Below are positions 1 through 64,000 of a stretch of DNA of 64,000 nucleotides, piece by piece. How positions within the stretch are numbered: the first letter of the stretch is position 1; the number at the start of each line of letters is the position of its first letter. Under the pieces are notes generated by a model that did no database searches, was not told the DNA's origin, and saw nothing but the letters and a program-made list of their open reading frames with translations. A program made the translations under genes and the position numbers. The stretch comes from Occallatibacter gabretensis (lineage in GTDB: Bacteria > Acidobacteriota > Terriglobia > Terriglobales > Acidobacteriaceae), in contig NZ_LAIJ01000001.1 of the NCBI RefSeq assembly GCF_001449115.1, positions 248,001-312,000 of the forward strand, given 5' to 3'.

Positions 1-2798
1 ATGTGGATGCGATTCAGGATCTGCAATCAAGTTCGGGCTGGATGCCGGCCGAGATCGGACGGGGTGCGGCCGGTTTCACAAACATCGTGACACGGTCGGG
101 TCAGAGTGGGTTTCACGGATCATTCTTCGAGTTCATAAGAAACTCCGCTCTTGATGCACGGAATTATTTCGATCACCCGTCAATTGCGGAACCGGGCCGC
201 ATCCCGCCATTCCGAAGGAATGAATTCGGATTCACCAACGGTGGATCAGTCGTGCTGCCCCACGTCTACGACGGGCGCGGCCGTACGTTTTATTTTGGGC
301 AGTATCAAGGGTTCCGGCAGGTCCTTGGAACCACACAGGTGCTCGCCGTGCCGACAGCAGATGAGCGGGAAGGCCAGGACACGGTGACCTATCCGGACGG
401 TAGCACGGACACTCTGCATGTGAATGTTAATCCTGAGATTGCAGCTGTACTGGCCCGTTACCCGCTTCCGAACAACCCGACCGGTGCATATGGGACTCGA
501 ACATACGCGGCACCGTCGAAGGTCGACACAGATGCAGATCAGTTCTCAATTCGCATCGATCAAAAGTTGGGAGAGAAGGGGCAGTTTCTTGGTCGATTCA
601 ACTACGATAACCTGACGGGACCTACGACCAATCCCGACCAGACATTGCTCGATCCGACCTTCGGTGTGCAGTATGTAGATAGACAACGAAACGTAGTATT
701 CACCTATACGCGCACAGTATCGCCGCGATTACTCTGGTCGTCATCACTGAGCATTACGCGAACGACTCCATCATTTCCGACACAGAACTACACCGACCCG
801 GCACTGAAGTTCACGGATGGCCTCTACGAGGCATTTAATTCAGCGGCGGGATCGGTAATGTCCGCATTCGGCAACCTGTTCCACGGACAGCTGAATTTCG
901 TTTGGACGACACATCAGCATGCGGTGAAGTGGGGTATAGAGGCACGCCTCAATCGAGACACGACCTATTTCGGTATCAGTCCGAACGGGGAATACGACTT
1001 CGGCGGTGGAACGGTCTATTCGCCGGTGTTTATTCCTTCTGGGTCCGGAGAGCACAACGTGCAGGTGGGCGATCCCTTGCCGGATACGCTGAGCAGTTTG
1101 CTGATCGGGTACCCGTATGGATACACAATCGCGGTCGCTCCGCCCTATTTGTCGAACGGAGCACACATTGGGCCGGCGGCAATCAACAGGAACGACGTGA
1201 ATGTCTATGTGCAGGACACTTGGAAAATCAACCAGCAATGGGCGCTCGATTACGGGCTGCGGTATGAGTTATACACACCGATAACTGAACGAGCAAAGCG
1301 GACAGCGGGTTTTCTAGACGCGTCTCCTCCGACCGGAGTTGGACAGGAGTATCTGATCAACCCTCAACCTGGCTATCAGACGGGTTGGAATGGCTGGGGG
1401 CCCCGTGTGCAGGTGAATTGGAATGCGCCACGAGCGGTGCATGTGCATGTAGGTGGAGCGATCACTGTGATTCCACCGAACATCTGGCAGGACAACTTTC
1501 TCACAGGATCAACACCGTTCGTGATCTATCCGCGCGTCAATGCGACGAAGAACGGCGAAATTGCGTACGGATTCCAGATCACACCCAACGAACTACCGCA
1601 GGTCTATACGCCGGATGGCGGGAACGTGTTAGCCAGTGGCGATACGAAGAAAGTTCCAGCGAACACGGTGATGGACGTGAATCGATACCAGGAAGATCTC
1701 GCGGCACTGTCACCGAGCAATCAGCTGTCTCTGCTGAATCTGAGTGGGATTGATCGCCGCTTCAATAATGCGTATCTCCGGACCTGGACGCTGGGACTGG
1801 AGCGGGCATTCGGCGGGTTGACAGCCGATGCAGCATATGTCGGAACATCGGCGTTTCGCCTTCCCCGGGTTTCATACCCAAACGCATATCAAGGAGCGGG
1901 TCCGGGATTCGCGAAGTTTACGAACTTCGACAGTGGTGGCGTCGCAATCGGAGGCTTTGGGTTCGAGTCCGTGGTTACCAATACGGCGCACTCGTCCTAT
2001 AACGCATTGCAAACTTCATTGGCAGGGCAGGTCGGACACGGCGGTCCGGGATTGCAGGCGGGATACACCTGGGGCAAATCGTTAGATGACGTTAGCGGCC
2101 TGCAAGGAGGAACAGGTTCGACGGGCGCAGTATCTCTGTTCAGTCCGCAGAACCCATTCGACACACATACAGAGAAAGGTCCGTCAAACTTCGACGTGAC
2201 GCACGCCTTCACTTTGAGCGCGGCGCAGGATCTGCATTTGCAGGGCCTGGGGGATCAGCCCGCTGGGATCCGAGTGTTAACTCAGGGTTGGCAGATGCTG
2301 AGCATCTCGACGATCACCAGTGGAGCGCCGTTCACCATTTACTCAGGGATTCAGCAGACGGGCGCAGGGACAATTGGGGCGGACCGGCCAGACCAAATTG
2401 GCATACCGAGCCTCTCGACGGCTCACAGCTCAACTCGACGACGGGAAGACTATTTTGGGCTCGGCGCAGCCAACGCAACATTCTTTTCGATTCCCATCGG
2501 GATACAGGATGGAACCGGACCTAACTCGGGGCGATTCGGAATGCTCGGTCGAAATAGCTTCCGCGGACCGGCTTATTACGACTTCGATTTTGCGGTCATC
2601 AAGACAACGCCAATTGCCCATCGAAGCAGTGGCCTGGAGCGTGCGGATCTTCAGTTCCGCGGGGAGTTCTTCAACGTGTTCAACGTAGTGAACATGGGCC
2701 TGCCGGCGAACACGATCAAAGGCTCGGGGTTTGGGGTGATCAGCAAAACGGCTGGGACCTCTCGGCAAATTCAGTTTTCTCTGAAACTCATCTATTAA
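1..2798 (+). CDS. TonB-dependent receptor, Oar-like, 5'-truncated by the window edge
   Basis: This is an outer-membrane beta-barrel receptor that would import a bulky substrate using TonB energy. The open frame is already running at base 3 with a plug-type stretch (VDAIQDLQ), so the signal peptide, the carboxypeptidase-regulatory-like domain and the start of the plug lie upstream of the window. The visible part is 931 codons. LDARNYFD near the N-terminus and the motif at bases 2523-2579 (NSGRFGMLGRNSFRGPAYY) are typical of acidobacterial Oar-like receptors. The protein ends FSLKLIY, with the C-terminal aromatic residue expected for Bam-assembled barrels. Length and architecture match the family. 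The substrate cannot be told; in this phylum such receptors are often linked to glycans. A second receptor follows 476 bp downstream on the same strand. Confidence 0.9.
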   Translation, partial: VDAIQDLQSSSGWMPAEIGRGAAGFTNIVTRSGQSGFHGSFFEFIRNSALDARNYFDHPSIAEPGRIPPFRRNEFGFTNGGSVVLPHVYDGRGRTFYFGQYQGFRQVLGTTQVLAVPTADEREGQDTVTYPDGSTDTLHVNVNPEIAAVLARYPLPNNPTGAYGTRTYAAPSKVDTDADQFSIRIDQKLGEKGQFLGRFNYDNLTGPTTNPDQTLLDPTFGVQYVDRQRNVVFTYTRTVSPRLLWSSSLSITRTTPSFPTQNYTDPALKFTDGLYEAFNSAAGSVMSAFGNLFHGQLNFVWTTHQHAVKWGIEARLNRDTTYFGISPNGEYDFGGGTVYSPVFIPSGSGEHNVQVGDPLPDTLSSLLIGYPYGYTIAVAPPYLSNGAHIGPAAINRNDVNVYVQDTWKINQQWALDYGLRYELYTPITERAKRTAGFLDASPPTGVGQEYLINPQPGYQTGWNGWGPRVQVNWNAPRAVHVHVGGAITVIPPNIWQDNFLTGSTPFVIYPRVNATKNGEIAYGFQITPNELPQVYTPDGGNVLASGDTKKVPANTVMDVNRYQEDLAALSPSNQLSLLNLSGIDRRFNNAYLRTWTLGLERAFGGLTADAAYVGTSAFRLPRVSYPNAYQGAGPGFAKFTNFDSGGVAIGGFGFESVVTNTAHSSYNALQTSLAGQVGHGGPGLQAGYTWGKSLDDVSGLQGGTGSTGAVSLFSPQNPFDTHTEKGPSNFDVTHAFTLSAAQDLHLQGLGDQPAGIRVLTQGWQMLSISTITSGAPFTIYSGIQQTGAGTIGADRPDQIGIPSLSTAHSSTRRREDYFGLGAANATFFSIPIGIQDGTGPNSGRFGMLGRNSFRGPAYYDFDFAVIKTTPIAHRSSGLERADLQFRGEFFNVFNVVNMGLPANTIKGSGFGVISKTAGTSRQIQFSLKLIY

Positions 2799-2950
2799 GT
2801 AAGAGATGGTGATAACGAAGGGCAAAGCGGGGACCAGATATCTTTTCTTTATAGGTATAAGTTTTTCTCATATAAAGGCGCGAGTTTCGTCTGGCAAGCC
2901 CAGCAATATGTTTCCTTTGATATCCGTGCAGGTTATCTGAGTTGAACGTA

Positions 2951-2978
2951 TTGATTTGCGGAAAGCTTGTGCTACTAT
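2951..2978 (+). promoter_or_regulatory. candidate sigma-70-type promoter in the 2799-3274 intergenic region
   Basis: TTGATT (2951-2956) and TACTAT (2973-2978) are separated by 16 bp. This is a plausible -35/-10 pair for the second receptor gene, but it would leave a leader of nearly 300 nt. I see no convincing gene, terminator or repeat in the rest of 2799-3274. The assignment rests on sequence match only. Confidence 0.25.
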
Positions 2979-3274
2979 CTTTAACAACTCATGAATATAG
3001 AGACCATCAGTCCGCGCATACGTTGTTGTTTCTGTAGATCGCTGCGCGCATGAGCGTAAGTCGCCAGATTCTTTGGTCGTCTTTTTAGATTTCCCGCAAG
3101 TTTTAACGCGCGAACGCGCAATTCGAATGCAATCGGTAGCGAAGTTGTACCTGCAACTGCTACGGGACGCAGCCGGCGGGTCCATTTAGCTACATAGAAC
3201 AACCACCGATGGTCCTGCTGCAGCTCGATCGACATCACGGGCCTAACCACCTGTATCACTTGACGGAGGTTCTT

Positions 3275-6200
3275 ATGCAAAGAAACTGGAGATGGCTTCA
3301 GGTATTTCCTATCCTGATTGCTCTGTTGTTGGTGTCATCTGTGTCATCACTGGCGCAGACCTTCCGCGGAAGTATTAACGGCACGATCACTGATCCCTCG
3401 GGCGCGGTCATTACCGGCGCAAAAGTGACAGCTACCGAAGTGGCCACTGCTGTCGTACGACAGACGGTCGCTTCCGGCGCCGGCGAGTTCTCGTTCAATG
3501 ACCTTCCGGCCAACACTTATACAGTCAAGGTTGACGCTCCCGGCTTCCAGAGCACTGAGATCACGGGCGTGCAGGTGCTTGCAGGCAAGATTTATACGCT
3601 ACCTGTCAAGCTGACTCTCGCGCAGGCGGCCACAACGGTTGAGGTTTCAGCCGATAGCCTTTCGCTCGATACCACCACCGTCACGCAGACCACGACCCTC
3701 TCGGGCCAGGCGTTGCAAAGTGTGCCGCTCAACGGCCGCGACTTCACGCAACTTCTTGGCACCTCGCCGTCCTTCGCTGGCTATAACAACCAGGGCTCAG
3801 TCAACGGCACGCGCAGCAACCAGATTAACTACACCATCAACGGCACAGACAACAATGATCTGTACCTGAACGTGGATGCTGTAAACCAAGGCGGCATCAG
3901 CGGCATCGCTGGCGTCGTCTATCCCATTGACGCGCTCGACGAATACTCGCTGCAGACGACGGGCAACAGCGAATCCGGCCGCAGCCCTGGTGGCAACCTG
4001 AACGTCACGACCAAGTCCGGTACCAATCAGTTCCACGGCAATGCTTATTACTACAACCGCAACGAGGCGCTGGCCGTAGCCTCGCCCTTTACGGCTCCCG
4101 GATCACCTTCACTGCCGCTGCGCAACGAGAACTACGGCGGTTCGGTCGGTGGCCCCCTCTGGCGTGACCATACATTCCTGTTCCTTCTCTTTGAGGAACA
4201 GAAGTTCGTCATCGGAGAGGCCAGTTCTACCACCGAGCCCTCGCCAGCCTACCAGGCGCTGGCGCTCGCGGAGCTGAGCAAATACAACGTCCAGCCCAGC
4301 CCGGTCTCGCAGGCCATCCTCAGCACGCTGTGGGATCCAAGCGTCATCGCCAATCTGCCCGGCACTCCGCTCAACTACTCCAGCAGCGCACCGCAAAGCG
4401 GCTATAGCCACAATGTTGTGGCCCATCTCGACCACAACTTCAGCGACCGCAGCCACCTTTCAGCCATCTGGTACTTCGGCCAGGGCTACGCTGCGGCTCC
4501 GGACTGCGTGTTCGTCTGCGGAGCTCTGCCCGAGTACTTCCAGGAAGTTCCTTCGCACATCCAGAACTTCAACACAGTGTGGAACTACAGCATCCGGCCC
4601 AACCTGACCAACCAGCTGGCCGCAGGCGCCAACTTCTTCACGCAGGCATTCTCCGATGCGAACCACAGCCAGGATACTCTGACATTGGCAGGCCTCAATT
4701 CAGGCGCTGCTCTCACTGGCGCTCCGCAGCTCACTATCGCCGGTTTTGACTCAATCGGGATCACGCCGACCTCTGGCCGCAACGACATATCCGGCCAGAT
4801 TGCGGACACACTTTCCTGGACAGTCGGCAAGCACCAGGTTCGCTTCGGTCTTGAGTATCGCCGCGCCTACATCGACCTCTATTACAACTGGGGCGGCCGT
4901 GGCGCCTTCAACTTCGGCACAGGTCCCGCTCCGCTGGGGCCCTGGGCTAACGATACCTCTGTCACCGACCCCAACGTCCTGAATCTGGCCGACTACCTTG
5001 CCGGCTACGCGTACACGTCCAACATTACTCTCGGCACCCAGGAACGTTTCATCTACACCCACACCGGCAGCGCCTTTGCGCAGGACTCCTGGCAGGCCAC
5101 GCCGAAGCTGAATATCAACATTGGTCTGCGGTATGACTATCAGCAGCCCTTCTTCACCAACGATCCGAACCTCTCTGTCTTCGACCCCAGCAACGGCGGA
5201 CTCGTCGTGGCCGGTGGTGGCAGCAAAACACCGGATTACATCTACAACAGCAACAAACTCAACCTCTCACCGCGCCTTGGAATCTCTTACCAGGCGACTG
5301 AGCGCACGGTCATCCGCGCCAACTATGGCCTTTACTTTGACCAGCCCGCTGGTCAGGCCTTCTTTGGCAATATCGGCATTCCGAACGGCGGCGCAGGCGG
5401 CGCAAATAACAACCCGGCCGGCAGTGAGCCAAACTATTCGATCGTCGACGGTGCCAGCGTCAACAGCGAGGGCGCACCGATTCCGGTGTGGACCTACAAC
5501 CAGCCAACGCCGATCTTTACGCCTGCGGATGGTGAGCCTACGGGCAGCAATGTGGTCTCCATCTATTCGGTCAGCCGCAACTTCAAAACTCCCTACGCCC
5601 AGCTCTTCGGTCTCAACGTTGAGCAGAGCCTGAACAAGGCGTGGATATTGAATGTCGGCTATGTGGGTACCGTCAGCCGTCACAATCTCGTCTTGCAGGA
5701 CATTAACCAGAATGCGCTGGGAGGCGATCAGAACCCCGCTACAGTTGTCGGCCCGAACGGCGCGACGTTCAGCTACCAGCAGTCCACGCGTCCCTACTTC
5801 AACCAGTACCCCAACTTTGGCATCATCAACCAGATCAACTCCGCCGCCACGTCCAGCTACAACGCACTCCAGGTTACGCTGAAAAACAACGCGTGGCACG
5901 GTCTTACCAGCCAGTTCTCCTATGCCTGGAGCCACAATCTGGACGACTCCAGCGTCTTTAACACCATTCCGCAGAACTCGCTCAATCTATCGGGTGACTA
6001 TGGCAATGCGAACAATGACATCCGAAATCACTTCTCCGCATATCTCAACTACGCAATTCCCACCTTCGCGTCCGGACCGAAGATTTTGACACGCGGCTGG
6101 GAGGTCAACGGCATCCTCAAGTTCCAGAACGGCCAACCGGTCAACGTCCTCACCGGCTCAGATAACAGCGGTACGGCTGAGGGTGAAGATCGTGCCAATA

Positions 6201-6583
6201 TCACGGGTCCGGCTCTCAACAGCGATCGCTCGGTGCAGAACCACTCTTTTGCGCAGTACCTCAACCAGAGCAGCTTTGCTGTGCCAGCGAATGCCACCTA
6301 CGGCAATCTGGGGCGCAACCAGGTCATTGGACCCGGTTTCGGCGACGTGGATCTGTCGCTGATTAAGAACACGCCCATCTACAAGGAGCGGGTAACGGCG
6401 CAGTTCCGCGTAGAGATGTTCAATGTCTTAAACCGCGTCAACCTGGCGCAGCCTCTGAACAACCTTGGCTACGGCCCCGCGTTCGGCACAAGCACCACGA
6501 CCATCGGCGTCTCCTATGGCGCGCCTGGCATCGGCTCTGGCGAACCGTACAACACTCAGCTTGCTTTGAAGATTATTTTCTAA
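3275..6583 (+). CDS. TonB-dependent receptor, Oar-like, full length
   Basis: This is a complete outer-membrane receptor of 1102 residues. The start is the ATG at 3275, because GGAGG lies at 3265-3269 with 5-nt spacing and the protein then opens with a clear signal peptide (basic start, hydrophobic run, cleavage near SSLAQ, about residue 28). An in-frame codon at 3209 would add 22 residues ahead of the signal peptide and is unlikely. Residues about 30-115 form a carboxypeptidase-regulatory-like beta-sandwich (GTITDPSGAVITGAKV). Residues about 130-240 form the plug (VPLNGRDFTQLL, YTINGTDNND). The rest is barrel, ending LALKIIF with a terminal Phe. The architecture is that of acidobacterial Oar-like transporters. 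No SusD-like partner lies alongside, so the substrate is unknown. Confidence 0.93.
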   Translation: MQRNWRWLQVFPILIALLLVSSVSSLAQTFRGSINGTITDPSGAVITGAKVTATEVATAVVRQTVASGAGEFSFNDLPANTYTVKVDAPGFQSTEITGVQVLAGKIYTLPVKLTLAQAATTVEVSADSLSLDTTTVTQTTTLSGQALQSVPLNGRDFTQLLGTSPSFAGYNNQGSVNGTRSNQINYTINGTDNNDLYLNVDAVNQGGISGIAGVVYPIDALDEYSLQTTGNSESGRSPGGNLNVTTKSGTNQFHGNAYYYNRNEALAVASPFTAPGSPSLPLRNENYGGSVGGPLWRDHTFLFLLFEEQKFVIGEASSTTEPSPAYQALALAELSKYNVQPSPVSQAILSTLWDPSVIANLPGTPLNYSSSAPQSGYSHNVVAHLDHNFSDRSHLSAIWYFGQGYAAAPDCVFVCGALPEYFQEVPSHIQNFNTVWNYSIRPNLTNQLAAGANFFTQAFSDANHSQDTLTLAGLNSGAALTGAPQLTIAGFDSIGITPTSGRNDISGQIADTLSWTVGKHQVRFGLEYRRAYIDLYYNWGGRGAFNFGTGPAPLGPWANDTSVTDPNVLNLADYLAGYAYTSNITLGTQERFIYTHTGSAFAQDSWQATPKLNINIGLRYDYQQPFFTNDPNLSVFDPSNGGLVVAGGGSKTPDYIYNSNKLNLSPRLGISYQATERTVIRANYGLYFDQPAGQAFFGNIGIPNGGAGGANNNPAGSEPNYSIVDGASVNSEGAPIPVWTYNQPTPIFTPADGEPTGSNVVSIYSVSRNFKTPYAQLFGLNVEQSLNKAWILNVGYVGTVSRHNLVLQDINQNALGGDQNPATVVGPNGATFSYQQSTRPYFNQYPNFGIINQINSAATSSYNALQVTLKNNAWHGLTSQFSYAWSHNLDDSSVFNTIPQNSLNLSGDYGNANNDIRNHFSAYLNYAIPTFASGPKILTRGWEVNGILKFQNGQPVNVLTGSDNSGTAEGEDRANITGPALNSDRSVQNHSFAQYLNQSSFAVPANATYGNLGRNQVIGPGFGDVDLSLIKNTPIYKERVTAQFRVEMFNVLNRVNLAQPLNNLGYGPAFGTSTTTIGVSYGAPGIGSGEPYNTQLALKIIF

Positions 6584-6600
6584 GCACGTTTCAGGCATGC

Positions 6601-6630
6601 TCTGCGCCGGCTCGCAACTGCCGGCGCAGA
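6601..6630 (+). terminator. perfect hairpin 17 nt after the receptor stop
   Basis: TCTGCGCCGGC (6601-6611) and GCCGGCGCAGA (6620-6630) form an 11-bp perfect stem around an 8-nt loop. It is followed by ATTTG rather than a long T-run, so it is either a weak intrinsic terminator or an mRNA 3'-end stabiliser. Its place directly after the receptor stop codon supports a 3'-end role. Confidence 0.55.
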
Positions 6631-6669
6631 ATTTGACAAAATCCAATTCAACTGCACAATCACTTTATT

Positions 6670-6695
6670 GCGGCGCGGTCCCAACGCTGCGCCGC
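6670..6695 (+). terminator. second GC-rich hairpin downstream of the receptor
   Basis: GCGGCGC (6670-6676) pairs with GCGCCGC (6689-6695) across a 12-nt loop. No T-tract follows. It lies 39 nt after the first hairpin and could act with it as a tandem 3'-end structure. The remaining intergenic DNA up to 7181 holds only the small open frame listed at 6976. Confidence 0.3.
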
Positions 6696-6975
6696 GATAC
6701 AAACAGAACCGGACAGATACAGTGGCCATTAAAGATTGCTCGAATTCGGCCCTACCCATGCAGGCTCTCTGCCGCATGTTCCGCTTCTGTTGTTGCTCCC
6801 GCTAAATTCCTGTCGCTCGTGCTGAGCGGCATGCACAATCAGCGCGCATAGCCATCGGCAATTTCTTTCATTTGATTCATTCGCGTATTCATCCCGTGTC
6901 TTCTTTTGATTCGGTGCATGGGTCGTCAATCTGCCGCGAGCCAAGGGTTACGAAATGCAATCTTAACGGAGGAAA

Positions 6976-7101
6976 ATGCCGTTCATGCATACAAGATGGA
7001 CAATTGCAGGAGTTGTTTTCGCCGCTCTCGCAACGAGAGCGACTTGGAGAACAGCTTCCGAGTATGGCGCTGTAAGCCGCAGAGACATAGACTTCTCTTA
7101 G
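6976..7101 (+). CDS. possible 41-aa small protein of unknown function
   Basis: I do not recognise this product. The ATG at 6976 is preceded by GGAGG at 6969-6973 with only 2-nt spacing, or by the overlapping ACGGAGG block. The 41-residue product has a hydrophobic stretch (IAGVVFAALA) near its N-terminus that could be a membrane segment or the beginning of a decayed signal peptide, and a basic C-terminal half. It stands alone between the receptor gene and the convergent kdpC. It may be a real short gene, the remnant of a longer secreted protein, or chance. Confidence 0.25.
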   Translation: MPFMHTRWTIAGVVFAALATRATWRTASEYGAVSRRDIDFS

Positions 7102-7181
7102 GAGGGGACGTACAGAGAATCTATTGGCCGCGGCCACACAGGGAAATATGTTACGCGTATAAAATCGCAACGGAGAAATTT

Positions 7182-7817
7182 CTATTTGCCCGATATGCGG
7201 TCGAGGTCGAGATTCAGCAAAAGCACATTCACGCGCGGTTCGCCCAACAGGCCAAACTGCCGCCCCGTGATATGCTGCCCAATCAGCGTACGAATCTGCT
7301 CTGCATTCACCCCGCGCGCCTTCGCCACGCGCGCTGCCTGAAAATACGCGGCATCTGGCGTAATGTCTGGATCGAGGCCCGATCCGGACGTCGTTACCAG
7401 ATCAATCGGCACCGGCTTGCCACCAGATTCCTTACTCAGCTTGTCAATATCGCCTTGAATCCGCTGTATCAGCTTTGTATTTGACTGCGCCAGGTTCGAT
7501 CCACCCGAAGAAGTCGCGTCGTAGCCATTGCCCGCCGCCGAAGGCCGCGGATGAAAGTATTTGTCTGAAGTGAAGCTCTGAGCCAGCAACTCCGATCCCA
7601 CAACCTGCCCGTTCTTCAGAATCAGGCTTCCTTCCGCCTGGTGCTGAAACAATACATGCGCGGCAAGCGTAATCGCCAGTGGATAGCCCAGCCCGAACAG
7701 CACCGTCACAATCAATGTGAACCGGACCGCCGTTCCCCACACAGAATGTTTGTGCACCGGCGCACTGGTCGTGGCCACAGCTGAAGTCGTTTGAGGCAAT
7801 GTGGAAGCAGTATGCAC
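7182..7817 (-). CDS. kdpC: KdpC, potassium-transporting ATPase subunit C
   Basis: This is the periplasmic-facing, single-span subunit of the KdpFABC high-affinity K+ pump, which stabilises the KdpA-KdpB complex. The 211-residue protein has one N-terminal membrane span (about residues 30-52, LIVTVLFGLGYPLAIT), then the family blocks GSELLAQSF, YFHPRPSA, TSSGSGLDPDITP and INAEQ-like GVNAEQIRTLI. It starts with GTG at 7817. That choice is supported by AAGGAG seven bases upstream and by a 15-nt gap to the kdpB stop, which marks it as the last gene of the operon. The length is close to the usual 190-210. Residues 1-25 are a Thr/Ser/Ala-rich tail not seen in the enterobacterial protein. Confidence 0.95.
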   Translation of the reverse strand: MHTASTLPQTTSAVATTSAPVHKHSVWGTAVRFTLIVTVLFGLGYPLAITLAAHVLFQHQAEGSLILKNGQVVGSELLAQSFTSDKYFHPRPSAAGNGYDATSSGGSNLAQSNTKLIQRIQGDIDKLSKESGGKPVPIDLVTTSGSGLDPDITPDAAYFQAARVAKARGVNAEQIRTLIGQHITGRQFGLLGEPRVNVLLLNLDLDRISGK

Positions 7818-7832
7818 AATTATTCTCCTTGC

Positions 7833-9866
7833 TTAGGCCAGGTGCAGAAACGCAAGCGCCATGTCAATCGCCTTGATCCCGATGAACGGCACAACCATGC
7901 CGCCCACACCATAAATCAACAGATTCCGTCGTAGCAGCACATCCGCCGGCTTCGGCTCATACTTCACGCCCTTCAGCGCCAGCGGAATCAGCGCAATGAT
8001 GATAATCGCGTTGAATATCACCGCTGAGAGAATCGCCGACTGCGGAGAACGCAAATACATAATGTTCAGCGCATTCAGCACTGGAAACACGCCCGCAAAC
8101 ATCGCCGGAATAATTGCAAAGTACTTCGCCACATCGTTCGCAATCGAGAACGTCGTCAGCGCGCCTCGCGTCATCAGTAACTGTTTGCCGATCTCCACAA
8201 TTTCGATCAGCTTTGTTGGGTTCGAATCGAGATCCACCATATTGCCGGCTTCTTTCGCCGCCTGTGTGCCGGAGTTCATCGCCACGCCCACGTCCGCTTG
8301 CGCCAACGCAGGCGCGTCGTTTGTACCGTCGCCTGTCATCGCCACCAGCTTGCCGCGTCCCTGCTCGCGCTTGATCAGGTCCATTTTGTCCTTCGGCTTG
8401 GCCTCGGCAAGAAAGTCGTCCACGCCGGCTTCGCGCGCAATCACAGCGGCCGTCAGCGGATTGTCGCCCGTAATCATGATCGTGCGAATCCCCATTGCGC
8501 GCAGCCGTGCCAGCCGCTCTTTCAAACCACCCTTCACAATGTCTTTCAGATAAATCACGCCCAGCGCCGTAGCATTCTCCGCTACCACCAGCGGAGTTCC
8601 GCCCGCGCGCGCAATCTCTTCCACGCTCTCCCGCACCTTCTGCGGAAGGGAAGATCCCTGCTCTTCCAGAAAACGTGTAATTGCATCCACGCTTCCTTTA
8701 CGAATCCGCGTCCCCGGAATATTCACGCCGCTCATCCGTGTCTGTGCCGTAAATGGTACAAACTCCGCATGAATGCTGCCCAGGTCGCGCCCGCGCAGGT
8801 TGTACTGCGTCTTCGCCAGCACCACAATCGACCGGCCCTCCGGAGTCTCATCGGAAAGGGAAGCGAGCTGCGCCGCATCTGCCATTCGCTCCGCGCTTAT
8901 GCTTGGTGCGGGCATAAACTCCACCGCCTGCCGATTGCCCAGCGTAATGGTGCCCGTCTTATCCAGCAGCAGAGTGTTCACGTCGCCTGCCGCTTCCACC
9001 GCGCGACCGCTCATGGCCAGCACGTTGTACTGCACCAGCCGGTCCATGCCCGCAATGCCAATTGCCGAAAGCAGTCCGCCGATCGTCGTCGGAATCAGGC
9101 ACACCAGGAGTGACACCAGAACAAACACCGTCTGCGGAGCCTTCGAGTAAATCGCAAACGGCTGAAGCGTCACCACTGCAAGCAGAAACACAATCGTCAA
9201 CCCGCTCAGCAGAATGCTCAGCGCAATCTCATTTGGCGTCTTCTGCCGCGACGCGCCTTCCACCAGCGCAATCATGCGATCCAGAAATGTTTCGCCCGGA
9301 TTCGATGTGATCTTCACCTTGATCCAGTCGGAAAGCACTTTCGTGCCTCCTGTCACTGCGGAGCGGTCACCGCCTGCTTCGCGGATCACCGGTGCGGACT
9401 CGCCCGTAATCGCCGACTCATCCACACTCGCCACGCCTTCAATTACTTCGCCGTCGCCGGCGATGTACTGCCCAGCTGGGATGTAGATCACGTTTCCGGC
9501 GCGCAGCGCGCTGCTCGCTACCTCTTCCAGTTCGCCGCTCGCTGCATAACGCTGCGCAATCGTTTCTCCGCGCGCCTTCCGCAGGGTGTCGGCCTGCGCT
9601 TTGCCGCGTCCTTCCGCCATCGCCTCGGCAAAATTCGCAAACACCACCGTGAACCATAGCCATAGCGTGATCTGCAGATTGAAGCCGAACCCCGCTCTGT
9701 GATGGACCGTGTTGTCAATCAACAGCAATGTTGTCAGCACGCTGCCCACTTCAACAACAAACATCACCGGGTTCTTTATCATCTTGCGCGGGTCCAGCTT
9801 TTTTACCGAATCCAGTAAAGCCGCGGCAGCAATCTTCGAATTCCAGAGATTCTTCTTTTCAATCAT
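7833..9866 (-). CDS. kdpB: KdpB, potassium-transporting P-type ATPase catalytic subunit
   Basis: This is the ATP-hydrolysing P1A-type subunit of KdpFABC. The phosphorylated aspartate is D302 in [10 protein letters not shown]. The actuator loop TGESAPV, the nucleotide-binding region and the hinge [12 protein letters not shown] are all present. Several membrane spans are seen, with the last group at the C-terminus. I place the start at the ATG at 9866 (677 aa, MIEKKN...) rather than 12 codons earlier. GGAAGAG lies at good distance from 9866, and the start then falls 16 nt after the kdpA stop instead of inside kdpA. The length matches the family (about 680). It is flanked by kdpA and kdpC in the usual order, and expression is presumably induced by low K+ through KdpE. 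Confidence 0.96.
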
Positions 9867-9882
9867 CGCAATATCTCTTCCG

Positions 9883-11631
9883 TTAGAACGTCTGCCCGGC
9901 ATGGAGCAGAAGGTGTTCCAGAATTGGTCCCAGGCTCAGTGCAGGGAAGAACGTCAGCGCTCCCAAAATCAACACCACGCCTACAAGCAACACCGTAAAT
10001 AGCCATCCATTGACAGGAAACGTTCCCGGCGAAGGAGGTACGCTCTTCTTTTGCGCCATGTTTCCCGCCAGCGCCAGCACCGGAATCAACATCAGGAACC
10101 GTCCCGCCAGCATCGCCCAACCCAGCGCTACGTTGTACCACCAAGTGTTTGCGCTCAGCCCCGCAAACGCCGAACCATTGTTGCCTGTTGCTGATGTGAA
10201 GGCATACAGAATTTCGCTCAGTCCATGCGGCCCGTTATTCGTCAGTGCGGGGAGCCCAATCGTCGGCGAAAGCACAAATACTGCCGTCAACGTCAAAATG
10301 ATCAGCGGAAAGATCAACACATACAGCATCGACATCTTCACGTCGTATGCATCAATCTTCTTGCCCAGATACTCTGGCGTGCGTCCCACCATGAGCCCGG
10401 CAATAAACACCGCCAGCACCACAAAGATCAGCATTCCGTACAGTCCTGATCCCACGCCGCCAAAGATCACCTCGCCCAGTAGAATGTTGGTCAGCACCAC
10501 CATTCCGCCGAGTGGCGTATAGCTGTCATGAACGCTGTTCACCGCGCCGCAGCTTGCCGCCGTCGTAATCTCCGCAAACAAGGATGACTGCGAGATGCCG
10601 AACCGCACTTCCTTGCCTTCGTAGTTGCCGGTTTCGCCGCTCGCCACCGTGGTTTGTGACGCTCCGTGCAACAGCGGATGCGGCTGCGACTCCGCCCAGT
10701 ACAGCGTCGTGAACCCTGCGGCAAACAATACAAACATTGCCGCAAACACAGCCCATCCATGTCCCTGCGATCCCGTCATCCGTCCCAGTGCATACGTCAG
10801 CCCCGCCGGAATGATGAAGATCGAAAGCATCTGGAGAAAGTTTGTAAACGGTGTTGGGTTCTCATACGGATGAGCGCTGTTTGCATTAAAGAATCCGCCG
10901 CCGTTCGTGCCAAGCATCTTGATCGCTTCCTGGCTTGCAACGGGTCCCTGTGCAATGGTCTGCGTCTGGTTTGCTTGAGCCTGACTCGATTGCTCCAGCG
11001 TATGCGCTGCCGTATATTTCGCCAGGTTTTGCGGTACGCCCTGTGTCACCAGTAGCAGCGCGTAAATCACACATGCCGGAAGCAGCACATACAGTAGCGC
11101 CCGCGTGGTATCCACCCAGAAATTGCCAATTGTCTTTGAAGACGTGCGCTGGATTCCGCGAACCAAGGCCACAGCTACCACAATGCCAACTGCGCCGGAG
11201 AAGAAGTTATGTGTCGCCAGAGCGGCCATCTGAGTCAGATAGCTCATCGTCGTCTCCGGCGTATAGCTTTGCCAGTTCGTATTCGTCGTAAAGCTTGCTG
11301 CCGTGTTCCACGCCAGGTCCGGTCCCACCGCGCTCAGCTTCTGCGGATTCCATACTGGCAGGGCGGCCTGCAGGCGCTCAATCGCATACGTTATGACCAT
11401 GCTCACGGCGGAGAAGCCCAGCACCGCATACGCATACTGCCGCCAGTGCATCTCATGCTCTGCGTTCACGCCCGACAGCTTATAGATCAGCCGCTCTACA
11501 GGGCCCAGCACGGGATCAAGCCACGTCCGCTTACCTTCCAGCACGCGAGCCAGATACAATCCCACCGGCTTTACGGTAAGCAGCAGAACAATCGAATAGA
11601 CAAAAAACTGTAGCCAGCCATTTGCCGACAT
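9883..11631 (-). CDS. kdpA: KdpA, potassium-transporting ATPase channel-like subunit
   Basis: This is the K+-selecting membrane subunit, homologous to K+ channels, of the KdpFABC pump. The 582-residue protein has about ten hydrophobic segments and the expected filter-region blocks: [29 protein letters not shown] and [14 protein letters not shown]. The ATG at 11631 ([10 protein letters not shown]) is chosen over an in-frame codon 21 residues upstream, because that one would run through kdpF. The chosen ATG begins one base after the kdpF stop, and the SD sequence GGAG lies inside the end of kdpF, implying translational coupling. Confidence 0.96.
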
Positions 11632-11632
11632 T

Positions 11633-11722
11633 TCAGAATTTCTCCGGGTAAAGAAGGGAAAAGACGAGATACCCCAGCAGAAGAATGCAGACAACCAGGG
11701 CCGCGGCGGTTATGAGGTCCAT
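11633..11722 (-). CDS. kdpF: KdpF, 29-aa stabilising peptide of the Kdp pump
   Basis: KdpF is a one-span peptide that stabilises the KdpABC complex. The 29-residue product starts MDLITAAA and ends LLYPEKF. It has one hydrophobic helix containing the LLLGYLVFSLL block characteristic of KdpF, with the family's acidic-aromatic ending (PEKF). It stops one base before the kdpA ATG, exactly where kdpF lies in other kdp operons. The match is by pattern and position. Confidence 0.92.
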   Translation of the reverse strand: MDLITAAALVVCILLLGYLVFSLLYPEKF

Positions 11723-11732
11723 TTGCACGTAT

Positions 11733-11822
11733 CTACCTCAACTTCTCGCACGCTTTGACATACAGAAAGGCAACGGCAAAGAAGATTGCCGTAAAGAGCA
11801 CCATTAAGGCATCGTCCAGCAT
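11733..11822 (-). CDS. 29-aa single-span membrane peptide upstream of kdpF
   Basis: This is a second tiny frame in the kdp operon, ATG at 11822 and TAG at 11733. The product begins MLDDALMVLF and ends KACEKLR: an acidic N-terminus, one hydrophobic helix of about 17 residues, and a short tail with one Cys and basic residues. The SD-like AGGA lies 4-5 nt before the ATG. The stop is 10 nt before kdpF, and the kdpF SD overlaps this gene's last codons. The layout is that of a genuine operon member. I recall similar unnamed short frames before kdpF in other bacteria, but have no functional assignment. It may be a further pump-associated peptide or a coupling leader. Confidence 0.65.
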   Translation of the reverse strand: MLDDALMVLFTAIFFAVAFLYVKACEKLR

Positions 11823-11936
11823 GGCATCCTCACTGCGAACAGTGCGTTGCGCGCCTGTCCGCTGCTAATTAGAATCACAGTTTTAGTCTATAAAGCGCCA
11901 AAGTGAATTCTAAGGAATGCATAAAGGCTGGCACCT
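11823..11936 (-). promoter_or_regulatory. kdpp: kdp structural operon promoter region (putative KdpE target)
   Basis: This 114-bp gap separates the kdpE stop from the first small gene of the pump operon. On the minus strand it carries an AT-rich block (about 11868-11900) reading TTGGCG, then TTTATAGACTAAAACTGTG, then ATTCTAAT. TTTATA-type runs resemble the T-rich KdpE sites known upstream of kdpFABC. I infer that phosphorylated KdpE acts here. No exact -10 or -35 can be fixed by eye. Confidence 0.35.
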
Positions 11937-12641
11937 TCACTGTGTTCCCGATTCCTCTTCGTTCCAGCCTTCAGGGACAAAGCGATATCCAATCCAAGGC
12001 TCGGTGTGAATGTATTGCCGGCCCGTTTCGCCTTCCAGCTTCTTCCTTAGCTGTCCCACAAACACCCGTAGATACTCCGGCTGGTGCGCCGCCTGACCGC
12101 CCCACACCGCTGTTAGCAGCGCGCGGTGCGTCAGCACCTTTCCGGGATGCCGCGCCAAATGCGCGAGAAGGTCAAATTCCTTCGGCGTCAGGTGAACCTC
12201 TTTGCCTTGCACGGTCACGCTATGTGCGGTCACGTCCACGACAAAATCGCCCGTCGCAATCGCGGTTTCCGTCCGCTCCGGAGCACGCCGCAGATGCGCC
12301 CGCACCCGCGCCAGCAGCTCCTGAATGCTGAAAGGCTTGGTTACATAATCGTCCGCGCCCGCATCCAGCGCCTCCACCTTGGATCGCTCATGATCGCGCA
12401 CGGAAAGCACGATGATCGGGGTGGTTGCAGTGCGTCGAATAGCCTGGCATACCTCCACGCCACTCATCCCAGGCATCATCAGGTCCGTAATCACCAGGTC
12501 CGGCGGCCACTCCTGAAAGACCTGCAGACCCTCTTCCGGATCGTTTGACGTGCGAATATCAAAGCCCTGCGCCGTCAGCGCCGCACGCAGCGCCCGCGTA
12601 ATCTGCGATTCATCATCAATAACCAGGATTCTTCCGGACAT
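11937..12641 (-). CDS. kdpE: KdpE-type OmpR-family response regulator
   Basis: This is a two-component transcription factor expected to activate the adjacent kdp operon. The receiver domain (residues 1-120) has the acidic pocket DDE at 9-11, the phospho-acceptor D53 in VITDLMMPG, and the Lys of TKPF. The C-terminal winged helix (about 135-230) has HLTPKEFDLLAHLARHPGKV and the recognition-helix region ending YIHTEPWIGYRF. The C-terminal pattern is that of KdpE. The ATG at 12641 gives 234 residues and has AAGGAAGAG 5 nt upstream, so it is preferred over a start six codons earlier. It lies upstream of the pump genes on the same strand, unlike the E. coli order in which kdpDE follows kdpC. Confidence 0.92.
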   Translation of the reverse strand: MSGRILVIDDESQITRALRAALTAQGFDIRTSNDPEEGLQVFQEWPPDLVITDLMMPGMSGVEVCQAIRRTATTPIIVLSVRDHERSKVEALDAGADDYVTKPFSIQELLARVRAHLRRAPERTETAIATGDFVVDVTAHSVTVQGKEVHLTPKEFDLLAHLARHPGKVLTHRALLTAVWGGQAAHQPEYLRVFVGQLRKKLEGETGRQYIHTEPWIGYRFVPEGWNEEESGTQ

Positions 12642-12716
12642 ACAGTCTCTTCCTTGCAAACGATAACACTTCCGTTTCAGACGGTATCATGCTCTGAGGG
12701 AAAGGCGGTCGCTCGA

Positions 12717-14183
12717 GTGGTACTGTCACTACGAATCAAAGCGTTGAGCCGTGTAGTTTTGCATGTCATTATAGCCACGCTTTGTGTGGCTGCCGCCACT
12801 GCGTTCTTTGATCTGGAGAGGATTGACGACTCTATTGTCGGGCTCATCTTCCTTACTGCGGTAGTCGTAGCAGCCTCCGTGGTCGGGGTGCGGCTTTCGC
12901 TGTATGTCGGAGTGATCTGCGCCCTCAGCTTCTGGTATTACTTCGTGCCGCCCCTCTACTCCTTTCAGCTGACTAGCGTCCAGGAATGGATGGAGCTGTT
13001 GTCATTCATTGCCAGCGCCCTGATCGTGAGCCGCATTGCCGATCGTGCTCGCAGGCAAGCCCAGCAGGCGGATATTCGGCGCGCCGATGTGGAGCGCCTT
13101 TACACGCTGAGCCAGGAGATGATGCTCCATGATGACGCCGGCCTGCTTATGCGCGATCTTCCGCTGATGATTGGCAAGACCTTCGGAGTTAGCGATGTTG
13201 TGCTCTATGTGCGGGAACAGGACCACTTTTACGGTCCTGCCGCGGAACTGCCTCCTGGCATAGATGAAGAGATGCGCGGGCGCGTCTCATGGTCTGGTGC
13301 GGCCACGCCCGATGAGTTTTCATTTATTGCGCTGATGCTGGGAATGAAGAACCTGGGCACAATGGCATGGAGGCCGGATACGCTTTCGCGCGAAGCAGCC
13401 ACGGCAATCGCCGCGCAGGTCTCCGTCGCCCTTACACGTGCTGCGGCCATTGAAATCTACACCCGCATTGAGGCCTCCCGCGAAGGTGAGCGCCTCCGCA
13501 CCGCGCTTATCGACTCACTCACTCACGAACTCCGCACCCCCCTCACCGGCATCCGCGCCGCAGCGACTACGCTGGTGCAGGATGAGGGCATCGATGAGGC
13601 CACGCACCGCGATCTCATCGCGCTGGTGGACGAGGAATCCGCTCGGCTGGACAAGCTCATTGGAGAAGCCATCGAAATGGCTGAGGTCGATGCACGCGTT
13701 CTCACCGTCCACGCCATTCCGCAATATGCACGCTCCATCTTCGAGCATGCCGTCGAGGAGTCTCACTCCGCTCTCACTGGCCATCCCGTCACCATCGATA
13801 TCGACGAATCCGATACTCCCGTCTGGTTCGATCCACATCTCATCAGCCGAGTACTACGCCACCTTATTGAAAACGCCGCGCGCTACTCTTCTCACGGCAG
13901 CCCCATCGTTCTCCGCAGCCGCAACGCCGACTCCCGCCTTCACTTCTCCGTTGAAGACCATGGTCCCGGCATTGACGCCACCGACCTGCCGCTCATCTTT
14001 GAAAAGTTTTATCGCGGCCGCCAGGGCCAGGCTGCGGGCAAGGGAACCGGCATGGGCCTTGCCATCGTTCGCGCTATCCTTGAGGCCCACGGCGGCGGCA
14101 TCGAGGTCGAAACCGTCCCCGGGAAGGGAACAAAATTCCGCTTCTGGGTTCCTCTCGTCGAAAAACAACCTGAAACGGCCTGA
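12717..14183 (+). CDS. KdpD-like sensor histidine kinase lacking the N-terminal KdpD domain
   Basis: This is a membrane histidine kinase, presumably the partner of the divergent KdpE. The N-terminus carries the four-helix DUF4118 membrane module of KdpD (residues about 15-110, with the FYYFVPPLYSF-like loop). A GAF-like region follows (about 130-255), then HisKA with phospho-acceptor H270 in SLTHELRTPL, then HATPase_c with N, G1 and G2 boxes (ENAARYS, DHGPGID, GTGMGLAI). The first part of classical KdpD, with the osmosensitive and universal-stress domains, is missing, giving 488 residues rather than about 890. I take the GTG at 12717 as start because it follows a purine-rich GAGGGAAAGG and leaves room for promoters. 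A TTG at 12654 has no SD. Confidence 0.85.
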   Translation: MVLSLRIKALSRVVLHVIIATLCVAAATAFFDLERIDDSIVGLIFLTAVVVAASVVGVRLSLYVGVICALSFWYYFVPPLYSFQLTSVQEWMELLSFIASALIVSRIADRARRQAQQADIRRADVERLYTLSQEMMLHDDAGLLMRDLPLMIGKTFGVSDVVLYVREQDHFYGPAAELPPGIDEEMRGRVSWSGAATPDEFSFIALMLGMKNLGTMAWRPDTLSREAATAIAAQVSVALTRAAAIEIYTRIEASREGERLRTALIDSLTHELRTPLTGIRAAATTLVQDEGIDEATHRDLIALVDEESARLDKLIGEAIEMAEVDARVLTVHAIPQYARSIFEHAVEESHSALTGHPVTIDIDESDTPVWFDPHLISRVLRHLIENAARYSSHGSPIVLRSRNADSRLHFSVEDHGPGIDATDLPLIFEKFYRGRQGQAAGKGTGMGLAIVRAILEAHGGGIEVETVPGKGTKFRFWVPLVEKQPETA

Positions 14184-14203
14184 TGTATGGTGAAAACACA
14201 GGC

Positions 14204-15139
14204 ATGAAGCAGATCCTCATTCGTCTCCTTCTCACCATTCCCGTCCTCTGGCTGGTCGTATCCCTCGTCTTTCTGCTCATTCATCTCGTGCCTGGTGACC
14301 CGATCCAAACCATGCTGGGAGACGGCGCGACTGCGGCCGACATCACCTCTCTGCGTCATCAGTACCACCTCGATCTCCCACTTCATCTGCAATATTTCGA
14401 GTATTGGAAGGGTGTTCTTCGCGGAGACCTCGGTGAATCTATCCGTCTGCATGATTCCGTCGCGCACCTCATCGTTCAGCGCTACCCATACACCCTCGTG
14501 CTTACCCTTTGCGCCCTTGCCGTCGGCCTGCTTCTCGCGCTCCCCGCAGGTATCGCTGCAGCCGTCCGCCGTGGCCACCTCACAGATCAGGCGCTCTCCG
14601 TCGTCAGCCTCTTCGGCCTCTCCGTTCCCGGCCTCGCGCTCGGCCCGGTTCTCATCCTTGTCTTTTCCATCCTGCTCGGCTGGCTCCCCGTCTCCGGCGC
14701 AAATAACGGCGGCAGCAAGGCGATTGACTGGCACTACCTAATCCTGCCCGCCATTGCGATGGGCGCTTCGCTTGCAGCGATCCTTACCCGCATGGTCCGG
14801 ACCGCTATGTTGGAAGAGCTGGGGCAGGACTACATCCGCACCGCCCGCGCCAAAGGCCTTACTGAATCTGCTGTCGTCTGGCGTCACGCCCTACCTAACG
14901 CCCTCGTGCCCATCGTCACGGTCGTCGGCCTGCAATTCGGCGCGCTTCTCGCCGGCGCAATCGTCACCGAGAAGATCTTCTCCTGGCCCGGCCTGGGCCG
15001 CCTGGTGGTCGACGCCATCTCCAACCGCGACTATGCGCTGGTTCAGGGCTGCCTGTTGTCCATTGGATTGACCTATATCCTCGTGAACCTGCTTACCGAC
15101 GTCGTCTACCGTTGGATCAATCCCCGGATGAGAGCCTAG
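14204..15139 (+). CDS. ABC transporter permease, DppB/OppB type
   Basis: This is an inner-membrane permease of a peptide/nickel-type ABC importer. The 311 residues have six hydrophobic segments, the N-terminal signature LLIHLVPGDPI, and the EAA loop at DYIRTARAKGL followed by HALPNALVPIVT. The ATG at 14204 puts the first span right at the N-terminus as in the family. An ATG at 14183, overlapping the kinase stop by one base, would add seven residues and is possible. Neither has a clear SD, so translation may be coupled to the kinase gene. The usual partner permease lies on the other strand at 15600-16454, and no ATPase or binding-protein gene is in the neighbourhood. Confidence 0.88.
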   Translation: MKQILIRLLLTIPVLWLVVSLVFLLIHLVPGDPIQTMLGDGATAADITSLRHQYHLDLPLHLQYFEYWKGVLRGDLGESIRLHDSVAHLIVQRYPYTLVLTLCALAVGLLLALPAGIAAAVRRGHLTDQALSVVSLFGLSVPGLALGPVLILVFSILLGWLPVSGANNGGSKAIDWHYLILPAIAMGASLAAILTRMVRTAMLEELGQDYIRTARAKGLTESAVVWRHALPNALVPIVTVVGLQFGALLAGAIVTEKIFSWPGLGRLVVDAISNRDYALVQGCLLSIGLTYILVNLLTDVVYRWINPRMRA

Positions 15140-15594
15140 CCAAGCTCAAGGATCTCGGGTTCCAAAGTTCCGTCGGTCCACAGGTTCAGAAATCCCATCG
15201 TCACCGGAAGTTGAAACCGCCTGGGTCCGCATGAGCCTGGATTGAAATAGAGCACGTCTTTATGGCGTCGAATTCCCGCCTTGTGGGAGTGCCCGAACAG
15301 CACCGCGGAAAATCCCGCAGCCTTTGGATCAAGATCAAGTTTTTCAATGACATGTAGTAAATAGATAGAAATTTCTTGAACTTCCAGAATCTCTGTTTCC
15401 GGAAGTTGAGCGCACTCACCATCGAGGTCGATATTTCCCCGCACGGCCGTGACCGGAGCGATCTTTTTGAGCTCCTGAAGAATCCATGGGTCGCCTACAT
15501 CGCCCAGATGCAGAATCCGTTCCACGCCGATCAGCGCCGCCGTCACCTCTGGCCGCAGCAGCCCATGCGTATCGCTCACAACCCCAATCTTCAT
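15136..15594 (-). CDS. YfcE/MJ0936-type metallophosphoesterase
   Basis: This is a small calcineurin-like phosphodiesterase using a dinuclear metal centre. In its 152 residues the metal ligands are visible in order: D8 and H10 in SDTHG, the Asp of LHLGDVGD, Asn in RGNID, His of YLLHVIE (where GH is more usual) and GHSHKA. The length is typical for the family. The ATG at 15594 follows the permease stop by 5 nt, so it is probably co-transcribed with that gene. Its last codon overlaps the end of the convergent permease gene by 4 bp. The physiological substrate is unknown; family members cleave phosphodiesters such as bis-pNPP or cyclic nucleotides. Confidence 0.88.
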   Translation of the reverse strand: MKIGVVSDTHGLLRPEVTAALIGVERILHLGDVGDPWILQELKKIAPVTAVRGNIDLDGECAQLPETEILEVQEISIYLLHVIEKLDLDPKAAGFSAVLFGHSHKAGIRRHKDVLYFNPGSCGPRRFQLPVTMGFLNLWTDGTLEPEILELG

Positions 15595-15599
15595 CCGGA

Positions 15600-16454
15600 T
15601 TACAGCCCCATCTCGAGTCTTGTCCGCGGGTCCAGCCGGTCCCGCAGCGCATCGCCCAGAAAGTTAAAACCCAGCACCGCGCCCGCTACCGCCGCCGCTG
15701 GAAACAGCACCAGGTGCGGGGAATCGAACAGATGCGACCTCGCGTCATTCAACATCGCGCCCCAGCTTGGCGTCGGCGCCGGAAGTCCCAGGCCCAGAAA
15801 TGACAGCGTCGCCTCCGCCAGAATCACCCCGGCCATGCCAATCGCCGCCTGAACGAGAATCGGCTGCAGAATATTGGGCAGAATGTGCCGGAAAAAGATC
15901 CGCATCCCGCTCGCGCCCAGCGCCCGCGCCGCATCCACATACTCGCGGTCGCGGACCGCCATCACCTGCGCCCGCACCAGCCTTGCGTAGCCGGCCCATC
16001 CGCCCACCGCCAGCGCCAGCACCAGGTTCAGGAAGCCCGGCCCAAGAAACGCTGCAAAGGCAATTGCCAGCAGAATTCCCGGCAGCGCCAAGAAGGTATT
16101 CATCGCAAAGGTCGTCAGTGCTGTATCTACCCATCCGCCCCGGTACCCGGCCAGCCCACCAATCGCAATTCCCAACGCGAGCGATGCGCCCACTACGGTC
16201 ACACTTACTGCCAGCGAAAGTCGCGCTCCCCACAGCAGCCGAGCCAGCGTATCGCGCCCCAGTTCATCTGTCCCTGCCCAGTGCGCCGGGCTTGGACCCT
16301 GCAGCCGGTGCGCCAGGTCAATCGCTGCCGGGTTGTAGTGCGAAAGCCACGGAGCAAGCAGTCCGCCCAGCACGAATAGCGCCAGCAGCGTAACTCCCAC
16401 CGCCGCCAGCGGCTGCTTGCGAACTCGCTCCCACGCCTGCCCGGCAAATCCCAT
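15600..16454 (-). CDS. ABC transporter permease, DppC/OppC type
   Basis: This is the second permease of a peptide-type ABC importer. The 284 residues carry the OppC N-terminal block (WERVRKQPLAAVG), the periplasmic HWAGTDELGRDTLARLLWG signature and the EAA loop EYVDAARALGASGMRIFFRHILPN. It ends in a short tail with DPRTRLEMGL, the usual DppC ending. The ATG at 16454 (MGFAGQ) gives a normal length; an upstream extension to 16532 has no support. The SD is weak. It would normally sit directly after the DppB-type gene on the same strand, but here it is inverted and separated from it by the phosphodiesterase gene. Confidence 0.88.
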   Translation of the reverse strand: MGFAGQAWERVRKQPLAAVGVTLLALFVLGGLLAPWLSHYNPAAIDLAHRLQGPSPAHWAGTDELGRDTLARLLWGARLSLAVSVTVVGASLALGIAIGGLAGYRGGWVDTALTTFAMNTFLALPGILLAIAFAAFLGPGFLNLVLALAVGGWAGYARLVRAQVMAVRDREYVDAARALGASGMRIFFRHILPNILQPILVQAAIGMAGVILAEATLSFLGLGLPAPTPSWGAMLNDARSHLFDSPHLVLFPAAAVAGAVLGFNFLGDALRDRLDPRTRLEMGL

Positions 16455-16512
16455 AGTTAATCTTGAGCATATCGTGACAAACCCATCCTGCTCTCGCTCA
16501 TCCAATAGAAGT

Positions 16513-17298
16513 ATGACTTTGCTTCGGCGCACTTTCCTTGCCTTCGCCCTGCTGCTCGCCTCTCTCTCCGTCCTGCGCGCTCAATCCGACTCCGGCCATC
16601 AGCCTGAAATGGCCGAGAAGCTTCTGGCGCTCACCAACCAGGCCCGTACGGAGGCAGGGCTGCAGCCTCTCACCGTGGATCCCGCTCTGGCGGCAGCCGC
16701 GATGAAGCACTGCGAACGCATGTCCGTCGAAGGCGCGCTTGAACACATCTATCCCGGCGAGCTCGACCTTGGCGGACGCGCCTCACTCGCCGGAGTGCAC
16801 TTCAGCCTTATTGAAGAAAACATCGCCTTTGGCCATAGTCCCGGGCAGATTCACGATGAATGGATGCACTCAGAGGGGCATCGTCAAAACCTGCTCAGCT
16901 CTGAAGTCAATCACGTCGGCATCGCCGTCATAGCCCACCACGGCAATCTCTACGCTGTTGCCGATTTCACTCGTTCCACCAGCTCCTACACGCCGGAACA
17001 GGCCGAAGCTCAGATCGCCTCGCTCATCCGATCCGCCAGCGCCGGTATTCGCTTTCGCACCGATCCCGCCGATGCGCGCAATGCCTGCGCTCTCGATCAC
17101 GGCATTCCCAATAAACTTAGCGGCGGCGATCCTGGCTACGTCATGCGCTGGCAAAACGCGGACCTTAGCCAGCTTCCGCCTCAGCTGGCTGCCCAGCTCA
17201 GCTCCGGCCATTATCAGCAGGCGGCCGTGGGCGCGTGTCCTGCTCGGGGCGTCGAAGGCGGATTCACCCAATACCGCATGGCGGTCCTGTTGTATTGA
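16513..17298 (+). CDS. secreted CAP/SCP (PR-1-like) domain protein
   Basis: This is an extracytoplasmic protein of the CAP superfamily (SCP/PR-1/YkwD group), whose bacterial members have no settled function. The ATG at 16513 begins a signal peptide (MTLLRRTFLAFALLLASLS, cleavage near RAQS, about residue 23). The CAP domain spans about residues 34-150: LLALTNQARTEAGL, MKHCERM, the motif residues H and E in EENIAFG, then WMHSEGHRQNLL and HVGIAV. A C-terminal region (about 170-261) with two Cys (NACALDHG, VGACPARG) is not part of CAP and I do not recognise it. The gene diverges from the DppC-type permease with 58 bp between the starts. Confidence 0.85.
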   Translation: MTLLRRTFLAFALLLASLSVLRAQSDSGHQPEMAEKLLALTNQARTEAGLQPLTVDPALAAAAMKHCERMSVEGALEHIYPGELDLGGRASLAGVHFSLIEENIAFGHSPGQIHDEWMHSEGHRQNLLSSEVNHVGIAVIAHHGNLYAVADFTRSTSSYTPEQAEAQIASLIRSASAGIRFRTDPADARNACALDHGIPNKLSGGDPGYVMRWQNADLSQLPPQLAAQLSSGHYQQAAVGACPARGVEGGFTQYRMAVLLY

Positions 17299-17330
17299 AT
17301 GGCCGGGCGGAGGTGCAGATTCCAGAGACT

Positions 17331-17438
17331 CACAGAATCTGTGGGGAAGAGTCACCCTGCGGAAATGTTATCTTATTGATTTTAATATGTTTAGTGTTCG
17401 CCCGGGCTCACAGATTTACAGAAGTACAGATTCTGTAC
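17331..17438. promoter_or_regulatory. pair of 11-nt palindromes, ACAGAWTCTGT, 94 bp apart
   Basis: CACAGA-A-TCTGTG (17331-17343) and GTACAGA-T-TCTGTAC (17424-17438) share the core ACAGAWTCTGT, and each is a perfect odd-centred palindrome. They lie in a non-coding, partly AT-rich stretch after the CAP gene, where no gene is seen until 17704. Such twin sites suggest a dimeric regulator, but neither neighbouring gene starts here, so the role is open. The first copy begins 33 nt after a stop codon. Confidence 0.3.
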
Positions 17439-17529
17439 CGAGCGAAAAAGTATGATTTTCTCTCTCTTGTATCTCATAAGATATGTACTATCAATAATTT
17501 ACGGGGTAATTCTTACTAAAATAAGGGTG

Positions 17530-17580
17530 CGAAAATGCGGTCGAAACCCGGCGAAAATGCAACTTTACGCTCGAAAATGC
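17530..17580. repeat. three short direct repeats CGAAAATGC
   Basis: The 9-mer CGAAAATGC occurs at 17530-17538, 17552-17560 and 17572-17580, so starts are 22 and 20 bp apart, about two helical turns. The regular spacing on one face of the helix would suit protein binding. The units are too short and too few for a CRISPR array. They directly precede the terminator at 17582. Confidence 0.4.
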
Positions 17581-17581
17581 G

Positions 17582-17613
17582 AAGGCCCGATCGTTGAAGA
17601 CCGGGCCTTTTTT
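17582..17613 (+). terminator. rho-independent terminator
   Basis: AAGGCCCG (17582-17589) pairs with CGGGCCTT (17602-17609) around a 12-nt loop, and the descending arm runs into six T residues (17608-17613). This is a standard intrinsic terminator on the plus strand. It would end transcription coming from the CAP gene 280 bp upstream, or from a small transcript arising within the intergenic region. Confidence 0.75.
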
Positions 17614-17703
17614 CACTTCAAAATGAGTATGGCATAGCTGGCGGTAATTTTGTGCAAACTATCTTTTTGAGGAGTTGACAGCGCTTCGCGCGCGTCAGCC
17701 TAT

Positions 17704-19227
17704 TTATCCGAAATCCTCCGTCGCCGCCCAGAACTCTGCCCATGGTTTCTTCAGCGGCCCGCACACGTAAATGTCTGGATGGTCGTCGCTCTCCTCGTTC
17801 TTTACTCCCTGCGAGTTTCCGTTGTGGGCGGCCCAGCGGCAACCGGTGAAGATCTCGTCGAGCCTGTTCTTGCTGTTTCCGAGGACAATGATCGTGGTCG
17901 GCTGCGGCGTCGGATAGCCTCTCAGCCACGCTGAATTGGTTGTGCTGATGGGCGGCGGCAGATGATATTGCGGCCCCAGTATTTCGATCGCTCCAGCCTC
18001 GCCATAGTTGCCCACTGCAATTCCCAGATGCGCCTGTTGCTCCTGGGGCAGGGAATCACGCACTGCAGCTACGGTCTTCACCATCTCGTCCCAGCCGATT
18101 TCCTCGCGGAGATCACCGCTGTGGTTTAACGCATACTGTTTCAGCGGGCCATCCTGCGCAATGGGCACGAGCCGCGCCCAGACAACCGCACCGATGAATG
18201 CCACACCAGCAAAGCCCACGGTCGCGACTGTCACCTGTGCCCACTTCGGCCTGTGCGCAAGCCACTGCTCCCAGGCCGCTGCGCCCATGGCCAGCACCAT
18301 AGGGTATACACCGGACACGTAGTAAAACCGCCCCTTGCTTGTCCAGAAGATTGCTACCGGAACGAGGTACATCCAGCCGAGCATCCGGTAGCGCTTGCTC
18401 AGGAAAAACGCAACCACTCCTGCGACCCATACCGGCGCGGCAAAAAGATTTGCGTTGGCCATGAACTGGCCAAGCAGAAATCCCTCGGCACGCCCCTCTC
18501 CCACGTCCCGCTTATGGATGTACTGCAGAAACGTATACGAGATGAAATGATGCCGCGTGAGCCAGATCAGGTTTGGCGCAAAGATTACCAGCGCCACTGT
18601 GATCCCCGCCCAGAACCAAATGCTTAGCAGATACTTTCGCGCGTTTGTGAGGACGACGCCGACCAGAATCCCCGCGATATAAAACACGATCGAATACTTC
18701 GTTTCGAGACCCAAGCCCACAGCCGCGCCAATCGCCAGCCACCACCGAGGGTTTTCATCCTTCAGCAGCCGGATGATGAACCATGCAATCAGTACCCACC
18801 ACATCAGGTCGAAGCTGGAATACTGGAACTCCGTGGCCTGAAAAACCGGCACCGGCGAGAGGCCCACCGCAAGTGCTGTAAATACCTGAGCTACCCGTCC
18901 GCCGCCAAGGTCTCGCGCCATCAGCCCGCTTACTGTGATCACGACTGCCTGCGCCAGTACCGAAAAAACACGCAGCCCGATCAGCGAAAGCCCGAAAAGG
19001 GTCAGCCCGATATGTTCGACGAACGCTGTAAACGGCGGATACGGCACGAAGCCCCAGTCCAGGTGGCTTGCATCGGTCAGGAACTGCAGTTCATCGCGAT
19101 GAAAGCCATATCGTCCATTGGTCAACACATGCGCAATGGCAAAGGCGACGGCAATGGCAACTAAAATCCACACCCCATCTCTCCGCTCCGCTCTCGGAGC
19201 CTCTACGGACGCTTCCACTTTAGACAC
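17704..19227 (-). CDS. GT39-type membrane glycosyltransferase (ArnT/PMT superfamily)
   Basis: This is a multi-span glycosyltransferase of the dolichyl/undecaprenyl-phosphate-sugar type (GT-C fold), which transfers a sugar from a lipid carrier outside the inner membrane. The 507-residue protein has about a dozen hydrophobic segments. The catalytic acidic pair is in the first outer loop at FHRDELQF (about residues 42-49), followed by VPYPPFTAF, as in the ArnT-like group. The C-terminal third (from about 350) is soluble and periplasmic. It starts at GTG 19227, with AAGGAG ten bases upstream. The acceptor (lipid A, protein or other glycolipid) cannot be told from sequence. It stands alone, downstream of the terminator of the APC gene. 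Confidence 0.82.
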   Translation of the reverse strand: MSKVEASVEAPRAERRDGVWILVAIAVAFAIAHVLTNGRYGFHRDELQFLTDASHLDWGFVPYPPFTAFVEHIGLTLFGLSLIGLRVFSVLAQAVVITVSGLMARDLGGGRVAQVFTALAVGLSPVPVFQATEFQYSSFDLMWWVLIAWFIIRLLKDENPRWWLAIGAAVGLGLETKYSIVFYIAGILVGVVLTNARKYLLSIWFWAGITVALVIFAPNLIWLTRHHFISYTFLQYIHKRDVGEGRAEGFLLGQFMANANLFAAPVWVAGVVAFFLSKRYRMLGWMYLVPVAIFWTSKGRFYYVSGVYPMVLAMGAAAWEQWLAHRPKWAQVTVATVGFAGVAFIGAVVWARLVPIAQDGPLKQYALNHSGDLREEIGWDEMVKTVAAVRDSLPQEQQAHLGIAVGNYGEAGAIEILGPQYHLPPPISTTNSAWLRGYPTPQPTTIIVLGNSKNRLDEIFTGCRWAAHNGNSQGVKNEESDDHPDIYVCGPLKKPWAEFWAATEDFG

Positions 19228-19322
19228 AGCTATGTATCTCCTTCGCGGGGGTTCTAAGCAGAGTACGTCAAACTGCTGCCAACAGTTCGCTTCGGTCTGG
19301 TATCAGGCATTCCGAAGCGCAA

Positions 19323-19350
19323 AAAACCGGAGGCCACAGCCCCCGGTTTT
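19323..19350 (-). terminator. rho-independent terminator of the APC transporter gene
   Basis: Read on the minus strand, AAAACCGG at the right end pairs with CCGGTTTT at the left, extended by an inner GGC/GCC after one mismatch. A run of six T follows on the minus strand (19326-19321). It lies about 30 nt after the stop at 19379 and fits as that gene's terminator. The plus-strand side also has four T, so it may work weakly in both directions. Confidence 0.7.
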
Positions 19351-19378
19351 CCCGTACTTCGTTTCTTGTCCTTTGTCT

Positions 19379-21757
19379 CTAGCGCAGCGCCTTCTGCGCT
19401 TCCCGCTCGCGGTCCGTGTGCGCTCCCAGTTCTTTACTGCCCATATCCAGGGGTGTCAACGGAGACGGCGGACAAGCCTGGCAGTTTCGCAGATCGGTCA
19501 GAATTTCGCCCTTGTCTCGCGCATACTGCCCCGCCAGCCGCGTCAGCGCGAAGGTAATAATGTCGGAGTGATGCAGATGCGCAAATGCGGGATCGCGCCG
19601 CATATTCAACCATAGCCGGTGCACCAGCTGCACATCCTCCGGGCTCAGGTTCGGCGCATGCGGCCCGATGTAAAAGACCTTGAACTGCCCCGTCTCTTCC
19701 ACCACGTAGAAGTTGAACTGCCGCTTGGGTTGCGGCAGCGCCTCCCACGCCTGGCCCAGATGGAAAGCCTGCTCCTCAGCCGGCATCTTGCTGGAGATTC
19801 CCGAAACCACCGAGTCAATCTCGAGCGACGTCGCGCTCTGCGCCAGGGCTGCAAAGATATCGCCCGCCGGAACCACCAGCAGAGAAACGGTCTTTCCGAA
19901 GCTTTCCGCAACGGAGATTGCCTTGGTAAAGAGCATCTGCTCGTATTCGGTAAAGCTATGCTCTTCGGGAGTAATAAAATCCGGTCCGCCCACGGCCATG
20001 ATGCGCGCGTTCAGCACCACCACGTCCTGGTTATCGTCGTGCGCGTTCCGAGACAGCGCCCACTTCAGGGCAAACGGGTTTGCGGCATCCCGCATCGTCA
20101 CCATCATGCCGCCCGGCCGAATGCCGACCGAATCACGGCTTACCTTGTCCTGGTGCTCCAGCTGGAAGTGGTCCTTCATCTGGCGCTCAGCCAGCGCATG
20201 TTTCTTCCGATTGATGCGCTCGGAGATGGTGAAGACCAGGAAGAATACCGCTGCAAAGGCAATACCGCTCACCGTCGCCACGGACTTCGTGAAGAGGTTT
20301 ACAATCGCGGTCGCAAGCAGCACGAAGAACACGGAAATCAGCCCCAAAGGCACTTCCGTCTTACCGATCTTGATATTTGGCGGAACCTTCCAGCCACGCT
20401 CGCCGTGGTATTTCCATCGGAGGACCAGCATTGCCAGGCTGTTGAAGGTGAACGACCAGATCACGCCAAAGGCATACGCCTCACCCAGCGTATCCACGCT
20501 GCCCATGCTCACAATAATGGTGAACATCTGCAGGGCAAAGACCAGGTTCACAATCCGGTGGCTGGTGCCGAACCGCGCATGAGGCTTACGGAACCAATCC
20601 GTGAGCACCCCATCTTCGGCCACGCGCATCAGCACGCCGGTTGACCCGATCATTGACGTGTTGATGGCGCCTGAAAGAATCAGGAAGCCCACCACCACCA
20701 CGAAGATGCGGAACCCGATTCGCAGGATCTCCGGCCCGGACATGAACATTGCCAGGCCAGCAATCAGGTTGTCCTGGTAGATATGCGTCCGCTCATACGT
20801 GGGGATCAGAATCGAAGCCAGCAGCGTTGCGCCGCCTGTAAAAATCAGGCTGTAGATCGCAATCACAATCGCCGCGCGTTTGAGGTTCTTCAGCTTGGGG
20901 TGCTCGATCTCGCGATTGACCTGCGCCAGGCTTTCTTCGCCGCTCATGGCCAGGATCGAGTGCCCGAAGGCCATCAGAATTCCGAACATTCCCAGGTACT
21001 TCAGCAGGCTGGTGCCCTTCAGGAAGCCCAATGCGTCGTCGCTGAAGCTGAGGTGGGCCGGAGTCGGCGGCGGCGGAAGCTGAATGCTGGCCGGGTTTAC
21101 CGAGTATTTCTGCAGAATCGAGTACGCGCCCCACGCCAGCAAAATCACCACCATCACGGTGGTAATCTGCATTACCCGTAGAGCCTTGTTGCTCGACTCC
21201 TCAATGCCTTTGGTGTTCTGCCACCAGTAGTAAATTGTGACAATCGCCGCAAAGACTGCCGACGTGTGGTTCACATGGAACTGAAATGCCGCGCCGTTGA
21301 CGCCAATGAGCGCCGAAGGCAGCCAGTGATGGTTCTGGCCCACCACCAGCAGTTCGTTCATCAGGCCGACGATATATTGACCTGCGGAAACGCCCGAGAT
21401 GGGTCCCGTCAGGATGTAATCGAACATGAGCGCCGAGACGCTCAGCTTGGCGAAGGTTCCGCCCAGCGCCTCTTTGACCACGCGGTAGACGCCACCGCGC
21501 GTAAACATGGAGCAGCTCTCGACGTACACCGCGCGTACGGCAAAGCTGAACAGCATAATTCCGAGGATGAACCAGGGCGCGGCCGCGCCCACGGCATGCT
21601 CGGCAATGCCGCCTGCATAGAACGCGGAAGACCCAAGATCATTGAGGACAATGGCAGCGGCGCGCCAAAAGGAAATGAACGTCAGCATCACGCTGGATGC
21701 TACGATCAGCCGCACCCGGTCGGGCGGAGGAGCTACGGTCGTTCGAGTGGAGGCCAT
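19379..21757 (-). CDS. APC-superfamily transporter with large C-terminal soluble domain
   Basis: This is a probable cation-coupled amino acid or polyamine transporter of the APC superfamily. Residues about 15-510 contain 12 or more hydrophobic spans, with family features such as the early SSAFYAGGIAEHAVG and GGVYRVVKEALGG loops and the GEESLAQVNREIEHP loop. From about 520 to the end (792 aa) lies a soluble region containing segments like VVVLNARIMAVGG and SFGKTVSLLVVPAGDIF, reminiscent of universal-stress-like domains attached to some APC transporters. The start is the ATG at 21757, immediately following a GTG; the SD is poor. The length is well above the 450-500 of simple APC carriers. The substrate is unknown. 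Confidence 0.85.
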   Translation of the reverse strand: MASTRTTVAPPPDRVRLIVASSVMLTFISFWRAAAIVLNDLGSSAFYAGGIAEHAVGAAAPWFILGIMLFSFAVRAVYVESCSMFTRGGVYRVVKEALGGTFAKLSVSALMFDYILTGPISGVSAGQYIVGLMNELLVVGQNHHWLPSALIGVNGAAFQFHVNHTSAVFAAIVTIYYWWQNTKGIEESSNKALRVMQITTVMVVILLAWGAYSILQKYSVNPASIQLPPPPTPAHLSFSDDALGFLKGTSLLKYLGMFGILMAFGHSILAMSGEESLAQVNREIEHPKLKNLKRAAIVIAIYSLIFTGGATLLASILIPTYERTHIYQDNLIAGLAMFMSGPEILRIGFRIFVVVVGFLILSGAINTSMIGSTGVLMRVAEDGVLTDWFRKPHARFGTSHRIVNLVFALQMFTIIVSMGSVDTLGEAYAFGVIWSFTFNSLAMLVLRWKYHGERGWKVPPNIKIGKTEVPLGLISVFFVLLATAIVNLFTKSVATVSGIAFAAVFFLVFTISERINRKKHALAERQMKDHFQLEHQDKVSRDSVGIRPGGMMVTMRDAANPFALKWALSRNAHDDNQDVVVLNARIMAVGGPDFITPEEHSFTEYEQMLFTKAISVAESFGKTVSLLVVPAGDIFAALAQSATSLEIDSVVSGISSKMPAEEQAFHLGQAWEALPQPKRQFNFYVVEETGQFKVFYIGPHAPNLSPEDVQLVHRLWLNMRRDPAFAHLHHSDIITFALTRLAGQYARDKGEILTDLRNCQACPPSPLTPLDMGSKELGAHTDREREAQKALR

Positions 21758-21923
21758 CACAAAGGGCCGGCTTAACTTCTCCGGCGCATTACAGTCCCGT
21801 GGGCGCGCACGATTTCTTTTACGATTGCTTGCGCCCTAGGAGAGTCTAGGGCTGTTTGGGGCGGGTGTCAATGGCCCAAGCGAAAGGGTTTAGACGCTGA
21901 TAGTTGCAAAATGGCGCCGCGCG

Positions 21924-22049
21924 TCAGTCTTTCCCAAAAAGCTCTTTGCCGTCCTCAACGAAGCTGATCAGGATGACAATCGTCGACCCCGCCAGCCCCA
22001 CAAAGAACATGACTTCAAGCACCCGCATCGCAAATAGAGCAATTGCCAT
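21924..22049 (-). CDS. 41-aa single-span membrane protein of unknown function
   Basis: This short frame runs from ATG 22049 to TGA 21924. The product starts MAIALFAMRVLEVMFF and has a long hydrophobic segment (about residues 10-30) followed by a charged tail ending KELFGKD. GGAGG lies 12 nt before the ATG, which is rather far but in register with a leader. The composition (one helix, Glu in the first turn, charged end) is that of a real small membrane protein. It is divergent from lnt and upstream, on the same strand, of the APC transporter gene, so the two could be co-transcribed. I cannot name a function. Confidence 0.6.
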   Translation of the reverse strand: MAIALFAMRVLEVMFFVGLAGSTIVILISFVEDGKELFGKD

Positions 22050-22108
22050 AACGTCATTCTACCTCCGAATTCAATTTCTCAACCACACTCCGCTAAACTC
22101 ATCCCTGT

Positions 22109-23737
22109 ATGCCAGTTCCCAAATGGATGCCGTGGGCGGCCGCTGTTCTCTCTGCGGCGCTGCTCGAACTGCCGTTTCCGCTTGCCGGGCCGATGCCGCC
22201 CTGGCGCGGAATGATTGCCTTTGTCGCCCTTGTGCCGCTGCTCTGGGCTATTCTTGCGCCGTCCGGCTCCCCACGCCCGCTGCGTCATTCGTTCTTGATC
22301 GGGTATCTCTGCGGCGTCCTCTGGTATGCGGGCAACTGCTACTGGATTTATGACACCATGCAGATCCATGGGGGTATTCCGCCCGTTGGGTCTGTGGGGT
22401 TGCTGCTGATTTACAGCCTTGTTCTCGGGCTTTATTTCGGCGTGTTTGCGCTGGCTCTCAAATTCATCGCTGGCAGACTGGGCATTGGACGCGCTCTCGT
22501 TGCGGCGCCCTTTCTCTGGACCGCTCTCGAGCTTGCTGCTGCCCGGATTACTTCCGTGCCGTGGGATCAGCTTGGGTATTCGCAGGTGGATAATCGCTTT
22601 TTTGCCAACCTTGCGCCATGGGCTGGAGTCTATGGAATCACATTTGTTCTTTTAGCAATCAATGCCTTCTACGCTTGGACATGGTTGAGAGCTGTAGGTT
22701 CAGGAGAGGCTCGATACAAGACACAAGCATGGATATCTTGCGCGGGGCTCGGCCTTCTGCTGATTGCAAGTGGGCACTCGCTGTTGCCTGTGAATGTGCC
22801 GACAACAGCTACTGCTGTGCTCCTCCAACCCAACCTCGACGTTGACACCGCCAGCGCGTGGCCCGGACCCATCTGGGATCAGAACATCGCCCAAATCACG
22901 CATCTCGCCACCCAACCGTGCAGCAGCTATTTCGCAGGAATTCCTGAGACCGGCGCCAGCACTGCCAGTGGCTGCGGACAGCCGTCGCTCATTGCGTGGC
23001 CCGAATCTCCCGCGCCTTTCTTTGAAGACGAAGACCGCTTTCGCTCCGCCATGAAACAGCTTGCTCTCACCACCCACTCGCCGCTCATCATCGGCGGCGT
23101 CGGCATGGAGCAGACTCCCGACGAACTCCACTACTTCAACTCCGGCATGGTCTTTGATCAGAACGGAACCCCGCAGGGCCGCTACGACAAGATCCACCTC
23201 GTCCCCTACGGCGAGTTCATTCCTTTCCGCAACCTGTTCTTCTTTGCTAAAAAGCTGACCCGCAAAGTTGAAGATATCTCTCGCGGAACGGACCGCAAGA
23301 CCTTCCTGCTTACCGACCGCAATGGTCAAAACCATCGCTACGGCATCTTCATCTGCTACGAATCGGTCTTTGCCGATGAGATCCGGCAGTTCGCGAAAAA
23401 CGGTGCTGAGGTGTTCGTCAACATCTCTGACGACGGCTGGTACGGCGACACCTCCGCCCCGTGGCAGCACCTCAATATGGCCCGCATGAGGGCGATCGAG
23501 AATCGCCGCTGGATTCTCCGCGACACCAACAACGGCGTCACCGCCGTCATTGATCCCTACGGCCGCGTCCGCCAGTCCATTCCGCGCCATACAGTCGGCG
23601 CGCTCGTCGCACAGTACGGCTTCAACTCCGAGGTCACCTTCTACACGCGCCACGGCGATGTCTTCGCATGGTTGTGTGCCATACTGAGTCTTGGGTTCGT
23701 CCTCCGGGCTTTTACTTCTCGGAGCAGTTCCCAGTAA
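22109..23737 (+). CDS. lnt: Lnt, apolipoprotein N-acyltransferase
   Basis: This enzyme adds the third acyl chain to the N-terminal Cys of lipoproteins at the outer face of the inner membrane. The 542-residue protein has an N-terminal bundle of about six or seven spans (residues 1-230) and a C-terminal nitrilase domain facing the periplasm. The catalytic triad is visible: E299 in IAWPESPAPF, K361 in YDKIHLVPYGEFIP and C416 in FICYES. The usual essential residues around NISDDGWYG are also present. The length is normal (E. coli 512). It begins with ATG at 22109 and is followed 30 nt later by prfB. It serves lipoproteins such as the Cys-anchored one at 37093. Confidence 0.94.
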   Translation: MPVPKWMPWAAAVLSAALLELPFPLAGPMPPWRGMIAFVALVPLLWAILAPSGSPRPLRHSFLIGYLCGVLWYAGNCYWIYDTMQIHGGIPPVGSVGLLLIYSLVLGLYFGVFALALKFIAGRLGIGRALVAAPFLWTALELAAARITSVPWDQLGYSQVDNRFFANLAPWAGVYGITFVLLAINAFYAWTWLRAVGSGEARYKTQAWISCAGLGLLLIASGHSLLPVNVPTTATAVLLQPNLDVDTASAWPGPIWDQNIAQITHLATQPCSSYFAGIPETGASTASGCGQPSLIAWPESPAPFFEDEDRFRSAMKQLALTTHSPLIIGGVGMEQTPDELHYFNSGMVFDQNGTPQGRYDKIHLVPYGEFIPFRNLFFFAKKLTRKVEDISRGTDRKTFLLTDRNGQNHRYGIFICYESVFADEIRQFAKNGAEVFVNISDDGWYGDTSAPWQHLNMARMRAIENRRWILRDTNNGVTAVIDPYGRVRQSIPRHTVGALVAQYGFNSEVTFYTRHGDVFAWLCAILSLGFVLRAFTSRSSSQ

Positions 23738-23767
23738 TCCAACTAAGTCAGGTCCAGAGCAGATTCC

Positions 23768-24902
23768 ATGAATTTGAACGATCTCGAGTTCGCTTATGCT
23801 CCCGTGCGCGACCAGGTGCGCGACCTGCGGGAGTATCTTTGACCCCGCACGCATCCGCCGCGAGCTCTCTGAAATAGAAACCAAACTGGCCGATCCTTCC
23901 CTGTGGAGCAATTCGCAGGCCTCACAGCCGCTCATGCGCGACCGCAAGCGCCTTGAAGGCCTCGTCGCCCATGACGAAGAGCTTGTCCGCCGCTCCGGCG
24001 ATATCGAGGCTTACTTCGAGCTTGCAGGCGAAGGCGAAGATGTTCTCGCCGACCTCGAGCGCGACATCAAATCTCTCGCTACATTCGCTGAGGATCTCGA
24101 AGCCAAAACCATGCTTTCGGGCGAGGCCGACCCGCTCAACGCCATCGTCACCGTTCACCCCGGAGCAGGCGGCACGGAGTCGCAGGACTGGGCCGAGATG
24201 CTTCTGCGCATGTATTTGCGCTGGGCCGAGCAGCAGGGCTTCAAAACCGAAATGAACGACTACCAGGATGGCGAAGAGGCCGGCATCAAATCCGCCACCT
24301 TCACCATCACCGGCGATTACGTCTTCGGTCAGCTTGCAGGAGAGAGCGGCGTTCACCGCCTCGTGCGCATCTCGCCCTTCGACTCCGCCAAGCGCCGTCA
24401 CACGTCTTTCGCCTCTGTCTACGTTTCGCCTGAAATCGACGACACCATCCACGTCGATGTCAAGTCTGAAGACCTCCGCATTGATACCTACCGCTCCGGC
24501 GGCAAAGGCGGCCAGCACGTTAACACTACCGACTCTGCCGTGCGTATCACGCACTTGCCCACCAACATCGTGGTGCAATGTCAGAACGAGCGCTCTCAGC
24601 ATAAAAACCGCGAGAAGGCTATGAAAATGCTTCGCTCGCGCCTCTACGAGTTCGAACTCGAAAAGAAGCGGGCTGAGTCCAAGAAGCTTGAAGACTCGAA
24701 GCTCGAGATCAACTTCGGATCTCAGATTCGCTCGTATGTTCTGCAGCCCTATCGCATTGCCAAGGACCACCGCACCAAGGTCGAAGTGGGCGATGTGGAT
24801 AAGGTCCTCGACGGCTACCTCGAACCTTTCCTGCGCGGCTATCTGCTCGCCAAGCGTCGCGGCACTGCCAATGGCGGTCCCGACGACGACCTCGACGTGT
24901 AA
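23768..24902 (+). CDS. prfB: Peptide chain release factor 2, with programmed +1 frameshift
   Basis: RF2 ends translation at UGA and UAA. The gene is read in two frames: ATG 23768 opens 24 codons ending CTT TGA (23837-23842), and the second frame resumes at GAC 23841. The joined protein is 377 residues (E. coli 365). The stop-recognition tripeptide SPF is at about 202-204 and the hydrolysis motif GGQ at about 247-249, inside SGGKGGQHV. A single-frame reading begins at an ATG at 23796 in the second frame and would give a false N-terminus. RF2 makes its own level rise when the in-frame UGA is read slowly. It lies 30 nt after lnt, probably in the same transcript. Confidence 0.95.
23829..23843 (+). 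promoter_or_regulatory. prfB recoding site: internal SD-like GGGAG, slippery CTT, TGA C
   Basis: GGGAG (23829-23833) precedes TATCTTTGAC (23834-23843). The spacing and the CUU-UGA-C core are those of the classical RF2 autoregulatory site, although the internal SD (GCGGGAG) is slightly weaker than the E. coli AGGGGG. Ribosomes pausing at UGA slip forward one base on CUU to read GAC. Confidence 0.93.
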
Positions 24903-24905
24903 TCG

Positions 24906-24938
24906 GTTATCCCGTGGCCTTTCAGGCCGCGGAATAAC
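24906..24938. terminator. long imperfect hairpin between convergent prfB and MFS genes
   Basis: GTTATCCCGTGGCC (24906-24919) and GGCCGCGGAATAAC (24925-24938) pair around TTTCA with one mismatch and one G-T wobble. It starts 3 nt after the prfB stop and ends 3 nt before the MFS stop, so it most likely ends both transcripts. Neither side has a T-run, so it is not a textbook intrinsic terminator. Confidence 0.5.
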
Positions 24939-24941
24939 TCG

Positions 24942-26177
24942 CTACTGTCCAAACTCGGTTCCACGCTTTTCTTTACCCACAGCCGCCATCACGCCCGCCA
25001 GCACAAACACGCTTACCGCGGTGAGCGCCATTGCTGTCGGATAGTTGGTGCGCGCCGCATATAGCGCCTCGATCGCCCCGATGCCGCTGGCCAGCACTCC
25101 GCCGCACTGATAGGCAAATCCCGGCAGGGTCGCTCGCATCTTATCCGGAGTCAGTTCCGCCAGGTGCGCCGGAATCACTCCCCACGCTCCCTGCACTGCA
25201 AACTGCATCAGAAATGCCCCAGTCACCAGTAGCAAGGGGTTCGGCGCATAGGCCCATAGCGGAATCACCACGATCCCCAGCACAAACGCTCCCACAATTG
25301 CCACTCTCCGCCCCAGCCTGTCGGAGAAATGTCCTACCACAATTCCGCCGAGGATCGCTCCCAGGCCGCCGATGGCCGTAATCATGGACCGCTGCGATGC
25401 TCCCATGTGCCAGGCACGCTGCAGAAATGTCGGATACATATCCTGCGTACCGTGGCTGGCGAACATCATCATCGTCATAAATGCCAGCAGATACGCGAAC
25501 AGCTTCCAGCTTCGCGCAAACTCACGAAACTGCTCTGCCCATCCGGCGCGAACCGCCCCCGCGACCACGGAGTTCGTTCGCTGCCAGACCGCACTTTCCT
25601 TAACCTTCCATCCGATGTAAAAAACCAGCGGAATCGATGGCAGGCTCGTGAGGATAAACAGCCAGCGCCACCCTAGCCCATGCAGAAAGAAGAACAGGAG
25701 TGCCGCCAGCACCTGCCCTGCCGCGTAACCCTCCTGCAGCACACCGCTCAGCAGACCTCTTCGCTTCGTGGGCGCGCCTTCCATCGCCATGCTGGTGCCC
25801 ACGCCCCACGTTCCGCCCATCACCACGCCAAAGACGCCACGAATCACTAACAGGGCAGTGAAATTTGGCGCGAGTCCCGTCAAAATCCCAGCCAGCGCAT
25901 AGGCGCTCATGTTGACCATCAGCGGCTTTTTGCGTCCATACCGGTCCGCCAGCAGGCCGAAGATAAACCCGCCCACCGGCCGGCACAGCAGCGTCATCGT
26001 GATCACGAGCGCCATCTGGGCGTCGGACTTGTGAAACTCCCTCGCCATGCCGGTCAGCGTGAAGGTGACCAGGAAATAGTCGAGCGCGTCCAGCAGCCAG
26101 CTTGAGAAGCCTGCAAACACCGCGGGCGGGTGCGAGGTTGTGATCGGTTCGTAGGAAGAATTCGGCCCAGTCGGCAT
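24942..26177 (-). CDS. Major facilitator superfamily transporter, metabolite:H+ symporter-like
   Basis: This is a 12-span secondary carrier. The 411-residue protein shows the MFS loop 2-3 signature GLLADRYGRKKPL and its C-half repeat VGHFSDRLGRRVA. FSSWLLDALDYFLVTF at the first span is the pattern of the sialate/lactate (SHS-like) group. I take the ATG at 26177 (MPTGPNSSYE) because GGGTGGGG precedes it. A longer frame to 26285 would overlap the end of fah. The gap to fah is only 65 bp on the same strand, so it may be the last gene of the tyrosine operon and move an aromatic or organic acid; that is inference. Confidence 0.83.
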   Translation of the reverse strand: MPTGPNSSYEPITTSHPPAVFAGFSSWLLDALDYFLVTFTLTGMAREFHKSDAQMALVITMTLLCRPVGGFIFGLLADRYGRKKPLMVNMSAYALAGILTGLAPNFTALLVIRGVFGVVMGGTWGVGTSMAMEGAPTKRRGLLSGVLQEGYAAGQVLAALLFFFLHGLGWRWLFILTSLPSIPLVFYIGWKVKESAVWQRTNSVVAGAVRAGWAEQFREFARSWKLFAYLLAFMTMMMFASHGTQDMYPTFLQRAWHMGASQRSMITAIGGLGAILGGIVVGHFSDRLGRRVAIVGAFVLGIVVIPLWAYAPNPLLLVTGAFLMQFAVQGAWGVIPAHLAELTPDKMRATLPGFAYQCGGVLASGIGAIEALYAARTNYPTAMALTAVSVFVLAGVMAAVGKEKRGTEFGQ

Positions 26178-26242
26178 CGGTTTCCCCACCCTACCAGACT
26201 GTCTATTGAAAAGGGAATTGTAGCCTGTCTCAGGCCGCAGCT

Positions 26243-27535
26243 TTACCGCGTCAACGGCGCAGCTTCTATCACAAGGCCCGCGCACTCTCCGAATCCAATT
26301 CGTGGCAGGCCTGGCCGCTGCGCATGCGCGCGCAAAATTACGCGGTCCCCGTCTTCCAGGAACGTACGCTGCTCACCCGTGGCCAGCTGCACCGCGCCTG
26401 AGCGATGCTTCATCTCCAGCAGGCATCCTTCTGATCCCTCATCCGGCCCCGATATAGTTCCCGTCGCTAGCAGGTCGCCCGCGCGCAGATTGCATCCGTT
26501 GCTCGTGTGGTGCGTAAGCATCTGTGCAAGGCTCCAGTACAGGTCGCGGAGATTTCCACGGCTGATGCGCTCCGGCTTTATGCCCGCTTCTCGTATCGCG
26601 CGTGTCTCAAGGTACGCTTCCACCGTGAGGTCAATGCCATCGCGATCATGCTTCGTGCTTTGCAAATACTCAAGCGGCGCAGGATCTCCCTCCGCACGCT
26701 TGCGAACCGGAACGCGATAGGGAGCCAGCGCCTCCAGCGGCACAATCCACGGCGATATCGTTGTCGCAAAACTCTTTGCCAGAAACGGCCCCAGCGGCTG
26801 GTACTCCCACGACTGCATATCGCGCGCCGACCAGTCATTTACCAGGCAAAGCCCAAAAATATGCCGCTCTGCCTCGTTGATAGAGATCGATTCTCCGAGC
26901 CGATTTCCTGGCCCGACAAACATTCCTACTTCCAGCTCGTAATCCAGTGACTTCGCAGGACCAAAAACAGGAGCGCTATCGCCTGCCTTCGTCTGTCCGC
27001 AAGGTCGGCGAACCGCGGTCTCGCTCAAGACAATTGAAGAAGCGCGTCCGTGATAGCCAATCGGCACATATTTGTAATTGGGCAGCAGGGGATTGTCGGG
27101 CCGGAAGAGTTTTCCCACACGGGTGGCATGGTCGATTGATGCATAGAAGTCCGTGTAATCGCCAATCCGTGCCGGCATCTGCATCTCGGCTGCCTGCATC
27201 GGTACGAGCGTTACCTCGACCTTTTTGCGCGTCTCATCTTTTGTATATTCTGCATCCAGCAAATCCGTTACGTGCGCCCGCAGTCGCTGCCACGCTTCCG
27301 GCCCCAACTCCATCAGCGCATTCAGCGTCTCCATCCGGCACGCATATTCAATCTCTTCGGGTAACTGCGCAAGCAGACCATTGGCCGTGCACGCGAATAA
27401 ATCAAGAATCCGATCGCCGATGGCAATACCGATATGCGTCTGCTCCCGGTAGCGAAAGGCTCCATACGGCAAATTTTGAATAGGGAAATCCGAAACGGGA
27501 TCATTCGCTGAGGCAAGCCAACTCTTCAAAGCCAT
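26243..27535 (-). CDS. fahA: Fumarylacetoacetase
   Basis: This enzyme cleaves fumarylacetoacetate to fumarate and acetoacetate, the last step of tyrosine breakdown. Its 430 residues have an N-terminal FAA_hydrolase_N-like region (residues 1-115) and the catalytic fold with the metal ligands of this family: DYTDFYASIDHATRVG (Asp and the catalytic His), LDYELEVGMFVG (Glu), and CLVNDWSARDMQSWEYQPLGPFLAKSF (Asp). The C-terminal LLATGTISGP is also diagnostic. The ATG at 27535 has GGAGG 7 nt upstream and overlaps the end of the preceding gene by 10 bp, which suggests coupled translation. Length is typical (about 420). Confidence 0.95.
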   Translation of the reverse strand: MALKSWLASANDPVSDFPIQNLPYGAFRYREQTHIGIAIGDRILDLFACTANGLLAQLPEEIEYACRMETLNALMELGPEAWQRLRAHVTDLLDAEYTKDETRKKVEVTLVPMQAAEMQMPARIGDYTDFYASIDHATRVGKLFRPDNPLLPNYKYVPIGYHGRASSIVLSETAVRRPCGQTKAGDSAPVFGPAKSLDYELEVGMFVGPGNRLGESISINEAERHIFGLCLVNDWSARDMQSWEYQPLGPFLAKSFATTISPWIVPLEALAPYRVPVRKRAEGDPAPLEYLQSTKHDRDGIDLTVEAYLETRAIREAGIKPERISRGNLRDLYWSLAQMLTHHTSNGCNLRAGDLLATGTISGPDEGSEGCLLEMKHRSGAVQLATGEQRTFLEDGDRVILRAHAQRPGLPRIGFGECAGLVIEAAPLTR

Positions 27536-28392
27536 CCCAGCGCCTCCATATCCCGTACCGGTTCAATAAAGGAGCAGGTCCCAATGCTGCGCAAGAAGCC
27601 TGTGCGAACTTCGCGCAACTCGTCGGCGCTCCAGTCAAAGTCGCGCCAGCGAATCGAATGCTCAGTTACCCGAAACGCCAGCAAGCCTTCTTCTTCCAGC
27701 AGTTCCGTCACGTCATCCTCTTCGCCGCCAAACCATACCAGAGCCGCGGCGCACAGCAGATTCATAAACCCATGCATCATTCCGCGTTCGCTGTCCTTGC
27801 TATAGGTAAACGGTTGCCGCGATCGTACGGCATGATGCAATCCAGCTGTCGCCTTGAACGCCAGTCCGCGTTTGAAAAGCTCGTTCAGCATCGCAGCCAT
27901 ATGCGCCGTTGTCGGAAACGCCTCCGCAACCACGCCTCCCAATCTCAGCTTGGCGTGCAGGCCGGCCTCTGCAACTGCATCGGCCACGTCCAGATTTCGC
28001 AAGTCCATAGGCAGCTCGACATAGATATCAATTCCTGCAGGGAGCTTATTCTTTAAACTCTTCACCTGGCTTCCATCCGCAGGTTTCATCTCGATCATCT
28101 TGATCGGCATCCCTTCATCCAGATGCTTCTGAATGGTTTCCAGATCTTCATCCGTAGCGACCACGCTGAGTCGCAGATCGCGTATGTCTTCCTGCAGCGT
28201 TTCTTTCAGTGCATTCAGATCCTTCGCGCTCACCACCATGCAACCCAGTGCGTACGCATGATTGCTTTGCCGGTACTCGCGGTAGGCGCGCACAGCCGCT
28301 TCGAGCCTTAACCCCGCCGGCGGAAACATTCCAGCGTAATCAAAAAGGCCCTTCAGCGCGCAATCCATTGCGACAGGCTCGGTTTTACTCAC
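27526..28392 (-). CDS. Unidentified protein in the homogentisate operon
   Basis: I do not recognise this 288-residue soluble protein. It starts at GTG 28392 (GAGG 7 nt upstream), 4 nt after the hmgA stop, and overlaps fah by 10 bp. No signal peptide or membrane span is seen. Regularly spaced strand-helix units (YALGCMVVSAKDL, IDIYVELPMDL, AKLRLGGVVAEAFP, FKATAGLHHAVR) look like a TIM-barrel arrangement. FDYAGMFPPAG near the start and GLHHAV in the middle are likely functional motifs. Its position between ring cleavage and fumarylacetoacetate hydrolysis suggests a role in this pathway. The expected maleylacetoacetate isomerase is absent from the block, but this sequence has no glutathione-transferase-like features. 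Confidence 0.8.
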   Translation of the reverse strand: MSKTEPVAMDCALKGLFDYAGMFPPAGLRLEAAVRAYREYRQSNHAYALGCMVVSAKDLNALKETLQEDIRDLRLSVVATDEDLETIQKHLDEGMPIKMIEMKPADGSQVKSLKNKLPAGIDIYVELPMDLRNLDVADAVAEAGLHAKLRLGGVVAEAFPTTAHMAAMLNELFKRGLAFKATAGLHHAVRSRQPFTYSKDSERGMMHGFMNLLCAAALVWFGGEEDDVTELLEEEGLLAFRVTEHSIRWRDFDWSADELREVRTGFLRSIGTCSFIEPVRDMEALGWL

Positions 28393-28396
28393 CGCA

Positions 28397-29692
28397 TTAC
28401 CTCGCCTTGAATTGCTTCTTCAGCCCCTGCCAGCATTCAAAGTACTCATGCTGCAGCAGGCTTGTCTGCATGGCAAACTCCGTTGGCCGCACCACAAGCT
28501 GCGTCTCGAACATGAACGCCAACGTGTTCGCCAGGTACTGTGGCTTCAACTCCGCATTGCTGGCGCGCTCAAAGGTCTCCGCATCGGGCCCATGCCCAGC
28601 CATGCAGGCATGCAGACTTGCACCGCCTGGCACAAATCCCTCCGCCTTTGCATCGTAAGCACCGGTAACAAGTCCCATAAACTCATTCATCATGTTGCGA
28701 TGAAACCACGGCGGCCGGAATGTATGCTCTGCCACCATCCAGCGCGGCGGAAAAATCACGAAATCGCAATTCGCGGTTCCGGGAATCGCAGACGGTGCGC
28801 TCAGTACCGTGTAAATCGACGGATCGGGATGATCAAACGTCACCGTGTTGATGCAGTTGAATCGCGCAAGGTCGTACTTGTACGGCACATAGTTCCCATG
28901 CCATGCCACCACATCCAGGGGCGAGTGATCGATCGGCGCAGACCACAACCGTCCGAGAAATTTCGCCGTGATGTGAAACTCGCCATCGCGATCTTCGTAT
29001 GCCGCTACCGGAGCCTGAAAGTCGCGCGCATTCGCCAGTCCATTGGCGCCAATCGGCCCCAGGTCCGGCAGCCGAAAGGGCAATCCATAGTTCTCGCAGA
29101 TATATCCGCGCGCTTCTTTCTCCAACAGCACAACGCGATACTTCACGCCACGCGGAATCACGCAAATCTCACCGGACGCTACATCCAGAATTCCCAGTTC
29201 CGTGTGAATCCGCAGCTTGCCCATCTGTGGCACAATCAGAAATTCGCCATCCGCGCTGTAGAAAAACCGATCCGTCATTGACGCATTCGCGGCGTATACG
29301 TGAATCGCCAAACCGGTCTGCATGGCCGGATCGCCATTGCCGCCCAGCGTCACAATGCCATCCACAAAGCCTGTCGCTTTTTCCGGCATTGGCAGCGGGT
29401 TCCACCGCAGCTGATTCGGCGTTGTCGGTACTTCATGGAACGGCCCGCTGCGAATCATTCCCACGGCAATCTCTTCATACGGCCTGTGCGTTACAGAAGG
29501 CCGTATGCGATAGGTCCATGTCCTGCGATTCGTCGCGCGCGGCGCGGTAAACGGCGTTCCACTGAATTGCTCCGTGTAGAGTCCCAGCGCATGCTTCTGA
29601 GGAGCATTCTGCCCAACCGGCAAACCTCCGGCTACTGCCTCGGTCGCAAACTCATTCCCGAATCCCGATTGATACTGAATTTCTTCTGCCAT
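28397..29692 (-). CDS. hmgA: Homogentisate 1,2-dioxygenase
   Basis: This Fe(II) dioxygenase opens the homogentisate ring to maleylacetoacetate. The 431 residues start with the family-diagnostic [13 protein letters not shown]. The C-terminal cupin carries the iron ligands in [27 protein letters not shown] (His, Glu) and [17 protein letters not shown] (His). Length equals that of known bacterial HmgA (430-440). The start ATG at 29692 has AGAGG 7 nt upstream. It follows phhA by 23 bp in a tightly packed operon, which supports co-expression. Confidence 0.96.
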
Positions 29693-29715
29693 TACCAGCC
29701 CTCTCGCGCCATTTT

Positions 29716-30468
29716 TTACAACGTGCCGTTCATCGCGCGTTGTTCCGCTTCGTTCATCGCGTCATAAATCTGGTCAAAGCTTTCCACGGCAAACAGGAGC
29801 TTGTGCAACTCATCCACCTTCACCGGAGTTCGCAACACTTCATCCAGTGTGAAATCGCGAATTGCACAGCCTCCGCTCATCACATTCCTGCATTCGCCCT
29901 GCGAACTGATGATGCCGCTGCCATACGCCTTGATCTCGCCGTGTTGCCGAATGACGCCAAACTCCACCGTGTACCAAAAAATTCTTCCCAGCTTTTCCAG
30001 CACTGCGTCATCCTGCATCGCGGCGCAAACGCGTCCATAGCGTTCCAGAAAGCCCGCAAATACCGCATGCGCATGCATCGGCACATGACCGAAGACATCG
30101 TGAAAGATGTCCGGCTCCGGAGTATATTCCAATGAATCCTTGCTGCGCAGCCATGTCGTTGTGGGAAATCGCCGGGTCGCCAGCATCTCAAAGAACGCAG
30201 GCGCAGGCAGAAACCCGCTCACCGGCGTCGAGTTCCACCCCGTTCGCGGCTCCAGCCGCGCGCTGATCGATCCGAGATGCGGCAGGCAATCCCGTTGCAG
30301 CCCGATAATCTCGAAGCCCTCAAGGTACTCGCGTGCCGCATGTTTCTCAAGCTCCGGATACACGCGCTCGACAAGCTCAGCCCATACCGCATGCTGCTCT
30401 TGTGTATAGGCCGTATAGTCCTGCCGAATCAGATAAGGCTCCGCTGCAGAAAGCGTTTCCGTGCGCAT
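29716..30468 (-). CDS. phhA: Phenylalanine 4-monooxygenase
   Basis: This pterin- and iron-dependent hydroxylase converts phenylalanine to tyrosine. Its 250 residues are the monomeric catalytic-domain-only bacterial form. Iron ligands are the two His of [15 protein letters not shown] and the Glu of [32 protein letters not shown] is the pterin/substrate region. The ATG at 30468 has AAGGAG close upstream and follows the hppD stop by 18 nt. The pterin cofactor would need recycling (PhhB), which is not seen here. Confidence 0.94.
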
Positions 30469-30486
30469 CGCACTCCTTTTTCATTA

Positions 30487-31647
30487 CTACAGGTTCCCGC
30501 GGTCCTGCTGCTCGCGCTCAATGGACTCAAACAGCGCCTTGAAGTTGCCCTTGCCGAAACTCCGGCTTCCGCGCCGCTGAATAATCTCGAAGAACAACGT
30601 TGGCCTGTCTTCCACCGGACGCGTAAAGATCTGCAGCATGTATCCTTCATCGTCACGATCGACAAGAATCCCCAGCTCTTCCAGCTTGTCCACCGGCTCA
30701 TCGATTTTGCCCACGCGATTCTGCAGTTCCGTATAGTAGGTATGCGGCACGCGCAGAAATTCCACTCCCTGATCGTGCAGCAGAGTCACCGTGCGCAGAA
30801 TGTCATCGGTTGCCAGTGCGATGTGCTGCACGCCCGGTCCCGGAAAGAAGTCAAGATACTCTTCTATCTGCGATTTCTTCTTTCCCTCCGCCGGCTCATT
30901 GATCGGAAACTTGATGTACCCGTTATCGTTCGCCATCACCTTCGACATCAGCGCCGAGTACTCGGTGGAAATATCTGAATCGTCAAAATGCTGGTACAGC
31001 GAGAAACCCATCACACGCCCGTAAAACTCCACCCACTTGTCCATCTCGTGCCAGCCCACGTTGCCCACCATGTGGTCAATGTGCAGCAGGCCCGTGGGCC
31101 TCGCCACCGGATCGCTCTCAATCGCGCGGTATCCCGGCAAGAACGGCCCGTTGTAATTCTTCCGCTCCACAAAGGTATGAATCGTATCGCCATAGGTACG
31201 AATGCTCGACATGACAACCGAGCCATGCTCGTCCGTCAGCACGCTTGGCTCCTCTGCGTTAATCGCTCCGCGAAGCACCGTCTCATGCCACGCCTGTCGC
31301 GCATCATCCACCCACAATGCAACCACCTTGACCGCATCTCCATGCCGATGGATATGCTGTGCAATCGGATGGCTGCAGTTCAGCGGGGTGGTAAACACAA
31401 ACCGGATCTTGCCCTGCTGCACCACGTAGGAGGCGCGGTCGCGCTGCCCCGTTTCAGGCCCCGCATACGCCACCAGGGACATGCCGAACGCCGTGCGGTA
31501 GAAGTATGCGGCCTGGCGCGCATTGCCTACATAAAACTCAACATGATCCGTTCCCTTAAGCGGAAGAAAATCTTTCTTCGCCGCTACCTGGGTTGAAGCA
31601 AGATGCCCAGGAAAATCCGTCCACACCGGACGCTGCGCAGTACCCAT
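30487..31647 (-). CDS. hppD: 4-hydroxyphenylpyruvate dioxygenase
   Basis: This Fe(II) enzyme turns 4-hydroxyphenylpyruvate into homogentisate. The 386-residue protein has two glyoxalase-fold halves. The iron ligands are the His of LLHIDHMVGNVG, the His of GVQHIALATDDI and the Glu of PTLFFEIIQRRG. It is the first gene of the leftward operon; the ATG at 31647 has GGAGG 6 nt upstream. The tyrosine aminotransferase that would supply its substrate is not in the window. A divergent Lrp/AsnC regulator starts 168 bp away and probably controls it. Confidence 0.96.
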   Translation of the reverse strand: MGTAQRPVWTDFPGHLASTQVAAKKDFLPLKGTDHVEFYVGNARQAAYFYRTAFGMSLVAYAGPETGQRDRASYVVQQGKIRFVFTTPLNCSHPIAQHIHRHGDAVKVVALWVDDARQAWHETVLRGAINAEEPSVLTDEHGSVVMSSIRTYGDTIHTFVERKNYNGPFLPGYRAIESDPVARPTGLLHIDHMVGNVGWHEMDKWVEFYGRVMGFSLYQHFDDSDISTEYSALMSKVMANDNGYIKFPINEPAEGKKKSQIEEYLDFFPGPGVQHIALATDDILRTVTLLHDQGVEFLRVPHTYYTELQNRVGKIDEPVDKLEELGILVDRDDEGYMLQIFTRPVEDRPTLFFEIIQRRGSRSFGKGNFKALFESIEREQQDRGNL

Positions 31648-31792
31648 GCCAAACCTCCGCGCCGGGCCACATGGGGAAATGTGGCAATTTCAATAGCGCC
31701 GCACAAAGCCTAGCCCTGCCGCATAGCCACAGAGAATGGAGATTCGAAGAAAAAGCGCCTTCGCGACTTTGCAATCGTAGGCATAAGTGGTA

Positions 31793-31808
31793 GGTTGCTT
31801 AAGGAACC
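31793..31808. promoter_or_regulatory. imperfect 16-bp palindrome overlapping the regulator's ribosome-binding site
   Basis: GGTTGCTTAAGGAACC is symmetric at 14 of 16 positions around TTAA. It covers the AAGGA that serves as the SD for the Lrp/AsnC gene at 31815. Lrp-family proteins bind such degenerate dyads and often repress their own gene, so this is a candidate auto-operator in the 167-bp divergent region 31648-31814, which also must hold the hppD promoter. No other site is clear there. Confidence 0.35.
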
Positions 31809-31814
31809 TTCCCC

Positions 31815-32315
31815 ATGACCAATCGAGCCGTTCCAACCGCCGTCGACCTTGATCCCATCGCCTGGAAAATCCTCGAAGCCCTCCAGCACAATGCCCGCCT
31901 TTCCTTCGCTGAACTCGGCCGCAAAGCGGGCTTATCCGCGCCCGCAGCCGCTGAACGGGTGCACCGTCTGGAAGAAGCCGGCGTCATTACCGGCTATCAT
32001 GCCTCGCTCAATATGGCCAGGCTGGGCATGCCAATTCACGTCATCGTGCGCCTCACCATCAACGGCGGAGACGTGCAGGTCACCCGCACCGTTGCCGCCA
32101 TTAAAGAGCTCACAGAGGTCAGCCGCTGCCATCGCATCACCGGCGCGGAGTCCTTCGTCATTGAAGCCGATGTCGTCTCCATCAGCCATCTTGAGGCCCT
32201 CATCGACAAGCTCAACGCCCTTGGCGCAACATCCACTTCCACGGTGCTCTCCACGCCCGTCAAACGCCGCGAGTACCGCGCCGCGCAAATCGAGGCTTTC
32301 AACCGCTACGGCTGA
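31815..32315 (+). CDS. Lrp/AsnC-family transcriptional regulator
   Basis: This is a feast/famine DNA-binding regulator that responds to amino acids or related compounds. Its 166 residues have the N-terminal helix-turn-helix (about 12-60: LDPIAWKILEALQHNARLS, then LGRKAGLSAPAAAERVHRL) and the C-terminal RAM/ligand domain (about 75-150, with the VSRCHRITGAESFVI block). The ATG at 31815 is preceded by AAGGA at 31801. It diverges from the phenylalanine/tyrosine operon, so tyrosine, phenylalanine or 4-hydroxyphenylpyruvate are reasonable effectors; that is inference from position. Confidence 0.9.
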   Translation: MTNRAVPTAVDLDPIAWKILEALQHNARLSFAELGRKAGLSAPAAAERVHRLEEAGVITGYHASLNMARLGMPIHVIVRLTINGGDVQVTRTVAAIKELTEVSRCHRITGAESFVIEADVVSISHLEALIDKLNALGATSTSTVLSTPVKRREYRAAQIEAFNRYG

Positions 32316-32378
32316 CCCAGCGGCGGTTGCGCCGCATCGTTCCCTCGATCGAAAATCCAGTGGATTACCATAGAACTT

Positions 32379-33107
32379 ATGAGCCAGACAGCACAAAAGC
32401 CAGCCGTGGTTCTCCTCAGCGGGGGTCTGGATTCAGCCACCGTTCTCGCCATCGCCCTCAGCCAGGGTTTTGCGCCCTATGCGCTGTCTTTTTCGTACGG
32501 CCAGCGCCACAGCATTGAGCTGGAGGCCGCCCGCCGCGTGGCTCAATCGCTCGGCGCGGTTGAGCACCGCACCGCCCAGATCGACTTACGCGCCTTCGGT
32601 GGCTCCGCTCTTACCGCCGAGATCGACGTGCCCAAAAATCGTGCCGCCGACGAGATGGAACACGGCATCCCCATTACGTACGTCCCGGCCCGCAACACCA
32701 TATTTCTCTCCTTCGCGCTCGCCTGGGCTGAGGTGCTCGGTTCCTCTGATGTCTTTCTCGGGGTAAACGCGCTCGATTACAGCGGTTATCCGGACTGTCG
32801 CCCCGAATACATCGCCGCCTTTGAGGCCATGGCCAACCTGGCCACCCGAGCCGGTGTCGAAGGAGCGCAGAGACTCAAAATCCACGCCCCGCTCCTGGAG
32901 ATGACCAAGGCGGAAATCATTCGCACTGGCCTCTCGCTCGGCGTAAACTACGCGCTCACCAGCAGTTGCTACGATCCCGCGCCCGATGGCGCCCCCTGCG
33001 GCTCCTGTGACTCCTGCATCCTGCGTCAGAAAGGCTTCCGCGAGAACGGAATCGAAGACCCGCTTCATTACACCGCGGCGGAAGCAAAGGTACAGGCAGT
33101 TCGATGA
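32379..33107 (+). CDS. queC: QueC, 7-cyano-7-deazaguanine synthase
   Basis: This ATP-dependent enzyme converts 7-carboxy-7-deazaguanine to preQ0, the queuosine precursor. The 242 residues have the pyrophosphatase P-loop [12 protein letters not shown] at the N-terminus and four C-terminal zinc-binding Cys ([13 protein letters not shown]). [18 protein letters not shown] is also family-typical. The start ATG at 32379 lacks a strong SD. No preQ1-riboswitch-like element fits in the 63 nt before it. The last codons overlap queE (ATGA), giving an operon queC-queE-queD. Confidence 0.95.
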
Positions 33108-33742
33108 GCTATGCGGTCAAGGAAATCTTCTACACCCTCCAGGGTGAGGGCGCGCAGGCCGGCCGTGCCGCCGTATTCTGCCGATTTTCCGGCTGCAATC
33201 TCTGGTCCGGCCGCGAAAGCGACCGCTCCACGGCAGTTTGCCAGTTCTGTGACACCGACTTCTTCGGCATCGACGGCACTGGCGGCGGAAAATTTGACTC
33301 CGCTGGTGCGTTGGCCGACGCCATTGCCCGCGAATGGACCACCAAAGATGCCAGCGGCAAGCCTTTCGTCGTCTGCACCGGCGGCGAGCCGCTACTACAA
33401 CTCGATGAGCCGCTGATTGCCGCGCTTCACGACCACGGCTTCGAGATCGCCGTCGAAACCAACGGCACCATCGCCGCTCCTGCAGGCCTTGACTGGATCT
33501 GCGTCAGCCCCAAGGCCGGGGCGGAGCTGGTGCAGACAAGCGGCCATGAGATCAAGCTCGTCTACCCGCAGGCTGCCGCGCAGCCCGAGGCATTTGAAGG
33601 CATGACCTTCCGGCACTTCTTTCTGCAACCTATGGACGGCCCCGTTCGCGACGCAAATGTCGCTGCGGCCATCCGTTATTGCATGGAGCACCCGCGCTGG
33701 CGGCTCAGTCTACAAACGCACAAAATGGTAGGGATACGTTAG
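33104..33742 (+). CDS. queE: QueE, 7-carboxy-7-deazaguanine synthase
   Basis: This radical-SAM enzyme rearranges 6-carboxytetrahydropterin to 7-carboxy-7-deazaguanine. The 212-residue protein has the iron-sulphur motif in the C-x14-C-x2-C form (C31 of GCNLWSG, then CQFC), which marks the QueE subtype with a long first spacing. [17 protein letters not shown] and [11 protein letters not shown] (SAM-binding GGE) follow the family. The ATG at 33104 overlaps the queC stop by 4 nt, so translation is coupled. The C-terminus, ending [10 protein letters not shown], is complete. Confidence 0.95.
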
Positions 33743-33751
33743 GGAAGGGAA

Positions 33752-34108
33752 ATGGAGATTTTCAAGCACTTTTCGATTGAGGCGGCGCACTGGCTGCCGA
33801 ACGTGCCTGAGGGCCACAAGTGCCGCCGGTTGCACGGGCATAGCTTTCACATTGAAATCCATGTTGCAGGTCCGGTGGATACGAAACTTGGCTGGGTGAT
33901 GGATTTCGCCGATCTGAAGACCGCATTTCAGCCCATCGAAGACCAGCTCGATCACCGCTGCCTGAACGACATCGCTGGCCTGGAAAATCCGACCAGCGAA
34001 AATCTGGCTCGCTGGATATGGCAGCATCTCAAGCCGGAGCTTGCCGCGCTGAGCCAGATCGTCGTCCGCGAAACCTGTACCAGTGGCTGCATCTATCGCG
34101 GAGATTGA
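33752..34108 (+). CDS. queD: QueD, 6-carboxy-5,6,7,8-tetrahydropterin synthase
   Basis: This is a zinc enzyme of the 6-pyruvoyl-tetrahydropterin synthase family, working on the GTP-cyclohydrolase product at the start of preQ0 synthesis. The 118 residues hold the zinc His in EAAHWLP and LHGHSF, and the catalytic Cys in [10 protein letters not shown]. Acidic and Glu residues in the C-terminal RETCTSGC complete the site. The length matches QueD (about 120). A GGAAGGG block lies just before the ATG, and the gap to queE is 9 nt. A folE gene is not in the window. Confidence 0.94.
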
Positions 34109-34117
34109 GCCTGGAGA

Positions 34118-34714
34118 CTAGGTGACGCGCTCAAACGGCTGCGGCACTTTGACGGCGGCCATACCCGCCGCCGTGGCCGCTTCAATGCCTAGCTCGGTAT
34201 CTTCAAAGACCAGGCAATCCTCCGGCGCTATGCCAAGCCGCTCGGCCGCCAGCAGAAAGCAATCCGGCGCAGGTTTCCCACGCTTGTAGTCGTCGGCGCA
34301 GACCAGCGTTTCAAATTTATCGATCAGTCCCGTAATCTTCAGCGAGCTCTCAACGGAGTCACGCCGGCTTCCGGAAGCTACGGCAAAGGGAATCTTCCCG
34401 TACATGGCATCAATATGCTCCACCACTTCGGGAATAGCCTTGAGCTGAGGCAACAGATCGAAGTAAAGATTTTCCTTGCGGATAGCCACCTCTTCGACAG
34501 GCATCTTTAGGCCCTGCTGCTCATTCAACAGGCTGATAATTTCGCGTATCGGTCTTCCGCCCCACGAGTAGAACAGCTCTTCCTCATAAGTGCAGCCCCA
34601 TTCCTCCAGGGCTTGCTTCCAGGCAATGTAGTGCAGGGGCATAGAATCGACGACAGTGCCGTCGCAATCAAAGAGATAAGCGCGAAAGGCGCCATCAGGG
34701 ATTTTCAGCTTCAA
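34118..34714 (-). CDS. HAD-superfamily phosphatase, beta-phosphoglucomutase-like
   Basis: This is a subfamily I HAD hydrolase, probably a small sugar-phosphate or phosphoglycolate-type phosphatase (YqaB-like). In its 198 residues, motif I is LFDCDGTVVDS (nucleophile D16, acid D18), motif II VASGSRRDSV, motif III Lys in KRGKPAPD, and motif IV FEDTELGIEAA. A helical cap lies between motif I and II. It begins at TTG 34714, with GGAG eight bases upstream. It is convergent with queD (9 nt between stops) and is not an obvious member of that pathway. The natural substrate is unknown. Confidence 0.87.
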   Translation of the reverse strand: MKLKIPDGAFRAYLFDCDGTVVDSMPLHYIAWKQALEEWGCTYEEELFYSWGGRPIREIISLLNEQQGLKMPVEEVAIRKENLYFDLLPQLKAIPEVVEHIDAMYGKIPFAVASGSRRDSVESSLKITGLIDKFETLVCADDYKRGKPAPDCFLLAAERLGIAPEDCLVFEDTELGIEAATAAGMAAVKVPQPFERVT

Positions 34715-34825
34715 AATCAGAGCTCCTGGCCTCTATCGTAGCAGTCAATGAGTCCGAAATTGAGCAGCCGGATTTCCGGGATTGGAACGAGCCTTCGCCG
34801 TCCTCCGCGAGAACGAAAGCAGGTT

Positions 34826-34854
34826 TTGACGAGCCGCATCGTGTCTGCTACCTT
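34826..34854 (+). promoter_or_regulatory. promoter of the tRNA-Asn gene
   Basis: TTGACG (34826-34831) and TACCTT (34849-34854) are 17 bp apart, and the -10 ends 28 nt before the mature tRNA 5' end. This is a good match to a vegetative promoter in the correct place. Confidence 0.55.
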
Positions 34855-34881
34855 GGAGATGGGACAATTCAAAGTTCGTCA

Positions 34882-35261
<380 letters not shown>

Positions 35262-36608
35262 TCACCAAAAATATGAGGCGACGACGTGTGGTGGACCCGG
35301 AATACCATCTATGACATTGGTTTTCAAAACAAGCTGAAAATTCTTTGTGCGCCAATCGCGTGGAGCTGACCTTAGACCCTGTTCGAGGAGCTCTGAACTG
35401 GAGACAAATTCGCCCGCAGTTTGTGTTCCGGCAAAGCTGGGCCCGGCAACGGAAACGACGAACTGACCGGTCTTTGAGTTTACGAGTCTGGTTACGAGCC
35501 CATAATCGACAAAGCTCTTTTGGGTTGGCTCCCCTTCGAAATTCCAAGCTCGCCCAGATGGACCCTGCTCCTGGATACCGACTCCCCAAACGAAAGCGAA
35601 ATGGAGGCCTGAATTCATCTCCAAAGTCCACCGATTGTTGAAAGCCCCGACGATGACCGAAGGAGACGTGCGTAAATCCTGGAAGGAGTAGTCGTTGCCA
35701 ATTCTGAGTTGGTGAGACTTTTTCATTGCAGTGAAAAGGTCCGAGATTGACACCGCAGCTTCTACATCGCCACCTGCCACTCCATAGCCTGAATAGACCT
35801 CCATGTCCTTCCAGGCAATCATCTCATTCGGATTGAGGGGAAGTTGTTGGTTGTCCCGTTGATCCTCGGTAGTGAACGTACCCGGATGCGTTCGAGAAAA
35901 CTTCTCGTAAAGATCGATCTTCGGACGGTAAACCACGGGCCTGGCCAGGCAGATGAGGATCGGATGCTGTGAGTTCAAGGCGGGAGCCCAAAAATCGTGC
36001 AACACATCCTGTGTGCCCCAGGATGTTTGATGCTCGATTACCCAAGCCGTAGTAAAGGTCGCACCCACCGCGAGTAGTAGCCCTGTCAACACACTCCACA
36101 TTTTCAAGCCGCTCTTGCTGCGGCGATGCGGAGTGGTTACTTCCATATCCGGCGAATCTGTCTCCTGTGCACCGGGAACTGCCAAACTTAAACTCTCGGC
36201 GACCGGAATGGGAAGTGAGGCCCAGTGGTACTCCGGTGTATACGAACCCAGCGGGATCTCGATCCGAACCGGGGTGTCAAGAGGCGCAGTGTAGTAGTAC
36301 TGTTCGAGGCGCTTGCGTACCTCTCCGGCGCTAACGCGCACGACTGGGTCATCTCCTGTCGCGTAGTCCACGACGCGCTGGTAGACATCTATGCCGATCG
36401 TTCGCTCTTTCAGCTTCTCTGATTGACCGTTGACGCTATGCAAAACTACGTATCGAAGAAACAGCCTACTCCGAGAGCTGGTTCGGAACGGCTTGCTTTC
36501 CAGAAGCTTCTCCAGTTCAGCCAGGATCACGTCGCGTTTGCCACCTTCAGTGACGAGCCCTCCCTTCTCGTGTTCCTCGGTCTTGTGTAGATCTGTTGAG
36601 CTTCCCAT
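35262..36608 (-). CDS. Membrane-anchored winged-helix-like regulator, acidobacterial type
   Basis: This is a probable transcriptional regulator with a periplasmic sensor part. Residues about 25-110 contain a block I know from many acidobacterial proteins: FRTSSRSRLFLRYVV, then SEKLKERTIGIDVYQR, then GDDPVVRVSAGEVRKRLEQYY. It is thought to be DNA-binding and winged-helix-like. One membrane span follows (about 168-190, MWSVLTGLLLAVGATFTTAW). The remaining 255 residues are extracytoplasmic and unfamiliar. The ATG at 36608 gives 448 residues; an upstream start at 36701 is possible and the SD is weak for both. It diverges from the glycoside hydrolase genes, as expected for their local regulator, but that role is inferred. 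Confidence 0.65.
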   Translation of the reverse strand: MGSSTDLHKTEEHEKGGLVTEGGKRDVILAELEKLLESKPFRTSSRSRLFLRYVVLHSVNGQSEKLKERTIGIDVYQRVVDYATGDDPVVRVSAGEVRKRLEQYYYTAPLDTPVRIEIPLGSYTPEYHWASLPIPVAESLSLAVPGAQETDSPDMEVTTPHRRSKSGLKMWSVLTGLLLAVGATFTTAWVIEHQTSWGTQDVLHDFWAPALNSQHPILICLARPVVYRPKIDLYEKFSRTHPGTFTTEDQRDNQQLPLNPNEMIAWKDMEVYSGYGVAGGDVEAAVSISDLFTAMKKSHQLRIGNDYSFQDLRTSPSVIVGAFNNRWTLEMNSGLHFAFVWGVGIQEQGPSGRAWNFEGEPTQKSFVDYGLVTRLVNSKTGQFVVSVAGPSFAGTQTAGEFVSSSELLEQGLRSAPRDWRTKNFQLVLKTNVIDGIPGPPHVVASYFW

Positions 36609-37092
36609 CTCGCCAAAGTGCCTCGCACCACAATCATACATAGCAATTTGGAAGAATCCATAGGCCTGATTGAGTATCGCGCACACAAAATCGTATGACA
36701 TAATTCATTGTAAATAAACTAGTTACGAGACGGTACTTTGTGCGATACGTTTGAAACGCACCGTTCTTTACTTGCTTGTTTTCAGGTTTGAGACGTATGA
36801 GGTTAGTCGAGGTCGAGAAGGCCGTTTGCAGCAGCATAGCTGGTTGCTGGATATGGAACTCTCGTTAAGGCTTTCAGGTTGTTTGGCGAAGGGCATGCCA
36901 GCCTGGCCTTAAGCGACCACCCAGTGTCGCCATCCAGACAATCATCGGGGACGGAGATACGGAATGGATTGGTCTACATATTGGCAGGGAACGGAGAAGC
37001 TCTATGGGGAATAGCTCGTTGTTAAGTCGGACTTGCCTTCACCAGGATGTGAATTCAATGTTGATACGACGCAGATTCGCTGCGGAGCCATC
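36609..37092. other. divergent promoter region of the island
   Basis: This 484-bp region between the regulator and the first hydrolase gene must carry both promoters. A perfect palindrome CGTTT-G-AAACG lies at 36748-36758, set within a wider GTGCG...CGCAC pairing (36740-36761), and is a candidate operator. I see no gene in the rest. GGAG at 37083-37086 is the SD for the ATG at 37093. Confidence 0.35.
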
Positions 37093-38907
37093 ATGCCAGC
37101 ATTGAATTTGATTTTCTGGTCGGGCAGCAATCGAGTCTCTGGACGCGCTTGCTCGCTTCTTCTGGCGGTTGCGATTGCCAGTTGCGACGGACTTTCGGGT
37201 CAGACGTCGACCAATTTGCCGCCGCCTTCTCCGCCTCCTGCGACCCAGTCTGCGTGCGCTACGCCGGCGGCGAGCAATCCTGTTGGAGGCGGAGGGATTT
37301 ATACGCAGATCGCGATCGATCCGAGAGTCTATGGGAAGCGCGATCCTTCCGGGCTTACGGTCTTTGGCTTCAGCCAGGAAGACCAGAACCTCCCCGCCGA
37401 TCCGCAGGTTCTTGCGATGTCGCCCAATATCGTCTCGCGCGCGTGGCAGCGGTGGGATCGAGGCGGAGTTCGGCCATCCGATTACAACTGGAGCTATCCG
37501 ATGCAGGCACGTGCCGCAGGCATTGTGTTTATTGGCGGAACAACAGCCACTGCTCTCTTCAGGGAAGAGTTCCCGGCAACGTCGGCATTCAATGCAGTAG
37601 TCTCATGCGATGCGACAGGCCAGCCGGTGTTTCATTCTGCGATGAAATTCTACCGCGGTAGCTTGGCATCCCCGGCTTACCGCCAATACCTCATCGGCAT
37701 CGGGGAGATGCAGATCGACGGCGGCGTGGACGGACTGTTCTTCGATGAGGTCGATTTTAGCTATGATGGCGCGGCTTCCGGGGATGAAAACAATGGAGAC
37801 GAGGGATTTGACGACGCAAGTGTTGCCGATTTCGGTGGATTTTTGTGCGGGAAGTATCCCAACTACAGCCCGGCTGACTGGCAGTCGAAATATGGCATAA
37901 CGACGACCGACAATCTCAATTGTTCGAAATCTGCCGCCACGCGCGGCCGAACGTTCAACTATCGCGGTTACCTGGCCCGCAACGGATGGCAAGCATCGCC
38001 TCTCAGTCGATTGAATCCGCTGGCTGCAGAGTGGGGAACTATGGTGGAAGCCCATCCGGAGCCACAGAACGGGACGTTTACCGGAACCTATACCAGCCTG
38101 GTCTATTGGCAGGATATTGTGCTGACGCTGCGTACCTATGCGCGGCAAAAGTACAACAAGGAGATCTACATTACCGCCAACGGCGTATTTCCATTCGTCG
38201 ACTTCCAGATGATTGGTCTTTGGGGCGGCAATCCCGATGGGCCGGGCGGGGCTTCAGTGAATTATTGTCCGCATACAGCGGACGGTCATCTGGATGGGAC
38301 GCAGTCGTTGCTGGCGGCATTTATGGCGCTCAAGCAACGATCCGCGAGGATCGACGGACGCGTGGTCCCGGTGTCTGCGTTCATCGATTGGCCGACCGAT
38401 GTGATGACCGACTATCTATCGCTGCCTGCTTCGGAGAAATCGGACTACTGGCGGATGTATGTGCCGGAGGCGCTGGCGGCAACTGTGTATCTGAATATGC
38501 ATCTGGCTGATACGGTCGGCGATCCGACGGCGACACAACTGGGGCTGATGCCGCTCTTCGAAAAGACGACGGCGTTCTACAAGATGCCGGCTCATGCCGC
38601 TCTCTACCACAACACCACAGACCTGCCGGGGAGGGTGACGGCATCCGCAGCGAATATCGGCACCAACCTGACGCAGTTGAGCGATGGGCGCACGGTGGCG
38701 CACCTGATCAATCACAACTATTCACGGGGATTTCAGGAGCAGGATGAAGTGAGTGTCAGGTTTCCCGTTGCCAAGACTCCCAGGAGTGTGACGCTTGTCT
38801 CACCCGACTACGGAGCGGATACGCCGGTGGCATTTACCTACTCCGGAGGGCAGGTGCAGGTTACCGTGCCCAAACTTGTGGCCTATGTCGCCGTCGTTTC
38901 AAACTGA
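37093..38907 (+). CDS. Putative secreted TIM-barrel glycoside-hydrolase-like lipoprotein
   Basis: I cannot assign this 604-residue protein to a numbered family. The ATG at 37093 has GGAG 5 nt upstream. A lipoprotein signal ends in the lipobox IASC (C31), so the protein is anchored in a membrane. A Pro-rich linker follows (PPPSPPP). The main domain (about 65-500) has a barrel-like pattern, and GVDGLFFDEVDFSYDG looks like a catalytic acidic strand as in TIM-barrel glycosidases. IYITANGVFPFVDF and VPVSAFIDWPTD are further barrel strands. The C-terminal 90 residues (TVAHLINHNY...SVTLVSPDYG) resemble the beta-sandwich that ends many such enzymes. It heads a run of carbohydrate-active genes. It could also be a non-catalytic glycan-binding protein. 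Confidence 0.65.
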   Translation: MPALNLIFWSGSNRVSGRACSLLLAVAIASCDGLSGQTSTNLPPPSPPPATQSACATPAASNPVGGGGIYTQIAIDPRVYGKRDPSGLTVFGFSQEDQNLPADPQVLAMSPNIVSRAWQRWDRGGVRPSDYNWSYPMQARAAGIVFIGGTTATALFREEFPATSAFNAVVSCDATGQPVFHSAMKFYRGSLASPAYRQYLIGIGEMQIDGGVDGLFFDEVDFSYDGAASGDENNGDEGFDDASVADFGGFLCGKYPNYSPADWQSKYGITTTDNLNCSKSAATRGRTFNYRGYLARNGWQASPLSRLNPLAAEWGTMVEAHPEPQNGTFTGTYTSLVYWQDIVLTLRTYARQKYNKEIYITANGVFPFVDFQMIGLWGGNPDGPGGASVNYCPHTADGHLDGTQSLLAAFMALKQRSARIDGRVVPVSAFIDWPTDVMTDYLSLPASEKSDYWRMYVPEALAATVYLNMHLADTVGDPTATQLGLMPLFEKTTAFYKMPAHAALYHNTTDLPGRVTASAANIGTNLTQLSDGRTVAHLINHNYSRGFQEQDEVSVRFPVAKTPRSVTLVSPDYGADTPVAFTYSGGQVQVTVPKLVAYVAVVSN

Positions 38908-40417
38908 ATTACTCGGTCAATTCGAGAAATCAGTTTGTAATTGTGCAGTTTCCTCATTTTCAGGAGATAGTCCTATAACTCGTGACATCATAGCGCTCAC
39001 CTTGTTAATGCTGGCGGCCGTACCCGCACAGCCGCAACAAGCGGTTTCTCCCACGGCAACAAGGAACCTGGAGACCCTCGTTGGGAAGGACGATTGGGTA
39101 AGACTCCCCGTGCGCCTGCAGGAACTCAATAGCGATATCCGGAACCAGGGCCTCCATGACTTTCCAGGGGCAACAGGCGAGATGCTCACAGGATATAAGT
39201 ACGGTGAATATTATGATTGGGACCTTTACTTTGAAAATCTTTATCTTTCTTACTATGGCGTGAGTGACTACGATCTAACGAATCTCAAAGTCTTTCTCGA
39301 TCGCCAACAGCCTGACGGCTTTATCTCTCGTACTCTCGGTATCACCTATCCCAAGCCGACTCAAATGTTCAAACCGTTCATGGCCCAGTTGGTGGTGCTG
39401 TCGGCGAAACAAAACGGCAATAGTTATGATTGGCTCCGCGGAAACTACTACACCCGGTTGCAGAAGTACGTAGACCGCTGGTTTGAATATGATGCGGACC
39501 ATAATGGTCTGCCTGTGTGGGACAGCGCCGATGCCAGCGGCATGGACAATCAAGTCTCCCGGTCCGGCGAAATCGGTGCCTTGCAGGATGAGGGGGTCGA
39601 TTTGGCCTGTTATCTCGTTCGAGAGCTGCAAGCAATGTCGATGATTGCCAGAACTCTCGGAGATACGACAAACGAAAAGAAGTATACCCAACACGCAAAA
39701 CGCTTGTCGGCGTTGATCAATATGCTGTTCTGGGATGATAAAGATGGCTTTTACTATGACCGCAACGAGAAGACTGGTAGGCAGATCCACGTCAAGTCCG
39801 TGGCAGGATTCATACCGCTTTGGATCGGCATCGCGAGCCCTCGGCAAGCGCGCCGCCTCGTGCATGAACACCTTTTGAATAAAGAGGAATTTTGGCTTCC
39901 CTATGCGGTCGCCACTTATGCGAAGACCGAGCCGGACTACTATCAGGGAGTTCGTGCAGGAGAATGCAATTGGCGTGGCACCTCATGGGTTCCCACCAAC
40001 TACATGATCTTCCATGGGCTGCTCAGATATGGCTTCCGAGATGAGGCACGTGGGCTCGCCCTCAAAACGTTTGACATGGCACTCGACCGGAACAAGGTCA
40101 CGCGAGAGTTTTATGACGCCGACTCTGGCAAAGGCAATGGGATGAATCCGTTTTGGGGTTGGTCGTCCCTGGCGTATGTGATGATTTTCGACCTGGAAGA
40201 AAACTACGACCCAACAAACCTTGCAGGCCCGGTACGGCCCCTACTTCGAGATGTGCTCGGCATACGCTTCAACATCGATGACTCTTTTCTCGAGCCGGCA
40301 GCGCTGGGTGGACTCGTGGCAACGCCAACTCGCGAGCTTGCGGTGAGGGATCAGTTGCTGGCTCAGAAGGACGAGGGGATGATCCACGTAAAGCTTTTAC
40401 AGACATCGAAGCTATGA
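38885..40417 (+). CDS. GH63/GH37-like (alpha,alpha)6-barrel glycoside hydrolase
   Basis: This is an inverting glycosidase of clan GH-G, with the pattern of bacterial GH63, trehalase and mannosylglycerate-hydrolase-like enzymes. Recognisable segments are YYDWDLYFENLYLSYYG, SADASGMDNQVSR (the acid Asp is expected around here), DGFYYDRN and GECNWRGTSWVPTNYMIFHGL, followed by NPFWGWSSLAY. The start is unclear: the ATG at 38885 overlaps the end of the previous gene by 23 bp and puts about 35 residues before a hydrophobic signal (IIALTLLMLAAVPAQPQQ). A non-ATG start nearer 38960-39002, after AGGAG, is possible. The protein is probably exported. The stop overlaps the region of the next gene's first ATG. 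The substrate cannot be told. Confidence 0.8.
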   Translation: MSPSFQTELLGQFEKSVCNCAVSSFSGDSPITRDIIALTLLMLAAVPAQPQQAVSPTATRNLETLVGKDDWVRLPVRLQELNSDIRNQGLHDFPGATGEMLTGYKYGEYYDWDLYFENLYLSYYGVSDYDLTNLKVFLDRQQPDGFISRTLGITYPKPTQMFKPFMAQLVVLSAKQNGNSYDWLRGNYYTRLQKYVDRWFEYDADHNGLPVWDSADASGMDNQVSRSGEIGALQDEGVDLACYLVRELQAMSMIARTLGDTTNEKKYTQHAKRLSALINMLFWDDKDGFYYDRNEKTGRQIHVKSVAGFIPLWIGIASPRQARRLVHEHLLNKEEFWLPYAVATYAKTEPDYYQGVRAGECNWRGTSWVPTNYMIFHGLLRYGFRDEARGLALKTFDMALDRNKVTREFYDADSGKGNGMNPFWGWSSLAYVMIFDLEENYDPTNLAGPVRPLLRDVLGIRFNIDDSFLEPAALGGLVATPTRELAVRDQLLAQKDEGMIHVKLLQTSKL

Positions 40418-40431
40418 ATGGAGATGACCTC

Positions 40432-42699
40432 ATGAATGCTGTCATTTTGAGAACCTTTCAAAGATTTCTTTTTGCTTTATTCGTTTGCCCTTGTGTGATG
40501 GGCGTTGCTTTTGCGTCGCTCCTGGGTTCGGGCGCGGCCGCCGCAGCGTACGGTCAGACTCCGAATGCGGGGTCACATGTCGGCTCTCAACCCGTCTTCC
40601 GCCTCGATGGCGGCAACACGACCTACGCCTTTGGCGTAAATGAGCGCGGTGAGTTACAGCAACTCTACTGGGGCGGCCGGCTTGGAGAGCATGATGTCAT
40701 CGATCCGGCCAAATCAGAAGATGTTCTATCCGGCTTCGACTCCTCATACAACAACACGCCTCAGGAGTATGCAGGTTGGGGTGCCGAGCTATATCTAGAA
40801 CCCGCTCTGAAGGTTACCTTTGCAGACGGCAATCGCGACCTGGTCCTGCACTACGCTTCAAGCAGCAAGCACGATGATAATTCCATCGACGTTGTCGTGA
40901 AGGACATCAGCCGCGCGGTGATCGTGACGTTGCACTATAACATCGATCCCGAGTCGGGTATCGTCGCACGCTCGGCGACAATCGAAAACCATGAACCGAA
41001 CCCAATCATGATCGAGCAGGCTGCGGCTGCGGCTTTCTCACTTCCTGCCGCGCATTACACACTGAGCTATTTGAGCGGACGCTGGGCGGGCGAATGGACG
41101 CTGAATGAGGAGGCGATTCACCAAGGGCAGCGGGTGCTGGAAAGCCGGCGCGGATCGACTGGGGTTCAGCTCAATCCATGGTTCGCTATCGGTAAGGGTA
41201 ACGCGGGTGAAGAGCAAGGCGAGACATGGTTTGGTGCGCTTGCGTGGAGCGGTTCATGGCGCATCACCGTTGAACAGGATTCTCTGGACAAGGTGCGCGT
41301 GACAGGCGGCTTCAATCCCTTCGACTTCGGCTATCTTCTCGAGCCAGGCGAGAAGTTGGAGTCGCCGGTCTTCTACGCGGGCTACACCGATCATGGCATG
41401 GGCGGCGCTTCGAGACTGCTGAACCGTTTTACGCTGACGCATATCCTGCCACAGGCGCCGAGTCCCAAACTTCGGCCGGTGATCTACAACTCTTGGGAAG
41501 CAACCCAGTGGAATGTGTCTGAGGCCGTAGAGGGGGCTCTGGCGGAGAAGGCAGCGGCCCTCGGTGTCGATCGTTTCGTGATGGATGATGGCTGGTTTGG
41601 CCAGCGCAAGAGCGATCACGCGGGATTGGGCGACTGGTATGTGAACAAGGAAAAGTTTCCCAACGGACTCAAGCCTCTGATCGACAAGGTGCATTCCTTG
41701 AATATGGATTTCGGCTTGTGGGTCGAGCCGGAGATGGTCAATCCCGACTCGGATCTCTATCGCAATCATCCGGACTGGGTGCTGAATTTTCCGGGGCGCC
41801 CGCGCAGTGAAGACCGCAACCAGTTAGTTCTGAATCTGGCCCGGCCTGATGTGCGTAAATACGTTTTCGATGCGATGGACAAGCTGTTGACTGAGAATGA
41901 TATTGCCTTCCTCAAGTGGGACTACAACCGAAATTGGAGCGAGCCGGGGTGGGATCAGCTTCCCGCAAACGAGCAAAAGAAAGTCTATGTCGAGTTTACG
42001 CGGAATCTGTATTCGATCCTGGCCGAGCTGCGCGCTAAGCATCCGGGAGTAGAGATCGAGAGTTGCTCGGGTGGCGGCGGTCGCGTCGATCTCGGCATTC
42101 TGCACTACACCGACGAGGTGTGGCCCTCAGACAATACGGACCCGCTGGATCGGCTGACGCAGCAGGATGGCTTTACACATGCTTATCCGGTCCAGACGAT
42201 GGCGGCCTGGGTAACAGACTCGCCGCACTGGCTCAATAGCCGCACGAGCTTGATGACCTATCGGATGCTGGTTTCGATGCAGGGCGTTCTAGGCATCGGC
42301 GGCAACCTTAACAACTGGACCAACGAAGATATGGCAATTGCCAGGCGTTTGGTCGCGGCCTATCACCAAGTGCAGAAGACTGTCACGCAGGGAGATTTGT
42401 ACCGCCTTATTTCTCCAACCAATGGCAGCGAATTCTCCGCTACAGAGACTGTCTCGCCGGACAAATCACAGGCTGTGTTTTTTGCCTTTGTGCATTCGAC
42501 ACAGGAGGGGCGCAGTTTTCCGCGCTCTCAGTTGCTGGGGCTCGATCCCAAGGCGATCTACGCACTCGGCAGCATCGAAGGCAAGGCAGCGGAGGGAACA
42601 CCGACAGAAGCTTCTGGCGCATGGTGGATGAATCACGGAATCGAGGTTGCACTGCAAGGTGACTTCCAGGGCGCGGCCTTCCGCCTGGATCGCAAGTAG
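40432..42699 (+). CDS. GH36 alpha-galactosidase, secreted
   Basis: This retaining alpha-galactosidase removes terminal alpha-galactose from oligosaccharides such as raffinose-type sugars or galactomannan. The 755-residue protein has a signal peptide (to about residue 42, AAAAYGQ), an N-terminal beta-supersandwich, and the catalytic barrel. The nucleophile is D497 in FLKWDYNRNW and the acid/base D567 in PSDNTD. DRFVMDDGWFGQR and GLWVEPEMVNPDS are also diagnostic for GH36/clan D. Length fits bacterial GH36 (about 720). I chose the ATG at 40432, which has GGAG 8 nt upstream, over one at 40414 that overlaps the previous stop by 4 nt. Confidence 0.94.
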   Translation: MNAVILRTFQRFLFALFVCPCVMGVAFASLLGSGAAAAAYGQTPNAGSHVGSQPVFRLDGGNTTYAFGVNERGELQQLYWGGRLGEHDVIDPAKSEDVLSGFDSSYNNTPQEYAGWGAELYLEPALKVTFADGNRDLVLHYASSSKHDDNSIDVVVKDISRAVIVTLHYNIDPESGIVARSATIENHEPNPIMIEQAAAAAFSLPAAHYTLSYLSGRWAGEWTLNEEAIHQGQRVLESRRGSTGVQLNPWFAIGKGNAGEEQGETWFGALAWSGSWRITVEQDSLDKVRVTGGFNPFDFGYLLEPGEKLESPVFYAGYTDHGMGGASRLLNRFTLTHILPQAPSPKLRPVIYNSWEATQWNVSEAVEGALAEKAAALGVDRFVMDDGWFGQRKSDHAGLGDWYVNKEKFPNGLKPLIDKVHSLNMDFGLWVEPEMVNPDSDLYRNHPDWVLNFPGRPRSEDRNQLVLNLARPDVRKYVFDAMDKLLTENDIAFLKWDYNRNWSEPGWDQLPANEQKKVYVEFTRNLYSILAELRAKHPGVEIESCSGGGGRVDLGILHYTDEVWPSDNTDPLDRLTQQDGFTHAYPVQTMAAWVTDSPHWLNSRTSLMTYRMLVSMQGVLGIGGNLNNWTNEDMAIARRLVAAYHQVQKTVTQGDLYRLISPTNGSEFSATETVSPDKSQAVFFAFVHSTQEGRSFPRSQLLGLDPKAIYALGSIEGKAAEGTPTEASGAWWMNHGIEVALQGDFQGAAFRLDRK

Positions 42700-42827
42700 C
42701 GCGAGAGGGCAAGGAGGCTGTCGTCTCTATTGAGAGGCTGCGCGGGGGCGAGAAAGATGGCCGGAATTTCGTCTCCGAGTGTAAGCAGGACCTGATCTGG
42801 TAGACCGAAATCATCGGGGGGACTTGA

Positions 42828-43946
42828 ATGAATCGCAAAATGCCAACCAATTTGTCTGAAGGTGCGAGGCCCAATCAAGGTAGCTTTGGGACACTCGTTC
42901 GGAATACGTTCCGAGGGCCAGCGTTCTACGGGTATGGCTTTTCGTTGGGTGAAGGACACGCCCGCAGGCCGCGTGCGAGACGCTTAGCGCGCTGGTTGCT
43001 TCTTATATTGATTTCTGGTTCAGTCTCGATGGCACAAACAAATAGTGCTCTGCGAAAGCCCGATTCTGGCCCACTAGAGGCGAATCATCAGATTCTTCCC
43101 GATTTTGAAGCAGATCCTTCGGCGCGTGTGTTTCATGGGCGGCTATATGTTTATCCGTCACACGACATCGCCGGTAGCAAAGACTGGGACATGACTGACT
43201 GGCACGTGTTCTCAACCGATGACATGGTTCATTGGAAAGATCATGGAGTGATATTCAGCCTGAAAGATATCCGGTGGGCCAATAAACACGCATGGGCACC
43301 TGACTGCATCGAGCGTAATGGGAAGTATTATTTCTACTTTCCTGCGGACGATCAGATCGGCGTCGCCGTGTCGGATTCACCCACGGGCCCCTTCAAGGAC
43401 GCATTGGGGAAACCTCTTGTCGACAGTATGGAAGCCGGAGCCGATGTTCGTTCTATCGACCCAAATGTTTTCATCGACGATGATGGACAAGCCTACCTCT
43501 ATTTCGGCAACAGCCATGATCACGTTGCGGTAGTAAAGCTGAAGCAGGACATGATCACGCGAGACGGGCCAATTCAGGTCATGGACTTGAAAAATTACCA
43601 CGAAGGTATTTGGGTCCATAAGCGAAACGGTTTGTACTATTTCAGTTACCCGTCATACCGGGGCGATATGGTGGCTAACCTGATGGAATATAGCGTGGCG
43701 AAGAGTCCGCTGGGCCCGTTTCAGTACAAGGGGGTGATCCTGGATAACCACTCTCGAAATATTCATGGGTCTATCACCGAATTCAAAGGAAGATGGTGGC
43801 TCTTTTATCATGTGGCCGGGCCAAGTCCATATGAGCGCCGCGTCTGTGTCGCCCCGCTTCATTACGACAAGGGCGGCAACATCTTACCTGTACCGGAATT
43901 TGATTTGTGTCGAAACCCATCACCGATATCTAGATCGGCTCCATAG
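42828..43946 (+). CDS. GH43-family glycosidase with a receptor-derived N-terminal extension
   Basis: This is a five-bladed beta-propeller glycosidase (GH43), expected to act on arabinose- or xylose-containing glycans. The triad is D96 (FEADPSARV), the Asp of RSIDPNVFIDDDG and the Glu of NYHEGIWVHKR. The ATG at 42828 has a G-rich SD (GGGGGG, 6 nt upstream). It puts 55 residues before a signal-like segment (WLLLILISGSVSMAQ, 56-70). Residues 16-34 of that extension match the C-terminal motif of the Oar-like receptors (NxGxFGxLxRNxFRGPxxY), 13 of 19 identical to the receptor at bases 2523-2579. The extension is therefore probably a deletion scar. The C-terminal 15 residues look unlike the family and may be frameshifted. 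The protein has 372 residues. Confidence 0.85.
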   Translation: MNRKMPTNLSEGARPNQGSFGTLVRNTFRGPAFYGYGFSLGEGHARRPRARRLARWLLLILISGSVSMAQTNSALRKPDSGPLEANHQILPDFEADPSARVFHGRLYVYPSHDIAGSKDWDMTDWHVFSTDDMVHWKDHGVIFSLKDIRWANKHAWAPDCIERNGKYYFYFPADDQIGVAVSDSPTGPFKDALGKPLVDSMEAGADVRSIDPNVFIDDDGQAYLYFGNSHDHVAVVKLKQDMITRDGPIQVMDLKNYHEGIWVHKRNGLYYFSYPSYRGDMVANLMEYSVAKSPLGPFQYKGVILDNHSRNIHGSITEFKGRWWLFYHVAGPSPYERRVCVAPLHYDKGGNILPVPEFDLCRNPSPISRSAP

Positions 43947-44038
43947 GATGAAGCCGCTCCCGGCGATTCCCAACGCGAGGGTTGAGCTACGCGCGTATTG
44001 GCTATGTACGGTCAGCGCAATTAGAAAGCAGGCGAACG

Positions 44039-45622
44039 ATGAAAATGCCGGTTAGTAACAATGCTGTGTTGCATCTGAGCTTAATGGTTGCGGCACTCTG
44101 GGCTGCCGGTCGCTGTGATCTCGCGTGGTGCCAGAAGGTCGTGACGCCGGGTTATCTGTTCAACGACGATCCGACATGCAGAGAGTTAAATGGACAGTTC
44201 TACCTGATCACGACGCAGGATCCTTTCACCGTGCAGTTCGAGAGGCCGAACAAGTTCTACAAAGGCATGTATGCATATCATGTGTTGACGACAACGGACT
44301 TTGACAATTGGACAGATCACGGTTCAGTGCTCACAGGTCGTGATGTGACTTGGAATACTGGCGAAGCGCTCTGGGATGGAGACGCCGCGCTTCCGGCAAA
44401 CGGCAAGTACTATGCGTTTGCACCGTTTCGTGTGAACCCGCCCAGTGAACTCAACTACGGAGTATTCGAGATCGGTGTTCTGACCGCTGAAAATCCGCTC
44501 GGCCCCTACAAGGATGTCCTCGGAGGTCCAATGAAGACTCCGGATGGAAAGCCGCTTGTTGGACTGAGTCCATGGGTTGTTTATGGCGACGACAAGCAGC
44601 CTTATCTCATTTGGGGAGCGGGCGACACCTCCCAGCACTGGGTTAAGATCGCACGATTGAAGCCGGGTCTTACTGAACTCGCGGAGTCTCCGAGAGATGT
44701 TGAAGTACCGAAAGACGCATGCGGCCAGCAAGACTACTTAGAAAGTCCGCTACCGGTAAAGATTGGCGCAAAGTGGTATCTAACCTACGTGGCATATAAC
44801 GATTCGCCAGATATCTCGGTCACTAATTCAAAGAAGTCCGGAACTGGGCAGTCATGCTCCACCAATGAAAGGTATCTCAACTACGTCACGTCCGATAGTT
44901 TGTTCGGTCCTTACAACGGACCGATTCGGCACTTGATATTGTCCGCGGGAGACGCAGACGAGTCAACGCAACAAGGGATTTGCGAGTACAAAGGTCAACG
45001 GTATCTCGCTTACCACATCCCTTACGACAGCGGCCTCTCAGACAGAGAGGGCGTGAAAATGACCGAATCGGACATGTCCACTACGCAGGACCACCACAGA
45101 ATGGTGGCTGTCACCAAATTAGACGTGCTCTCGGATGGCACGCTCCGGCAGATTGACCCAGGGCGGGATGAAGGTGTCGGCACTCCAGGTGTGACGCATC
45201 TGGTGCTGGATGCATTTGCGCCACGGCGCGAGGCTGCGGAATTTCACGTGCGAGTCAACGTTTCGGAAGAAAAGGGGTTGTTGGGCGAGTATCAGATGCA
45301 AATGGGCGACGGCGGCTATCTTCTTTTTCGCAACGTCGATTTTGGAGGTGGCGCCGCGACATTTCATGTCGAAGTCAGCTCGGAATACGCTGGTGCTCAG
45401 GATGACTCACTCGAAATCCGCTTAGATAATCCTGCCGGAGCGCTTATCGGTAAGGTGAAGATTGAGCTCACGGAAGGGAGGACTAACTATCGGACGTTGA
45501 CAGTGCCAGTCAGTGCAAATGCAAAGGGTATCCATGATCTATGTCTGATAGCGAGGGGTCGTGGAGCGGACGGACAGCGAAGGCTTTTCAATATCACATC
45601 GTTTGGCTTTACCAAACGCTGA
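44039..45622 (+). CDS. GH43-like glycosidase with C-terminal carbohydrate-binding-like domain
   Basis: This is a second GH43-type propeller protein, 527 residues. The ATG at 44039 starts a signal peptide (to about residue 32). In the propeller, the base Asp is in FNDDPTCRELNG and the acid Glu in DYLESPLPVKIG. The position of the middle Asp (usually in an xDP motif) reads GLSPWVVYGDD, so the family's pKa-tuning Asp may be replaced by Ser. From about 390 the protein continues as a beta-sandwich (ending VPVSANAKGIHDLCLIARGRG) that resembles CBM6-type modules. It lies 92 bp after the other GH43. Activity on arabinan, xylan or galactan side chains is possible; the odd site leaves catalysis uncertain. 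Confidence 0.82.
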   Translation: MKMPVSNNAVLHLSLMVAALWAAGRCDLAWCQKVVTPGYLFNDDPTCRELNGQFYLITTQDPFTVQFERPNKFYKGMYAYHVLTTTDFDNWTDHGSVLTGRDVTWNTGEALWDGDAALPANGKYYAFAPFRVNPPSELNYGVFEIGVLTAENPLGPYKDVLGGPMKTPDGKPLVGLSPWVVYGDDKQPYLIWGAGDTSQHWVKIARLKPGLTELAESPRDVEVPKDACGQQDYLESPLPVKIGAKWYLTYVAYNDSPDISVTNSKKSGTGQSCSTNERYLNYVTSDSLFGPYNGPIRHLILSAGDADESTQQGICEYKGQRYLAYHIPYDSGLSDREGVKMTESDMSTTQDHHRMVAVTKLDVLSDGTLRQIDPGRDEGVGTPGVTHLVLDAFAPRREAAEFHVRVNVSEEKGLLGEYQMQMGDGGYLLFRNVDFGGGAATFHVEVSSEYAGAQDDSLEIRLDNPAGALIGKVKIELTEGRTNYRTLTVPVSANAKGIHDLCLIARGRGADGQRRLFNITSFGFTKR

Positions 45623-45919
45623 CTTCGCGTTTGATAGGCGCTGGGAATTCTGGACGCTTACGATACATCAACTCGACGATAACCTAATCCATTAACCATC
45701 ATGCTGATGGCTTCTTCTTAATTTCGAATGGTAGAAATGGTTACCTTTGTGGAGGCAAAATCCATCTTGCGCCTGCTTACAAACTTTACTGACAGGAAAC
45801 CGACTGCTCGGGCTGCCCACAAACCGATGCCCCCAGGCGCCAATCAGCTGAGATTGCTACGAAAGGTATCATGTCCCCTCTATTTCTAGGCTGTCTGTCC
45901 CAATCCTCCGGAGGCTAAC
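45623..45919. other. intergenic region before the GH39 gene
   Basis: I see no gene or clear terminator in these 297 bp. The only assignable element is GGAGG at 45910-45914, five bases before the TTG that starts the next gene. A separate promoter for the GH39 gene may lie here, but no strong -35/-10 pair stands out. Confidence 0.35.
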
Positions 45920-47506
45920 TTGCATATTCCTTCAGTTCGCGGCCCTAAGTGGGCGCTTCTTCCAAATGTTCTGGCGGTGCTGATCGCAGCTTCCGCTTCG
46001 TCGCAGCAGACACGTGTGATTCATGCGGATATGGCGAAGGTGACCGGGCCTCACAGCGAGGTTCCGTTACGCGTCGTCGGCGCTGGTCGTGCCGAGGAAG
46101 GGCTGCGCGCAGACTGGCAGGAGCAGCTGGCTGTGGTTCAGAACGAGATCGGCTTCAAGTACCTGCGGATGCATGGGCTGTTATGCGATGAGATGGGTGT
46201 CTACACCGAGGACAAGCAGGGGAATCCGCGGTTCAACTTCCAGTATGTCGATACGCTGTATGATGCGTTGCTGAAGCAGCACATACGACCGTTCGTCGAG
46301 TTAAGTTTTATGCCAAGCAAGCTGGCGAGCGGCACGAAGACGGTGTTCTGGTGGAAGGGGAATGTGACGCCGCCGAAGGACCCGGCGAAGTGGGCGATGC
46401 TGATTCGCGCGCTGCTGGCGCACTGGAAAGAGCGCTATGGCGAGGCTGAGATAACGCAGTGGTACTTCGAGGTGTGGAACGAGCCGGATCTCAAGATGTT
46501 CTGGTCGGGCTCGATGAACGAGTACTTCAAACTCTACAAAACGACCTCGGAGGCCGTGAAGGAGGAGTGCCCGAAGTGCCGGGTCGGCGGTCCTGCTGCT
46601 GCGGCTCAGTATACAGCAGAGGCGTTTGAGAAGTGGGTGGCCATCAGTCACGAGCCAGTCGACTTTATTTCGGAGCACACATATGCAATCAAGCGTGGAT
46701 TCGTTGACCCGGACGGAACGGAGGGCACGATTCTCGACCCTGACCCCGACGCCGTCAGCGGCAGGATGCAGCACGCACGGGAGCTTGTGAAGGCTTCGGC
46801 GCTGCCGAATCTTGAGATTCACATTACGGAGTGGAGTTCGTCCTACACGCCGACTGACTACATGCACGACCAGTACCACCAGGCTAGCTTCATTCTGGAT
46901 AAGGTGCGGCGGGGAACGCCCTATGTGGACTCGATGTCGTATTGGACGTTCACGGACATCTTTGAAGAGCAAGGGCCGCGGTTTACGCCGTTTCATGGTG
47001 GTTTTGGGATGATCAACCTTGAGGGAATCAAAAAGCCTTCGTTCTATGCCTTTAAGTTTCTGAGCCAGCTGGGTAAGGACGATGTGCAGACGGACGACGC
47101 GCGGTCGTGGGTGACGAAGTCTCCAGACGGGTCGATGCAGGTGCTGCTGTGGGACTACTTGCCGGTGGCGCCGCCAACGGGACAGACAGACCAGACGTTT
47201 TACAAGCTGGAGCAGCCGGCGACGGACTTGGGCTCGGTTGAACTTGACCTGACGCATGTGCCGAATGGGCGCTATCACGTGGCTCTCTATCAGACCGGGT
47301 ACAAGCGCAACGACGCATATACAGCGTATGTGGAGATGCATGCTCCGAATCAACTGACACGGGCGCAGGTTGAGGCTCTGAAGAAGACCAGCGACGGATC
47401 GCCTATTTCTGAGACCGATGTTGCGGTCACGGACGGACACCTGATGCAGCAGATGGCTCTGCGTACCAATGACGTGTTCTTCCTGAAAATCACATCACTA
47501 AACTAG
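45920..47506 (+). CDS. GH39 beta-xylosidase-like enzyme, secreted
   Basis: This is a retaining clan-A TIM-barrel glycosidase, best matched to GH39 beta-xylosidases. The 528-residue protein starts at TTG 45920, with GGAGG at ideal distance; no better ATG exists before the signal peptide (to about residue 29). The acid/base is E188 in EVWNEPDLKMFW and the nucleophile E304 in EIHITEWSSSY. IGFKYLRMHGLLCDEMGVY near the N-terminus and YWTFTDIFEEQGP are family-typical. A C-terminal beta-sandwich spans about 395-528. A fragment of a second copy of this C-terminal region lies downstream at 47682. It likely trims xylo-oligosaccharides together with the GH43 and GH36 enzymes upstream. Confidence 0.92.
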   Translation: MHIPSVRGPKWALLPNVLAVLIAASASSQQTRVIHADMAKVTGPHSEVPLRVVGAGRAEEGLRADWQEQLAVVQNEIGFKYLRMHGLLCDEMGVYTEDKQGNPRFNFQYVDTLYDALLKQHIRPFVELSFMPSKLASGTKTVFWWKGNVTPPKDPAKWAMLIRALLAHWKERYGEAEITQWYFEVWNEPDLKMFWSGSMNEYFKLYKTTSEAVKEECPKCRVGGPAAAAQYTAEAFEKWVAISHEPVDFISEHTYAIKRGFVDPDGTEGTILDPDPDAVSGRMQHARELVKASALPNLEIHITEWSSSYTPTDYMHDQYHQASFILDKVRRGTPYVDSMSYWTFTDIFEEQGPRFTPFHGGFGMINLEGIKKPSFYAFKFLSQLGKDDVQTDDARSWVTKSPDGSMQVLLWDYLPVAPPTGQTDQTFYKLEQPATDLGSVELDLTHVPNGRYHVALYQTGYKRNDAYTAYVEMHAPNQLTRAQVEALKKTSDGSPISETDVAVTDGHLMQQMALRTNDVFFLKITSLN

Positions 47507-47681
47507 TTCAGTGGTTAGTCCATGACGACGATGGCGTTCATGCCGATGCGCCTACCTTCGGCGAGACATGTCCACTCAAGATGGAAACGCCGCCGTCATT
47601 TGAGGCTTTGAGCAGCAGGTTCAGAAGGTTAGTAATCGGTCCTTCTATACAAAGCCGCTTCCTTGCCACCCGGCCGCGCCC

Positions 47682-47965
47682 CTGAAGTTGCAAGTTACCC
47701 ATCTCGCGTCGAATACCGCTTACCGCGTGGAAGTCTATCGAACCGGATATCATGCGAATGATGCTTATTCCGCATACATGGAGATGGGATCTCCCAAAGA
47801 CCTGACCCGGCGCAGATCGCGCACCTGGCCAAGCTCGCACGCGATCTGCCGGAGAGCGACAAGGCAATGCAAAGCAACTCAGCAGGCTCAGTTGAGTAGA
47901 CTCTGCCGATGAACAGCAATGACGTCATCCTCGTCAAGTTGCACCGCACACGGAGAAACAATTGA
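47682..47965 (+). pseudogene. fragment of a second GH39 C-terminus, frameshifted
   Basis: The translation from 47682 (YRVEVYRTGYHANDAYSAYM, then GSPKDLT) closely follows the end of the upstream GH39 protein (YHVALYQTGYKRNDAYTAYV, then APNQLTRAQV). After about 42 codons a frameshift moves the match to another frame (RAQIAHLAKLARDLPESD). An in-frame TAG then precedes NSNDVILVKL, which corresponds to TNDVFFLKI at the intact gene's end. The N-terminal 400 residues are missing. It is the remnant of a tandem duplicate. Confidence 0.75.
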
Positions 47966-48040
47966 GACTCCGAGAACTTCTTCTGCGCACGAAAGCGTTC
48001 GCGAGCGATACCGCGAGCAACTGAAAGACGGTTGCTCATC

Positions 48041-48232
48041 TTCGACTGTGCCGCGGACCTGCTGAGGGAACCGGAGATCGACTGAATTCGCCAATGCGCA
48101 GTGTGTGTCGTGCACTTTTTTGACACGAGCAAGAAAGGGTCCCGTCGCTGGTGCAGCATGAACATCTGCGGCAACAAACTTAAAGTCGCCGCCTATCAGC
48201 GCAGAAAGCGCGAGGGCGAGTCAGAGCGCTGA
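48041..48232 (+). pseudogene. fragment of a CGNR zinc-finger (ABATE-domain) protein
   Basis: The last 47 codons read CAVCVVHFFDTSKKGSRRWC, then SMNICGNKLKVAAYQRRKR, ending at TGA 48230-48232. This is the CGNR zinc finger that ends ABATE-domain regulators, with CGNK in place of CGNR and a Cys spacing that looks degraded. The match continues upstream as ADLLREPEID, but a TGA interrupts it before IRQC. The N-terminal ABATE domain is absent. It is a dead C-terminal fragment at the island's right end. Confidence 0.7.
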
Positions 48233-48635
48233 GTGATTTATGCTGCAAAGTCGGCTTGTGTTTGCTTACACGCGTCCCCAAGTTTGCTCTCCAAGGGGAC
48301 TGGACGGAGGTCAAGTGGACAGAGGTCATGGGTTTGATAAGGGTTCGACGACTGCTACTCTGGGTGCCTTTGGGCGCTTCAAGGAGCCATCCGCTACGCC
48401 TGGTTTCAATGAGTTACGCGTTTCCGCTTTGCTGTCACGGGAGAGGTCGACAACAATTACCCCACCGCCTCATTTCTCGACTTCTCCGACTTCTAACTGT
48501 TCTGTCCACGACCAGGTTTCCAGAAGCGGTTAGGCCAAGCGTGCCTTATCAATGGCCGAATTGTGTGCCGAAGAGGCTCCGATGATTCCTTTTGGCTCTT
48601 CTGTACTCCGTTGAAAGCATGTATAATTCAAACAC
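48233..48635. other. non-coding right end of the island
   Basis: These 403 bp contain open frames of under 110 codons in more than one phase. None has a convincing SD or a familiar motif. I see no integrase or transposase remnant that I could defend. The stretch ends at the partial tRNA-Asn copy. Confidence 0.4.
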
Positions 48636-48690
48636 GAGCATTCGGCTGTTAACCGAAGGATTGTTGGTTTGAGTCCTACCGGAGGAGCCA
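48636..48690 (+). repeat. attR-like copy: degenerate 3' part of tRNA-Asn
   Basis: Fifty-five bases match 34903-34957 of the intact tRNA-Asn at 51 positions; the differences are G-A, A-T, C-T and T-G. The anticodon arm (TTCGGCTGTTAACCGAA) is unchanged, but the 5' acceptor strand and D arm are lacking, so no cloverleaf can form. It is not a tRNA gene. It marks the far end of the inserted segment. Confidence 0.75.
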
Positions 48691-49174
48691 GAGTTTCTCG
48701 GGCATCAAATTCTCCTGGTAACGCAAAACATACATACTTGCAGCGACCTGGGAATAAGTGCCCGATCCTTTTGTTTGTTACGATACTTCATAGTTTTTTC
48801 GTCTACACGATTGTTAAGTTTCGATATCTTTCACACGATATACATCGGATCAAGATGGAAATTTTTGTAACAGACACAGTTACTTCTGCAGTCAACATAA
48901 TCATACGAACTTCAAACGAACTATTGCATATTTTCATAGCTGCATGAAGATACTTCACCAAGCTTCTCAGGCCTTAAGTATCGCTCGATAACAGCGACGC
49001 TGATGTTATACTTTGTGCAGTGTTGATATTGATTTGATTGCGTAATTTTGATCTTAATTTGATCCTTATTTTCGGATGATGTTCTTTCATTTTCTATCGT
49101 ATTCATTGCTGAGTATCTAGTAGTAGAGCAATTAGTAGTAGCGCAAGAGAACCCAACTACAAGGAGCGGAGCCG
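48691..49174. other. AT-rich intergenic region before the exopolysaccharide cluster
   Basis: This 484-bp stretch is clearly richer in A+T than its surroundings, especially 48780-49140, and probably contains the promoter of the exopolysaccharide genes. A repeated TTGATNTTGAT-like pattern occurs around 49022-49065. No gene is evident. AAGGAG at 49161-49166 is the SD for the next gene. Confidence 0.4.
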
Positions 49175-50167
49175 ATGCAGATACGCGGGGCACACGTGTT
49201 GGTATGCGGAGCGGGCGGATTTATTGGCGGTCATTTGGTGAACAAGCTGTATGCCGATGGCGCGGCCAGTGTTCGTGCCGTGGACATCAAGCCTATCGAT
49301 GAGTGGTATCAGAAGAACTCGTCTGCGGATAACCGGGTGCTGGATCTGAAGAAGATCGAAGCCAGCCACGAGGCAGTCGAAGGCATCGACGGAGTCTTTC
49401 AGCTGGCCGCCGACATGGGCGGCATGGGCTTCATCGAGCACAACAAGGCTCTGTGCATGCTGAGCGTGCTGACCAATACGCACATGCTCCTGGCGGCGCG
49501 CGAGGCGGGCGTGAAGGGCTTCTTCTACTCTTCTTCGGCCTGCGTTTACAACGGCGACAAGCAGAAGGACGCCAACCTGACTCCCCTCAAGGAAGAAGAT
49601 GCTTATCCCGCGCTGCCGGAAGATGGCTACGGCTGGGAGAAGCTCTTCAGCGAGCGCATGTGCCGCCACTTCCGTGAGGACTTTGGTCTCGAGACCCGCG
49701 TGGCGCGCTTCCACAACGTCTACGGCCCGCAGGGCACCTGGACCGGCGGCCGCGAGAAGGCGCCTGCGGCGGTGAGCCGCAAGGTGCTTGAAGCTAAGCA
49801 CTCGGGCAAGCATGAGATCGAGATCTGGGGCGACGGCCACCAGACGCGCAGCTTCATGTATGTGGATGACTGCACGCAGGGCGTGGCATCGATCTATGAG
49901 AGCGACATCCTGGAGCCGATCAACCTTGGCTCGAGCGAAATGGTCACCATCAACCAGCTTGTGGATATGGCTGAGGAGATCGCCGGCGTGAAGCTGAAGC
50001 GCAACTACAAGCTCGACGCGCCTAAGGGCGTCAACGGGCGCAACAGCGACAACACGCTGATCCAGAAGTATCTCGGCTGGGAGCCTTCCATCCGCCTGCG
50101 CGACGGCATGGCCAAGACCATGTCGTGGATCGAAGAGCAGATGCTGGCCGGCGTGGCCGTCAAGTAA
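49175..50167 (+). CDS. GDP-mannose 3,5-epimerase-like SDR enzyme
   Basis: This is an extended short-chain dehydrogenase/epimerase acting on a nucleotide sugar. In its 330 residues the NAD-binding glycine motif is CGAGGFIGGHL, and the active site is the SSSACVY plus YGWEK pair (Ser, Tyr, Lys). FQLAADMGGMGFIEHNKA is the block characteristic of GDP-mannose 3,5-epimerases, as in the plant enzyme that makes GDP-L-galactose. RFHNVYGPQGTWTGGREKAP also fits. The ATG at 49175 has AAGGAG 8 nt upstream. As the first gene of the exopolysaccharide cluster, it probably supplies GDP-L-galactose or a similar sugar. Substrate assignment is by family resemblance. Confidence 0.83.
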   Translation: MQIRGAHVLVCGAGGFIGGHLVNKLYADGAASVRAVDIKPIDEWYQKNSSADNRVLDLKKIEASHEAVEGIDGVFQLAADMGGMGFIEHNKALCMLSVLTNTHMLLAAREAGVKGFFYSSSACVYNGDKQKDANLTPLKEEDAYPALPEDGYGWEKLFSERMCRHFREDFGLETRVARFHNVYGPQGTWTGGREKAPAAVSRKVLEAKHSGKHEIEIWGDGHQTRSFMYVDDCTQGVASIYESDILEPINLGSSEMVTINQLVDMAEEIAGVKLKRNYKLDAPKGVNGRNSDNTLIQKYLGWEPSIRLRDGMAKTMSWIEEQMLAGVAVK

Positions 50168-50171
50168 GCAC

Positions 50172-50191
50172 GGCGCCGGTTCTCCGGCGCC
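50172..50191 (+). other. tight GC hairpin between the epimerase and the glycosyltransferase genes
   Basis: GGCGCCGG (50172-50179) and CCGGCGCC (50184-50191) form a perfect 8-bp stem with the loop TTCT, 4 nt after the epimerase stop. No T-run follows, so full termination is unlikely. It may protect the upstream mRNA or attenuate read-through into the next gene, whose SD is 21 nt further on. Confidence 0.5.
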
Positions 50192-50226
50192 ACACTTCTG
50201 AACACCTTGCCGAAGGAGAACAGGCC

Positions 50227-50982
50227 ATCAACCGACCTGTCCATTTCCAGCGCATCCTTGGAATACGCTTCATCGTGGCCGATGCCCAGGAGGCGATCGA
50301 CCAGGTTCGCCAGAGCGGCGGCCTGGTGGTGGTTCCCGCGGCTCCGGCGCTGAAGAACCTGGCCCATGATCTTCGCTATCGCGATGCCCTGCTGGGCGCC
50401 GACTTCGCCATCGCCGACAGCACCCTCATGGTGCTCTTGTGGAACCTGATCCAGCGCGACCACATCCCCAAGCTCTCCGGCCTGAAGTACCTGCGCGTGC
50501 TGCTTGAGCAGCCGGAGTTTCATCAGCCCGGCAGCAGCTTCTGGATCATGCCGACCCCGGCCGCGGCTCAGCGCAATCTCAGCTGGCTGCAGGCCAACGG
50601 CACCGCCGTCACGGAAGACGACGTCTACCTGGCACCGATGTACGACAGGATCATCGACGACCCGGAGCTGCTGCGCCGGCTCAACGAGCGCCGCCCGCAG
50701 CACATCCTCCTCGGCATCGGTGGAGGAACCCAGGAGCCGCTCGGCTTCTACCTCAAGCAGAAGCTCAGCTACCAGCCCGCCATCCACGGCATCGGCGCCG
50801 CCATCTCTTTCCTCTCCGGCGACCAGGTCCGCATACCCGCATGGGCAGACGACCTCGGCCTCGGATGGCTCTGGAGAAGCCTCTCCAGCCCCTCAAAATA
50901 CGGCGCTAGATACTGGGACGCCAGAAGACTCGTTCCACTCCTCATCCGGTACAAAGACAAACTGCCAAATGCCGTCGGATGA
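50227..50982 (+). CDS. WecG/TagA/CpsF-family (GT26) glycosyltransferase
   Basis: This is a glycosyltransferase that adds a sugar (ManNAc-, glucose- or similar) to a lipid-linked intermediate at the inner face of the membrane. The protein has the family pattern: a block near HFQRILGIRFIVADAQEAI, then LGADFAIADSTLMVLLW, FWIMPTPAAAQ, HILLGIGGGTQEPLGFYL and the GIGAAISFLSGDQVRIPAW ending. The start is odd. The only in-frame ATG (50125) lies inside the epimerase gene, whereas AAGGAG at 50213-50218 is set exactly 8 nt before an ATC codon at 50227. I take the ATC as the likely start (251 aa). The family normally begins close to this point. Confidence 0.82.
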   Translation: MNRPVHFQRILGIRFIVADAQEAIDQVRQSGGLVVVPAAPALKNLAHDLRYRDALLGADFAIADSTLMVLLWNLIQRDHIPKLSGLKYLRVLLEQPEFHQPGSSFWIMPTPAAAQRNLSWLQANGTAVTEDDVYLAPMYDRIIDDPELLRRLNERRPQHILLGIGGGTQEPLGFYLKQKLSYQPAIHGIGAAISFLSGDQVRIPAWADDLGLGWLWRSLSSPSKYGARYWDARRLVPLLIRYKDKLPNAVG

Positions 50983-51550
50983 GGTTTAAGATACTGAAAA
51001 ATAGGAAATTATTTCAGCGTTTGAACTTTGCAAGTATCAATGCTAGATGGTAAAATCACTATGAAGATTCTTAGTGCTATCGCAAGCCTATCTCGATCAG
51101 CGTAACTGAGCAGAGCTGGTCAAGTCACTATCGAAATTGTCAGGCAATTGAACGAATCGTAGTTGCGCCTTTAGCCAACTGGACTATATGGAAACTGCAA
51201 CCAAAATCTAAGACTTAATTAAGAAACAAGCGTTCGTGCTGTATCGTTCGGGGCGCACTATATAAGTTGCTGAAATTAGGCGGCCTCATTGCTTTGAATT
51301 TAAGACAGCTAGGGATGCGTGAGGGCTTTCTTGAATATTGAAATATGCGGAGAAGTGCTTGCGAAGCGCAAGATGCAGGTGCAGATGCACTTGTGTCACC
51401 TGGAAACCAAATTGACCATCCGGGCATGTGCAAGGCTTTCGCTAAAAAATTCTGTGTCCAAAGCCTCTATCTCAATTTGCAAATGATGATCCCATACAGA
51501 TTTTTGAAAGCCGACTGTTGGATGAGTGTGTGAAGGGAGTCCGTTAAGCT
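50983..51550. other. intergenic region within the exopolysaccharide cluster
   Basis: These 568 bp are relatively AT-rich and hold no gene that I can support. A compact inverted structure (TTGCG-AAG-CGCAA at 51359-51371, flanked by AAGTGC and GCACTT) is present but has no T-run. GAAGGGAG at 51532-51539 is the SD for the GTG at 51551. A promoter for the export genes probably lies here. Confidence 0.35.
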
Positions 51551-52558
51551 GTGATACTTGGAAATTCATTTCATTTCTTCTGTAATCGCCTTACAGGCGG
51601 TGCCGCGGCTTTGCGGGTTTTATTCATAGTTACTGTAATCGCCTGCCAGAGATCTTCTTTCGCGCAGTTATCAGGTGCGGCTTCTTCATTTGCGCAGGCG
51701 CGCTCCGGAAGTGCCCCGTCGTCGACGATGGGTGTGACGGACGAGCCGATATTTTCCGGCGAAACGGTAGCCATTACAGTATCCAACGCGCCTGACTTCT
51801 CCACGGTTGCGCGAGTTTCCATGAGCGGCGATGTTCCTGTCCCTTATCTAGGTATTGTGCATTTCGCGGGATTGAATAGTGCCAGCGCGTCAGCCCTCAT
51901 TGAAAAAATGCTAATGGATAGCAACCTTGTAGTCCATCCACATGTTCTGGTCACTGTTGATGGAGCCTCGACTGGCATCACTGTCCTGGGTGAGGTTAAG
52001 AGTCCAGGGATTTACGCACCAACAGGAAAGCATATGCTCTCCGATATCCTGGCTATGGCTGGTGGTTTAGCAACCGGTGCCGGCAGAATTATCGAAATAT
52101 CAAGTGACTCTGCGCCGGATCAAAAAACCCTGATTCCCTGGGATCCAACTCTGCATAATACGGCTGTATTCGACCGAGTGCTGCAAGCAGGATCTCGAGT
52201 TGTCGTGAAGCCTTGCGGAGTCGCATATATTGGCGGGAATGTCTTAAGACCTGGAGCTTATCCTGTATGTGCCTCACAGGTTACTACTGCATCGCAACTT
52301 GTTGCCTTGGCGTCAGGTGCGCTGATCACTGCGAACCGGGGGCATACCATGCTTATTCACACGCTTCCGGATGGATCAAGAGTCGTGCAGCAGATCGATA
52401 TGGGCAAAATATTAAATGCGAAAGCAGCGGATCCTGTTATTCGGGAAGATGACATTATTTACGTCCCTCTAAGCGGCGCGAAATACGCTCTCGTGAACAT
52501 GTTTGGGTACGTAGCTCAAATAGGCAACACAACGCTAAATGTATATGCAGGTCGATGA
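51551..52558 (+). CDS. Polysaccharide export protein, Wza-like (Poly_export/SLBB)
   Basis: This is an outer-membrane export channel component for capsule or exopolysaccharide. Its 335 residues start at GTG 51551 (GAAGGGAG upstream). An N-terminal hydrophobic signal ends near SSFAQ (about residue 38). Residues about 65-140 are the Poly_export domain, with the family run VSMSGDVPVPYLGIVHFAGL and VLVTVDG. Two SLBB modules follow (GEVKSPGIYAPTGKHMLSDIL; GNVLRPGAYPV). The end DIIYVPLSGAKYAL matches the region before the membrane helix in Wza. No lipobox Cys is seen in the signal. It pairs with the Wzc-like kinase at 54687. Confidence 0.9.
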   Translation: MILGNSFHFFCNRLTGGAAALRVLFIVTVIACQRSSFAQLSGAASSFAQARSGSAPSSTMGVTDEPIFSGETVAITVSNAPDFSTVARVSMSGDVPVPYLGIVHFAGLNSASASALIEKMLMDSNLVVHPHVLVTVDGASTGITVLGEVKSPGIYAPTGKHMLSDILAMAGGLATGAGRIIEISSDSAPDQKTLIPWDPTLHNTAVFDRVLQAGSRVVVKPCGVAYIGGNVLRPGAYPVCASQVTTASQLVALASGALITANRGHTMLIHTLPDGSRVVQQIDMGKILNAKAADPVIREDDIIYVPLSGAKYALVNMFGYVAQIGNTTLNVYAGR

Positions 52559-52692
52559 AGTTGGATTGCGTCTAAAGCCGGCAAGACGTGCTTCGAAAAG
52601 GTCGAATACTGCGGCCGTGGCTGGTTTGATCAGTCAGGTTAGTTTTCAGGCGCTGCGCTTGTTCAATCGAGACGCCACAAGGTGGAGACCAA

Positions 52693-53457
52693 ATGAAGAT
52701 CAGTATCGTAACACTGTCATTTAATCAGTGCGCTTTTCTGCGAGAGGCGCTTGAGTCGGTGTTACTCCAGGGATATCCGGATCTGGAATACATTGTGATT
52801 GATCCAGGATCCACTGACGGAAGCCGCGAGCTGATTCAGAGTTACGCGTCTGGGATTCAGCACATGGTTTTTGAGCCTGATAAGGGTGCTTCAGATGGTT
52901 TAAGAAAAGGCTTTGCGCTGGCCACTGGAGATATCTGCGGGTTTCTTAACTCGGACGACCTTCTTGAACCAGGTTCCTTACAGCATATTGCCGACTTCTT
53001 TCAATCGCATCCCGACTATGACATTGTCATGGGAAATGGCTACATCGTGGACGTCGAGAACAAGCCGGTCCGTCATGTGAGATCGCGGAAATTCACCGTA
53101 GATCGTTATCTCTATGGCGGCACACAATTTCTTCAACAGTCCACTTTCTTTCGCCGGAAGGCGTATTTAAACTCGCCCGGATTCAATCCGATAACCCGAA
53201 CCTGCTGGGATGGCGAATTATTCGTTACCATGGCGCATCGCGGCGCTAAGGTCGGATATATTGACGCCGATCTGAGCAGATTCCGCGTTCATAGCCAATC
53301 GATTACTGGATCACAGAGGCTTCAGAAGCTATATTTCCAGGACAAAAAACGCGTCTTCCGGGATATTCGGGGACGAGATTGGCGTGCCACGGATAAACTT
53401 CGACAGTTGCTCTATCGGGGTGAGGCAGCACTGCGGCGTGTCGGTATTGTTCGATAA
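52693..53457 (+). CDS. GT2-family glycosyltransferase
   Basis: This is a cytoplasmic GT-A fold glycosyltransferase for polymer repeat-unit assembly. The 254 residues begin with MKISIVTLSFNQCAFLREALESVL, and the donor-binding acidic pair is in FLNSDDLLEPGSL. YIVIDPGSTDGSRELI shows DPGST where most relatives have DGGSTDGT. The domain end (FRVHSQSITGSQ) is family-typical. The ATG at 52693 has GGTGGAG 5 nt upstream. The 134 bp before it hold no gene that I trust. It precedes a GT4-type gene, from which it is separated by 25 nt. Confidence 0.9.
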   Translation: MKISIVTLSFNQCAFLREALESVLLQGYPDLEYIVIDPGSTDGSRELIQSYASGIQHMVFEPDKGASDGLRKGFALATGDICGFLNSDDLLEPGSLQHIADFFQSHPDYDIVMGNGYIVDVENKPVRHVRSRKFTVDRYLYGGTQFLQQSTFFRRKAYLNSPGFNPITRTCWDGELFVTMAHRGAKVGYIDADLSRFRVHSQSITGSQRLQKLYFQDKKRVFRDIRGRDWRATDKLRQLLYRGEAALRRVGIVR

Positions 53458-53482
53458 CGGAAATGGGAAGGCAGGTGAGCGC

Positions 53483-54619
53483 GTGAGGATCGGCATTCTC
53501 TGGACAGGACTTTCCGGATATCTGAACGCGTGTCTCCAGGAACTCGCCAGCCGCGAGGGAGTCCAGCTTTTTGTTTCGCATAAAGCGCCGGCACTTGATG
53601 CTCCGTTCGATGAGAGTCAGTTCGCGTGGATGCAGAATCGCTTCATGTGGCGCGAGAATGGCGAACTCGACGCGCTCGAACCAAAACTTCGAGAATTCAA
53701 TCCTGAAGTTTTGATCTTCGCTGGATGGGCCGTTCCGGCGTACCGCCGTATGGCGAAAGCGTTTGCTGGAAAATGTCTGCGAATCATGACGATGGACAAC
53801 TGCTGGTTAGGAACCGCGAAGCAGCGTTTGGCCACGTGGATTGCACCATTTTATATACGGCCGCTAGCGGATGCAGTATGGCTGCCGGGAGAACGACAGG
53901 CGGTTTTTGCTCGGAAGCTTGGGTTTGAACAGCGAGAAATTCTTCGCGGCCTCTATTGCTGCGATCAACGCTACCTCGAAGCAATCCACTCTGACAGGCT
54001 TTTGGCAGGATCGTCAGTCTCCCACGCATTTTTATTTGTGGGCAGATTTGTTCGAGACAAGGGAATTGACACACTGGTCAAAGCGTATGAGATGTATCGT
54101 GCGCATACTTCCAATCCCTGGCCTCTGATTTGCTGCGGTGCTGGCCCCTTACGAACTCTCCTGGAGAATAAGCCCGGCATTCAGATTGAAGGTTTTTTAC
54201 AGCCCGAACAATTGCGCTCTCGATTTGGACATGCAGGATGCCTTGTCCTGCCAAGTGACTTTGAGCCGTGGGCAGTTGTAGTACATGAGGCTGCGTCTGC
54301 CGGTCTACTGATCCTGGCCTCAGAAAATGTGGGAGCAGCTGTCCATTTGGTCCAGGATAACTACAACGGCTATATCTTCGGCGGAAAAGATGCGTCTGGT
54401 TTAGCGGCTCTTTTGGAGCGAGTAAGCGCTATGGCGGATGAGCGCCTTGGCGAGATGTCTCGTGCAAGTCATTCTCTCTCTCTCCAATTTTCCCCGCGCC
54501 GCTGGGCGGAGACTCTATTGGATGTAGCCGAACAATGGGCCAAGGGAGCGAAAGCTGCTGTGCCAGGCACCGTTGCTAACAATACCAAGCAAGCAGTTCA
54601 TGTAAAATTTCCAGTATAA
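53483..54619 (+). CDS. GT4-family glycosyltransferase
   Basis: This is a GT-B fold retaining glycosyltransferase. The 378-residue protein starts at GTG 53483 (AGG 7 nt upstream), which leads directly into RIGILWTGLSGYLNACLQEL; an earlier frame to 53384 overlaps the GT2 gene. The C-terminal half carries FLFVGRFVRDKGIDTLVKAYE, CCGAGPLRTLLE and the DFEPWAVVVHEAASAGLLIL segment, with the EX7E-type acidic pair at EPWAVVVHE. The donor and acceptor are not readable. It belongs to the exopolysaccharide operon. Confidence 0.88.
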   Translation: MRIGILWTGLSGYLNACLQELASREGVQLFVSHKAPALDAPFDESQFAWMQNRFMWRENGELDALEPKLREFNPEVLIFAGWAVPAYRRMAKAFAGKCLRIMTMDNCWLGTAKQRLATWIAPFYIRPLADAVWLPGERQAVFARKLGFEQREILRGLYCCDQRYLEAIHSDRLLAGSSVSHAFLFVGRFVRDKGIDTLVKAYEMYRAHTSNPWPLICCGAGPLRTLLENKPGIQIEGFLQPEQLRSRFGHAGCLVLPSDFEPWAVVVHEAASAGLLILASENVGAAVHLVQDNYNGYIFGGKDASGLAALLERVSAMADERLGEMSRASHSLSLQFSPRRWAETLLDVAEQWAKGAKAAVPGTVANNTKQAVHVKFPV

Positions 54620-54686
54620 TCTGGAATTTTCAATTCAATTTCTTCGCTAAGTTCTAACTTCATCAAGACAACATGAGGCATCTACA

Positions 54687-56915
54687 TTGATCAACGAGAA
54701 ACCCAGTATCACCGAAATTGAACCACCTTCTCAACGGTTCAGGCAAGGCAATGGAGCTTCTGAAGAAGTTTCGATGGATCGCCTGATACAGCTGGTTAAA
54801 AAGCGTGGATGGATTGTCTTGGTTGCAGGGGCTATCGGCTTGGTCATTGCCATTGCGGCAAACTTCGTGATGACGCGCATGTATACGGCAAGGGCCAAGA
54901 TAGAGGTTACAGGCGATATTTCGGGCGAATTCCGTCTTGAGCAGATCGCAGGCGCTGCTGCCGGCGGCGACATGGACGCTCAGAAGATCGATACAGAGAT
55001 TGAAAAAATGCGCAGCAGGACGCTGGCGCTGGATACGATTCAATCGCTGCATTTAGACAAGGATCCAGATTTTCTTAAATGGAAAGAGCGCCCTTGGGAT
55101 TTATCGAAACCGGCTGACCGCTTATTTCTGATCGACGCTTTTTTGGGTTCTTTGAAAATAACCCGGCTGACCCAAACAAGCCTCATTGAGATATATGTAA
55201 CAACCCGGCGTCCTGATTTATCCGCTTTAATTGCACATACTCTTGTTGATAAATACATCGAATATTCATTTAAGGAAAGTTATGGTTCTACACAGAAAAT
55301 ATCAACGTGGTTGAATGGGCAGCTCGACACGCTGAAAGCCAATCTGCAGACAAGTCAAGAGCGCATGGTTGCCCTTCAAAAAGACGTCGGTATTGTAGGA
55401 ATAGGGCAGCAGGAGCAGAGCGTTACTGTATCGCATTTGGCAGAGTTGAATAAAATCCTGGCAGATGCGCAGGCTGATCGAATGCTCAAAGAGGCTGCAT
55501 ATAGATCATTGTTGGGTTCTGCCCCGGGAGTTGTAGATGCTTTTTCGCCCCAGGATGCGGCATTGCAGATTTCCAGAGAGAATCTGGCTCAGCTCAGAAC
55601 TCAGTATGCAGCTATGACTCAAACCTATGGACCTGCATACCAGGGTGTGCAGGCACTGAAGGGGCAAATAGAGACTCTTCAAGCGGAAATCATCAAAGCA
55701 GAAGCCGCTCAAGTTGCAAAGGCGCAGACCGCATTCAATTCAGCGCAATCAAACGAAGGTCAGCTGCGTGCAGCCTTGGATCAGGAAGAGCAGAACGCTT
55801 ATAAGGACAGCTCGAAAGCCATCCAGTTTGAACTTGCACGCGAAGAATACCAGGCAAATCGATTGTTGTACGACGGTATCCAGGAGCGCTTGCAAGAGGC
55901 CGGAATTTTGGCAGGTCTGCATTCCACGTCGGTTCATATTGTCGAAGATGCAGATACTCCGACCTTTCCAAGTGAGCCTCATAAACTCCTGAATATGGGT
56001 GGTGGTCTGGCAGTAGGCTTGATTTTAGGCGGTATTCTTGCCCTGATTATGGAGGCAATGGACACGAACCTTCGTACGATTGAGGATGTCGAAACTTCGT
56101 TGAACCTTCCACTTCTTGCAGTACTTCCCAAGGTAGAAGGGCCTGAGATACGTGCAGTTAATTTCATTAAGCATGCAGCCTCCGGACAAAGTGGATCCTG
56201 GTCTAAGATAGGCGAAGCATTGCGGGGCCTCAGAACATCGATTCTGCTTTCCACAGCAGGTGCGCCCCCGCAGGTTCTGATGATATCCAGTACGCGCCCC
56301 GCGGAAGGAAAAACTTCTATTGCTATCCTTGAGGCAATCATCTTTGCTCTCAACGGAGCGAAAGTTTTACTGATCGACGCTGACTTGCGTCGGCCCGCGG
56401 TTCACCTTCGCGTCAAAGGCGAATATATCGACGCGAACTCTTCCCGCAATGCAGGGCTTTCTTCGGTGCTTTCGGGCAAGACAACATGGAAAGAAGCCGT
56501 CCAGGTGTGGCCTGAGCTTCCCAATCTGCACCTCTTGCTTGCTGGCCCGCTGCCGCCACTGCCCTCCGAACTGCTTGGATCCAAGCAGATGGAGAACCTC
56601 ATCGCCGACCTTCGTCCGGAGTACGATTTCATCTTCATCGATACCCCTCCCGTGCTCACGGTAACTGATGCTTCGGTACTCGGCCGCCTCGTCGATGGCG
56701 CGGTGCTCATAGTTCGTTATGGAGAGGCGCGACGCCAGGTAATCTCTCGCAGCGTTGAGTTATTGCAGCGCTCCGGCGCGAACCTGCTGGGAGTCGCACT
56801 CAATATGGTTGATTTCGGCGCACCAGAATACTCCGAGTATTACGGACGTCAATACTACAACTACTATGGGCCGCGCGAATCGGAGGGAGAGAAAGAGGCA
56901 GAACGCGAGTCGTAA
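54687..56915 (+). CDS. Wzc-like chain-length determinant and tyrosine autokinase
   Basis: This is an inner-membrane co-polymerase that controls polymer length and couples to Wza. The 742 residues comprise an N-terminal Wzz domain with a span at about 42-62, a long periplasmic coiled region (about 190-410), a second span (about 433-455), and a cytoplasmic BY-kinase. The kinase has Walker A STRPAEGKTS (near 535), Walker A' LLIDADLRRP and Walker B FIFIDTPPV. It ends in a Tyr cluster (YSEYYGRQYYNYYG) for autophosphorylation. It starts at TTG 54687 with GAGG 8 nt upstream. The kinase is fused to the chain-length domain, as in Proteobacteria. A dedicated tyrosine phosphatase is not seen nearby. Confidence 0.93.
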   Translation: MINEKPSITEIEPPSQRFRQGNGASEEVSMDRLIQLVKKRGWIVLVAGAIGLVIAIAANFVMTRMYTARAKIEVTGDISGEFRLEQIAGAAAGGDMDAQKIDTEIEKMRSRTLALDTIQSLHLDKDPDFLKWKERPWDLSKPADRLFLIDAFLGSLKITRLTQTSLIEIYVTTRRPDLSALIAHTLVDKYIEYSFKESYGSTQKISTWLNGQLDTLKANLQTSQERMVALQKDVGIVGIGQQEQSVTVSHLAELNKILADAQADRMLKEAAYRSLLGSAPGVVDAFSPQDAALQISRENLAQLRTQYAAMTQTYGPAYQGVQALKGQIETLQAEIIKAEAAQVAKAQTAFNSAQSNEGQLRAALDQEEQNAYKDSSKAIQFELAREEYQANRLLYDGIQERLQEAGILAGLHSTSVHIVEDADTPTFPSEPHKLLNMGGGLAVGLILGGILALIMEAMDTNLRTIEDVETSLNLPLLAVLPKVEGPEIRAVNFIKHAASGQSGSWSKIGEALRGLRTSILLSTAGAPPQVLMISSTRPAEGKTSIAILEAIIFALNGAKVLLIDADLRRPAVHLRVKGEYIDANSSRNAGLSSVLSGKTTWKEAVQVWPELPNLHLLLAGPLPPLPSELLGSKQMENLIADLRPEYDFIFIDTPPVLTVTDASVLGRLVDGAVLIVRYGEARRQVISRSVELLQRSGANLLGVALNMVDFGAPEYSEYYGRQYYNYYGPRESEGEKEAERES

Positions 56916-57062
56916 ATATTCAATGCTATCCAAAAACTGCTCAGCACTTGAATCATCGCGTGAGAGGTAAACTTCGAATGTCGATCTCAACTATTCCAGC
57001 TAAACGTCAGTAGTGCTTACAAGACGGCTCTCGGGGATATCTGTTACGGATATATTTGCTGA

Positions 57063-58457
57063 ATGAGGCTTATGGCAACTGGAACTCTAACTGGCCCTCA
57101 AGTCACTCGACGCCGTCAGCGGCAAAACGAGTGGGCTAGGTCTCTGATTGGCGATATCCTGGCTCTTCTCGTCGGCCTTGGATCCTGTTACTCGTTTACA
57201 CTGATCGGTGACATTCATCTTAGTGAGATAATTCTCATCCCGTCACTTGCACTTCTGTTAGCAGTACATTCCAATCGCCTGCAGTTGCGCAAGCGAAGAT
57301 TGGGCATAATAGTTGTCTTACTGCTGGCCTGGCTGTTTAGCCAGGTTATCACCGATATTTATAGATTGACCCCTTTGAAGGATTGGATAAGGGGGCAGGC
57401 AAATATCCTCTTCTTTTTGATGGATTTAATAGGACTTGCGATTCTGCTTAAAGGAAACATGCGCCGCCAGATGGTCTTTCTTTTTGGTCTGGCGATCGGA
57501 GTGACGCTATCGGCCAAATTGCAGCCCGGTCTATATCAAGGAGAGGCAGACGCTCTTAAATTTGCATATTGCTGGTCTATTTTGTATCTCGTCGCCGTTG
57601 CCAGCAGCTATTTCTACGGGCAGGGCCGGTATGCAATTGTGGGATTGCTAATGATCGGCGACATCGGTTTCAACATTCTGTTTAATTTTCGTACGATCGT
57701 GCTCACGATGTTTGTTTCTGCTTGTTTGGTTTTGCCGATTATTCCCGAACGAATAGGTCGAGTTAGAATTCTTCCCCCGGCCCGAACACGAGCCAGGGTC
57801 CTTGTTACAGTAGGAATCACTTTGATTGCGGGAACCATGATAGGAAAGACCATGACCTTGCTTGCTGCTTCAGGAGCACTTGGCCATGAAGCCCAGCAGA
57901 AAAATGAAGTCCAGACTACAGCAGGATGGGGAATTCTAATAGGCGGAAGACCGGAGATCCTTGTATCTTCGCGGGCTGTGATAGATAGCCCTATACTTGG
58001 GCACGGATCCTGGGCCAAAGATCCAAAGTATCATAAGATGCTTGTCGACATAGAAACTGAATATGGCATAAAAGTGCCGCAAGGATCAGAATCGAGATAT
58101 GGTGGTCTGATTCCAGCCCACTCTCATCTCATGAGTGCATGGGTTGATGCAGGAATACTCGGAGGCATATTCTGGATATATATTCTCGTGTCGACCGTTA
58201 AGTCACTTCTCAAAGCCTCAATGTCACAGCTTCCATTAAAGCCAGCCTATATTTCGCTTCTGGTGTTATTCCTGTGGGATATTATGTTTTCCCCATTTGG
58301 TGGCTTACGTAGAGTTACGGTGGGCTTTATGATTGTGCTTATCTGCGACGTTCTAGACCCGGATTCGCCTGGCCGCCAGATCATCGCGCAGACGCTTTCA
58401 CGCGCGCAGATTCCTCTGCACCCCCGCAATCTCGGAAGGGTTTCTCCACGTTATTGA
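57063..58457 (+). CDS. O-antigen ligase / Wzy-type polymerase-like membrane protein
   Basis: This is an integral membrane protein of about 12 spans and 464 residues, probably the polymerase of the exopolysaccharide repeat unit. The large periplasmic loop near residues 310-370 contains ILGHGSWAKDP and LIPAHSHLMSAWVDAGILGG. This His-rich H-S-H pattern is characteristic of the Wzy_C/O-antigen-ligase family. The start could be the ATG at 57063 or one three codons later; the SD is weak. It follows the Wzc-like kinase in the same direction, which favours the polymerase rather than ligase reading. Confidence 0.8.
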   Translation: MRLMATGTLTGPQVTRRRQRQNEWARSLIGDILALLVGLGSCYSFTLIGDIHLSEIILIPSLALLLAVHSNRLQLRKRRLGIIVVLLLAWLFSQVITDIYRLTPLKDWIRGQANILFFLMDLIGLAILLKGNMRRQMVFLFGLAIGVTLSAKLQPGLYQGEADALKFAYCWSILYLVAVASSYFYGQGRYAIVGLLMIGDIGFNILFNFRTIVLTMFVSACLVLPIIPERIGRVRILPPARTRARVLVTVGITLIAGTMIGKTMTLLAASGALGHEAQQKNEVQTTAGWGILIGGRPEILVSSRAVIDSPILGHGSWAKDPKYHKMLVDIETEYGIKVPQGSESRYGGLIPAHSHLMSAWVDAGILGGIFWIYILVSTVKSLLKASMSQLPLKPAYISLLVLFLWDIMFSPFGGLRRVTVGFMIVLICDVLDPDSPGRQIIAQTLSRAQIPLHPRNLGRVSPRY

Positions 58458-58597
58458 CACGCTTTCTGATGCTTGCAATGTCAGATTGCAGGCAAAGTAC
58501 ACTATGTCGGAAGTCTAGCCATATCGCAGCCTACTTGCGAGTTCCTGCCAATGGATTTCAAAACTATAAGCGCGTGCATTATTCAACGAGGGGTTAA

Positions 58598-59827
58598 GTG
58601 AAAGTAATTATTACTTCAGGCGGAGGTAAGCTCCACTTTCATGAAACCGTCCGGGCTGTTGCATCGACGGGATCGAAGGTAGATTTCATCACGGGTTGGG
58701 TGCCAGGACCTGACGCGGACGCCCTGGTTGATCACCTGGGACGTTTGATTGGTGAACGTGGGTTGGCCGGCCGCATGCGGGCTCGTCGCGTGGAAGCGCC
58801 CGGCGTGACGATTCGGCCACTGGCATTCGCTGAATTTCTCGGTCGCGGCCTTATCTATCTAAGTAAAACCAGACTGGTCAAGCCATACATAACTTCCGCG
58901 TGGGCTTTTCAAGTTATGGGGATGGCAAGTCGTAAATATTTGCATAATGGAAATATCTTCCATGTACGCAGCGGTGCCGGCCAGGGGGGAGCTATCCGCA
59001 CGGCACGTGGAAACGGCATGAAGATAATTACGGATCATTCCATCGCGCATCCAGCCTATATGCATGCAGTGCTTAGAGACGAATATGCGCAAGCTGGACT
59101 GAAGTATGACGGAACCGTTCAAAAAGGATTATGGCGCGTCGTGCTCGACGATTGCGAGCAGGCGGATCGCTTGCTTGTGAATTCTGATTTTGTTAAGCGA
59201 ACCTTTATAGATGAAGGATACTCTTCCGAGAAAATTGACGTGGGTTATCTGGGCGTGGCGCCACGCTACTTTCATCTTAAACAGCGTTATGATTGCGATG
59301 GTCCAATCAAGCTATTGTTTACAGGAAACTTTGACCTTCGCAAAGGCGTACGCGTTTTATTGGAGGCAATTCGTAAGGTTCGACAAGGCGGAGTAGATGT
59401 TCGCTTACGATTAATCGGTAACATAACAAACGGACATATTTGGATAAAAGATTCGGACAAAGAGTTTCTAACACACACACCATTTGTTCCACCCGAAGCT
59501 ATTCTTCCAGCACTTTCAGAGGCGGATTTATTTGTCTTTCCAACCTTGATTGAAGGTTGCTCCCGCTCCGCAATGGAGGCGGCCGCGGCAGGTTTACCAG
59601 TGATCACTACGGAGAGCTCCGGTTTGCCTCTCGTCGATCGAAAATCAGTTTTCTACGTGCCGCTAAATAATGTGGAACGTTTGGCTGAAACCATCGCGGA
59701 AGCTGCGAAAGATCAAGCGTTGCGGGAGTCGATCGGTAGAGAGGCCGCTAATACAATTGCCCGCTCCTACACCTGGCCTCAGTATGGACAACAGCTTCAG
59801 AGTTTGTATCAGAAGCTTTTAAGTTAA
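58598..59827 (+). CDS. GT4-family glycosyltransferase
   Basis: This is a second GT-B glycosyltransferase of the cluster (409 aa). It starts at GTG 58598, with GAGGGG just upstream. The Rossmann-like C-half has KLLFTGNFDLRKGVRVLLEA, RLIGNITNGH and the donor-site block FVFPTLIEGCSRSAMEAAAAGLPVI, with the EX7E acidic pair in EGCSRSAME. The N-half starts MKVIITSGGGKLHFHETV. The sugar cannot be predicted. Its last codons overlap the end of the convergent acetyltransferase gene by 4 bp. Confidence 0.9.
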   Translation: MKVIITSGGGKLHFHETVRAVASTGSKVDFITGWVPGPDADALVDHLGRLIGERGLAGRMRARRVEAPGVTIRPLAFAEFLGRGLIYLSKTRLVKPYITSAWAFQVMGMASRKYLHNGNIFHVRSGAGQGGAIRTARGNGMKIITDHSIAHPAYMHAVLRDEYAQAGLKYDGTVQKGLWRVVLDDCEQADRLLVNSDFVKRTFIDEGYSSEKIDVGYLGVAPRYFHLKQRYDCDGPIKLLFTGNFDLRKGVRVLLEAIRKVRQGGVDVRLRLIGNITNGHIWIKDSDKEFLTHTPFVPPEAILPALSEADLFVFPTLIEGCSRSAMEAAAAGLPVITTESSGLPLVDRKSVFYVPLNNVERLAETIAEAAKDQALRESIGREAANTIARSYTWPQYGQQLQSLYQKLLS

Positions 59828-60420
59828 TGCTGGCTCGGGAATTCTCTGGTCTTTACTTTAACCGCCGGTACGCCTGCATAAACTCCCCATGGCTCAAGGT
59901 CGCGAGTTGCAACTGATCCAAGCCCCAGAACAGCATATTCTCCAACATGGACGCCAGGGCAAACCGATGCACGTGCACATATCCAGGCATAGGGCCCAAT
60001 GGTCATGGAATAAGCCAGCAGTGGAAATGCGGGGTCGTCGAAATCGTGGGTGGCGCCGCATATATATGCGCCCTGAGAGACTATGGCGTGCGATCCAAAT
60101 TGCATCGGGGCAGGGTTATAGATTTCAGCAGCATCTCCAGCGGTAACCTGGTCAGCGCAGGTCAGGTTCCAGGGAGCCCATATTTTTGATCCAGGATAGA
60201 AGTGGCAATTCGGACCCATCTTCGCGCCGAATGATCTGAGAAGAAAAGATCGCCAGGAATGTAATGGACGCGGCGAAGTTCGATAAAAAAAGAGCCAGCA
60301 AAAGTTCCAGATGAATCTGCGTAATTTGTTCGCAGTTGAAAATGATGCTCGCCGGTATGGATCACCGGCTGTGTTTGGAGCGATATGATCTGCCGCGTTG
60401 TAATGAAGATGTTTGGCCAT
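59824..60420 (-). CDS. WcaF-like acetyltransferase (left-handed beta-helix)
   Basis: This is a hexapeptide-repeat acyltransferase of the colanic-acid WcaF group, using acetyl-CoA to acetylate a sugar of the polymer. Its 198 residues contain an N-terminal helical section (LRRFIWNFCWLFFYRTSPRP), then left-handed beta-helix turns (FGAKMGPNCHFYPGSKIWAP...). The catalytic His is in CGATHDFDDP, and the family ending is VPAVKVKTREFP. The ATG at 60420 has AGGA 7 nt upstream. It is the only gene of the cluster on the minus strand and is convergent with the GT4 gene. Confidence 0.85.
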   Translation of the reverse strand: MAKHLHYNAADHIAPNTAGDPYRRASFSTANKLRRFIWNFCWLFFYRTSPRPLHSWRSFLLRSFGAKMGPNCHFYPGSKIWAPWNLTCADQVTAGDAAEIYNPAPMQFGSHAIVSQGAYICGATHDFDDPAFPLLAYSMTIGPYAWICARASVCPGVHVGEYAVLGLGSVATRDLEPWGVYAGVPAVKVKTREFPSQH

Positions 60421-60810
60421 ATCTGTATCCTGGGTCTCCGTCTGTTCTACTTAGATAACTATTCTGGAAGATGCGGAAAGAAAGGTTTTCGCATCGATTT
60501 CAAGGGCAGTGACGGCTAAGTAAAAGCATAACAAAGTGGATCAGTAATCGCATGCGCAAAGGAAAATGATCCCGACTCATCGCGCACACATGAATACATA
60601 GATGCAGTTCAATTCACAGCGAGTGGGGAGGGGCGTTTGTTCCTTGAATCAGTGAGGCTGAATGTGCTAACCTTCAGCTTAGAGAGGCGTTTGCTTCTTA
60701 TCAAATCAAGCTAATGCAATGAGATAGGTTCGCACTGGAAAGCGCGAATCCTCCCAAAAATCTTAGAGAAGCTTTTAATTGCCATCATAAAAATGAAACG
60801 GGAGCCTTGA
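60421..60810. other. divergent intergenic region between wcaF-like and carrier-protein genes
   Basis: This 390-bp gap must contain promoters in both directions, one for the acetyltransferase and one for the carrier-protein operon. No gene is seen. GGGAG at 60799-60803 is the SD for the ATG at 60811. No unambiguous -35/-10 pair or operator was found by eye. Confidence 0.35.
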
Positions 60811-61047
60811 ATGGACGAACAGCAAATATATGCTCGGCTGACAGAAATATTCAGCGACGTTTTTGATGACGATATTCAAGTGAATCCTGAACTTTCGGCC
60901 AAGGACGTGGACGGTTGGGACAGTCTCTCGCACATTCGGCTGATTCTTACGATTGAAAGAGCATTCAAGATCAAGTTTTCGACCTCGGAAATTGGCAAGC
61001 TGGAAAATGTAGGCCAACTTGTTGCGCTGATTAAAGCGCGCGCCTGA
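60811..61047 (+). CDS. Acyl carrier protein
   Basis: This is a 78-residue carrier protein with the phosphopantetheine attachment site S38 in GWDSLSHIRL. Four-helix composition and an acidic first helix (EIFSDVFDDD) are as expected. It is not the fatty-acid ACP by context, since no fab genes are near. It precedes the FkbH-like gene by 183 bp and would hold the small acyl unit that FkbH loads. The ATG at 60811 has GGGAG 6 nt upstream. Confidence 0.92.
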   Translation: MDEQQIYARLTEIFSDVFDDDIQVNPELSAKDVDGWDSLSHIRLILTIERAFKIKFSTSEIGKLENVGQLVALIKARA

Positions 61048-61230
61048 AGGTCTATTGCTTATTTTTTAGAGACGTTTGGATCGGTATCGCGAGAGAGTGA
61101 TACCTGCGGCAGCTGGGAAGTTCCAGAAAGTACTGTCCTGAAAAACATTCGACCTGGCTTATATGAGAGCCGGTGCTAAGCCTGCCGGGAATCTCCTTCA
61201 GGCAGTCATCACTTCTACGGAGACGTGCTG

Positions 61231-63162
61231 ATGAACTCACTATATTCAGAGTTGCAATGGCTTCCACGCGCACAAGAAGGGTTCTCAGAAAAGCTCAAGG
61301 GAATAGATAGCGCAACAGAGCCCCTGGGCAATCTGCTTCAGGCGCTTGCATTGCCCGCTCTCGACATCAATCAGTTGACCAAGCTGGCCAAGGCGCTCAA
61401 TCGGCTGCGTTCCGGACCGAAATCGCTTAGCCCACTGGTGCCGTTCAAGCTTGCAATTTTGAGCAACTCGACAGTCGAAATGATTGTGCCTGCTCTCGTG
61501 GCTTCGGCGTTGAGATATGGAATTGCGCTCGAGGTAATTCAGCCTTCTTACGATCAGGTCGCGCAAGAAGCGCTTACGCCTGACTCCAAGGTGAATATCT
61601 CTAAGCCGGATGCGGTGCTTTTCGCGCTTGACTATCGTGCGCTGCCCTTAAAGCTCTCTCTCGGAGACCCGGATGCTGCTTCTGGCACGGTGCAGGGAAC
61701 AATCGGCTACCTGCAGGCGCTGAGCAATGGCATTAAGACAAATTCGAATGCGCTTTGTATCTTTCAGTCCTTTGCTCCTCCGGTAGAGGCGCTCTTCGGT
61801 AGTCTCGATCGCACGTTGCCCGGTACGCTTCGAAATCTGGTCGAAAACATTAATCGAGAGCTTGGGGATTACGTCCTTGCTTCTGGAGACGTGCTGTTAG
61901 ATATTGCAGGGCTTGCGGAAACAGTAGGTCTGGCTGATTGGCATAACCCCCAGTTATGGAATATGGCTAAGTTCGCCTTTTCGGATGAATTGATACCGCT
62001 CTATGCGGATCATGTTGCTCGCACCATCGCATCCATTCGTGGCAAAAGCAGGAAGGTTCTCATTCTGGACCTGGACAACACAGTCTGGGGAGGAGTGATC
62101 GGCGATGACGGACTTGAAGGCATCAAGGTGGCGCAGGGTGATGCGCAGGGAGAAGCCCATCTTGCGGTTCAACGCATGGCGCTGGATCTGCGCCAGCGCG
62201 GAATCGTTCTTGCCGTTTCATCGAAGAATACAGACGAAGTAGCGCGTCAACCGTTTGAGAAGCATCCAGAAATGCTTCTTAAGCTCGATCATATTGCTGT
62301 TTTCCAGGCCAACTGGAACGATAAAGCAACAAATATTCAAGCCATTGCCAACGAGCTTTCACTCGGTCTCGACTCGATGGTGTTTCTGGATGATAACCCG
62401 GTTGAGCGTGGCCTCGTGCGTCAGTTGCTGCCGCAGGTGGCTGTTCCTGAGCTGCCCGAGGATCCAGCCTTTTATGCGAGAACGCTTGCTGCTGGCGGCT
62501 ACTTTGAAGCAGTTGCCTTTGCGGCAGAAGATTTGAAGCGTGCCGGCTTTTACCAGGACAATGCCAGGCGCGTGACGCTGCAAAAGCAGGCAGGCGGCGT
62601 CGATGCCTATCTGGCCTCGCTGGATATGGCAATTCAGTTTCAGCCCTTTGATGTAACTGGCAGAGCGCGCATCGTGCAGCTCATCAATAAATCGAATCAG
62701 TACAACCTGACTACGCGCCGCTATACCGATCCTGAAGCAGCTCAGGCTGAGGTCGATCCGGAAGTCTTTACGCTTCAGGTGCGGCTCACCGATGTTTTTG
62801 GCGACAACGGCATGATCAGCGTTGTGATTTGTCGGCCAGGCGAACCCGAAGTGTGGGAGATCGATACATGGCTGATGAGTTGCCGCGTGCTTGGACGCAA
62901 GGTTGAGCACATGGTGCTTCGTGAGATTCTGGAACACGCCCGCGCTGCCGGCATCAAAAAGCTCCTTGGCGTTTACAAGCCTACGGATCGCAATAAGCTT
63001 GTCATTGATCACTATGCCAAACTCGGATTCACCAAGACTGCAGAAGAAGAATCCGGACTGACGCGCTGGGAATTGATAGTTGAAGGAGCTACTCCTGACG
63101 TCGCCCCGATGAGGGTCGTATCGAGCGGCTTCGGGACGGTAAAGGAGACGACGCTGGTATGA
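61231..63162 (+). CDS. FkbH-like HAD-IIIC enzyme, probable glyceryl-carrier-protein loader
   Basis: FkbH-family enzymes dephosphorylate 1,3-bisphosphoglycerate and load the glyceryl group onto a carrier protein. The 643-residue protein has an N-terminal SGNH-like region (about 60-270, AILSNSTVEMIVPAL) and the HAD-IIIC domain with D280 and D282 in LILDLDNTVWGGVIGDDG, SSKNTDEVA and VFLDDNPVERGLV. A C-terminal GNAT-like domain (about 480-630, VIDHYAKLGF) completes it. This is the full FkbH architecture. The start is the ATG at 61231, with GGAG 8 nt upstream, rather than a GTG two codons earlier. The stop overlaps the next gene (ATGA). With the carrier protein before it and the SGNH protein after it, an acyl-transfer pathway is likely. 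The product is inferred. Confidence 0.88.
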   Translation: MNSLYSELQWLPRAQEGFSEKLKGIDSATEPLGNLLQALALPALDINQLTKLAKALNRLRSGPKSLSPLVPFKLAILSNSTVEMIVPALVASALRYGIALEVIQPSYDQVAQEALTPDSKVNISKPDAVLFALDYRALPLKLSLGDPDAASGTVQGTIGYLQALSNGIKTNSNALCIFQSFAPPVEALFGSLDRTLPGTLRNLVENINRELGDYVLASGDVLLDIAGLAETVGLADWHNPQLWNMAKFAFSDELIPLYADHVARTIASIRGKSRKVLILDLDNTVWGGVIGDDGLEGIKVAQGDAQGEAHLAVQRMALDLRQRGIVLAVSSKNTDEVARQPFEKHPEMLLKLDHIAVFQANWNDKATNIQAIANELSLGLDSMVFLDDNPVERGLVRQLLPQVAVPELPEDPAFYARTLAAGGYFEAVAFAAEDLKRAGFYQDNARRVTLQKQAGGVDAYLASLDMAIQFQPFDVTGRARIVQLINKSNQYNLTTRRYTDPEAAQAEVDPEVFTLQVRLTDVFGDNGMISVVICRPGEPEVWEIDTWLMSCRVLGRKVEHMVLREILEHARAAGIKKLLGVYKPTDRNKLVIDHYAKLGFTKTAEEESGLTRWELIVEGATPDVAPMRVVSSGFGTVKETTLV

Positions 63163-64000
63163 CGGTTCCAGGCCAGGGCTCTGACGGCGCCGCCTCCAAT
63201 GTTCAGGGAAATCGCAAAGTCTCGTCAAAGGATTGGATTATTCTGCCGCTGATCGGCCTTCTGACGATAAGCGGCCTCGTGATTGCTACCGAACTCGCCG
63301 CGCGGCGCATCTATTACAGGGCGCCGTCAAAGAGCAGCAGATGTCTGGTGTATAAAGATCCAGCAACGGGCCTCGGTGTGATGCCGAATACCGTCTGCAG
63401 AAACTCCGATACAGGGCAATTGATTGAATACCGTTTCAATGGCTGTGGGTTCCGCACAGATCTCTCCTGCACTCAGAAAGCGCCCGGAACTTACAGGATC
63501 GTCATGCTCGGTTCGTCGACTGCGATGGGCCTCGGCGTTACTCAGGAAAAAACCTTCGCTTCATTACTGCCCATCGAACTCTCTCAACTAACAGGACGCA
63601 ACGTAGAACTTTATGACGAAGGCCTTACGGCAAACCATCCTGAGCTGATCGCACGCTGGTTTAACCAGGCACTTGAGCCGAAACCTGATCTTTTGCTCTG
63701 GGTCGTTACTCCCTACGACGTCCAGGTCAGCGGGGAAGCGCCGGAAGCGGAACCAGAGGCACAAGCAGGCGCAGTGTCAAAAGCGCTGTTTTTTTTGAAG
63801 AACCGCCCTAAAGACGAATCCTTGCTGGATGCAATGCGATCCGTGTGGACGGATTATTCGAGAACCGCGATACTTCTCCGGCATACTCTGTACAAAAGCC
63901 AGAGCCAATTTCTCAGGTCCTACCTGGTAGGGGATGGCGTGTCGGGTTATATGAAGACGGAGCCCACTGAGCTATGGCAGAAACGCCTGAAACTATTCGA
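63159..64000 (+). CDS. Membrane-anchored SGNH/GDSL-type protein, 3'-truncated by the window edge
   Basis: The ATG at 63159 overlaps the FkbH stop by 4 nt, and the frame stays open to the end of the window (280 codons). One membrane span (about residues 26-48, WIILPLIGLLTISGLVI) puts the rest outside the cytoplasm. The SGNH block I is IVMLGSSTAMGLGV (G118, S119, nucleophile S120), with the following EKTFASLLP as in lipase-like esterases/acyltransferases. Block III (GxN) is not obvious; TANHPEL may correspond. The domain probably continues beyond the window. In this context it may transfer or remove an acyl group on the exported polymer. Confidence 0.8.
   Translation, partial: MTVPGQGSDGAASNVQGNRKVSSKDWIILPLIGLLTISGLVIATELAARRIYYRAPSKSSRCLVYKDPATGLGVMPNTVCRNSDTGQLIEYRFNGCGFRTDLSCTQKAPGTYRIVMLGSSTAMGLGVTQEKTFASLLPIELSQLTGRNVELYDEGLTANHPELIARWFNQALEPKPDLLLWVVTPYDVQVSGEAPEAEPEAQAGAVSKALFFLKNRPKDESLLDAMRSVWTDYSRTAILLRHTLYKSQSQFLRSYLVGDGVSGYMKTEPTELWQKRLKLF

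Follow-up and report, generated by a model that had tools for sequence, protein, structure and literature searches.

The locus at the end of the window, by which we mean the whole 64,000-nucleotide stretch of Occallatibacter gabretensis DNA analysed here, raises the question of what an acyl carrier protein (ACP) and an FkbH-type enzyme are doing among exopolysaccharide (EPS) genes, which flank them on both sides. A preliminary description had proposed that these two, together with a membrane-anchored SGNH protein, make glyceryl or related esters and install them on the polymer, and had foreseen an MBOAT protein just beyond the window. All three genes are present, ACP and FkbH by scores above the cut-offs of PF00550 and TIGR01686 and SGNH by its predicted fold, and the MBOAT gene does follow directly, itself followed by a gene for a fused MaoC dehydratase and SDR reductase (Table 1). 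The host is a soil bacterium.

Table 1. Genes of the cassette and its neighbours. Adding 59999 to an L002 position gives the window position.
Feature	Position	Strand	Remark
Acyl carrier protein (ACP), 78 aa	60811-61047	+	PF00550
FkbH open reading frame, 645 aa from GTG	61225-63162	+	TIGR01686
SGNH acyltransferase, N-terminal anchor	63159-64000, cut by window end	+	Full gene L002:3160-4368, 402 aa
MBOAT	L002:4380-5816, just past window	same strand	11 bp after SGNH gene
MaoC dehydratase-SDR reductase fusion	L002:5897-7330, past window	same strand	After MBOAT
WcaF-like gene	59824-60420	opposite strand	NF007797, 154.9 bits, below cut-off of 192
CpsB_CapC	L002:10753-11541		Downstream of cassette; Pfam

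The ACP scores 26.8 bits against its family model (cut-off 20.8) and carries the pantetheine-attachment Ser within DGWDSLSH, with a weak match to the DltC equivalog TIGR01688 (16.2 bits, cut-off 52.35). FkbH scores 287.9 bits against its own model (cut-off 146.65) and 36.2 bits against FkbH_N, PF21211 (cut-off 27), and its N-terminal and HAD parts match PDB entry 3slr (E 2.3e-62). The true start is likely the ATG at 61231, since alignments with homologues begin at residue 2 or 3. Both Asp residues of the HAD motif, D282-L-D284-N-T286, and the C-terminal Cys553 are kept in 87 of 88 aligned FkbH rows. As is usual for the family, the enzyme would take the C3 unit of 1,3-bisphosphoglycerate, remove the phosphate and place D-glyceryl on the ACP.

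FkbH enzymes are known from polyketide and nonribosomal peptide pathways (extracts from PMC8949500 and PMC3679948), and published excerpts describe the same pairing of FkbH and carrier protein there, loading glycerate or methoxymalonyl. That the locus is the start of such a pathway is nevertheless highly improbable. No PKS or NRPS gene was found in the 11 kb downstream (by inspection of open reading frames, with Pfam run on ten of them, L002:8248-18679) or among the reading frames inspected on either side of the cassette, and the earlier statement that no such locus is present thus holds immediately downstream. DltA-like adenylation domains, below cut-off, do occur in very long frames elsewhere in the genome, but these sit on other contigs. 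We reject a PKS or NRPS start because the inspected neighbourhood contains no such gene. Unlike the polyketide systems, the cassette appears to send its acyl group to the MBOAT-SGNH pair.

The MBOAT (PF03062, 54.8 bits, cut-off 27) has its catalytic His within W322-H323-G324, which is invariant in 20 rows. Its sole NCBIfam match is DltB, TIGR04091 (E 5e-48), at 164.2 bits against an equivalog cut-off of 375, and DltB also provides its only PDB matches. The C-terminus, IVYKAF, fits FXYXXF, named in an extract of PMC12148441 as the shuttle hexapeptide of DltX and PatA, although the first position is Ile, not Phe. This motif is fused to the MBOAT, and no separate DltX-like microprotein lies beside it. 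The MBOAT would be expected to pick the acyl group from ACP at the cytoplasmic face and pass it to the Tyr of IVYKAF.

The SGNH start overlaps the FkbH stop as ATGA, and the gene is translationally coupled to FkbH, as had been noted before. The protein falls below Pfam cut-offs (PF13472, 18.4 versus 32.9 bits; PF16822 ALGX, 16.8 versus 26.5 bits), and a sequence search of the PDB returns nothing up to E 5. Its structure model, with a mean pLDDT of 83.7 and a predicted helix at residues 23-51, has its best fold score with 8a2n (Z 21.4, 251 residues, 4.8 Å) and also matches 8ik1 (Z 18.2, 195 residues, 3.3 Å); structures of DltD, AlgX and PatB are absent among the fold matches listed, an absence that carries no weight. 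The SGNH identity is confirmed by this predicted fold. S120 and H364 are invariant in 22 aligned sequences, and some of the rows have N or E in place of the preceding Asp. The anchored protein would accept the acyl group on its Ser and esterify an extracytoplasmic glycan.

These features recall two known systems. Dlt, a microprotein system that uses a carrier protein according to part of PMC12148441, shares with the cassette, in the accounts excerpted, a dedicated enzyme that loads the carrier, a DltB-related MBOAT and an extracytoplasmic SGNH-type partner. Membership in Dlt proper is rejected, since the DltA, DltB and DltC model cut-offs are all missed; for the ligase DltA (TIGR01734) no match above cut-off occurs in the genome, the best reaching 268 bits versus 559.85. 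In the cassette FkbH replaces DltA, the shuttle motif of the window's type is fused to the MBOAT, and the host belongs to the Acidobacteriota. The expected cargo is a C3 hydroxy acid, whereas the Gram-positive, teichoic acid-directed Dlt system carries D-Ala, of which D-lactyl is the oxygen analogue. PatA/PatB and AlgI-type pairs resemble the cassette in the C-terminal FXYXXF motif fused to the MBOAT and in the anchored SGNH protein, but are described in an extract of PMC12148441 as using acyl-CoA with no carrier protein, whereas the cassette includes an ACP and its loader. By analogy with Dlt and PatAB, the acyl group may cross the membrane by way of the MBOAT with its C-terminal shuttle motif and the SGNH protein. 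We consider it probable that the cassette encodes a Dlt/PatAB-type transmembrane relay of a C3 acyl group with FkbH-loaded ACP as donor, a judgement that refers to the relay and not to the exact acyl group or acceptor.

The arrangement recurs in the order. In a survey of 397 genomes, 55 of 150 FkbH rows among the matches listed lie no more than 8 kb from an MBOAT row (on the same strand in 49 cases), against about 0.6 expected (0.55 by a rough estimate that assumes 5-Mb genomes); the FkbH-MBOAT neighbourhood thus exceeds chance. An ACP lies beside FkbH at 57 of 58 FkbH-linked MBOAT genes, a figure conditional on loci having been fetched for FkbH-MBOAT adjacency and obtained with a profile built from FkbH-adjacent carriers. 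The 58 genes represent 57 loci, as L105, which has a single FkbH, contributes two MBOATs, the second of them on a long branch; near-copies (L033/L034, L043/L097, L081/L082) were kept, and three near-identical loci (L041, L085, L091) were dropped. SGNH-like partner reading frames were called at 45 of the 57 loci solely from their place in the cassette, the presence of a single hydrophobic stretch and a motif resembling G[SDNT]S; those from other cassette types (L037, L072, L033, L081) have no Pfam match. Twenty control MBOATs without FkbH, drawn from among the first non-adjacent MBOAT rows with a few rows passed over, have no ACP or FkbH match beside them (0/20), and three further control loci (L163-L165) likewise have no ACP.

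The survey also bears on an alternative with two separate functions: a nucleotide sugar would receive an N- or O-acyl group made in the cytoplasm by ACP, FkbH and MaoC-SDR, and the adjoining SGNH and MBOAT would form an acetylation pair of their own that depends on acetyl-CoA. Among the matches listed, 95 of 150 FkbH rows have no MBOAT within 8 kb; at one locus, L048, an FkbH-ACP-MaoC-SDR set sits beside genes that, by eye, resemble a nonulosonic acid pathway; and all 20 control MBOATs carry the fused motif, as expected of acetyl-CoA users. Against this stand the recurrent FkbH-MBOAT adjacency, the MBOAT tree, along which FkbH linkage changes at least five times (L064 was labelled FkbH-linked in it despite having its FkbH on a different contig), and the coupling of the SGNH gene to FkbH in the window. 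A further argument comes from the shuttle itself. The fused motif is found in 45 of the 56 FkbH-linked MBOATs with a complete C-terminus, and the other 11, which lack it, all adjoin a one-helix microprotein ending VYQAF or VYQGF (ten found by scan, one by eye). The 11 cases form one clade, sister to the window's type on the MBOAT tree, and therefore count as one event. In that clade only, the cassette resembles Dlt in having a separate DltX-like microprotein, as DltX serves DltB. Assignment to DltX by family models is rejected: for the microprotein, Pfam gives nothing above cut-off and NCBIfam no match at all. Such microproteins are seen only beside FkbH-linked MBOATs, and Dlt is carrier-protein-based. 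We judge two unconnected pathways to be unlikely and retain the ACP-fed relay. The control motif scan admitted Ser at the first position, which the first scan did not, and L108 was missed in the first scan for that reason.

The MaoC-SDR fusion bears on which group is carried. Its MaoC part (PF01575, 41 bits, cut-off 27) and SDR part (PF00106, 29.9 bits, cut-off 26.6) retain catalytic residues (D23, N25, H28 and S400, Y414, K418) that are invariant in 11 rows, and its structure model has a mean pLDDT of 87.2. The fusion could strip the 3-OH of the glyceryl group, giving an enol/pyruvyl thioester that is then reduced to lactyl-ACP. Bryostatin has an FkbH-DH-KR route to a lactyl starter, one that our search of open-licence literature did not find. 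Taken alone, conversion of glyceryl-ACP to lactyl-ACP by MaoC-SDR has, in our estimate, a little under an even chance. A competing view keeps the relay and makes the cargo plain glyceryl, the fusion having another role or another carrier. In its favour, no MaoC domain lies close to the cassette at 43 of the 57 loci, which implies that the relay works without MaoC-SDR; moreover, one relative of the window's type has its MaoC-SDR (71% identical) on a different contig from the cassette, and native gellan, according to an extract of PMC4392319, bears L-glyceryl esters, so that an exopolysaccharide esterified with a C3 hydroxy acid has a precedent. No gene link between gellan glycerylation and FkbH was found in the open-licence literature searched. 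The fusion is rare, however, and associated with FkbH: it is present in 3 of 199 genomes of the phylum, FkbH-adjacent in all three, and 19 of 19 order genomes with MaoC-SDR have an FkbH match, compared with 177 of all 397. Within the order, 12 of 20 matches adjoin FkbH, three more adjoin an MBOAT and three copies are near neither; in other cassettes separate MaoC and SDR genes occupy the place of the fusion. With the catalytic residues of both parts intact, plain glyceryl seems to us rather doubtful. The earlier proposal is supported in part, but plain glyceryl is less likely than lactyl as the group installed by the window's cassette, because this cassette holds an FkbH-associated MaoC-SDR fusion.

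The acceptor glycan would most likely be the neighbouring exopolysaccharide, as first proposed. EPS genes do flank the locus, but in the stretch examined homologues of EPS genes accompany no more than 5 of the 18 cassettes of the window's type; the other 13 lack them, so a different acceptor is conceivable. The EPS link is weak for the window's type and clear for cassettes with the microprotein, where it is seen at 10 of 11 loci; a strictly EPS-bound cassette is unsupported by the 5 of 18 loci. Adjacency is the basis for the suggested parallel acetylation by the WcaF-like enzyme.

More tentatively still, the cassette may exemplify a second, widespread form of carrier-protein-fed transmembrane acylation, in which glycolytic 1,3-bisphosphoglycerate passes through FkbH, a tailored ACP-acyl, MBOAT and SGNH to give glyceryl or lactyl esters on Acidobacteriota surface polymers. 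The tailoring would be interchangeable, with MaoC-SDR leading to lactyl and a protein resembling VOC epimerases perhaps giving the opposite stereoisomer, and the tyrosine shuttle of the MBOAT could be fused or separate. A search of open-licence literature found no description of a cassette with FkbH and MBOAT; extracts on cyanobacterial peptide pathways treat the two as separate steps. If the reading is correct, Dlt-type acyl relays reach beyond D-alanine and teichoic acids, FkbH enzymes gain a role outside antibiotics, and these are candidate genes for decorating polysaccharides with esters of the glyceryl or lactyl type, of which native gellan offers a known case. The matching of a carrier-protein donor to an MBOAT would also become readily testable, and the order is suited to this because some of its related MBOATs have ACP-FkbH and others lack it, and their shuttles may be fused or separate. 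In favour of the relay, one genome has a split cassette, with SGNH-MBOAT and ACP-FkbH (80 and 79% identical to those of the window) on different contigs; against it, in the relative L064/L117 FkbH is missing beside the pair and an AT3 gene lies between SGNH and MBOAT.

The ACP, FkbH and SGNH genes lie where the preliminary description placed them, as judged by open reading frames (ORFs) and family profile matches, and the MBOAT that it had supposed to lie beyond the window is indeed there, followed by a MaoC-SDR fusion. The FkbH and SGNH genes share an ATGA overlap, and a 390-bp gap separates the ACP gene from the WcaF-like gene and the EPS locus. The same description held that a PKS or NRPS locus immediately downstream would speak against its reading; ORF inspection and family profiles found no such gene among the ORFs downstream of the cassette in L002, the next stretch of the contig. 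The genome (5.35 Mb, 19 contigs) has its relatives in the Acidobacteriota, such as Granulicella and Terracidiphilus records.

Features of the cassette, its surroundings (window, C1:248001-312000; L002 position p is window position 59999+p) and loci fetched from related genomes
Feature	Position	Strand	Remark
WcaF-like gene	59824-60420	opposite	
ACP	60811-61047	+	
FkbH	61225-63162	+	
SGNH	from 63159	+	402 aa; complete in L002
MBOAT	L002:4380-5816	+	478 aa; 11 bp past SGNH
MaoC-SDR fusion	L002:5897-7330	+	477 aa; 80 bp past MBOAT
ORF	L002:7469-8215		248 aa; no Pfam or NCBIfam match
Xylose-isomerase-like protein			downstream
GFO/IDH oxidoreductase			downstream
CpsB/CapC-type protein			downstream
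Triosephosphate isomerase, phosphoglycerate kinase, glyceraldehyde-3-phosphate dehydrogenase (GAPDH)	L002:11592-17640 (window 71591-77639)		4-10 kb downstream of cassette
PIN-domain proteins			downstream, after triosephosphate isomerase
VOC proteins	L061:9453-10169, L062:9512-9961, L064:9483-10244, L089:6239-6730		near FkbH; more at other FkbH loci
ACP, FkbH, MaoC-SDR set	L048:8411-11962		no MBOAT
Acyltransferase-3-like gene (by eye)	L064:6637-7785		between SGNH and MBOAT; ACP/FkbH on another contig
Site in a window's-type cassette	L065:9443-10618		two SGNH genes around one MBOAT

The only NCBIfam match of the window MBOAT is DltB (164 bits, under the equivalog cut-off of 375), the PDB chains that match it are DltB only, and its C-terminus ends in IVYKAF. 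DltB accepts D-Ala carried by DltC, a carrier protein, and hands it on to the Tyr in the FXYXXF motif of the microprotein DltX, and this motif is fused to the C-terminus of PatA and other bacterial MBOATs (PMC12148441). By its sequence, then, the window MBOAT is DltB-like and carries a predicted acyl shuttle. With an ACP nearby, the fused shuttle is therefore combined with a neighbouring carrier protein; the PatA-like pathways, as outlined in PMC12148441, share the fused motif but lack a carrier protein because acyl-CoA is used. The cassette works like Dlt in this reading: FkbH would load the ACP, and the MBOAT and SGNH protein would then pass the acyl group, taken directly from the ACP, to a glycan. 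The tests applied nonetheless set it apart from Dlt, since its matches fall below the cut-offs of the DltA, DltB and DltC models. Gene content, shuttle motif, recurrence and the DltX-like microprotein of a sister clade are observed; how the ACP is loaded, which acyl group it carries, its handover to the MBOAT and the acceptor are inferred.

The association of FkbH with MBOAT is widespread and real. Among the matches listed for 397 genomes of the order (150 MBOAT and 150 FkbH rows), 55 FkbH rows have an MBOAT row no more than 8 kb away, in 49 cases on the same strand, versus about 0.55 such pairs expected. Among the fetched loci, 57 contain MBOAT genes linked to FkbH, 58 distinct genes in all; for 57 of the 58 an ACP lies beside FkbH, the sole exception being an FkbH truncated by a contig end; in the stretches fetched around 20 MBOATs without FkbH, no ACP or FkbH match occurs, and all 20 carry the fused motif. 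The tree of 77 MBOATs implies that linkage to FkbH changed five times or more on well-supported branches. In it, the 18 rows of the window's type and the 11 rows of a sister clade, the microprotein type, form one group (support 100/99) in which every row is labelled FkbH-linked, including that of L064, although its FkbH sits on another contig. In that genome (L064/L117/L131), SGNH-MBOAT occupies a separate contig from ACP and FkbH, which share 80 and 79% identity with their counterparts in the window.

Among the 56 FkbH-linked MBOATs whose C-terminus is complete, the motif closes the sequence in 45, while the remaining 11 stop short of it (48 and 11 of 59 if three near-identical copies are counted). 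Scanning 1.44 Mb for short ORFs (30-110 aa) with one helix and the motif at the end returned 14; ten of these adjoin ten of the 11 motif-less MBOATs and all end in NLVYQAF, and the other four are not beside any motif-less MBOAT. For the eleventh, at L108, an ATG-initiated ORF between ACP and SGNH ends in GSVYQGF, and was found by eye because Ser takes the first motif position. Neither Pfam (above cut-off) nor NCBIfam recognises the microprotein. All eleven motif-less MBOATs fall in one clade, and therefore reflect one evolutionary event; together with their microproteins they reproduce the DltB-DltX arrangement.

In pathways that have been characterised, 1,3-bisphosphoglycerate is the source of the glyceryl that FkbH loads (PMC8949500, PMC3679948). 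Each of the two HAD aspartates, and likewise the C-terminal cysteine, is kept in 87 of 88 FkbH rows. The MaoC-SDR fusion occurs in 3 of 199 phylum-sample genomes, adjoining FkbH and ACP in all three in differing gene orders, and in 19 of the 397 genomes of the order (20 rows); an FkbH match is found in 19/19 of these, versus 177/397 overall. Twelve of the 20 rows adjoin FkbH, three adjoin MBOAT with FkbH on another contig, two meet a contig end and three are near neither. Other cassettes have separate MaoC and SDR genes after ACP (L083, L094 and L102 by Pfam, L109 by eye). Counting all kinds, a MaoC domain occurs close to FkbH or MBOAT at 14 of 57 loci. The catalytic residues of both parts are invariant in 11 fusions, the PDB matches are SDRs, and in the structure model a Rossmann domain comes after two hot-dog-like stretches. 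Given glyceryl-ACP as substrate, the fusion would remove the 3-OH and then reduce the product to lactyl-ACP. For such a route from FkbH-loaded glyceryl to lactyl-ACP, the starter unit of bryostatin offers a precedent.

A VOC protein resembling methylmalonyl-CoA epimerase also recurs near FkbH, with 20 ORFs in FkbH-set loci (duplicate contigs included) versus none in 20 control loci; the L081 member scores 49.8 bits against TIGR03081, under the cut-off of 114.95. Within the window's type, its gene follows MBOAT in cassettes without MaoC-SDR, and L094 has both VOC and MaoC-type genes. It is perhaps an alternative tailoring step, e.g. epimerisation. Genes adjoining the L048 set resemble, by eye, a nonulosonic-acid pathway, and that set perhaps serves cytoplasmic N-acylation of a sugar.

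In the structure model of the SGNH protein, built from 22 homologues (mean pLDDT 83.7), residues 23-51 form an N-terminal helix and the fold is of the SGNH kind, with Z 21.4 to 8a2n as the best score and 18.2 to 8ik1. S120 and H364 are invariant in the alignment, and a few rows have another residue in place of the Asp before the His. At 45 of 57 loci, MBOAT has a same-strand neighbour ORF with a hydrophobic stretch early in its sequence and a motif resembling G-x-S; in other cassette types this partner is only a positional call, because Pfam recognised none of the four tested. Some window's-type cassettes (L065, L114, L120) have two SGNH genes around one MBOAT.

Of the microprotein-type loci, 10 of 11 contain homologues of the window's EPS genes; the figure is 5 of 18 for the window's type, 1 of 28 for the remaining FkbH-MBOAT loci and 1 of 20 for the controls. 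For the microprotein type, then, EPS probably receives the acyl group; it is also a plausible acceptor for the window's cassette, where EPS genes flank one side of the cassette and the CpsB/CapC-type gene the other. For the type as a whole, the EPS decoration first proposed is weakened: some relatives carry the cassette outside EPS loci, and the polymer that is acylated may be a different glycan or one made elsewhere. The three enzymes around 1,3-bisphosphoglycerate encoded downstream are possibly near the cassette by chance.
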